Positions 1 through 33,093 of a stretch of 33,093 bases of DNA are shown piece by piece. Made by a program: the position numbers and the translations under genes. The stretch is taken from contig DATEAH010000011.1 in NCBI GenBank assembly GCA_035288465.1, forward strand, positions 1-33,093, read 5' to 3'. Source of the stretch: Patescibacteria group bacterium (GTDB taxonomy: Bacteria > Patescibacteriota > UBA1384 > DATEAH01). Numbering within the stretch: position 1 is the stretch's first letter; every line of letters begins with the position of its first letter. A model generated the notes under the pieces. The model saw only the letters and a list, made by a program, of their open reading frames with translations. It did no database searches and was not told the origin of the DNA.

Positions 1-2
1 CC

Positions 3-266
3 GACCTTCGTCTTCCTATCTACACCGGGGAGAAACGGGAGTCACCACCCAGCTATGGATTCATTTGGTTGCCGACACCCGGAGCACAAGCTCCTTCTGA
101 AGAAGAGTTCTGCCCAACCCCGGGACCTGGCGAAAAGCCTATTCCGGGAGTCACCGGCCCACCCGTTGAACCACCTGTTCCTCCTCCCGCTGCGGACCTT
201 CCAGGTCCAGGAGCTCCTCCTGAACCACCCGTACCCCAACCCCCACCAGAGCCACCAGTCCCATAA
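3..266 (+). CDS. C-terminal part of a proline-rich protein (5' end outside window)
   Basis: An open frame runs from the left window edge to TAA at 264-266, so only the last 87 residues are visible. They are dominated by Pro, Gly, Glu and Ala with repeated PPxPP and PEPPVP blocks, which predicts an extended, unstructured tail or spacer of the kind found in surface or wall-associated proteins. A single Cys lies in FCPTPGPG. Base composition is clearly more GC-rich than the rest of the window, partly because proline codons are CCN. The nested terminator hairpin just downstream supports a real 3' end. The Gly-rich frame on the other strand is its mirror image. Function cannot be named without the missing N-terminal part. 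Confidence 0.6.
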   Translation, partial: DLRLPIYTGEKRESPPSYGFIWLPTPGAQAPSEEEFCPTPGPGEKPIPGVTGPPVEPPVPPPAADLPGPGAPPEPPVPQPPPEPPVP

Positions 267-294
267 CCATCCCACGTCTCACCCCGCCCATTTC

Positions 295-357
295 GGGGCA
301 GCAAGCTAGTATGCGATCTGCATACACCCGCAGCTTGCTGCCCCTGTCTCACTTTTT
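295..357 (+). terminator. Nested rho-independent terminator after the proline-rich gene
   Basis: A perfect 13-bp inverted repeat (GGGGCAGCAAGCT at 295-307, AGCTTGCTGCCCC at 332-344) encloses a second 6-bp hairpin (GTATGC 309-314, GCATAC 320-325). A T-run follows at 353-357. An alternative short hairpin, CCCCG (282-286) with CGGGG (294-298), would compete with the left arm. Confidence 0.7.
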
Positions 358-430
358 CTAACTTAAAATTAAACTTAAAACATTTAAACTTAATTTTAAA
401 CTAGAAAAATTCCTTAATATTTAAAACATA

Positions 431-459
431 TTGACAAACAAAACAGATTATGATAATAT
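431..459 (+). promoter_or_regulatory. Sigma-70-type promoter for the DUF11 surface protein
   Basis: A perfect -35 TTGACA (431-436) is followed by an AT-rich -10 (GATAAT 452-457 with a 15-base spacer, or TAATAT 454-459 with 17). It sits about 45 bases before the ATG, whose ribosome binding site is AAAGGA at 494-499. Confidence 0.65.
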
Positions 460-505
460 ATAACAACTATTTAAAAATAGTAAAAATTTCTTTAAAGGAA
501 AAATT

Positions 506-2596
506 ATGCCTAAGTTTATTGAAAAATTAGTCCAAAACATCAAGAAAACCCTTACCTTTCAAAATTCAAAATTAAGAAAGGCGTTTTTGGTGTTCACAGC
601 AATCATTGTTTCCCAATTAACCCTACCGGCTGATTTGTTAGCTTCTGGTCCAAAATTTAACTTTTTGGCAGGTGATTTTGAGCTCTTAAGAGGCGCTAAT
701 GCCAGCCAAAACGAAACTAAGTGGCATGACCCGGTTTCCGCCAAAGCCGGCGATTCTGTGGCCGTGATTGCTTATTATCACAATGGTGTGGAAAAAACTA
801 CTGCCAAAAACACGACTATTCGCGTTGAACTTCCTACAAATACCGCTAAAACCTTAGTTTTAAAGGGTCATTTAAAAGCTGACAATGCCTCTTCTGAGGT
901 TAAAGATAACTTCACTATTAACGCCGCGCAGTCATCAACCGTGGAATACATTCCCGGTACTACTCAATGGTATGCCAATGGTTCGCAAACTCCACAAACT
1001 TTAGCTGATGGCATTACCTCTTCAAAAGGTATAAATATCGGTGATGTTAATGGTTGCTGGCAATTTGCCGGTTATGTAGTTTTCCAAGTCCAAGTCAAGA
1101 TTCCAGGCCAACCTAATATTTCTATTGACAAAACCGTTTCAAATTCTACGACTCAATCTGGGACTCATAATTGGGTTAAAGAAAATACTGCTAAAGCTGG
1201 CGAAACTTTAGCTTATAAGTTATATTTCAAAAACTCAGGTTTGGCCACGGCTGAAAATGTTAAAATTTCTGACACTTTACCTAACTATGTTTCTTATGTG
1301 GCCGGATCAACCAATCTCTACACCAATAAAACCGGTACCGCTGGTACTAAATTAGCTGATAGCATTACTGGCTCTGGAATTGATTTGGGTGATTTGAAAA
1401 CTGGCAATGAAAATTCAGGTTTTGTGGTTTTTCAAGTCAAAATTACTAAATCATTGACTCCAGGCTCATACACTTTAATTAATAAGGCTAAGATTACTTC
1501 CTCAAATGCTGGTTCTAAAGAAGATTCAGCCAAGACCAAAGTGACTATTGTCATGCCGGGCCAGGTTAATGACACTATTACCAAATTAGTTCGAAATGTT
1601 TCACAAAATCAATCCGAATTTGTGGATAGCAACTCAGCTTTAGCCGGCCAAACCTTAGAATACAAGATTTCTTTTACAATTACTGGTGACATTAATGCCA
1701 AACAAGTTAGAATTTCTGATGTTTTGCCAAACGTGGCTGGTGCTCCAGTTCATTTTGTGGCAAATTCAGCCAAATTAAACATTGCAGGCCACGAAAGTCA
1801 ATTATCAAATTCTATCGTTTCAACAGGTGTCAATTTAGGTGATTTAGCGCCTGGCACTTCTGGGGTTATCACTTTTCGAGTTACTGTTGATAATAATCCC
1901 TCAGTTGGTGAATTTAATTTAATTAACACTGCCAAAATCTCAGCTGATAATATTGCTCAAAAACAAGATTCAGCTTCAACCCATATTATTGTCACTCCTC
2001 CTGCCAGACCATTTGTTAATATCGAAAAAACCGTTCGAAATTTAACCTTAAATGAATCAATCTGGCAAAAGGCTAACTTCGCTAACCCCGGTGATACCTT
2101 ACAATATCATTTACAGTACAACAATACTGGTGAAGGTATTGCTCACGGGGTGATTATTAGCGATGTATTACCTGCAGGCGTAACTTACGTTCCCGGTAGC
2201 ACCATCTTAGTCTTTAATGGACAAACTTATACTTTAGTCGATGGCATCATTGGTTCTGGTATTTCTGTTCCAGATTTAGCACCTGGTCAATCAGGTTATA
2301 TTACTTTTAAAGTTGTCACTAGCAAAAAATTAACCAATGGTACGGTTTTAACTAATATTGGCAAAATTCAAACCTCAGAAGGTGCTAGACACCAATCTGA
2401 AGCTAAAACAACCATTAAGGTTGTTGCACCTATTACACCAGTCCAACCTCAGATTTTAAGTGCTAAAGTTTTGCCTCCAACCGGTGGTATGGCTACCTTA
2501 GCCTTAGTTTTGTCTTCTGTAATTATTGGTATTTACTACTACCTCAAGAATAGAAAAGAACTCTACAAAGCCTATCTTGAAAGTCGTATGATCTAA
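506..2596 (+). CDS. Exported DUF11-repeat surface protein with LPPTG sorting-type C-terminus
   Basis: This 696-residue protein begins with a basic stretch and a hydrophobic segment (about residues 25-47) that act as a signal peptide or anchor. The body is four DUF11-like beta-sandwich units with a period of about 149 residues, starting near residues 55, 204, 353 and 502. Each has an AK-A/P-GDTL-type motif, an I-SDVLP motif, a V-GST-type strand and a GDL/APG turn. The C-terminus is LPPTG (656-660), a hydrophobic helix and a basic tail (KNRKE), the layout of LPxTG sortase substrates. No sortase gene lies in the window. It has its own promoter and terminator, so it is probably monocistronic. A role as cell-surface stalk or adhesin is inferred. 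DUF11 assignment is confident; wall anchoring is less so, since the motif could also mark an exosortase-like or simple membrane anchor. Confidence 0.85.
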   Translation: MPKFIEKLVQNIKKTLTFQNSKLRKAFLVFTAIIVSQLTLPADLLASGPKFNFLAGDFELLRGANASQNETKWHDPVSAKAGDSVAVIAYYHNGVEKTTAKNTTIRVELPTNTAKTLVLKGHLKADNASSEVKDNFTINAAQSSTVEYIPGTTQWYANGSQTPQTLADGITSSKGINIGDVNGCWQFAGYVVFQVQVKIPGQPNISIDKTVSNSTTQSGTHNWVKENTAKAGETLAYKLYFKNSGLATAENVKISDTLPNYVSYVAGSTNLYTNKTGTAGTKLADSITGSGIDLGDLKTGNENSGFVVFQVKITKSLTPGSYTLINKAKITSSNAGSKEDSAKTKVTIVMPGQVNDTITKLVRNVSQNQSEFVDSNSALAGQTLEYKISFTITGDINAKQVRISDVLPNVAGAPVHFVANSAKLNIAGHESQLSNSIVSTGVNLGDLAPGTSGVITFRVTVDNNPSVGEFNLINTAKISADNIAQKQDSASTHIIVTPPARPFVNIEKTVRNLTLNESIWQKANFANPGDTLQYHLQYNNTGEGIAHGVIISDVLPAGVTYVPGSTILVFNGQTYTLVDGIIGSGISVPDLAPGQSGYITFKVVTSKKLTNGTVLTNIGKIQTSEGARHQSEAKTTIKVVAPITPVQPQILSAKVLPPTGGMATLALVLSSVIIGIYYYLKNRKELYKAYLESRMI

Positions 2597-2619
2597 ATTT
2601 CAAACAAATTAGCATCGCC

Positions 2620-2655
2620 AAAAGCGCCTCGAGTCTTTACTCGAGGCGCTTTTTT
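2620..2655 (+). terminator. Strong rho-independent terminator after the DUF11 gene
   Basis: A perfect 15-bp stem (2620-2634 with 2639-2653) has a 4-base CTTT loop. The right arm runs into six T residues (2650-2655). The A-run on the left arm could let it work in both directions. Confidence 0.9.
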
Positions 2656-2659
2656 GTGT

Positions 2660-2665
2660 TATAAT
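2660..2665 (+). promoter_or_regulatory. -10 element (TATAAT) ahead of prfB
   Basis: A consensus TATAAT lies immediately after the terminator and 19 bases before the prfB ATG, implying a very short leader. No convincing -35 is visible; the expected position falls within the terminator stem. Confidence 0.45.
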
Positions 2666-2683
2666 ATATAATAGGTATGCAAA

Positions 2684-3577
2684 ATGTCCAATCAAGATCG
2701 ATTCGAACAAATTCAAAAATTAATGTCATCGCCTCATTTTTGGGACGATCAAGCAAAAGCTCATGAAATTGTCGCTGAATACAATCAGCTCAAAAAACAG
2801 CTTGAATTTATGAAAAATCGACCAGCCATTTTTAAAGGCAAATTCGATCCCGAAAATGTCTTGATTACGGTTTCTTCTGGCACTGGCGGTGTTGAAGCCT
2901 GTGATTGGGCACAAATGCTAATGCGCATGTACCTAAAATATGCCGAAAAAAAAGGTTTTAACGCTAAAATTTTAGATTTAAATCCTGCTGCAGAAGCTGG
3001 CATTAAAAATGTCGCCATTGAAATAGTCGGTAATTTTGCATATGGATATTTAAAAGGTGAAGCGGGGATTCACAGATTGGTAAGAATTAGCCCTTTTGAT
3101 GCCGATAAAGCCCGTCATACCTCATTTGCTTTAGTGGAAATTATTCCCATTATTAAAAATCCTCAAAGTATTGATCTTCCTGAAAAAGATTTAAAAATCG
3201 AAGTTTTCCGCAGTCGAGGTCATGGCGGACAAAGTGTTAATACCACCGATTCCGCGGTCCGTATCACTCATCTTCCAACTGGAATCACCGCCACCTGCCA
3301 AAACGAAAGATCACAATTTCAGAATAAAAACGAGGCTTTAAAAGTCTTGAAATCCAGACTTTTGGCGGAAATGGAAATCCAGCATACACAAGAATTATCA
3401 AAAATTACTACCTCACATCATGGTCCAGGATGGGGAGCACAAGTTCGTTCATATTTTTTACAGCCATATAAATTAGTTAAAGACCACCGGACAAACATAG
3501 AATCAAAAAAAACTGATCATGTTTTGAATGGAAATTTAGAAGAATTTATCGAAGCTGAAATTAACCTAAACAATTAA
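2684..3577 (+). CDS. prfB: Peptide chain release factor 2, compact form
   Basis: Class I release factor that ends translation at UGA and UAA. The anticodon-like tripeptide is SPF (residues 136-138, in HRLVRISPFD), which marks RF2 rather than RF1 (PxT). The peptidyl-tRNA hydrolysis motif GGQ is at 181-183 within RGHGGQSVN. At 297 residues it is about 65-70 shorter than the usual ~365. The helical domain 1 is shortened: the FWDD segment is kept, but most of the helical hairpin before the SSGTGGVEACDWA region is missing. No +1 programmed-frameshift site is present, because a terminator and promoter lie directly upstream. It opens a run of translation genes (ybaB, pth, uL1-like, rplJ, rplL). RF2 presence fits use of UGA as stop in this genome. 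Confidence 0.93.
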   Translation: MSNQDRFEQIQKLMSSPHFWDDQAKAHEIVAEYNQLKKQLEFMKNRPAIFKGKFDPENVLITVSSGTGGVEACDWAQMLMRMYLKYAEKKGFNAKILDLNPAAEAGIKNVAIEIVGNFAYGYLKGEAGIHRLVRISPFDADKARHTSFALVEIIPIIKNPQSIDLPEKDLKIEVFRSRGHGGQSVNTTDSAVRITHLPTGITATCQNERSQFQNKNEALKVLKSRLLAEMEIQHTQELSKITTSHHGPGWGAQVRSYFLQPYKLVKDHRTNIESKKTDHVLNGNLEEFIEAEINLNN

Positions 3578-3609
3578 ATTAATTTTTAAGTTATAGAATT
3601 GGAGCAAAA

Positions 3610-3924
3610 ATGGCAATGTTTGACAAAATGAGACAAGCGAGAAATTTAATGAGTTTGCAAAAAAAGGCAAAAACGATTCAAAAAGAATTATCTAAGACTG
3701 AAATTGAAGCTGAAAGTATGTCTGGACAAGTTTCAGTAATAGTTTCGGCTGACCAAAAATTACAAAGTATCCATTTAGATCCTGAGATCTTGACCCCAGA
3801 AAACTCTACCCGTATTGAAAAAGCCTTAAAGGATGCTTTTAATGAAGCTAATAAAGAAGCTCAAAAAATTGCGACTTCAAAGATGAAACAAATATCAGGA
3901 GATTTAGGTTTGCCAGGCTTTTAA
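3610..3924 (+). CDS. ybaB: YbaB/EbfC family nucleoid-associated protein
   Basis: This 104-residue protein has the family layout: an N-terminal helix rich in Met, Gln and Lys (MFDKMRQARNLMSLQKKAK), a central beta region (GQVSVIVSADQKLQSIHLDPE) and a long C-terminal helix with many Ala and Lys. Members form small dimers that bind DNA non-specifically or at preferred sites. It is usually found beside dnaX and recR; here recR is about 27 kb away on the other strand. GGAG at 3601-3604 sits just before the ATG. The stop is 15 bases before the pth start, so the two are probably co-transcribed. Confidence 0.88.
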   Translation: MAMFDKMRQARNLMSLQKKAKTIQKELSKTEIEAESMSGQVSVIVSADQKLQSIHLDPEILTPENSTRIEKALKDAFNEANKEAQKIATSKMKQISGDLGLPGF

Positions 3925-3939
3925 AAATTGGAGGATTAT

Positions 3940-4524
3940 ATGCTGATAGTTGGTTTGGGAAATCCCGGAAAAAGCTACGAAAATACCCGCCACAATTGTG
4001 GTTATTTAGTGATTGATAAAATTGCTAAAAAATTAAAAATTAATTTCAAAACCGAAAAGAAGCTTAATGCAGATATCGCTATAACCCAAAAAATGGGTCA
4101 AAAAATTATTCTCGCCAAGCCCCTCAGTTTTATGAATTTATCAGGCCAAGTGGTAAAAAAAATCCTCTCATATTATGATGCTTGTCCTGAAGATTTATGG
4201 GTAATATCAGATGATTTAGACCTGCCAATTTCTCGCCTGAGAATTCGAAACTCCGGAGAATCTGGCGGGCACAATGGTTTACAATCCATAATTGACGTTT
4301 TAGGATCGGAGAAATTCACCAGAATTAGAATTGGCATTGGTGAAGATATTGCCCAAAGCCATGCCGATATTAATTCTGGTATATATAAAATTGATGCCAA
4401 AGAATTTGTTTTAGAAAAATTTACCAAACAAGAAATTCCAGTCCTAAATTTAAGTCTTGACAAAGCTGAAGATATTATTATACAATCAATTAAGTCAAAA
4501 CAGATTCAAGCTCATACTTATTAA
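3940..4524 (+). CDS. pth: Peptidyl-tRNA hydrolase
   Basis: Releases tRNA from peptidyl-tRNAs that drop off the ribosome. Catalytic-site residues are visible: N8 (GLGNPG), H18 (TRHNCGY) and the DDLDLP segment carrying the conserved Asp, followed by SGGHNGLQSI. Length is 194 residues, normal for the family. A longer frame could start at TTG 3928, but GGAGG at 3930-3934 sits five bases before ATG 3940 and the conserved protein begins MLIVGLGNPG, so 3940 is the start. It lies between ybaB and the uL1-like gene in a likely translation operon. Confidence 0.95.
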   Translation: MLIVGLGNPGKSYENTRHNCGYLVIDKIAKKLKINFKTEKKLNADIAITQKMGQKIILAKPLSFMNLSGQVVKKILSYYDACPEDLWVISDDLDLPISRLRIRNSGESGGHNGLQSIIDVLGSEKFTRIRIGIGEDIAQSHADINSGIYKIDAKEFVLEKFTKQEIPVLNLSLDKAEDIIIQSIKSKQIQAHTY

Positions 4525-4542
4525 TATATTTTAAGGAGATTA

Positions 4543-5079
4543 ATGGGACAGCAAAAATCAATCATAATTTCTGGGGAACCAGAAACACTCCACAATAAAG
4601 AGCAAAATATTTCCACTGAATCTAAAATTAAAGATGCTAAAATTACCAAGAAATTCCAAAAAGCTGAAAATTATGAAGATAAAGCCAAAAAAGTTAAACC
4701 GAAAAAGAAAAAATCTCGCAGCCAAAAATATTTAGAAAGCAAAAAACAACTCCCAGCCCGCATGGTTGAGTCACCAAAAGAAGCGATTGAGATGATTAGG
4801 TCAATCTCGAAAGCGAATTTTCCAGAAAGTTTGGAAGCTCATTTTGCAATGAATTTTAAAAAAAGCGATAAAAAAGACTTTGGAAAGTTAAAAATTGATA
4901 ATCTTAATATTATTCATGTTAAAATTGGCAAAACTTCCGAAAGTGAAGATGATTTGTTAGCCAGCTATAATAAAATTTTTCAAGAAATCAAATCAAATCG
5001 CGCCACCGCCAAAAAAGGGGTTTTAAAAAGTATTGCCTTATGTTCCACAATGAGTCCATCAGTTAAGATTAAATTATAA
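4543..5079 (+). CDS. uL1-like ribosomal protein lacking domain II
   Basis: This 178-residue protein matches both halves of domain I of ribosomal protein L1, with the inserted domain II absent. Residues 1-60 are a charged, Lys-rich tail. Residues about 61-110 resemble the L1 N-terminal half (SRSQKYLESKK, PKEAIEMIRSISKANFPESL). Residues about 120-178 resemble the C-terminal half: IIHVKIGK corresponds to the IIHTTIGK segment of E. coli L1, and ALCSTMSPSVKI to its SISTTMGAGVAV end. The join at about 110-120 skips the roughly 90 residues that form domain II in E. coli L1 (234 residues). Its place directly before rplJ-rplL is where rplA normally lies (rplK-rplA-rplJ-rplL), although pth rather than rplK is upstream. 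AAGGAG precedes the ATG. In the family, domain I carries the main rRNA contacts of the L1 stalk, so RNA binding may persist. The alternative is an L1-derived protein with another role. Confidence 0.75.
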   Translation: MGQQKSIIISGEPETLHNKEQNISTESKIKDAKITKKFQKAENYEDKAKKVKPKKKKSRSQKYLESKKQLPARMVESPKEAIEMIRSISKANFPESLEAHFAMNFKKSDKKDFGKLKIDNLNIIHVKIGKTSESEDDLLASYNKIFQEIKSNRATAKKGVLKSIALCSTMSPSVKIKL

Positions 5080-5083
5080 CTTC

Positions 5084-5111
5084 TTGACATTAAAATATTA
5101 TTTGATATAAT
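5084..5111 (+). promoter_or_regulatory. Strong promoter for rplJ-rplL
   Basis: TTGACA (5084-5089), a 16-base spacer, then TATAAT (5106-5111). Both hexamers match the consensus. It begins four bases after the uL1-like stop codon and drives the structured leader that follows. Confidence 0.85.
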
Positions 5112-5118
5112 ATAAATA

Positions 5119-5231
5119 CCAAAGACAGCAGGCGATTTAATCATAATAGCCCCAAGGCTTCCTGCCGAGGTAAAAAATTGAAATTAATTTACAAACTCAA
5201 TTTTTCTGTCTTTGGACAGAATTTTTTATTT
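5119..5231 (+). ncRNA. L10 leader (ribosomal protein autoregulatory RNA) with attenuator
   Basis: The rplJ 5' UTR has the L10-leader plan. A basal stem pairs CCAAAGACAG (5119-5128) with CTGTCTTTGG (5206-5215), and an inner stem pairs GCAGG (5128-5132) with CCTGC (5161-5165), the latter inside the characteristic CCTGCCGAGG. A further hairpin pairs AAAAATTGA (5173-5181) with TCAATTTTT (5197-5205). A competing terminator uses TCTGTC (5205-5210) with GACAGA (5215-5220) followed by a T-run at 5222-5227, and is mutually exclusive with the basal stem. In known L10 leaders the RNA mimics the 23S rRNA site of the L10(L12) complex, and binding represses rplJL. Transcription attenuation is the mechanism inferred here. 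Confidence 0.8.
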
Positions 5232-5240
5232 AGGATCTAA

Positions 5241-5768
5241 ATGGCAATTTCAAAAACTAAAAAAAATCAAATTTTAGACAAATTATCTAAAAGTATTCCT
5301 GACTCCAAAATCATCATTTTATTTAATTTTGCTGGCTTTACGATGGAACAATTAACCGAGTTACGAGGAGAATTAAGACAAAAAGATGCTGAATTAAAAA
5401 TTATTAAAAATACCTTAATCAAAAAAGCCTTTCTACAAAATAATCTGGAATTAGATGAGAATGTATTTTTTGGACCAAAATCTTTGGTTTTGGGTTATGC
5501 TGATGAAGCTGAACCAGCAAAAATTGTGGTTAAGTTTCTTAAAAATCTTAAAAAGCCCGAAGCAATAATGGGGGCAATTTATCAAAACCAATTTATTCCC
5601 GCAGAAATGGTGGCAAAATTAGCCAAAATCCCAGATCGAAAAATTCTTGAAGCTCAATTAGTTTCCCAGCTTGCAGCTCCAATTTCTGGTTTGCAATATG
5701 TTTTAAAGGCTAATATTTCAGGATTAATTTCGATTATTAAGCAATATTCCAAAAAAAATAAATCTTAA
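5241..5768 (+). CDS. rplJ: 50S ribosomal protein L10 (uL10)
   Basis: Base of the ribosomal stalk: binds 23S rRNA through its N-terminal domain and bL12 dimers through its C-terminal helix. The 175-residue sequence has the family N-terminus (KTKKNQILDKL), the FNFAGFT and ELRGELRQKDAELKIIKNTL segments, a central FGPKSLVLGY strand, and an Ala/Leu-rich then Lys-rich C-terminus (LKANISGLISIIKQ) for bL12 binding. The start is ATG 5241 with TAGGAT just upstream, directly after the attenuator T-run. rplL follows after 35 bases. Confidence 0.95.
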   Translation: MAISKTKKNQILDKLSKSIPDSKIIILFNFAGFTMEQLTELRGELRQKDAELKIIKNTLIKKAFLQNNLELDENVFFGPKSLVLGYADEAEPAKIVVKFLKNLKKPEAIMGAIYQNQFIPAEMVAKLAKIPDRKILEAQLVSQLAAPISGLQYVLKANISGLISIIKQYSKKNKS

Positions 5769-5803
5769 TTTTAATAAATTATTAAATTTTTATGAGGAGA
5801 AAA

Positions 5804-6349
5804 ATGTCAGACGAAGAAAAAAAAGATCAAACTACCGAAGCTGATAAAGTTAAAGAAACCAAACCAGCCGAAGTAAAAACCAAAACACCAGAAAAAATCG
5901 AAACGCCAAAAACTGAAAAAATAAAAACGGAGGAGACTAAACCGGTCCCCGAAAACAAACCTGAACCTTCAGGCAAATTTACGGAAATTATCAAGAAGGT
6001 TGAATCTATGTCAGTTTTAGAATTATCTGAATTAGTCAAAGAATTAGAAAACAGATTTGGTGTTTCTGCCGCCGCTCCAATAGTACAAGCGGCCGGTCCT
6101 GCAGCTTCTGGCGACGGTGAAGACGAAGCCGAAGAAAAAGCTTCTTACATAGTGGTTCTAAAAGCCGCTGGTGATCAAAAAATTAATGTCATTAAAGCGG
6201 TCCGCGAATTAACTACTTTAGGTTTAAAAGATGCTAAAGATTTAGTCGAAGCTGCTCCAAAAGACCTTAAGGCTGATGTTAAAAAAGAAGAGGCTGAAGA
6301 AATGAAGAAAAAGCTTGAAGCGGTTGGTGCGCAAGTTGAACTGAAGTAA
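5804..6349 (+). CDS. rplL: 50S ribosomal protein L7/L12 (bL12) with long N-terminal extension
   Basis: Stalk protein that recruits translational GTPases. The dimerisation domain (about 58-90, [20 protein letters not shown]), an Ala/Gly/Glu hinge (91-113) and the C-terminal factor-binding domain (114-181, with [16 protein letters not shown] and [14 protein letters not shown]) are all intact. Residues 1-57 are an extra Lys/Glu/Pro/Thr-rich tail not found in typical ~120-residue bL12. ATG 5804 is the start because GAGGAGA at 5794-5800 is a good ribosome binding site for it; a frame from ATG 5792 would begin upstream of that site. Expression of bL12 in excess over L10 is expected from the family; no separate promoter is seen. 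Confidence 0.95.
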
Positions 6350-6446
6350 AATTAAAGAATAAAAAGAAAAGATAAAAAATCCTATTTAATTTTATATTTT
6401 AAATCTGTATTTTTACTTTTAACTTTTTTATTTTTAATTTATAATT

Positions 6447-7550
6447 ATGTTTAAATTTATTGTTTATAAACGCTCTAAAAAGTCATCTTTACGTGTAGGT
6501 CAAATCACCACGAATAAAGGCAGGTTTTCGACACCTGCCTTTATGGCAGTGGGTACAAAAGCTTGTGTAAAAACTGTCAGTCCCAAAGAACTAATTCAGA
6601 GCGGTTGTGAAATTATTCTTGCCAATACCTATCATTTATATATGCGGCCTGGAGAAAAATTGATTAAAAAAATGGGTGGATTGCATAAATTTATGAATTG
6701 GCCAGGACCAATTTTAACTGATTCTGGCGGTTTTCAGGTTTTTAGTTTAGCTAAAACCTCTTTAAAAAATGGTTCTTTAGTTAAAATTTATAAAAACGGG
6801 GTTGAATTTCGTTCTCATCTAGATGGCTCAAAACATTTTTTTACGCCAGAAAAGGTTATTCAAATCCAAAAAGATTTAGGTTCTAATATTATTATGCCTT
6901 TAGATGTTTGTTTGCCGGCAAATTCTCCGCTCACAAAACATGAAAAAGCAGTCCAATTAACTCTTGATTGGGCAAAAAGATCTAAAAAAGAATTTGAAAA
7001 GCTTTTTAGAAATAATCCTAAAAAACCTGCCTTATTTGGTATTGTTCAGGGTGGGACTTTTAAAAATTTGCGAACAAATTGTGCTAAAGAATTAATTAAA
7101 ATTGGTTTTTCGGGATATGCCATTGGTGGTTTGGCAGTCGGGGAGTCTAAAAAGAAAATGTGGCAAATAGTAAAATTATTAGATCAGATCTTGCCTAAAA
7201 ATAAACCTCGCCATTTAATGGGAGTAGGCGAACCTGATGATTTAATCTGCGCTACCAAATTAGGCATTGATATGTTTGATTGTGTTTTACCAACCAGGTT
7301 AGCCAGGCATGGTGTGGTATGGGTAACAAAAAAATTTACAAAATTTTACAAAATTGATTTTCGCAAAAGTCGTCAAAAATTAAACCCAAAACCAATCATG
7401 GTAAATTGTAGATGCGAAGCGTGTCAAAACAAGTTCTCACAAAGCTATTTATCACATTTAATTCGTGAAAATGAAATTTTAGGCTTACGCTTGCTAACGC
7501 TTCATAATTTAAATCTTATACAAACATTGATGAAAAAAATACGCACATAA
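6447..7550 (+). CDS. tgt: tRNA-guanine transglycosylase
   Basis: Exchanges guanine-34 of GUN-anticodon tRNAs for a 7-deazaguanine base on the way to queuosine. The 367-residue protein shows TDSGGFQVF (general acid/base D92), GIVQGG, GGLAVGES, the nucleophile region GIDMFDCVLPTR (D275), and a zinc site CRCEAC (C321, C323, C326) with H353 in TLHNL. The usual PTRNARNG stretch reads PTRLARHG here. No other queuosine gene is in the window, so the base may be salvaged or made elsewhere. The 97 bases upstream are an A-rich then T-rich stretch able to form a long imperfect A/U stem, with no clear ribosome binding site. It may be read through from rplL. Confidence 0.93.
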   Translation: MFKFIVYKRSKKSSLRVGQITTNKGRFSTPAFMAVGTKACVKTVSPKELIQSGCEIILANTYHLYMRPGEKLIKKMGGLHKFMNWPGPILTDSGGFQVFSLAKTSLKNGSLVKIYKNGVEFRSHLDGSKHFFTPEKVIQIQKDLGSNIIMPLDVCLPANSPLTKHEKAVQLTLDWAKRSKKEFEKLFRNNPKKPALFGIVQGGTFKNLRTNCAKELIKIGFSGYAIGGLAVGESKKKMWQIVKLLDQILPKNKPRHLMGVGEPDDLICATKLGIDMFDCVLPTRLARHGVVWVTKKFTKFYKIDFRKSRQKLNPKPIMVNCRCEACQNKFSQSYLSHLIRENEILGLRLLTLHNLNLIQTLMKKIRT

Positions 7551-7563
7551 TTAAATTTTAATA

Positions 7564-7593
7564 TTGACAAACACGAAAATTTTATGATATAGT
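7564..7593 (+). promoter_or_regulatory. Promoter of small gene 7634-7990
   Basis: TTGACA (7564-7569) followed by TATAGT (7588-7593, spacer 18) or GATATA (7586-7591, spacer 16). The predicted transcript start near 7600 falls after ATG 7598, which argues for the downstream TTG start. Confidence 0.65.
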
Positions 7594-7633
7594 TTTAATG
7601 ACATTGATTGATACCGACAAGGAGGAATCATCG

Positions 7634-7990
7634 TTGACAGAAACAGCAATAGGAAACCATCGGGTCTTTACCGCCGAAGAACATGATTTGATCATCAGAA
7701 TTATAGATAATATTGGGTCTGATGATAATAAATTGTCGTCTCTTTTTCAATCAATTTGTGCGAAGGTAGAATCGGGTGAAACTCTAACTGATAACGAATC
7801 AACATGTCTTTATAATGCAGCTGTGTGCTACTGTTACGCATTTCCAATACTCAAACTTGATATCCTTAAAGGCATATTGCGAAAAACTAGCCCGCATTCG
7901 ATGTTTTGTGATCCCCAACTTGAATCTATTCAGCTTCAACTGGTCAAACATCCCATAAATCGGCGACATTATGGCATAACGCCTCAATAA
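7634..7990 (+). CDS. Hypothetical small protein (118 aa), TTG start
   Basis: Not recognised. The frame is open from ATG 7598, but AAGGAGG at 7619-7625 lies eight bases before an in-frame TTG at 7634, and the promoter would initiate near 7600. The TTG start is therefore preferred. The product is soluble and probably helical, with a Cys cluster (ICAKVESG, ESTCLYNAAVCYCYAF) and no signal peptide. It loosely resembles the next small protein around an E-H...L...E...L-NE...Y pattern. Base composition is more balanced than in the neighbouring core genes, suggesting a fast-evolving or acquired gene. It is a single-gene unit with its own promoter and a terminator at 8038-8080. Confidence 0.65.
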   Translation: MTETAIGNHRVFTAEEHDLIIRIIDNIGSDDNKLSSLFQSICAKVESGETLTDNESTCLYNAAVCYCYAFPILKLDILKGILRKTSPHSMFCDPQLESIQLQLVKHPINRRHYGITPQ

Positions 7991-8037
7991 CCACCCCAAT
8001 TTTTCACAATCAATCCTAATCCTATCAATTATTCCAA

Positions 8038-8080
8038 CCTGGCCGACAAGCCGATTCCAAGTCCGTCAGGTTTTTTCTTT
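8038..8080 (+). terminator. Rho-independent terminator between two small genes
   Basis: CCTGGCCGAC (8038-8047) pairs with GTCCGTCAGG (8061-8070) with one mismatch and one G-U pair, followed by TTTTTTCTTT (8071-8080). Confidence 0.75.
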
Positions 8081-8085
8081 AAATA

Positions 8086-8115
8086 TTGACAAACATAGGA
8101 CTTTTGTGTTAGAAT
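8086..8115 (+). promoter_or_regulatory. Promoter of small gene 8158-8526
   Basis: TTGACA (8086-8091), an 18-base spacer, then TAGAAT (8110-8115). The -35 is embedded in ATTGACAAACA, the same word found at the promoter starting at 7564. Confidence 0.6.
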
Positions 8116-8157
8116 TGAGATACTTCGCGAGTCGTACCAACGAAAGGATGAACAAAG

Positions 8158-8526
8158 ATGGACGTTGGCGCCGAATATAATGCCTTAACTCGTCCCGGGC
8201 AATCCCCATTTATGGACGTATACGCACCTACTTTTCCCTTTCCCGCTTGTCCTTTCATAGAACTAAGCGAGAGACATTGCCAAAATATCCTCGCGATTCG
8301 CTCAGAACTGAGTGGGCTCGAGACTTCCTGTTTTACAAGACTTGAAAAGGCAGTTGCTGAAAATAGACCTGTTCAGCTCTCTAATAACGAAGCACAATTG
8401 ATGTATTCAAGTTTGAATACATGGCGCAAATACCATTATGATTCATCTCTCCGTAATTACCACCACTCGATCAACTTCATCCTTTACTATCTAAGATTTT
8501 CTTACTTAGTCAACAATGGATCATAA
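8158..8526 (+). CDS. Hypothetical small protein (122 aa)
   Basis: Not recognised. AAAGGA at 8142-8147 sits 10 bases before ATG 8158. The N-terminal third is Pro/Phe-rich with two Cys (TFPFPACPFIELSERHC). The rest looks helical and is rich in Tyr and His near the C-terminus (KYHYDSSLRNYHHS). A distant match to the preceding small protein can be drawn around a helix-turn with conserved E-H, A-V-E and NE-MY positions, but it is too weak to claim homology. It has its own promoter. The following small gene begins at its 3' end. Composition is less AT-rich than core genes. Confidence 0.6.
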   Translation: MDVGAEYNALTRPGQSPFMDVYAPTFPFPACPFIELSERHCQNILAIRSELSGLETSCFTRLEKAVAENRPVQLSNNEAQLMYSSLNTWRKYHYDSSLRNYHHSINFILYYLRFSYLVNNGS

Positions 8527-8548
8527 ACCACCTCAGGAGGCGATCGCG

Positions 8549-8725
8549 TTGGGAAACGACCCAAAACCATCACCACCAGCAAACGACCCAAAACCATCAC
8601 CCAAACTTTCTTGTTTGACACTAAGTATGGTGCATGCTCTTGGGCAGCATATGCGTGAAATTCAAGAAGGCCGAGGTGCTTTACTCCTTCCACTTAGCAT
8701 TAAGCCTGTCTCCGAATCCGAATAA
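8549..8725 (+). CDS. Hypothetical 58-aa protein with duplicated NDPKPSP motif, TTG start
   Basis: The frame is open from ATG 8516, which overlaps the previous gene. However, AGGAGG at 8535-8540 lies eight bases before an in-frame TTG at 8549, the same spacing as in the gene at 7634, so TTG 8549 is preferred. The product begins with two copies of NDPKPSP, encoded by a 21-base direct repeat (8554-8574 and 8581-8601, period 27), followed by a short helix with one Cys. It is probably co-transcribed with the preceding gene and closed by the hairpin at 8751-8790. No function can be suggested. Confidence 0.5.
   Translation: MGNDPKPSPPANDPKPSPKLSCLTLSMVHALGQHMREIQEGRGALLLPLSIKPVSESE
8554..8601 (+). 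repeat. Tandem 21-base direct repeat inside the 58-aa gene
   Basis: Copies at 8554-8574 and 8581-8601 are identical and begin AAACGACCCAAAACC. The period of 27 bases (nine codons) keeps the reading frame. Confidence 0.85.
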
Positions 8726-8750
8726 TCATCACTATTTCAGGCTATCATAT

Positions 8751-8790
8751 GCCCTGGCTGTACCTTCATTGCCGCTAGGGCTATTATTTT
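8751..8790 (+). terminator. Probable rho-independent terminator
   Basis: GCCCTGGC (8751-8758) pairs with GCTAGGGC (8774-8781) with one G-U pair, and a T-rich tract follows at 8782-8790. It separates the small-gene patch from the next promoter. Confidence 0.5.
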
Positions 8791-8807
8791 ATAAAAAAAA
8801 CTTTCTA

Positions 8808-8836
8808 TTGCAAAAAAATCAGATTCCTTGTATAAT
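8808..8836 (+). promoter_or_regulatory. Promoter for the 8881 gene and probably the ATPase block
   Basis: TTGCAA (8808-8813), a 17-base spacer, then a consensus TATAAT (8831-8836). Confidence 0.65.
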
Positions 8837-8880
8837 AAAAATAACAAAATCCGCCAGCAGGTGGAAATTACATATTTATA

Positions 8881-9264
8881 ATGACTTATCAACAACCTTT
8901 AGAACAAAGGCCTGGCTCTCACCTTCCAGATCAAACAGTCCCAACAACTTCTGAAAAAGAAGCTACTTCGGGATTACCAACATCTAAAGCTGGACTTGAA
9001 AACGAAACCTTACTGCAAATTATCGACGAGGAAGTTAAACGTACTGATCAAAATATCCCAGCCGCAGAACGAGAAGCGGTTGAAGTCCCTAAAATTAACC
9101 CCGAAGATGCCCTAATATTAACTCCTCCAAAACCTACTTCGTATCATCTCAAAACTGTTCAATCCTTAGAAGCTAAATTATGTCCAGGCATCGAACAAGA
9201 TGAGGGTGGCGCCATTGCTACGGCAATTCAAGCTGTAAATGCGGAAATTGAACAAAGCGACTAA
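8881..9264 (+). CDS. Hypothetical acidic protein (127 aa) upstream of VirD4-like ATPase
   Basis: Not recognised. The protein is hydrophilic and acidic, with a disordered N-terminal third rich in Pro, Ser, Thr and Gln, then helical segments (ETLLQIIDEEVKR, YHLKTVQSLEAKL, GGAIATAIQAVNAEIEQ). No signal peptide or membrane segment is seen. It follows a good promoter by about 45 bases, but only a weak and distant AGGTGG precedes the ATG. The VirD4-like ATPase starts 20 bases after its stop, so it probably leads that transcription unit and may be an accessory protein of that system. Confidence 0.6.
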   Translation: MTYQQPLEQRPGSHLPDQTVPTTSEKEATSGLPTSKAGLENETLLQIIDEEVKRTDQNIPAAEREAVEVPKINPEDALILTPPKPTSYHLKTVQSLEAKLCPGIEQDEGGAIATAIQAVNAEIEQSD

Positions 9265-9284
9265 AATAAAAATAAAAGGCAAAA

Positions 9285-11795
9285 ATGAACGATTCATTTA
9301 TCTCGACAATTATCGACAAACCAATGATTACTGTCCTTGGCATTACCGCTCTGGCAACTCTCATCGGTCTTTTTTTAATCTGGATAATTTATCATCTCAT
9401 CAAATCCAGCCTTATTGGTAAACATGATAATGAACAAGTTTTAAACCGCAAAATGATGCTAATTAAAGTCTCCAAAATCTCAGGCAAAAAAGAAGAAGAA
9501 ATTAGAGATTCACGAGAATTGGCGTCTTTATTCGCGGGTGTTATGGATCAGCTCTATTCCTCTTTATATAGTATTTATTCATCTGAATTCAAAAACAAAG
9601 TTCTTGGCCAACCGCATTTAACCTTTGAAATGGCAACGGTTGGTGGTGAAATTTGCTTTTTTGTTTCATGTCCCAAAGAACTCATCAGCTTAGTCGAGAA
9701 ACAAATTCATGGCCAATACCCCTCAGCCTCGATTGAAATTGTGCCTTATTTTAATCCCTTTAAATCTGGTCAGAAAATTGCCACGGCTAAATTAGGTTTG
9801 GCTAAGAATTTTGTCTATCCAATCAAAACTTACCACCAAATGGAATCTGACTCTCTTGCCGCACTTTCTAATACTTTTTCTAAAATTGGCGAAGATAATG
9901 CCGCAATTGTCCAAATTGTTTTTCGACCTCAAAACAATGATTGGCGAAAAACCTGTGAAAGTACGATTAAAAATCTGCGAACTGGCAAAAAATCAAGTTC
10001 AGCATCATTTTTAAAAGATTTGGGCAACACTGTCGCTGGAAAACCGCTCCAACCAGAAAATAAAAGTTCAGGCTCTGTAGAACCTCTTTCTCCAGTTATT
10101 GAAACGCAAATTAAAGGTATTCAAGAAAAAATGTCCAAGGTTGGCTTTAGTACCAAAATTCGAGTTTTATGTGCTTCTCCAAACCAACAAGAATCAGAAG
10201 CTCATCTAAATAACGTTTTAAGTTCTTTCGCACAACTAACCAACCCAGAATTAAATGGTTTTAAAAAGCTTAAGATAAAAAATAAAGCAAAATTTCTTAC
10301 TGATTTTATTTTTAGACGTTTTGGCGATCCGAAATTTGCTCAAATTTTAAATACCGCGGAATTAGCGACGATTTTTCATTTTCCAAATAAAGGCATTGAG
10401 ACTCCAAATATTAATTGGTTGTCTGCCAAAGATGCGCCCGCCCCTTCAAATCTTCCAGTTGATGGCACTGTTTTAGGAGAATCTATTTTCCGTGGTGAGC
10501 GGAAAGAAGTCAAAATTACTAATGACGACCGGCGCCGACATCTTTATGCAATTGGGAAAACCGGTGTTGGCAAAACCACTTTATTCGTATCTATGGCAAT
10601 CTCTGACATCAGGGCCGGCAAAGGAATTTGTTATATTGATCCCCATGGAGATGCTATTAGCGAAATCTTACCAAAAATTCCCGAAAATCGTCTTGACGAT
10701 GTGATTATTTTTAATCCCGCCGATACGGCGCGTCCTTTAGGATTAAATTTACTCGAAGCTGCCACGCCTGAACAACGTGATTTTATCGTTCAAGAAGCGA
10801 TTCAAATTTTTTATAAATTATTTGATCCGACTCGAATTGGTATTGTTGGTCCGCAATGGGAACACTGGATGAGAAATGCCTCGTTAACTTTAATGTCAGA
10901 TCCAGAAGGCGGGACTTTAATTGAAATTCCACGGCTTTTTGTTGATAAAGGTTTTCAAGACGAAAAAGTAAAACACCTCCATGATCCGCAAGTTAAAGAA
11001 TTTTGGGAGAAACAAATTGCGCAAACTGCTGATTTTCATAAATCTGAAATGTTAAATTATTTTACCTCAAAATTCGGCCGTTTTATCACCAATGAAATGA
11101 TGAGAAATATTATCGGTCAAACCAAATCAGCTTTTGATTTTAGACAGGTTATGGACGAAGGCAAGATTTTATTAATCAATTTATCAAAAGGTATGATTGG
11201 TGAAGTAAATTCGAATTTATTGGGAATGATTTGTGTGGCTAAAATTCAAATGGCAGCCATGAGCCGAGCAAATGTTCCAGAAAATCAACGTAAAGATTTT
11301 TATCTATATGTTGATGAGTTTCAGAATTTTGCCACGGAAAATTTTGCGCAAATTCTTTCCGAGGCTCGAAAATATCATCTTAGTTTAAATTTAACTAATC
11401 AATATATTGCCCAGCTTGAAGAACCAATTCGAGATTCAATTTTTGGTAATGTTGGTACTCTAATTAGTTTTCGAGTTGGTGCTGCCGATGCAGATACTTT
11501 AACCAAAGAATTTACCCCGGTTTTTGATCAAGAAGATTTAATTAATATTGATAAATTTCACGCATACTTAAAATTATTAATCAATGGTGTCGCCTCGAAG
11601 CCTTTTAGTATGGCGACTTTTCAAGATCAACATATTCCAAGTCTTCAAATCGCACAGCACGTTGTCAATCTTTCGAGAGATAAATATGGAAAAAGTAAAG
11701 AGCAGGTTGCCGATGAAATCTTTAAACGCGCCAGGCTCGACAGTACTGCTCAACAATTAACCGGTTTGGAGGCAAACTCAGAAACCAAGCTGTAA
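9285..11795 (+). CDS. VirD4/TraG-like type IV secretion ATPase, copy 1
   Basis: Membrane-anchored P-loop ATPase of the VirD4/TraG/HerA group, 836 residues. One N-terminal membrane helix (about 12-37) is followed by a roughly 380-residue domain of unknown role shared with copy 2 (YPIKTYHQMESD, IKGIQEKMSKVGF, FHFPNKGIETPN). The motor follows: Walker A GKTGVGKTT (424-432), the YIDPHGD motif (D452) and Walker B YLYVDEFQNFA (D677-E678), with NVGTLISFRVG after it. Relatives pump DNA or protein through conjugation or secretion channels as hexamers. No relaxase, pilin or VirB-type channel gene lies nearby, so the substrate is unknown. It is colinear with the gene at 13532 over nearly its whole length. 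The start follows AAAGGC. Confidence 0.87.
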   Translation: MNDSFISTIIDKPMITVLGITALATLIGLFLIWIIYHLIKSSLIGKHDNEQVLNRKMMLIKVSKISGKKEEEIRDSRELASLFAGVMDQLYSSLYSIYSSEFKNKVLGQPHLTFEMATVGGEICFFVSCPKELISLVEKQIHGQYPSASIEIVPYFNPFKSGQKIATAKLGLAKNFVYPIKTYHQMESDSLAALSNTFSKIGEDNAAIVQIVFRPQNNDWRKTCESTIKNLRTGKKSSSASFLKDLGNTVAGKPLQPENKSSGSVEPLSPVIETQIKGIQEKMSKVGFSTKIRVLCASPNQQESEAHLNNVLSSFAQLTNPELNGFKKLKIKNKAKFLTDFIFRRFGDPKFAQILNTAELATIFHFPNKGIETPNINWLSAKDAPAPSNLPVDGTVLGESIFRGERKEVKITNDDRRRHLYAIGKTGVGKTTLFVSMAISDIRAGKGICYIDPHGDAISEILPKIPENRLDDVIIFNPADTARPLGLNLLEAATPEQRDFIVQEAIQIFYKLFDPTRIGIVGPQWEHWMRNASLTLMSDPEGGTLIEIPRLFVDKGFQDEKVKHLHDPQVKEFWEKQIAQTADFHKSEMLNYFTSKFGRFITNEMMRNIIGQTKSAFDFRQVMDEGKILLINLSKGMIGEVNSNLLGMICVAKIQMAAMSRANVPENQRKDFYLYVDEFQNFATENFAQILSEARKYHLSLNLTNQYIAQLEEPIRDSIFGNVGTLISFRVGAADADTLTKEFTPVFDQEDLINIDKFHAYLKLLINGVASKPFSMATFQDQHIPSLQIAQHVVNLSRDKYGKSKEQVADEIFKRARLDSTAQQLTGLEANSETKL

Positions 11796-11832
11796 AATAA
11801 AATTGAAAATTCACTGTAGGAGGTGAACAAAA

Positions 11833-12378
11833 ATGACAAAATCAAAATTTGAAGAGATTAATTTTTTATTGCATCAAGCAAATTTACAAATTAATCTCGC
11901 ATCTCAATTGCTTGAAGAATTAATTGGGCAAAAATCATCTAAAAAATCTCAAAAAACTAAATTGACTAAAGATTTGGATCCGAAAATTTTATTATCAGAC
12001 CCAAATGGAAAAGTGATCGAGGGTTTCTTTAACGGCGAAGGCATGATTGATTCAGAAGGGAAAAAATATCCAGTTCCAGCCAATTATGCCTCAAAATCAA
12101 AATTAGTCTCAGGTGATGCGCTAAAATTGACTATTTTGCAAAATGGCACCTTTATTTTCAAACAAACCGGACCAATCGATCGAGATCGGCGAGTCGGCAT
12201 TCTGAAAATAAACAAAAGTGGTAAACCCACTGTAATCACTGAAAAAAAAGATAACTATGAGGTTTTACCAGCCTCAATTACGTATTTTAAGGCTAAAACT
12301 GGTGATAAACTTACTATTTTAGTTCCTAAAGATAAAAAGTCTAAATGGGCGGCGGTGGAAAGCATTTTACCAAATTAA
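11833..12378 (+). CDS. Hypothetical coiled-coil plus beta-domain protein (181 aa)
   Basis: Not assigned to a known family. It has the best ribosome binding site in the window (AGGAGGTGA, 11818-11826), so it is probably highly translated. Residues 1-33 are a helix likely to form a coiled coil (LLHQANLQINLASQLLEELI). A Lys/Ser-rich linker follows (34-48), then a beta-rich domain (about 50-181) with GKVIEGFFNGEGMI, KYPVPANYASKSKLVSGD and TGDKLTILVPKD, which could be a small barrel. It sits 37 bases after copy 1 of the VirD4-like ATPase and is probably co-transcribed, suggesting a helper or regulator of that block. Confidence 0.75.
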   Translation: MTKSKFEEINFLLHQANLQINLASQLLEELIGQKSSKKSQKTKLTKDLDPKILLSDPNGKVIEGFFNGEGMIDSEGKKYPVPANYASKSKLVSGDALKLTILQNGTFIFKQTGPIDRDRRVGILKINKSGKPTVITEKKDNYEVLPASITYFKAKTGDKLTILVPKDKKSKWAAVESILPN

Positions 12379-12401
12379 TTAGAAAATTTAATTAATTATG
12401 T

Positions 12402-12430
12402 TTGACAAATAATATTTTTAATGCTATAAT
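12402..12430 (+). promoter_or_regulatory. Full-consensus extended -10 promoter for the sigma4-HARE gene
   Basis: TTGACA (12402-12407), exactly 17 bases, TATAAT (12425-12430), with TG at 12422-12423 forming an extended -10. This is the closest match to the ideal bacterial promoter in the window. Confidence 0.88.
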
Positions 12431-12480
12431 ATAAAGTAAATTAGCTTAAATTTCAAAGGGTGGGCCAGAAAGAATTTATC

Positions 12481-13509
12481 ATGGAGAAATTAGATTTAAA
12501 CCAAAAAATTTTTGAAAATTTAAATTTACTCAAAGGTCGAGAGCAAGAAATTTTAATTTCCAGATTTGGCTTAACTAACGAGGCGAACAAAACTCTCCAG
12601 GCAATTGGCCGAAAATACGGCATTACTCGTGAAAGAGTTCGTCAAATTATAAATTTTAGCTTTAAAAAACTAAAAAGAATTAAAAATTTAGAATTTGAAA
12701 AGTTAGCTCATAAAATTGAAAAAATTATTGATTCCCAAGGAGGTTTAATCGCTGAAAATCAATTAGCCTCGCAAATTTTTCCAAACGCGGCTACAAAACA
12801 GGTTGGTGCGGTTGAAATTATTTGCCGAATTAATCCTAACTTGATTAAAATCAAAAAAACCCCGCAAACCGAGGCTTTTTGGACCACTGGTAAAATTAAA
12901 TTGGCAAAATTACTAAAGATTAACAAAACTTTAATCGAACTGCTCAACGAAGCTAAAAAAACCCAAATTATCGAAAATCTGGCTAAACTCTATTTTACTA
13001 AAACTAAACTGAACCTTTCACCAACGATCATTAAATCGATTGCCTCGGGCTCAAATAAATTAATTTTATGCCCTAATAATACGATTGGTCTTTCATTTTG
13101 GCCAGAAATTAATCCTAAAAATACCCGTGATAAAATCTTTTACGTTTTAAATCACGCTCAAAAACCTTTGCATTTTATTGAAATTACACAACAGATTTCT
13201 AATAAAAAATTTTCAACTAAAAATCCAACTCAAACCACGGTTCATAATGAACTAATTTCTGATGATCGGTTTGTTTTAATTGGTCGTGGAATTTATGCTT
13301 TGAAAAAATGGGGTTATGAACCAGGCACTGTTTTTGACTTGATTAGAAAAATTCTTAAAAATAAACCCAAAGGTTTAACTCAAGAACAAATTTGCGAACA
13401 AATTTTACAAAAACGAATTATTTCTAAAAATACGATTCTTATGAACTTAAACTCACACCAAGAATTTATTAAAAATAAAACCGGCCGTTGGCAAATTGCT
13501 CGAAAATAA
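12481..13509 (+). CDS. Sigma-70 region 4-like / HARE-HTH transcription regulator
   Basis: Residues about 18-65 match sigma-70 region 4: GREQEILISRFGL, then TLQAIGRKYGITRERVRQI, the helix-turn-helix that reads the -35 element. There is no region 2, so it is not a complete sigma factor. Around 70-140 is another winged-helix-like part. Residues about 215-280 match the HARE-HTH domain (RDKIFYVLNHAQKPLHFIEI, TVHNELISDDRFVLIGRG, YALKKWGY). The last 60 residues form one more helical DNA-binding-like unit. HARE-HTH domains occur in the RNA polymerase delta subunit, restriction enzymes and chromatin proteins. ATG 12481 is preferred over in-frame GTG 12460, which abuts AAAGG with no spacing, but this is uncertain. 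It lies between the two VirD4-like ATPases and 22 bases before the second. Confidence 0.85.
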   Translation: MEKLDLNQKIFENLNLLKGREQEILISRFGLTNEANKTLQAIGRKYGITRERVRQIINFSFKKLKRIKNLEFEKLAHKIEKIIDSQGGLIAENQLASQIFPNAATKQVGAVEIICRINPNLIKIKKTPQTEAFWTTGKIKLAKLLKINKTLIELLNEAKKTQIIENLAKLYFTKTKLNLSPTIIKSIASGSNKLILCPNNTIGLSFWPEINPKNTRDKIFYVLNHAQKPLHFIEITQQISNKKFSTKNPTQTTVHNELISDDRFVLIGRGIYALKKWGYEPGTVFDLIRKILKNKPKGLTQEQICEQILQKRIISKNTILMNLNSHQEFIKNKTGRWQIARK

Positions 13510-13531
13510 TTAAGATTTGGGAGGGAAATTA

Positions 13532-16468
13532 ATGAATCTATTGTCTCCGTTTGAAAACTTCTTAAATACGACTAATTCAACTTCAATGTTGTCCCTCTTT
13601 TTTATAATTCTAACGTATTTATTGATTATAATTGGAATAATTTTCGTCCTTTCAATAATTATTAAAATTATTCGGACTAAAAAACAAAAAATCTGGGTAA
13701 ATGATCAAAAATACCACTTACTTTTAATTTCAGTTCCCAAGGATAATGAAAAATCCCCCTTAGCTGCTGAACAAATGTTTGCGGCTTTACATGGAATTTA
13801 TAAAACCGCGAAAGAACTTAATGCGGAAGGTGCAATTCAAGATCATTTATCTTTTGAGATTGTTTCAATTGACAAATATATTCGTTTTTATGTTTATGTG
13901 CCGGCTGGCATTAAAGAATTTGTCAAGGGTCAAATTTATGCTCAATATCCAAGTGTTGACATTGAAGAGGTTGAAGATTACACCCAAGAAATTAAAGATA
14001 AAGGCTTGATTTCCGCTTCAACTGAGCTCGGAACTACCAAATCTGATTGCTACCCAATAAAAACCTTTCCAAATTTTGAAGTTGATCCCTTGGCTGGCAT
14101 TACGGGTGCCCTAACTGAAGTTGGACCCGGAGATCAAATTTGGATTCAAATTTTAACCAGACCAGTCTCTGATGAATGGCAAGCGAAAGGTATTACCTTA
14201 GTTGATAATATTAGAACCGGCAAAGCTGATACCATTTCTCCTTTCAAACAAGTTGGAAAATCATTTCTAAAACTTATCGGGGAATTAGCCCTAACCGCGG
14301 CCCAACCACAAACGGCCGCCGATCATCGCAAAGCTCAAATTACAGCCGAAGAAAAACCACAATTGCCAGCTCCGGTTGAAGCAGGCTTGAAAGGCATCGA
14401 AGAAAAAATTACTAAATTAGGTTTTGAAACTAAAATTCGAATTTTTGTTTGGGCAAACGATGTCACCTCAGCGCGCAGTAAATTACATACTACTATCGGT
14501 GCTTTTAAACAATTTAATACGACTAATTTAAGTGGTTTTGTTTCGGGACCGGTGAAAATTTCTGATGAAAAATTATTAAATTCATATCGAGCGAGAATGT
14601 TTCCAGAATCAACCTATATTTTTAATATTGAGGAATTAGCCTCGGTTTTTCACCTTCCTTCAGTTTCCGTAGAAACTCCAAATATTGTCTGGGCTGGTAG
14701 TAAAAAAGGCGAACCACCGGCTAATTTACCAATTGCTGGTACCGTCCCAGAGGATGAATTGGTTATTTTCGCTAAAACTGATTTTCGAAATTCCGCCACT
14801 GATTTTGGTCTAAAACTTGATGATCGACGTCGACATCTCTACACTATTGGTAAAACCGGCGTTGGTAAAACTACCATGCTTGAAACCATGGTAATTTCTG
14901 ATATTCGCGATGGTAAAGGGGTTGCCGTTGTCGATCCGCATGGTGATTTTGTCGAAAGAATTTTAAATTTTATCCCCGCCGAAAGAGTCAAAGACGTGGT
15001 CCTTTTTGACCCCTCCGATATTAACCATCCGGTTGGTTTTAATTTGCTTGAAAATGTCAGTCCTGATCTAAAAAATATTGTTACTTCTGGTTTGGTCGGA
15101 ATTTTCCAAAAAATTTGGGCTTACACTTGGGGTCCAAGATTAGAGCACATCTTAAGAAATGCGGTCATGGCTTTATTGGATTATCCAGATTCGACAATTT
15201 TAGGTATTTTAAAAATGCTTAACGATAAAAATTTTCGTCATAAAGTCATGGACCAAATTAAAGACCCGGTGATTCGTGATTTCTGGGTTGAAGAATTTGA
15301 AAATTATAATGACCGTCTTCGCTCTGAAGCGGTGGCGCCAATTCAAAATAAGGTCGGCCAATTTGTTTCTTCACAAACAATCCGCAATATCATTGGTCAA
15401 CCCAAAAGCACCATTGACATGAAAGATATTATGGATAATAAAAAGATTCTTTTAATTAATTTATCCAAAGGTAAAATCGGCGAAGATAATTCCGCCTTAT
15501 TGGGCGCGATGTTAATCACCAAAATTCAACTTACTGCCATGGCCAGAGCTTCAATCCCCGAAGAGGATCGTGTCGATTTTTATTTATACGTTGATGAGTT
15601 TCAAAATTTCGCCACCGAATCTTTTGCGACTATCTTTTCTGAAGCTCGAAAATATAAATTAAATATTGCGGTTGCCAACCAATATATCGCCCAGATGCCA
15701 GAAGAGGTTCGAGAAGCGGTTTTTGGCAACGTTGGCACGATTATTAGTTTTCGCGTGGGTGCTTCTGACGCCCCTTTTTTAGCAAAAGAATATTCACCAG
15801 TTTTTGAAGAAAGTGATTTAGTTAATCTTGATAAATATCATATTTATATTAAAATGTCGATTGAGGGCGTGACTTGCCCGGCATTTTCCGCAATCACAAT
15901 TGCCTTACCAGATGAACCCGAAGGCTTTAAGGAACAGGCGATGGCCGCTTCCCGGACTAAGTATGGCAGCGACCGAGCAAAAGTCGAAGAATTGATTGCT
16001 GAATGGTCCGCAACTGCTTCAAAACCCTCACCAAGAACTGATTCTGAATCACATAATAATTTTCAAAACCCAGCTAATCCAAACGCGATTTCATTTTCAA
16101 GTTCCGATAGAGGATCATCCTCAGAAAATCAACTTTCAAAATTAAAAGGCCCCTCAGCCATCATCCGTGTTGGCTCACAAAAATACGCCGAATATACTGA
16201 TCAAAAAAACGATCATTGGTATCAAAAAATGGCAAATTCCGAGTCTGGTGAATCTGAAGAAAATAATCAAAAAACTGAAAATAATACCCCCGCTTCAAAT
16301 CCCCAAACCCAATCAGAAAATAAACTAACACCACAAATTATTGATCTAAATCAAAACATTGACGAATCAAAACATAATTTAAAGGATGAGGATCTCAAAA
16401 ATAATCATCACTCCAAAGTTGATAATTTAATTGAACTCAAAGAAGGCGAGATAATTGACCTAAATTAA
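13532..16468 (+). CDS. VirD4/TraG-like type IV secretion ATPase, copy 2
   Basis: Paralogue of the ATPase at 9285, 978 residues from ATG 13532. GGAGG at 13520-13524 sets this start; an in-frame TTG at 13517 overlaps that site. A long membrane segment (about 17-47) precedes the shared N-terminal domain (YPIKTFPNFEVD, LKGIEEKITKLGF, FHLPSVSVETPN). Walker A is GKTGVGKTT (440-448), then VVDPHGD and Walker B YLYVDEFQNFA (D688-E689), followed by NVGTIISFRVG. It differs from copy 1 by a roughly 150-residue low-complexity tail (from about 830) rich in Asn, Ser, Lys and Glu, which carries the word IIDLN twice, once at the very end. The two proteins may form a mixed hexamer or serve two substrates. No channel genes are adjacent. 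Confidence 0.88.
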   Translation: MNLLSPFENFLNTTNSTSMLSLFFIILTYLLIIIGIIFVLSIIIKIIRTKKQKIWVNDQKYHLLLISVPKDNEKSPLAAEQMFAALHGIYKTAKELNAEGAIQDHLSFEIVSIDKYIRFYVYVPAGIKEFVKGQIYAQYPSVDIEEVEDYTQEIKDKGLISASTELGTTKSDCYPIKTFPNFEVDPLAGITGALTEVGPGDQIWIQILTRPVSDEWQAKGITLVDNIRTGKADTISPFKQVGKSFLKLIGELALTAAQPQTAADHRKAQITAEEKPQLPAPVEAGLKGIEEKITKLGFETKIRIFVWANDVTSARSKLHTTIGAFKQFNTTNLSGFVSGPVKISDEKLLNSYRARMFPESTYIFNIEELASVFHLPSVSVETPNIVWAGSKKGEPPANLPIAGTVPEDELVIFAKTDFRNSATDFGLKLDDRRRHLYTIGKTGVGKTTMLETMVISDIRDGKGVAVVDPHGDFVERILNFIPAERVKDVVLFDPSDINHPVGFNLLENVSPDLKNIVTSGLVGIFQKIWAYTWGPRLEHILRNAVMALLDYPDSTILGILKMLNDKNFRHKVMDQIKDPVIRDFWVEEFENYNDRLRSEAVAPIQNKVGQFVSSQTIRNIIGQPKSTIDMKDIMDNKKILLINLSKGKIGEDNSALLGAMLITKIQLTAMARASIPEEDRVDFYLYVDEFQNFATESFATIFSEARKYKLNIAVANQYIAQMPEEVREAVFGNVGTIISFRVGASDAPFLAKEYSPVFEESDLVNLDKYHIYIKMSIEGVTCPAFSAITIALPDEPEGFKEQAMAASRTKYGSDRAKVEELIAEWSATASKPSPRTDSESHNNFQNPANPNAISFSSSDRGSSSENQLSKLKGPSAIIRVGSQKYAEYTDQKNDHWYQKMANSESGESEENNQKTENNTPASNPQTQSENKLTPQIIDLNQNIDESKHNLKDEDLKNNHHSKVDNLIELKEGEIIDLN

Positions 16469-16525
16469 AACAAAATACGTTGTGGTGGTGTATTCTCGCT
16501 TCTGCTCGAACTATTTTTGAACAAA

Positions 16526-16762
16526 ATGGGCATAGAAAATAATCCAACTCCGGAATTTCTTACTGAAAAATATACGGATTTGCATAAAACTCCCGAAGTG
16601 GAAGGATCGGTAAGAAAACTACGAAATGAAGGCGAAAAGATTCCTGATAAAAAAGAAGCGCGTCTTGACGCTCATTTTCGTCGTATTGATAGGGCATTAG
16701 AAGGCAAACGCGGTTTTTTCACGCATCTCATCAAAGATAAATTAACCAAAGATCATTTTTAG
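16526..16762 (+). CDS. Small conserved-looking hypothetical protein (78 aa)
   Basis: ATG 16526 is chosen over in-frame TTG 16517; neither has a clear ribosome binding site. The product is charged and helical: NNPTPEFLTEKYTDLHKTPEV, then KIPDKKEARLDAHFRRIDRALE and a basic end. From memory, the TPEFL-EKYPDLH start and the E/DARI-like helix resemble N-terminal regions of uncharacterised proteins in candidate-phyla genomes, but this was not checked. It lies 57 bases after the second ATPase and before the RRM promoter. Function unknown. Confidence 0.6.
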   Translation: MGIENNPTPEFLTEKYTDLHKTPEVEGSVRKLRNEGEKIPDKKEARLDAHFRRIDRALEGKRGFFTHLIKDKLTKDHF

Positions 16763-16769
16763 CCTCAAT

Positions 16770-16798
16770 TTGACAAATTCAATTTAATTTGTTATACT
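16770..16798 (+). promoter_or_regulatory. Promoter of the RRM gene
   Basis: TTGACA (16770-16775), a 17-base spacer, then TATACT (16793-16798). The expected transcript start near 16805 leaves a leader of about 115 bases before the ATG. Confidence 0.85.
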
Positions 16799-16804
16799 AT
16801 AACT

Positions 16805-16920
16805 ACATATTAAGATATCGTTTGAAGCACTCTGTGGATGACTTTCTATCTAAAGATCTTAGGTAAATTCTCCCGAGGAATTCAACGAGTAAAATTACAG
16901 GCTTAGGCCTGGGAGAAAAA
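16805..16920 (+). promoter_or_regulatory. Structured 5' leader that sequesters the RRM gene's ribosome binding site
   Basis: TTCTCCCGAGG (16868-16878) pairs with CCTGGGAGAA (16908-16917) as 10 base pairs with one bulged G, burying the GGGAGA ribosome binding site. A competing hairpin, CAGGC (16898-16902) with GCCTG (16907-16911), would open that stem and expose GAGAA. The two folds are mutually exclusive, as expected of a translational switch. Whether temperature, the RRM protein or something else flips it is not visible. Confidence 0.6.
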
Positions 16921-17196
16921 ATGGAAGAGCAAGGACAAAAGAACAAACTCTACGTTGGCAATCTACCTTACACTTTGACTGATGATGGCTTAAAAGAACT
17001 TTTTGCCGGTATCGGTGAAGTTGCTGAAGCTAAGGTCATTGTGGACAAATTCTCAAACCGATCAAAAGGTTTTGGATTTGTAACCATGGTAGATGACAAA
17101 ACTGCCGAAAGTGCCATTAAAGAAATGAATGGCAAAGACATTGAAGGCAGAGCGATCGTAGTCAATGTTGCCAGACCAATGCGCGAACGAAGATAA
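16921..17196 (+). CDS. Small RRM-domain RNA-binding protein
   Basis: A single RNA recognition motif fills the 91 residues: RNP2 LYVGNL (10-15), RNP1 KGFGFVTM (49-56), and a short Arg-rich tail (RPMRERR). This is the layout of the bacterial Rbp proteins best known from cyanobacteria, several of which are cold-induced and bind RNA. The ribosome binding site GGGAGA is at 16911-16916. The gene is a single unit, with its own promoter and a strong terminator. The leader suggests translational, possibly autogenous or temperature-linked, control. Confidence 0.93.
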   Translation: MEEQGQKNKLYVGNLPYTLTDDGLKELFAGIGEVAEAKVIVDKFSNRSKGFGFVTMVDDKTAESAIKEMNGKDIEGRAIVVNVARPMRERR

Positions 17197-17209
17197 GTTT
17201 GCGATTGAA

Positions 17210-17251
17210 AACTAAAAAACCCTCCCAATTTTTAAGGAGGGTTTTTTAGTT
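17210..17251 (+). terminator. Strong terminator after the RRM gene
   Basis: A perfect 16-bp stem (17210-17225 with 17236-17251) built on CCCTCC/GGAGGG, flanked by A-run and T-run, with a 10-base loop. The symmetry would let it stop transcription from either side. Confidence 0.92.
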
Positions 17252-17274
17252 CCTAATTATATCATTTTATATCC

Positions 17275-17302
17275 TTGTAAAATACCATGAAAAAGGTATA
17301 TT
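17275..17302 (+). promoter_or_regulatory. Probable promoter for the 54-aa gene and the P-type ATPase
   Basis: TTGTAA (17275-17280), a 16-base spacer, then TATATT (17297-17302). An inverted repeat ATACC/GGTAT (17282-17286, 17295-17299) overlaps the spacer and -10 and could be an operator. Confidence 0.5.
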
Positions 17303-17317
17303 TAAGATGAGATAAAA

Positions 17318-17482
17318 ATGAAAAAAATCTTAATTATAATTGGGATATTTTTAATGGTAATTATTTTACGAGTCGCGATTCTAAAAATGTCTTCACCTAA
17401 AGATGATTGGATTTGTCAAAATAGCCAATGGGTTAAACACGGCCATCCCAATCAACCCGTACCAACTACTATTTGTCAATAA
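17318..17482 (+). CDS. Small membrane-anchored protein (54 aa) with DDWIC...WVKHGHP motif
   Basis: A short frame starts at ATG 17318: a Lys-rich start, one hydrophobic helix (ILIIIGIFLMVIILRVAIL), then an extracytoplasmic-looking tail PKDDWICQNSQWVKHGHPNQP ending in TTICQ. Two Cys (one in DDWIC, one near the end) could form a disulfide. From memory, a WIC-NGQWVKHGNP-like tail recurs in small proteins of candidate-phyla bacteria; not verified. AGATGAGAT upstream is a modest ribosome binding site. The P-type ATPase starts 17 bases after its stop, so the two may be co-expressed. Confidence 0.65.
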   Translation: MKKILIIIGIFLMVIILRVAILKMSSPKDDWICQNSQWVKHGHPNQPVPTTICQ

Positions 17483-17499
17483 TCTGGGATGACTAATTA

Positions 17500-20133
17500 A
17501 TGTCAAACTATTACCAGAATACAGTTGAAGAAATTTATTCCAAACTCAAAACTAACAAACAGGGGCTAAATTCAAAGGAGGCCCTTTTTCGCATAGATAA
17601 ATTCGGTTTAAACCGGCTCAAAAAGACGCAAAACGTGCCGGTATTTTTTAAATTTCTTTATCAATTTAAAGATTTGCTCGCGATAATTCTATTAGTTGCC
17701 GCTGGAATTGCTTTAATTATTGGAGAACCTCGAGACAGTTTAATTATTCTAATTATTGTAATCGTAAATTCCTTAATTGGCTTTATTCAAGAATATCGCG
17801 CGGAGCGAATCCTGGCCGCATTTAAAAAAGAATTGCCATCTATGGCAAAAGTGATCAGGGACGGCAAGGAAAAACAAATTCTCACCTTCAGGCTCGTACC
17901 GGGAGATATTTTGGTTTTGGAGGCTGGCGATTTAATTCCCGCCGATGCCAGAATTTTTGAATCATCTGACTTAAAAACTAATGAATTCGCTTTAACTGGT
18001 GAATCACATCATCGCCACAAAAATCACGCTATCATTAAGCACGACGAAACCTTAGCTGATATAAATAATATGGCTTATATGGGCACTGCAGTTGTAGAAG
18101 GAAGCGCCAAGGCCGTGGTTGTAAATACTGGTATGGAAACTGAATTTGGAAAAATTGCCGAATCAAGCCAAAAAATCAAAGAAACTCCCACCCCTTTGCA
18201 GTTAGAAATGACTCATACCGGGCAAGTCACCGCGATTGTCGCGAGCGCAATTGCCATTTCAGTTTTAGTTATACTTTATGTTTTGGGTCGAGACTTAAAA
18301 GAATGTTTACTTTTTGCCATCGCGGCCGGGGTTGCGGTAGTCCCTGAAGGCTTGCCAGCAATAGTCTCGGTCGCCTTATCTTTGGGTGCGCAACGGATGC
18401 TAAAAAAGAAAGCTTTAGTGAAAAAATTACTTCATGTTGAAAGTTTGGGTTCAGTTACTACTATTTGTTCGGATAAAACTGGTACTATTACGACTAGTCG
18501 AATGACAGTTGTTAATACTATGCCTCAAATTAATGATTTTTCTAAAAATCAAAAAGAATATTTTATTAATAACTTAATTTTATGTAATAATGCGATTCTT
18601 GACAATAAACCAATTGGGGATCCGGTAGAAGTCGCGTTTTTAGAATATTGCCAAAAAAATAATCATAACTTTGAAGAAATTAGAAAATCAAATCTCAGAA
18701 TCCACGAAATTCCATTTTCCTCAAAAAGAAAAAAAATGAGTGTGGTTGTTAAAAATTCCAAAAATGAATTAATTGTTTTTACAAAAGGCTCCACCCTTGA
18801 ATTACTAAAATTGTGCGACCTAAAAACCAAGGAAAAGGAAATTATCATGCAAAAACATAATTCAATGGCAAATTCAGGTTTTCGTATGTTAGCTATAGCG
18901 ATGAAAAAAATTACAAAATCATCAATTAAAAATGTTAGGAAAATTCCCAAAAATGAGATTGAAAATAATTTAACCTTTTTAGGTCTTGTAGCACTTGAAG
19001 ATCCACCCAGAGAAGGCGTTAAAGAGGCGATGGAAAAATGCAATCGAGCTGGGATTAAAGTAATTTTAATTACGGGTGATTATGAACTTACTGCCAAAGC
19101 CATCGCTCTCCAAATTGGTTTAGCCACATCTGATACCAAAATTATTACCGGTGAAGATTTACATAATATGGATGATTTAGCTTTAAAAAATTCTCTAAAA
19201 GATAAGATAATATTTGCTCGAATTGAACCTGAACAAAAATTAAGAATTGTGAAAACCTTACAGGAAATGGGCGAGATTGTGGCAGTTACCGGCGATGGTG
19301 TCAATGATGTCCCAGCGTTAGTGAAAGCCAATATTGGCGTGGCCATGGGCCGGATTGGTACAGATGTCACTAAAGAGGCGGCGGATATGATTTTGCTTGA
19401 TGATCATTTCGCCACTATTGTTAATGCGGTTGAAGAAGGACGCCGAATTTTTGACAATACCAAAAAATTCGTTTTTTATGTTTTTTCCTCAAATTCTGGT
19501 GAATTACTTGCGCCATTGTTTGCTTTAATTTTGGGGTTGCCCTTGCCATTAATCGCGATTCAAATCTTAGCCATCGATTTAGGGACTGATGTTTTACCGT
19601 CGTTAGCTTTGGGTGTCGAAAAAGAAGAAGCCGGAATTATGAATCGCCCCCCTCGCTCAAAAAACGAACGAATTATTAACCTGAAAATGTTATCCCGTTT
19701 ATTACAGGTCGGTTTAGTGATGGGAATATTTGGTTTACTTATTTTTATAGTTTCTTTACATCAATCTGGGTGGAATTTCAAGTCAGGTTTAAATCTCGAA
19801 AGTCCAATTTATTGGCAAGCTACCGCCTCAACTTATATCGTGATCGTATTTTGCCAAATTGCCAATGCTTTTACCTCAAGAAGTGAAAAATTATCAATTT
19901 TTAAAACCGGCATTTTTTCAAATCAATGGCTAATTTATTCAGAAATCGTCTCCGCGATTATGCTTTGGTTTGTGATTGGTTTTGAGCCGATGCAAAAAGT
20001 TTTTAAAACTGCCGTGCCCACACCATTTGTCTGGGGATTAGCGATAATTGCCTTTATTCTATTCTTGGTTATTTTTGAGGCTCGAAAAAAAAGTTTCAAT
20101 AAAAATCAAATCTCTCAATCTTCATCAGTATAA
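17500..20133 (+). CDS. P2-type cation-transporting ATPase
   Basis: Full-length 877-residue pump with all catalytic parts. The actuator loop has TGES (166-169), M4 has PEGLP (282-286), and the phosphorylation site is SDKTGT with D325 (read as DKTGTITTSRMTV, slightly off the usual TLT-N-MTV). The nucleotide domain has FTKGS, and the hinge has GDGVNDVPAL. M5 reads SSNSGELLAP, as in Ca-ATPases, whereas M6 reads AIDLGTDVLP, the IDLGTD form typical of Na/K- and H/K-ATPases rather than the NLVTD of SERCA. The cation is therefore uncertain: Ca2+, Na+ or K+/H+ are all possible. ATG 17500 follows a weak GGGA. The preceding 54-aa membrane protein is a candidate accessory subunit. Confidence 0.93.
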   Translation: MSNYYQNTVEEIYSKLKTNKQGLNSKEALFRIDKFGLNRLKKTQNVPVFFKFLYQFKDLLAIILLVAAGIALIIGEPRDSLIILIIVIVNSLIGFIQEYRAERILAAFKKELPSMAKVIRDGKEKQILTFRLVPGDILVLEAGDLIPADARIFESSDLKTNEFALTGESHHRHKNHAIIKHDETLADINNMAYMGTAVVEGSAKAVVVNTGMETEFGKIAESSQKIKETPTPLQLEMTHTGQVTAIVASAIAISVLVILYVLGRDLKECLLFAIAAGVAVVPEGLPAIVSVALSLGAQRMLKKKALVKKLLHVESLGSVTTICSDKTGTITTSRMTVVNTMPQINDFSKNQKEYFINNLILCNNAILDNKPIGDPVEVAFLEYCQKNNHNFEEIRKSNLRIHEIPFSSKRKKMSVVVKNSKNELIVFTKGSTLELLKLCDLKTKEKEIIMQKHNSMANSGFRMLAIAMKKITKSSIKNVRKIPKNEIENNLTFLGLVALEDPPREGVKEAMEKCNRAGIKVILITGDYELTAKAIALQIGLATSDTKIITGEDLHNMDDLALKNSLKDKIIFARIEPEQKLRIVKTLQEMGEIVAVTGDGVNDVPALVKANIGVAMGRIGTDVTKEAADMILLDDHFATIVNAVEEGRRIFDNTKKFVFYVFSSNSGELLAPLFALILGLPLPLIAIQILAIDLGTDVLPSLALGVEKEEAGIMNRPPRSKNERIINLKMLSRLLQVGLVMGIFGLLIFIVSLHQSGWNFKSGLNLESPIYWQATASTYIVIVFCQIANAFTSRSEKLSIFKTGIFSNQWLIYSEIVSAIMLWFVIGFEPMQKVFKTAVPTPFVWGLAIIAFILFLVIFEARKKSFNKNQISQSSSV

Positions 20134-20148
20134 TTATCTTGATTTATC

Positions 20149-20177
20149 TTGACATAAATTAATATTTGTAGTATAAT
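20149..20177 (+). promoter_or_regulatory. Full-consensus promoter of the 20224 gene
   Basis: TTGACA (20149-20154), exactly 17 bases, TATAAT (20172-20177). Both hexamers are perfect. Confidence 0.88.
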
Positions 20178-20223
20178 TTTATAATACTGCATTGTGAGTT
20201 AATCGAGAAAAGGGGGAGAAACC

Positions 20224-20751
20224 GTGACCAACTCATATGTGCCGGACAAACCGTATTGGATAAACAAAACTGAACAATATCTTGAAATCCTAATCTTCAC
20301 AAATTTGAAATGGTTAAGGCAACAGCTCAAACTTCGACGTCGCCACAACAATCGTTTTTATATTCATTTGATGTGGTTGATGTCAAAAATTAATACCTTG
20401 CCAACCACCATTTGTCCCATCTGCCAGCAAGACTCAGTCACAATTTTTTTCGCCCGAAAAGATACCTCCAATTATATCGGAGAGGTTAAGCCCGAAGACT
20501 TACGCTGTGAAAAATGCCAAACAGCCTTCCCTAGACCAGGAGATACCCCTTATCCTGCAAATCTGGAGACTATTAACTCTCGCCTTGATTCCTCTGAACG
20601 TTTTCAGGCTGCGTGCATAATTTTCGGCATTGATATCAAAAAACCACACGAGATACAAATCTTTGAACTTTTTTACAAAACCCAACCTCAAGATCGACCA
20701 AACCCAAACTCCCAACCCGAACCAACATTACAATTGGCTCTGCACTACTAA
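20224..20751 (+). CDS. Orphan zinc-ribbon-like protein (175 aa), GTG start
   Basis: Not assigned. GTG 20224 is preceded by AGGGGGAGAA (20211-20220). Residues 1-60 are helical and basic (LRQQLKLRRRHNNR). A four-Cys zinc ribbon follows, CPIC at about 63-66 and CEKC at about 98-101, separated by a linker predicted as strands. The C-terminal part is helical and ends in a Pro/Asn/Gln-rich stretch. A nucleic-acid or protein-binding role is possible but unproven. It is a single unit between a perfect promoter and a terminator whose stem overlaps the stop codon. Base composition and the non-ATG start resemble the small genes at 7.6-8.7 kb. Confidence 0.7.
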   Translation: MTNSYVPDKPYWINKTEQYLEILIFTNLKWLRQQLKLRRRHNNRFYIHLMWLMSKINTLPTTICPICQQDSVTIFFARKDTSNYIGEVKPEDLRCEKCQTAFPRPGDTPYPANLETINSRLDSSERFQAACIIFGIDIKKPHEIQIFELFYKTQPQDRPNPNSQPEPTLQLALHY

Positions 20752-20778
20752 CCCGTAGTCAGGGCCTTTATTTTTTTA
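20736..20778 (+). terminator. Terminator overlapping the end of the zinc-ribbon gene
   Basis: GGCTCTGCACTAC (20736-20748) pairs with GTAGTCAGGGCC (20755-20766) with one G-U pair and one bulged C. The loop holds the TAA stop, and a T-rich tract follows at 20767-20778. Confidence 0.85.
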
Positions 20779-20814
20779 TCAGCATTATAAAATTTAATAA
20801 TTTAAAGCTAAAAC

Positions 20815-20843
20815 TTGTATTAATTTTTTTAAAAGTTTACAAT
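20815..20843 (+). promoter_or_regulatory. Promoter of the PAS membrane protein - gpmI pair
   Basis: TTGTAT (20815-20820), 17 bases, TACAAT (20838-20843), 30 bases before the ATG. The ribosome binding site AAAGGA lies just before ATG 20873. Confidence 0.6.
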
Positions 20844-20872
20844 CAAATTAGATAACATCTTAAAAGGAAAAT

Positions 20873-21913
20873 ATGCCCGAGACCGATAAAACGAAAAAAT
20901 TAGTTGTGGCAACGCAAAAAGCAGTTCGAATTAGGATCGTTGTCATCCCGATCTTTATTGCCTTATTATTTTTTACTCATATTGTCCCGGAAATTATGTT
21001 AGTTTATCTAATAATCTTACTCTTTTTACTGACCTTGGCTTTATATTATTCAGCAAAAATCAAAAGAGGAATGCTAGCCTTAGGTTATATTTCAGCCACG
21101 GTTGAGATTATTATTGCCGCGTATTTGTTGAGACAGGCGGGAGTTGAAAACTATCTATTTTTCTCGGTATTTACCGTCCTAATTTTGGCTCATACCATTT
21201 TAGAAAATGCAAAAAAAGGCATATATTTATGCACGATCGTGGTGATTACATATATAAGTTTTTCTTTATATGACAAATTAGTAATTGCTGACACCTTTAA
21301 TACTATGGATTTATTAGTCATTTTTGTTAATACCGTCTCATTTTTTGTAATCGCAGTTTTAGCAGGTAAACTTTCAGATGACTTGAAAAAATTAAATGAA
21401 AAGCTCAAATTATCCGCCGAAGTAATTATTGATAACGTGGGTGATGGTTTAATTGTTTTTAGTAAAGACGATCATGTTATTCGCAAAAATAAAGTTGCCG
21501 AACAAATGCTTGAAACTGATCCCGGTGTATTAAAATTAGTTAAATCTAACCAAGCGAAAATTCAAATTGGTCCAAACATTATCTATGAATCAAGAATCAA
21601 TTATATTCAGGATGAAAAGGTGGTGGTTTTGAGAGATGTTTCACCGGCTTGGGGGATGATGTTGACGGTAGTGGATGAGAAAAATAAAAAACCGATTAGT
21701 ATGGTCGTGGTGCGTATTTTTAAAAAAGAACTCAACAAACTTCAAGAAACGCAGGTTACAGATGATATAGGAAGATTTAATTTTGTCCCCTTGCCAGGAG
21801 AATATTATATTACGGCCGAAAAGGAAGGCTATAATACATATCGTAGCCCAACCTTTACGGTCACTAAAGGTGGTGCCATTAGTAAATTCAATATTGAATT
21901 ATATCATCGATGA
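20873..21913 (+). CDS. Membrane PAS-domain protein with carboxypeptidase-regulatory-like C-terminus
   Basis: The first 170 residues contain about six hydrophobic helices, like the membrane sensor part of some histidine kinases. A short linker helix (DDLKKLNEKLKLSAEV) leads to a PAS-like domain (about 183-255; DNVGDGLIVFSKDDHVI, ending VVVLRDVSP). Instead of a kinase, residues about 260-345 form a carboxypeptidase-regulatory-like beta-sandwich: LTVVDEKNKKPISMVVVRI, a TDDIGRFNFVPLPGEYYI turn and AEKEGY. No catalytic output domain is present. The TGA stop overlaps the gpmI ATG (ATGA, 21910-21913), so the two are translationally coupled. A sensor or scaffold role is inferred; the topology would place both soluble domains on the same side. 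Confidence 0.75.
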   Translation: MPETDKTKKLVVATQKAVRIRIVVIPIFIALLFFTHIVPEIMLVYLIILLFLLTLALYYSAKIKRGMLALGYISATVEIIIAAYLLRQAGVENYLFFSVFTVLILAHTILENAKKGIYLCTIVVITYISFSLYDKLVIADTFNTMDLLVIFVNTVSFFVIAVLAGKLSDDLKKLNEKLKLSAEVIIDNVGDGLIVFSKDDHVIRKNKVAEQMLETDPGVLKLVKSNQAKIQIGPNIIYESRINYIQDEKVVVLRDVSPAWGMMLTVVDEKNKKPISMVVVRIFKKELNKLQETQVTDDIGRFNFVPLPGEYYITAEKEGYNTYRSPTFTVTKGGAISKFNIELYHR

Positions 21914-23460
21914 AAACAATTTTATTAATATTAGATGGTTTTGGTGCGTCACCGGTAAACGAAGGCAATGCCGTTAATTTAGCGAAAACGCCGAACTTTG
22001 ACCGTTTAATTCAGAATTTTCCCCATACTTTATTAATGGCAAGCGGCAAAGAAGTTGGCTTGCCGTGGGGCGAAACCGGTAATTCTGAAGTTGGTCATTT
22101 AAATTTAGGGTCGGGCCGAATTATTTATCAGGATTTGCCTCGTATTAATCTCTCCATTGAAGATGGTTCTTTTTTCAAAAACCCGGCTTTGCTCGAAGTA
22201 ATTAATTTTGTAAAAAAAACTAACCACAACTTGCATTTAATTGGCTTAGCCTCGGATGGGGGAGTCCACTCTCATTTAAATCATTTATTTGCACTTTTAA
22301 AATTAGTTAAAAATGAACAAATAAATAAAGTTTATTTGCATTTAATTTTAGACGGTCGCGATGCACCTCAAAAATCAGCCCAAATTTTTCTTAGTAAAAT
22401 AGAGGGGTTTATTAAAAAAGAAAAGATAGGGGAAATAGCCACAATTTCAGGCCGATATTATGCCATGGATCGCGATAAACACTGGGAAAGAACTCAGTTA
22501 GCTTATGAAGCGATTACCCAAGCTAAAGGTCAAAAAACCGATAGCGCCAGTTTAGGCTTAAAATCAGCTTATAAATTAGGGGAAACAGATGAATTTGTCA
22601 AACCCCAAATTATAAATAATCCCGGCATTTTAGCTGAAGATGGCATTATCTTTTTTAATTTCCGCGCTGATCGCGCCAAACAATTAACAGCCGCTTTAGT
22701 TAGCCCGAATTTTAAAGATTTTCCACGAAATTATATTGATCATACTTTTTTTGTCAGTTTTACCAACTACGGTTTTGAATCTACGCCTCGAATTAAAATC
22801 GCGTACTTCCCACAAAATATTGATAATACCTTAGCCCAGGTTATTGCTAATAATAAATTAAAACAATTTCACCTCGCTGAAACAGAAAAGTATGCTCATG
22901 TGACGTATTTTTTTAACGGAGGTCGAGAAGATGTTTATCCTGGCGAAACCCGTAAAATGATTCCCTCACCACGAGTTGCCACCTATGACTTAAAGCCAGA
23001 AATGTCAGTTCAGGCGATTACCAGACTTTTAACACAAATGATTTCAAAGCAATATTTCCAATTTATCATTACCAATTTAGCTAATCCTGATATGGTTGGT
23101 CATACCGGAAATCTAAAAGCAGCCATTAAAGCTTGCGAATATGTTGATTCATCTGTTGGACAAATAATTGATTCAGCACTTAAAAATAATTATGCTGTTA
23201 TTTTAACTGCTGATCACGGTAATGCCGAACAAATGATTAATCCACAAACTCAATTACCAGATCCTGAACACACCACCAATCCCGTTCCAATAATCTTAAT
23301 TGACAAAGAAAAGACTCAAACTTCCCAAGATACCAAAGAAGTATTTTTTGCTAATAATCCTATTGGTGTTTTATCGGATGTTACGACCTCAGTTTTAGCT
23401 TTATTAGAAATAAATAAACCCGAACAAATGACCGGTGAAGATGTTATTTCGCATATTTAA
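21910..23460 (+). CDS. gpmI: 2,3-bisphosphoglycerate-independent phosphoglycerate mutase
   Basis: Interconverts 3- and 2-phosphoglycerate in glycolysis using two Mn2+ ions. Metal ligand D9 is in LILDGFG, the catalytic Ser is S59 in GETGNSEVGH, and the phosphatase-like fold has SDGGVHSH, DGRDAPQKSA, GRYYAMDRD, NFRADRAKQL and TADHGNAEQM. Length, 516 residues, is typical. The start overlaps the stop of the PAS membrane protein by four bases and has no separate ribosome binding site, so translation depends on coupling. It is the only central-metabolism gene in the window. Confidence 0.97.
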   Translation: MKTILLILDGFGASPVNEGNAVNLAKTPNFDRLIQNFPHTLLMASGKEVGLPWGETGNSEVGHLNLGSGRIIYQDLPRINLSIEDGSFFKNPALLEVINFVKKTNHNLHLIGLASDGGVHSHLNHLFALLKLVKNEQINKVYLHLILDGRDAPQKSAQIFLSKIEGFIKKEKIGEIATISGRYYAMDRDKHWERTQLAYEAITQAKGQKTDSASLGLKSAYKLGETDEFVKPQIINNPGILAEDGIIFFNFRADRAKQLTAALVSPNFKDFPRNYIDHTFFVSFTNYGFESTPRIKIAYFPQNIDNTLAQVIANNKLKQFHLAETEKYAHVTYFFNGGREDVYPGETRKMIPSPRVATYDLKPEMSVQAITRLLTQMISKQYFQFIITNLANPDMVGHTGNLKAAIKACEYVDSSVGQIIDSALKNNYAVILTADHGNAEQMINPQTQLPDPEHTTNPVPIILIDKEKTQTSQDTKEVFFANNPIGVLSDVTTSVLALLEINKPEQMTGEDVISHI

Positions 23461-23492
23461 ACGTTAAGATTTAAATTTTTTGAGGAGGGCAA

Positions 23493-23600
23493 ATGAATCT
23501 TTCTCAACCATCATTCAAATTAATTTATTCATTAATTTTTTTAAGTTTTTCACTTTTAATGTTTATGTCAAATTCCGCCCAAGCTAATGGTAATAAATGA
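23493..23600 (+). CDS. Tiny exported protein or truncated remnant (35 aa)
   Basis: A short frame follows a strong ribosome binding site, GAGGAGGG (23482-23489). It encodes a Lys-containing start, a hydrophobic core (LIYSLIFLSFSLLMFM) and a typical signal-peptidase site region SNSAQA, then only NGNK before TGA. This is a complete signal peptide with almost no mature part. Either the peptide itself is functional, or a secreted protein has been truncated by a stop; nothing protein-like continues in any frame downstream. It lies 32 bases after gpmI. Confidence 0.45.
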   Translation: MNLSQPSFKLIYSLIFLSFSLLMFMSNSAQANGNK

Positions 23601-24301
23601 TGGGGGTTAATTTTTATTTTATTAATAAAATAATTGGAATATGATAAATTAAAAATTTTAAATATTATATGGTATAAAATTAATTAGAATACTAAATTTA
23701 ATTAATAATTTCAATTCCTTAAAGATATATTAAAATGAAGCTAAATAATAGTTTTGCGACATAAATGGTATTAAAAATTGATTGATAAAGATACTAAAAT
23801 CATTAGAAAATGCGATCAAATTAATTACAAAGGGTTATATACTATTAAAGAGAGGAGAGGGACTCTCTGTTTTTAATTAATAATTAATATGAATTATTAC
23901 ACCTATATTAGCTATTAGAAGACAGTATACTGAGAGAGTATGAAATTTGTTCGCACAATATATCTTTTACGACGTCCCTATCCGATTAAAGCTGCCAAAA
24001 TTTGTTTATGAAGCTAAGATGGATTTTAATTTTTTTGCCTAAATTTACCTATTATATAATAATGTATTAATCGACTCGCCTAATTCTATTGCCTGCATCA
24101 ATCCTCATCAAGCTATATATTTATTAAAATTAACGTCGCACAATTTAATAATTAAAGATTAAAATAACGTCGCAAAATAATAATTTAATTAATAACTATC
24201 CGTATTATCATATATAGATTTAACTCTATCCGACAAGACTTCTATTTTAGCATCAAAAATAAAATCTTCATTCTCGCCTATTTTATATTTAGACCACCAA
24301 T
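23601..24301. other. Roughly 700-base AT-rich convergent gap without a convincing gene
   Basis: It separates the plus-strand block from the minus-strand block. It holds a terminator-like hairpin (23851-23874), the palindrome CAGTATACTG (23923-23932) and several recurring words: TAACGTCGCA (24131, 24165), its near-inverse TTTTGCGAC (23752), CGCACAAT (23952, 24137), CTATCCG (23978, 24196, 24226) and CTCGCCTA (24075, 24273). No tRNA or rRNA signature is visible. It could be decayed coding sequence or hold an unrecognised small RNA. Confidence 0.5.
23851..23874 (+). terminator. Possible terminator in the convergent gap
   Basis: GAGAG-GGA-CTCTC-type hairpin (about 23855-23867, extendable with AGAG to the left) followed by GTTTTT (23869-23874). 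It lies 250 bases after the last small frame, so it may end gpmI read-through or an unannotated RNA. Confidence 0.45.
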
Positions 24302-25210
24302 TTAGGCTCTTAGTAATTTTTTGCGCTCAGTCCAATTTTGCCAAACCACTAATAATGGTGAGGCGTTAAAGATTGATGAGTATGTTCCAATTAGGATTCC
24401 AATTAATAATGCCAAGGTAAAAAAACGCAAGGTCTGGCCACCAAAAATTATTAAAGAAATTAAGACAAAAATTACCGTTAAAGAAGTATTTAATGACCGA
24501 ACTAAAGTTTGATTAATACTTTTATTGGCAACCTGCTCAAACGTTAATTCTGGGGAAGTTTTTAAATTTTCACGAATCCGATCAAATACTACAATTGTGT
24601 CGTGTACCGAAAAACCCATCACTGTTAACAAAGCCGTAATAAACAAAGCATCTATCTCCACCCCAAAGAAATGTCCCAAAATCGCGAAAACTCCACCTAC
24701 GAATAATAAATCATGAATTAATGCTACTACTGCACAAATTCCAAATCGAAAAGAATTTGCTGGGGCTGAGACTTTTCGAAACGCTAAAGCGATATAAAAA
24801 ATTATCGCAATTGAGGCGACAATAACCGCAATAATGGCTCGTTGAGTTAAGTTTTTACTAACTAAAGGCCCAACCGTTTCTAATCTTGTTTCTTTGACAT
24901 TCCCTAGATCTTTTTTTAAATTCTCCTGGATTTTATTTACTTGATCGCTTGATAATGGTTTGGTGCGAATAATGACTGAATTCGAACCCGTATTTTGAAT
25001 TTGAGTCGCTTCCAGATTTAATGGCGTTAAACTTTTTTCAATCTCAGTTTGTGTCACGGCTTTTCTATCAGGAAAAGTAATTTCCAATAAAGTACCGCCC
25101 GAAAAATCAACGCTTAATCGAAAACCCCACAAAATCATCGCAATTACTCCTGGAATGATTATTAATCCTGAAATTATAAACCACCATTTCCTTAATCCAA
25201 TTATGTTCAT
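24302..25210 (-). CDS. secF: Protein translocase subunit SecF
   Basis: Membrane partner of SecD that helps complete protein export through SecYEG using the proton or sodium gradient. The 302-residue protein shows an N-terminal helix, the family motif LSVDFSGGTLLEI, a periplasmic domain, then five helices with the signature GFSVHDTIVVFDRIRENL. The frame could extend to 25252, but AGAGGT just upstream of ATG 25210 and the family start (MNIIGLRKWWF) favour 25210. It follows secD after 29 bases. Confidence 0.95.
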   Translation of the reverse strand: MNIIGLRKWWFIISGLIIIPGVIAMILWGFRLSVDFSGGTLLEITFPDRKAVTQTEIEKSLTPLNLEATQIQNTGSNSVIIRTKPLSSDQVNKIQENLKKDLGNVKETRLETVGPLVSKNLTQRAIIAVIVASIAIIFYIALAFRKVSAPANSFRFGICAVVALIHDLLFVGGVFAILGHFFGVEIDALFITALLTVMGFSVHDTIVVFDRIRENLKTSPELTFEQVANKSINQTLVRSLNTSLTVIFVLISLIIFGGQTLRFFTLALLIGILIGTYSSIFNASPLLVVWQNWTERKKLLRA

Positions 25211-25239
25211 CTTACCTCTTATTAATATTTTTGATAAAT

Positions 25240-26517
25240 TTAAACAAACCAAGAAATTTTATTTTTCAAACAAGTCATTCCCAAAAGCTGCAAAAAAGTT
25301 CGGGTGATGGTGATGGCGGTAAACATTGAAATAATAATACCCACCCCTAAGGTCACCGCAAAACCCTTGATACTCCCAATTCCCAACCAAAACAAAATTA
25401 TTGCCGTGATAATACTGGATAAATTAGAATCGCGGATTGACGGCCAAGCACGCTGAAAACCAGAATCAATTGCGGTTAAGATTGATTTTTGGTTTCTCAG
25501 TTCTTCCTTGGTGCGTTCAAAAATAAGAATATTCGCATCGACTGCCATGCCAATCGATAATACAAACGCGGCTAAACCTGGTAAAGTTAAGGTAATCGCG
25601 GCTGGTGTGAAACTCGAGAGTTTAAAAATCCCAAAAACCAAAAGCGTATAAATCCCCAAGGCTAAAACTGCCGCTAATCCGGCTAATTTATAATAAATTA
25701 ACATAAATAATACAATCGCAATTAAACCAATCCCTGCCGCCAATAAACCCATTTTGACTGAATCTTGACCGAGAGTTGCGCCAACATTTTTTTGTTCTAC
25801 AATCTTAACTGGTACTGGTAACGCGCCTGCGTTTAATTCCAAAACTAATTTTTTCGCCTCAGCAATCGAAAATTTACCGGTAATAACTGCTTTTCCGTCA
25901 GTAATCTGCGTCTGAACGGTGGGTGCAGATAATAATTCATTATCCAAAAAAATTGCAATTGGTTTTTGTAAATTCTCTTTTGTCAATTCTGAAAAAATCT
26001 TCGTCCCCTCGGCATTAAATTCTATCGCAATTTCAGGATTACCCTGTTCGTCAATTTGGGCAGTTGCCTTTTTTAAATGCCGGCCGGATAAATCTGTTTT
26101 CACGTAACTTACCCCCTTATCAGTCTGGACAACTTCCTTAAACTCTAAATTTGCAGTTTGACCAATTAATTTTATCGCTTCATTCACATCTTTAATACCT
26201 GGTAATTCAACCACTAAACCTTGTGTATCACCAATATTTCGAGTCTGGATCAATGGTTCGGTTACGCCTAACGCATTGACACGTCGATCAATGGTATCTT
26301 TTAAGCTAGACAAGGCATTGGCACGATCTTTGGGATCAATTTTACTCATGTCAGCTTCGTAAACGATTCCACTGCCACCAACTAAATCCAGCCCCTTTTT
26401 GAGTTTTGGATCTTTTTTGATTCCAATTTTATTAAACCCTGATGGCATATCTATGATTACAAAAATTGCGACCAGCACAATAATTATCCCTAATTTTATC
26501 CAAATACTTTTATTCAT
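25240..26517 (-). CDS. secD: Protein translocase subunit SecD
   Basis: 425 residues: an N-terminal membrane helix (about 7-24), the motif KKGLDLVGGSG (41-51), a compact periplasmic P1 region with RRVNALGVTEPLI, and five C-terminal helices with LSIGMAVDANILIFERTKEEL. It is shorter than E. coli SecD (615), mainly in the periplasmic part, as is common outside Proteobacteria. ATG 26517 is preceded by AAAGG. It is co-transcribed with secF and lies 24 bases after the manC-like gene. Confidence 0.96.
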   Translation of the reverse strand: MNKSIWIKLGIIIVLVAIFVIIDMPSGFNKIGIKKDPKLKKGLDLVGGSGIVYEADMSKIDPKDRANALSSLKDTIDRRVNALGVTEPLIQTRNIGDTQGLVVELPGIKDVNEAIKLIGQTANLEFKEVVQTDKGVSYVKTDLSGRHLKKATAQIDEQGNPEIAIEFNAEGTKIFSELTKENLQKPIAIFLDNELLSAPTVQTQITDGKAVITGKFSIAEAKKLVLELNAGALPVPVKIVEQKNVGATLGQDSVKMGLLAAGIGLIAIVLFMLIYYKLAGLAAVLALGIYTLLVFGIFKLSSFTPAAITLTLPGLAAFVLSIGMAVDANILIFERTKEELRNQKSILTAIDSGFQRAWPSIRDSNLSSIITAIILFWLGIGSIKGFAVTLGVGIIISMFTAITITRTFLQLLGMTCLKNKISWFV

Positions 26518-26541
26518 TAATGCCTTTCTGTTTTCAATAAA

Positions 26542-27567
26542 TTATAAATACTTCGATAAACCTTGTTTAGAAATTTCCAAAATTAATTCTTTAATTTTTT
26601 CAGCTTCATCCATATTTGCGACCAAAATCACATCACCCTCATCAATAATTGCTAAATTCTCCACACCCAAGGTTGCAATCAGATTTTTTTTGCCCATCAC
26701 TAAACAATTTTTAGTTGCTAAACCAATATGTTTACCAGAAATATGGTTTGCTTTTTTGGAAGCCAAGATTTGTTTTAATGATTTCCAAGATCCGACATCA
26801 GACCAACCTAAATCTGCAGCAAAAGTCACCATGCCCTGAATTTTTTCATAAATTCCATAATCAATTGGCGTAGGTTCAAGCTTTTCAATGGATTTTTTCC
26901 CGCTTAATACCAGAGCATGTTTAGGCATTAGTTTGTTAAATTTTTCAAGATAATGTGTCGCCTGCCAAGTTGATATTCCAGGATTCCAATAATATTGACC
27001 AGATTTTACAAATTTTTGCGCCAATATATAATTGGGCTTTTCAACAAATTTTTCAATATAAGATACTTTTTCTTTCACAAATCCTGGGATGATTTTTCCA
27101 ATTTTTATATACCCGAATCCTGTTGCCGGATATTCGGGTCTCACCCCAATTATAACCACCTTTTTTTCTGACGCTACTTGTTGCGATAACCTAACTGCCT
27201 TAATAAAATTTTGATGTTTTTTTATATGAGCATCTGCCCAAATAACAGTCACGATCGCTTTGGAATCTTTTTTGGCAATTTCTTTCATTCCGATAGCGAC
27301 TGCCATGGCCGTTCCCAAAGACTTATCTTCTAAAATAATATTTTTATAATATTTTTTTGGCCAATTTTTTTTTAAATTAGTCAAATATTGCTTTGGTGAA
27401 ACTAAAAAAATCTGCTTTTTATCGTAAAGAGGCAAAAGTGCTTCATACGCATCTTTTAGCATCGATTTTTGGGAGATTAAATTGTGGAATTGTTTTGGGA
27501 GACTTGTGCGTGACTTTGGCCATAATCTGGTCCCAGTTCCCCCAGCAACCAGTAAAGCATAATTCAT
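26542..27567 (-). CDS. Mannose-1-phosphate guanylyltransferase (ManC-like)
   Basis: Makes GDP-mannose from mannose-1-phosphate and GTP for surface glycans. The N-terminal nucleotide motif GGTGTRLWPKSR...PKQF, FVEKP, WNPGISTW and LGWSDVGSW are all present in 341 residues, so this is the nucleotidyltransferase without the isomerase domain of bifunctional enzymes. The usual PADH segment reads WADAHI here. AGGTG precedes ATG 27567, and a promoter may lie in the gap before it. Nucleotide specificity (GDP versus another sugar) cannot be proven by eye. Confidence 0.88.
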   Translation of the reverse strand: MNYALLVAGGTGTRLWPKSRTSLPKQFHNLISQKSMLKDAYEALLPLYDKKQIFLVSPKQYLTNLKKNWPKKYYKNIILEDKSLGTAMAVAIGMKEIAKKDSKAIVTVIWADAHIKKHQNFIKAVRLSQQVASEKKVVIIGVRPEYPATGFGYIKIGKIIPGFVKEKVSYIEKFVEKPNYILAQKFVKSGQYYWNPGISTWQATHYLEKFNKLMPKHALVLSGKKSIEKLEPTPIDYGIYEKIQGMVTFAADLGWSDVGSWKSLKQILASKKANHISGKHIGLATKNCLVMGKKNLIATLGVENLAIIDEGDVILVANMDEAEKIKELILEISKQGLSKYL

Positions 27568-27584
27568 ATTTCACCTGTGTTCTT

Positions 27585-27613
27585 ATTTTAAAATATTTAT
27601 GCTTAGTTTTCAA
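27585..27613 (-). promoter_or_regulatory. Possible internal promoter ahead of the manC-like gene
   Basis: On the minus strand, TTGAAA (27613-27608), 17 bases, TAAAAT (27590-27585). It falls in the 53-base gap between the pseudouridine synthase and manC-like genes, the widest gap in this block. Confidence 0.45.
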
Positions 27614-27620
27614 GCCGAAA

Positions 27621-28349
27621 TTATTTTTTAGAAAGTCGTTGTAAAATATTATTAAAATCCTGAGGAATTTTAGCTTTAAAAGAAATAACTTTATTAGTTG
27701 TTGGGTGTAAAAATGTAATCTTATAAGCATGCAAAAGTTGTCTTTTAATTTTTAATTTTTGGGCAATTTTTTTAGCTTGGCCTTTGCCGTATAACAAATC
27801 CCCTAAAATTGGCAAACCTAAAAATTTTAAATGAACACGAATTTGATGGGTTCGACCAGTTTTAGGAATTGCCAATAGTTTTGAAAAAATATAATTTTGC
27901 CAATGAAATTCTTGGAGGGTTTCAAAATGAGTTTCAGCATTTTTGCCAAAACTTGAAGTCATTATTAGTTTTGGAGATTTTTTTCGACCTATTGGCTTAA
28001 AAACTGCTTCTGTTTTGTTTGGTAATTTACCGATTACGAGCGCAAGATATTCTTTTTGGATTTTTCGAGTTTTAAATTGTTCTGCTAATTTTGTGTATGT
28101 TTTTAAATTTTTAGCAATTATAATTATCCCTGATGTATCGCGATCTAAACGATGGACAATCCCCGGACGATTTTTTTGTGGCCAATTTATCTTTTTAATC
28201 TCAGGATTATGTCGCACAATATAATTTACTAAGGTGTTAGATTCTTTATTCCCTGTTTCATGTACCAATAAACCCGCGGGTTTATTAATCGCTATTAAAT
28301 CCATATCTTCATAAATAATTTTAATTGTTTTATTAATATTATTTTTCAT
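27621..28349 (-). CDS. RluA-family pseudouridine synthase
   Basis: Isomerises uridines in rRNA or tRNA. Catalytic Asp is D69 in HRLDRDTSG. NKPAGLLVH, RTHQIRVH and LGDLLYG are further family motifs. At 242 residues it lacks the N-terminal S4 domain found in RluC and RluD, so the target base cannot be assigned. It overlaps the end of ddl by 11 bases. Confidence 0.92.
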   Translation of the reverse strand: MKNNINKTIKIIYEDMDLIAINKPAGLLVHETGNKESNTLVNYIVRHNPEIKKINWPQKNRPGIVHRLDRDTSGIIIIAKNLKTYTKLAEQFKTRKIQKEYLALVIGKLPNKTEAVFKPIGRKKSPKLIMTSSFGKNAETHFETLQEFHWQNYIFSKLLAIPKTGRTHQIRVHLKFLGLPILGDLLYGKGQAKKIAQKLKIKRQLLHAYKITFLHPTTNKVISFKAKIPQDFNNILQRLSKK

Positions 28350-29292
28350 TAAGATATCTCTTTTGGGCCATTTGAATTATTTTATCTAATAAATCTTTAA
28401 AATTTACTCCCGCCGCTTTAGCCGCTTTTGGAACCAAAGAGGTTTTTGTCATTCCGGGAATTGTATTGATCTCAATAAAATATATTTCATTCGAATCTTT
28501 GGGCCAGATAAAATCTAATCTGGCTAGATCAAAACAATTCAAAGCCTTATAAATTTCAATCGCCTCTCTTTGAACTTTTTGAGAAATATTGGCCGGGATT
28601 TGAGCTGGGCATATTTCTAAACTTCCACCAACTTCATATTTAGCTCGATAATCAAAATAATCTGAAACTTGAGGAATAATCTCAATTACAGGTAAGGCTT
28701 CTGGCTTTTTATTCCCCATTACCGCTACTGTTAATTCTCGTCCCTCAAGATATTTTTCAATTATTACTACCTGATCAAATTTTAACGCAAGATTAATCCC
28801 TTTTTTTAAATCCCTTTTTTGTTTTATTATTGATCCACCTATTGAAGAGCCAAGTTGGTTTGGCTTTACAAATAAGGGCAAGGGAATTTTTTCAAGTACT
28901 TCTTCAATATTGTATTGTTGCCCCCTTTCAATAATAGTATCTTGGGGAATTTTAAAGCCAAGATTTTTAACGATAATTTTCGAGATTTTTTTGTTCATGC
29001 AGAGCGCAGAAGACAAAACCCCAGAAAAAACATATTTAACTTCCATCATCTCTAACATCCCTTGAAGTTTACCGTCTTCGCCAAATGAACCATGAAAAAT
29101 CGGAAGCACTAGATCAAATATGTTTTTATTTAAATTTTGAGACCATTTTCCTTTTCGTGAAATTTTTATTGGTGTTATTTGATACTTATTTTTATTAAGA
29201 GCGGCAATTACTTGTTTTGCCGAATTAATTGAGATATCGTGTTCCGCACTTTTACCACCAAAAATTACCGCCAGTTTTAATTTTTTTGACAT
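28339..29292 (-). CDS. ddl: D-alanine--D-alanine ligase
   Basis: ATP-grasp enzyme that makes the D-Ala-D-Ala end of peptidoglycan precursors. The 317 residues show VIFGGKSAEHDIS, FHGSFGEDGKLQGMLEM, the ATP loop LGSSIGG, DYRAKYEVGG and FIEINTIPGMT. The Tyr in AKY is the residue that favours D-Ala over D-lactate as second substrate. It implies a peptidoglycan wall, in line with the LPPTG protein at the other end of the window. The cysS stop is four bases upstream of its ATG. Confidence 0.95.
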   Translation of the reverse strand: MSKKLKLAVIFGGKSAEHDISINSAKQVIAALNKNKYQITPIKISRKGKWSQNLNKNIFDLVLPIFHGSFGEDGKLQGMLEMMEVKYVFSGVLSSALCMNKKISKIIVKNLGFKIPQDTIIERGQQYNIEEVLEKIPLPLFVKPNQLGSSIGGSIIKQKRDLKKGINLALKFDQVVIIEKYLEGRELTVAVMGNKKPEALPVIEIIPQVSDYFDYRAKYEVGGSLEICPAQIPANISQKVQREAIEIYKALNCFDLARLDFIWPKDSNEIYFIEINTIPGMTKTSLVPKAAKAAGVNFKDLLDKIIQMAQKRYLNEK

Positions 29293-29296
29293 TATT

Positions 29297-30634
29297 TTAA
29301 TTTTGTGGAAATTTAATTATTTTCGGACCGTGTGGAGTATCCTCGACCATCATACCTAATCGAAATAATTTTTGTCTGATTAAATCAGCTTTTTTAAATT
29401 TTTTGTCTTTTCTGAGCTTTTCCCTCTCTTGAATAATTGTCATTATTTTAGAATCAGGATCAATCATTGTGGCTTCATTTAATTTCAATCCTAAAATTTG
29501 ATCATATTTTAACCATAATTTTGCATTATTGGCTTTGTGCAAAATAGATAAGGCAGATGGAATATCTATATCATTATAAATGGCTTTATTAATTTGGGAA
29601 GACAAATCTTGACCTTTATTGCCCATCGCCACAATCACATAAATTCCCATTAATGTTTTTTGGGCTTTTTCTAATTCTTCCCAGGTGAAATTTATTTTTG
29701 ACCGATAATGATTTGTTAACATTAAATATCTAAATGCCTGAGCGTAAAAACCATGTTGCACAAGATCGGCTAAGGTATAAAAATTTCCCGATGACTTTGC
29801 CATTTTTTTACCATTAACTAATAAAAATTCCACGTGAAGCCAAAAATTTGCTAATTTAGTTCTAAAAGCAGCTTCACTTTGCGCAATTTCATTTTTATGA
29901 TGTACGGGAATATGATCAACGCCACCAGTATGAATATCAAATATCTTCCCTAAATATTTTTCACTCATCGCTGTACATTCGATATGCCAGCCCGGAAATC
30001 CCTTACCCCAAGGTGAATCCCATTCCATTTGGCGTTTTTGATTTTTTGAAGAAAATTTCCATAAAGCAAAATCTGATTCATTTCTCTTTTCTGGATTTTT
30101 TTTGATTCTTCTTTTTGAATTTGGGTTGCGAATTCCAAATAATTTCGAATAATCTTTAATTTTTGAAGTATCAAAATAAATCCCATCCGAAATTCGGTAC
30201 GTAAATCCGGCTTTTTCTATTTTTGAAATCAAATCAATTTGTTCGGCAATATGATGAGTTGCACGAGGCAAAATGGTCGGTTTTTTGATATTTAATTTTT
30301 CTAAATCGGCCATAAATGCCTGGGTATATTTATTAGTTATTTTTTTAGCTGTGGTCTGAGCTTTTTGAGCGGCTTTTTCAATCTTATCCTCGCCCTCATC
30401 TTCATCAGAAGTTAAGTGTCCAACATCAGTAATATTCATCACTTGGCAGACTTTATAATTATTAAATTCTAATACCCGTCTCACCAAATCAGAAAAGATA
30501 AAAGCGCGCAAATTGCCAATATGAGCAAAGTCATATACCGTCGGCCCACAACTATACATTTTAACTTTTCGATCTTTAACGGGAGTAAATTCTTCGATTT
30601 GGCGTGTTAATGAATTAAAAAATTTTAATGCCAT
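29297..30634 (-). CDS. cysS: Cysteinyl-tRNA synthetase
   Basis: Class I synthetase, 445 residues, charging tRNA-Cys. The HIGH motif is HIGN (38-41), KMSKS is KMAKS (277-281), and the zinc that selects cysteine is held by C29 (YSCGPTVYD), the Cys in WHIECTAMS and the His residues in GGVDHIPVHH. The ATG shares its A with the stop of the preceding zinc-ribbon gene (TAATG), indicating translational coupling. Confidence 0.97.
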   Translation of the reverse strand: MALKFFNSLTRQIEEFTPVKDRKVKMYSCGPTVYDFAHIGNLRAFIFSDLVRRVLEFNNYKVCQVMNITDVGHLTSDEDEGEDKIEKAAQKAQTTAKKITNKYTQAFMADLEKLNIKKPTILPRATHHIAEQIDLISKIEKAGFTYRISDGIYFDTSKIKDYSKLFGIRNPNSKRRIKKNPEKRNESDFALWKFSSKNQKRQMEWDSPWGKGFPGWHIECTAMSEKYLGKIFDIHTGGVDHIPVHHKNEIAQSEAAFRTKLANFWLHVEFLLVNGKKMAKSSGNFYTLADLVQHGFYAQAFRYLMLTNHYRSKINFTWEELEKAQKTLMGIYVIVAMGNKGQDLSSQINKAIYNDIDIPSALSILHKANNAKLWLKYDQILGLKLNEATMIDPDSKIMTIIQEREKLRKDKKFKKADLIRQKLFRLGMMVEDTPHGPKIIKFPQN

Positions 30635-30825
30635 TATTCTTCTTTCTTGCCTTTATTTAATTTTTTATGACGTGGTTCGTTTGATTTATCCTCGTCGTGG
30701 TCCCCCTCCCCTTCACCCAACCAGTCAATTACTGGTTCGGCTTCTTCTAATAACCCGCCACACTCTGAACATTCTTCGGTTAATTTTTCAGTCACAAACC
30801 CACAATTTTGGCATATATAACTCAT
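30634..30825 (-). CDS. Small zinc-ribbon protein (63 aa)
   Basis: CQNCG and CSECGG form a four-Cys zinc ribbon in the first 25 residues, followed by an acidic stretch (EEAEPVIDWLGEGEGDHDED) and a basic tail (RHKKLNKGKKEE). The ribbon resembles those of small regulatory or RNA-associated proteins. The gene lies between recR (10 bases) and cysS (1-base overlap), so it is probably expressed with them. Its exact role is unknown. Confidence 0.8.
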   Translation of the reverse strand: MSYICQNCGFVTEKLTEECSECGGLLEEAEPVIDWLGEGEGDHDEDKSNEPRHKKLNKGKKEE

Positions 30826-30835
30826 TTAGCCTCCT

Positions 30836-31468
30836 CTAAAATTCTTTACGACCCTCCAAGGCTCGAGATAAAGTAATTTCATCCGCATACTCTAAATCTC
30901 CTCCAACCGGTAAACCGCGGGCAATTCTCGTAATTTTAATATTTTTTAAATTTGAATTATCAGATTTAATTTTAGAAATTTCTTTGGTAATATACATTGC
31001 CGTTGCTTCGCCTTCCAAGTCAGGATTATTAGCTAATATAATTTCCAAAATTGGTTTATTGCTTTTTTTCAGACGCCTCAAAAGTGCCGGAATTTTAATA
31101 TCATCTGGCCCAATTCCATCTATTGGTGAAATTGCGCCACCCAAAATGTGATATAAGCCATTATATTCATTAGTTTTCTCGATCGCAATCACGTCTAAAG
31201 GATTTTCAACCACCATAATTTTGGTCCGATCACGCTTCGGATCGGCACAAATTGGACATAAATTATCTACCGTAATATTATCACATTCAGAACAATTTTT
31301 AATTTTAGTTTTTAAATTTATCACTGCTTCACCTAATTCCGTCACTTCCAGGTTTGACAAATGCAATAAGTAAAATGTTAAGCGAGAAGCGGTTTTAGGA
31401 CCAATTCCCGGTAGTTTTGCAAAATTATCAATTAACCTCAAGACGGATTCTGGAATTATATTTGTCAT
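30836..31468 (-). CDS. recR: Recombination protein RecR
   Basis: Works with RecO and RecF to load RecA on gapped DNA. The 210 residues show a helix-hairpin-helix (KLPGIGPKTASRL), a four-Cys zinc finger (C59, C62, C71, C74), and a Toprim domain with VVENPLDV and NPDLEGEATAMYI, then the RIARGLPVGGDLEYAD signature. Length is normal. ATG overlaps the topA stop (ATGA). Confidence 0.96.
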   Translation of the reverse strand: MTNIIPESVLRLIDNFAKLPGIGPKTASRLTFYLLHLSNLEVTELGEAVINLKTKIKNCSECDNITVDNLCPICADPKRDRTKIMVVENPLDVIAIEKTNEYNGLYHILGGAISPIDGIGPDDIKIPALLRRLKKSNKPILEIILANNPDLEGEATAMYITKEISKIKSDNSNLKNIKITRIARGLPVGGDLEYADEITLSRALEGRKEF

Positions 31469-33093
31469 TTTTCTTCACTTTTTAATTTTTGACTTTCTAA
31501 CTTTTGCTTGTCTGGAAATTCCCAACTCGCCCATTTACATTTAGGATATTGCGAACAACCCCAAAATACTTTTCCTTTTTTGGTTCGTCTTTCAATAATA
31601 TCACCCTTACCACATTCTGGACAAGTCAAGCCAATTTTTTTAATAATTGATTTGGTAAATTTACATTTTGGATATTTTGAACAGGCCAAAAATTGACCAA
31701 ATCGGCTTTCTTTAATGACCATGTCTGCACCACATTTTTCACATTTTTCATTGGAAATCTGTTTTTCAATTTTTTTATCTTGACGCACCGAACCAGTTTC
31801 TACTAATGGCTTTGAAAATTTACAATCCGGGAAACCAGTACAAGATAAAAATTTTCCAAAACGACCATATTTAATTTCCATTGGTTTGCCGCATTTTTCA
31901 CATTTTTCATCAGTTGTTTGTGTAATTAAATCCTTTTTTTTGACTTCTTTTTCTTTATTCTTCAAATTCGCCGAGAAATCTAACCAAAATTTATCTAAAA
32001 AAGCTTCGCTTTCTTTTTTGCCCATCGCAATTTTATCTAAATCTTTTTCCATATCCGCTGTAAAATCGATGTCAACAATTTTAGGGAAATGTTTTTTTAA
32101 CAATTTAGTCACCATTTCACCCAACTCTTCAAGATAAAAATATTTACCTTTTTTAACTACATAACGACGATCTTGAATTGTGGTGATGACTGGTGCGTAT
32201 GTTGATGGTCGACCAATACCATTTTTCTCTAAAGCTTTAATTAATTCAGCTTCAGTAAATCTGGCTGGAGGTTCGGTAAATTTTTGCTCACTAATTAATT
32301 CAATTAAATTTAACTCTTCCCCAATTTTCATAACCGGTAAAGTAAAAATTACTGGAACCGAATATGCTTTTAAAAAACCTATAAAAATAATTTGTTCTCC
32401 TTTGGCACGAAAAATATATTTTTTAGCGGCTATCTCCACTATTGTGACCGCAAATTCCGCTTCTCTCATTTGTGAGGCGATAAATCTTTTCCAAATTAAA
32501 CCATATAATTGATTTTGATCCAAGCTTAAATCTTGAGTAATTTTTTTAGGTTCAATTTCAGGATATGTCGGCCTAATTGCTTCATGAGCTTCTTGGGCTA
32601 ATTTTGATCGAGTCTTAAATATTCGTGGCGTTTCAGGAACATACTTTTGACCATAAACTTGTTCAATCACTTTTAAGGCATCTTTTTGAGCCTTCTTAGA
32701 AATTTGGACAGAATCAGTTCTCATATAAGTAATCAAACCCACCCGGCCTTTTCCAGAAATTTTTATTCCTTCATAAAGCTGTTGGGCAATCATCATCGTT
32801 TTTTTAGCGGAAAATCCAAGTTTCCTCGAAGCATCTTGTTGCAAAGTCGATGTTACATAGGGTGGCGCTGGATATCTTTTCTCATTTTTAGTTTCAAGAT
32901 TTTTAACTCGGTATTTTGCTGATTTTAATTCTTTTTGAATATTATCGGCTTTCCTTTTGCCGATCGTCATCTTATCAAATTTTTTACCATCGATTTCAAC
33001 TAACCCAGCTTTAAAATTTTCTTTAATTTTATTCTTTTTCGACAAATTAGCTAAAATTTGCCAAAATTCGGTGGCTTTAAAACTATTTATCTC
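31465..33093 (-). CDS. topA: DNA topoisomerase I, C-terminal part (5' end outside window)
   Basis: Type IA topoisomerase that relaxes negative supercoils. The frame is open to the window edge (a TTG at 33045 is internal; residues before it, EINSFKATEFW, match the family). The catalytic Tyr is in GLITYMRTDS (codon near 32725-32727), following PPYVTSTLQQDASRKLGFS. Three C-terminal four-Cys zinc ribbons are visible: CEKCGKP...CTGFPDC, CEKCGAD...CSKYPKC and CPECGKG...CSQYPKC. The N-terminal Toprim domain lies outside. It is the visible head of a minus-strand run ending with secF. Confidence 0.96.
   Translation of the reverse strand, partial: EINSFKATEFWQILANLSKKNKIKENFKAGLVEIDGKKFDKMTIGKRKADNIQKELKSAKYRVKNLETKNEKRYPAPPYVTSTLQQDASRKLGFSAKKTMMIAQQLYEGIKISGKGRVGLITYMRTDSVQISKKAQKDALKVIEQVYGQKYVPETPRIFKTRSKLAQEAHEAIRPTYPEIEPKKITQDLSLDQNQLYGLIWKRFIASQMREAEFAVTIVEIAAKKYIFRAKGEQIIFIGFLKAYSVPVIFTLPVMKIGEELNLIELISEQKFTEPPARFTEAELIKALEKNGIGRPSTYAPVITTIQDRRYVVKKGKYFYLEELGEMVTKLLKKHFPKIVDIDFTADMEKDLDKIAMGKKESEAFLDKFWLDFSANLKNKEKEVKKKDLITQTTDEKCEKCGKPMEIKYGRFGKFLSCTGFPDCKFSKPLVETGSVRQDKKIEKQISNEKCEKCGADMVIKESRFGQFLACSKYPKCKFTKSIIKKIGLTCPECGKGDIIERRTKKGKVFWGCSQYPKCKWASWEFPDKQKLESQKLKSEEK

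Follow-up and report, generated by a model that had tools for sequence, protein, structure and literature searches.

The VirD4/TraG/TrwB coupling proteins have many relatives in Patescibacteria: 5,713 VirD4 homologues were found in 2,918 genomes, mostly away from virB4, with 148 of them near that gene, and exaptation has been raised (Quinonero-Coronel et al. 2025, PMC12102498). In S. epibionticum, a cultivated Saccharibacterium, the type IV secretion system (T4SS) is essential and the VirD4 homologue is not (PMC12102498), and this essential T4SS was reported to have no recognisable coupling or relaxase proteins (Wang et al., PMC10633639). A different pair of ATPases, CedB and CedD of the Sulfolobales, are paralogues with VirB4-like N-terminal domains, both of which are required for DNA import (PMC11868833). 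Here we describe two paralogous patescibacterial ATPases, A and B, that very likely belong among the coupling-protein homologues of Quinonero-Coronel et al., which number about two per genome and mostly lie away from virB4. The abundance of VirD4 in the phylum is thus already published; the main text of that paper describes no division into two clades, no N-terminal domain and no linked P3 or P4 gene, and none of the main texts searched was found to describe the A/B clade split, the predicted chimeric architecture or the linkage of P3 and P4.

The window analysed is a 33,093-nucleotide stretch of a patescibacterial contig, in which A and B lie in an array of five genes on the forward strand. 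P1 (8881-9264) encodes a 127-aa low-complexity acidic protein with no family match; a small disordered protein (97 to 141 aa) lies directly 5' of A in most sampled relatives of the class, and in these P1 equivalents the position is kept and the sequence is not (loci L038, L043, L044, L045, L047, L048 and L049). A (9285-11795) encodes an 836-aa membrane-anchored ATPase made up of an N-terminal helix, a predicted VirB4-like domain extending to about residue 417 (the N-domain) and a VirD4/TraG-type motor with Walker A at 424 and Walker B at 675. The Shine-Dalgarno sequence AGGAGGTG (11818-11825, forward strand), recognised from its letters, ends 7 nt 5' of the ATG of P3 (11833-12378), which encodes a 181-aa protein with a coiled-coil-like helix followed by two tandem OB-like folds. 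The gap between P3 and P4 holds a promoter-like TTGACA-17-TATAAT element of sigma-70 type on the same strand (12402-12430; 12/12 positions, extended -10), and P4 (12460-13509), encoding a 349-aa putative transcription factor, lies directly 5' of B (13517-16468). B, 983 aa long, is a paralogue of A that shares its N-domain and motor (Walker A at 445, Walker B at 691) and ends in a long C-terminal tail of low complexity. The two proteins are 42% identical over residues 86-814 of A (E 6e-176) and are the sole two copies in this 751-kb, 97%-complete genome, and across 50 A-type and 30 B-type proteins neither the lysine of Walker A nor the DE of Walker B varies (at least 97% of rows). The preliminary description of the locus, as two long P-loop ATPases with a common N-domain separated by a 181-aa protein with an ideal ribosome binding site and by a sigma4-HARE protein, was therefore accurate, and the catalytic motor residues are intact in both copies. 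The array is far beyond chance, since related genomes repeat the same genes in the same order and orientation. Upstream, the window also encodes a 696-aa surface protein with DUF11-type repeats, an LPPTGG end and a hydrophobic helix, resembling a sortase-anchored adhesin (506-2596); a 178-aa open reading frame with a lysine-rich N terminus and, at its C terminus, only an L1-like stretch (PF00687, residues 116-172), which would be ribosomal protein L1 in divergent or truncated form (4543-5079); and a ribosomal protein L10 leader (RF00557, 78.1 bits; 5101-5237) 5' of rplJ-rplL.

Across 192 sampled Patescibacteria genomes, B found a match in 189 and A in 188, counts to which each query also contributes by retrieving the other paralogue; P3 and P4 had matches in 135 and 117 of the 192, respectively. 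Judged by these matches, almost every member of the phylum appears to have one or two such related membrane motors. In a tree of 93 proteins, obtained by a quick IQ-TREE search in which long branches make the placement of the outgroup unreliable, the 50 rows of A type and the 30 of B type each split off with an SH-aLRT value of 99. On this tree, A-like and B-like proteins are two ancient, phylum-wide clades of Patescibacteria, and the split points to an old duplication that left both copies distinct from their mobile relatives. The pair is not uniform in its present form: in about two dozen sampled genomes the B match is confined to the motor, within a shorter frame, and at two B loci the N-domain and the motor are adjacent separate genes (L050, 5632-8796; L163, 2188-5175). 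In eight near-complete genomes (G065, G079, G093, G137, G149, G167, G178 and G190), only the A locus matches the B query over its full length. The broader idea of a whole A subclade without B was rejected, as some of the genomes concerned carry a B-like copy.

Linkage was scored from the matches listed, using the best A and the best B of each genome. On this basis, of the 84 genomes with matches listed for both P4 and B, 77 have P4 immediately 5' of B in the same orientation, and in each of these 77 adjacent cases P4 is the upstream gene; likewise, in all 47 cases in which P3 adjoins A it follows A directly, and where P3 is away from A it is either next to a B-type gene or unlinked. A and B themselves are neighbours in 12 of the 14 genomes sampled from their own class and almost nowhere else among the matches listed, and the class loci examined gene by gene show the orders A-P3-P4-B, A-P3-B, A-P4-B and A-B. 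This pattern marks the four-gene array of the window as a fusion, at the level of the class, of the older units A-P3 and P4-B. The neighbourhood survey proposed in the preliminary description thus found the complete arrangement conserved in the class and its two halves conserved phylum-wide. In other lineages the genes between B and A are housekeeping genes (dnaE, aspS, ligA, gatA and gatB), and we discarded them as a clue to function.

P4 contains a Sigma70_r4 domain (residues 22-72, E 8e-12) and a HARE-HTH domain (226-284, E 3e-9), and a domain search found no sigma region 2, so that P4 is not a normal sigma factor. Its promoter-like site has counterparts upstream of its homologues: of 40, 29 have a site scoring 10/12 or more and 13 one scoring 12/12 within about 110 nt, against a mean of about 8.3 for shuffled sequence. 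Comparable promoters occur elsewhere in the window, among them extended -10 elements scoring 11/12 at 7564-7593, 8086-8115 and 16770-16798, two of which precede small open reading frames without a known family. The constancy with which P4 stays upstream of B is in line with the earlier suggestion that the motors have their own regulator.

The motor domains resemble those of conjugative coupling proteins. All 19 of those searched match TrwB_AAD_bind and TraG-D_C and 16 match T4SS-DNA_transf, while HerA_C matches just 2 of the 19; in profile comparison the PDB structures that come closest are DotL and TrwB, with DotL at E 6e-8 against 0.007 for HerA. On these profiles the A/B motor is of the VirD4/TraG type, as had been anticipated, and membership of the HerA family is ruled out. 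A VirB4-type motor was rejected as well: AAA_10 matches weakly in 4 of 19 and P-loop_TraG is not among the matches, whereas the genome's separate VirB4 matches both. The Walker A and Walker B motifs, between which VirD4-type couplers have an all-alpha domain, are 246 to 251 residues apart, and TrwB_AAD_bind is matched; such a domain may be present here. Hydropathy places an N-terminal membrane helix in 49 of 50 A and 29 of 30 B proteins (residues 13-53 in the A model), a feature shared with VirD4/TraG/TrwB proteins, as is the presence of a T4SS in the genome. Unlike those couplers, A and B have a large VirB4-like N-domain between the membrane helix and the motor, occur as two paralogues, and are encoded away from virB genes in a genome with no relaxase of the families searched. 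Mobile homologues, the DUF87 or 'T4SS DNA transfer' proteins, cover most of the N-domain and motor at 24-32% identity to A and B. On Bacillus and Streptomycetaceae plasmids they are encoded beside Replic_Relax and TcpE, or beside PrgI together with an ATP-binding protein; in patescibacterial elements of the same class Replic_Relax is the immediate neighbour, and TrsD and VirB4 are close by. Those proteins are mobile and have relaxase-like and channel genes adjacent, whereas A and B are core chromosomal paralogues; their relatives in conjugative loci, together with the domain matches, place A and B in the coupling-protein family. Two loci of the same class (L202, 6675-14001; L204, 6301-14001) carry a third VirD4-type copy with Replic_Relax, TrsD and VirB4 and are probable conjugative elements.

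The N-domain points to a different part of the secretion machinery. For the AlphaFold model of A residues 1-417 (pLDDT 85.6), the top 14 structural matches are all VirB4/TrwK of R388 (E 1.7e-6 to 8e-5, probability 1.00 over 404-463 columns, with TM scores of only 0.34-0.43), and VirB4/TrwK accounts for every confident match. Searches of the N-domain profile against Pfam and PDB sequences found no relative, and hhalign comparison with TrsD and VirB4 of the same genome and phylum, for which the target profiles are thin, gave no match, so that the likeness to VirB4 is structural and not sequence-based. Since VirB4/TrwK alone was matched with confidence, A and B look like a VirB4-like platform atop a VirD4-like motor in the predicted model. 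The predicted fold of the N-domain is shared with VirB4/TrwK and with the patescibacterial TrsD and VirB4 pair, from which A and B differ in their VirD4-type motor, in the missing N-domain sequence match and in coexisting with a separate VirB4.

The model of P3 (pLDDT 87.8) consists of a helix (residues 2-32) and two OB-like folds (59-113 and 117-179). Among solved structures its fold is closest to the RNase R cold-shock domains, the coiled-coil/tandem-OB portion of Mpa (a proteasomal ATPase), Rho, IF1 and eIF5A, with a single match under 0.001. In these searches P3 was found only in Patescibacteria, apart from one record titled Nitrospirota that is possibly mis-binned; in the contig profile search, the P3 alignment as query gave matches and A alone gave none. 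A role as strict partner of A was rejected, because P3 adjoins neither the best A nor the best B in at least 60 genomes. In Peregrinibacteria it adjoins FtsQ-like and DUF1290 genes, with a PilT-type ATPase encoded close by, and in a Moranbacterium it is next to a type IV pilin (L218, 8655-13309; L274, 8827-11629; L282, 9899-11141), neighbours that may indicate a role outside secretion. That P3 serves ring motors as an accessory is a guess. We looked for a C-terminal peptide common to the tails of B and P3 and found no clear shared motif.

According to the preliminary description, genes for a relaxase, a pilin or the VirB channel are absent. This is correct for the window but not for the genome, which we searched family by family: another contig (C6) encodes VirB3/PrgI, VirB4, an SLT+M23 protein (VirB1-like), an 899-aa membrane protein that is VirB6-like by a weak match below the cut-off (E 0.006) and four T4SS_pilin proteins, and the two relaxase families searched, Relaxase (PF03432) and Replic_Relax (PF13814), gave no match. 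The search for VirB4 and VirB6 elsewhere in the genome that had been recommended was in this sense productive. The four T4SS_pilin genes are in tandem (G000:C6:72967-74591), about 17 kb from VirB4, and a further contig (C5) encodes ComEC. The source of the DNA, a Patescibacterium, agrees with the suggestion that the organism may depend on a host. A and B are thus encoded neither with a relaxase of these two families nor with the channel, an association that is not absolute for couplers, which often lie far from virB4 (PMC12102498). The array is therefore not a self-contained machine, and the proposal of a dedicated two-motor module is in this respect not supported: channel genes are encoded on another contig, the A-P3 and P4-B units are mostly separate outside the class, P3 frequently shows no linkage to A or B, and P4 is preceded by a promoter-like site of its own.

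From the homology, duplication and linkage of these genes, the presence of T4SS genes in the genome and the absence of the two relaxase families searched, we infer the following scheme, to which we assign about an even chance. A and B, as anciently duplicated, membrane-anchored, coupling-type ATPases, would serve the cell's own relaxase-free T4SS, encoded elsewhere. The VirB4-like N-domain would probably dock on the inner-membrane channel (VirB3/VirB6) and the VirD4/TraG-type motor would probably form a hexameric ring, so that A and B could act as two separately specialised substrate receptors or pumps and not as a stand-alone machine. P4 would be a local transcriptional regulator of the P4-B unit, and P3, with its coiled-coil and tandem OB folds, a candidate accessory of A. 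Counting against this reading are the frequent separation of P3 from A, the fact that just 148 of the 5,713 patescibacterial VirD4 homologues lie near virB4, the dispensability of the S. epibionticum homologue (PMC12102498), and the purely structural likeness of the modelled N-domain to VirB4, with its TM scores of 0.34-0.43.

The main rival is DNA import of the kind carried out by CedB and CedD, in which A and B would be paired ATPases pulling DNA into the cell, perhaps in concert with type IV pili and ComEC. The shared plan of paralogous ATPases with VirB4-like N-domains (PMC11868833), in both cases in a system free of relaxase, makes this a serious competitor, and it accords with the lack of both searched relaxase families, the presence of ComEC and the pilin and PilT neighbours of P3. 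The NCBIfam CedD model does touch B (E 6e-5) and A (E 0.004), but at 21.8 and 15.8 bits, far under its cut-off of 600. Moreover, CedB and CedD are archaeal, have HerA-clade motors and come from genomes without VirB4, whereas this genome has a normal VirB4 T4SS as well as ComEC, so that neither import nor pairing is needed to explain A and B, whose closest mobile relatives lie in conjugative export loci. We consider import unlikely, and the same applies to a more ambitious version of the coupling reading, namely a phylum-wide, vertically inherited two-motor system of chimeric VirB4-VirD4 ATPases that would cooperate with a T4SS bearing pili in passing nucleic acid or protein between epibiont and host, with the B arm under the sigma4-HARE regulator, as a bacterial counterpart of CedB/CedD.

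A HerA- or FtsK-like housekeeping motor acting in chromosome segregation, repair or division, with no part in secretion, would account for the near-universality of A and B, their matches to DUF87 (the HerA central domain), the dnaE, aspS, ligA, gatA and gatB neighbours in other lineages and the FtsQ and DUF1290 genes adjoining P3 in Peregrinibacteria. In almost all members, VirD4-family models nevertheless outscore those of HerA and FtsK, and the almost invariable membrane helix, the VirB4-like N-domain of the structure model and the kinship with conjugative coupling proteins make such a role quite improbable. Least probable, in our view, is the mixed hexamer suggested earlier, a single hetero-oligomeric motor such as a hexamer of A-B dimers, by analogy with the hexamer of dimers formed by VirB4. 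The two genes are adjacent and co-oriented in the class, and their products have the same domain plan and intact catalytic residues; against this, they are usually unlinked and in separate transcription units outside the class, and in vitro CedB and CedD deleted for the membrane helix assembled into homo-oligomers but not into a hetero-oligomer (PMC11868833). The eight near-complete genomes that appear to keep A alone further indicate that A can work without B there, and hence that a mixed ring is not obligatory everywhere.

Under the coupling reading, this near-universal pair of coupling-type motors provides named candidates for the couplers missing from the S. epibionticum T4SS, and the existence of two clades with recurrent partner genes makes the question of T4SS couplers in the phylum testable. 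The B loci at which the N-domain and the motor are encoded by separate genes offer a natural test of whether the domains can act as separate subunits, and the predicted combination of a VirB4-like platform with a VirD4 motor would bear on the divergence of VirB4 and VirD4.
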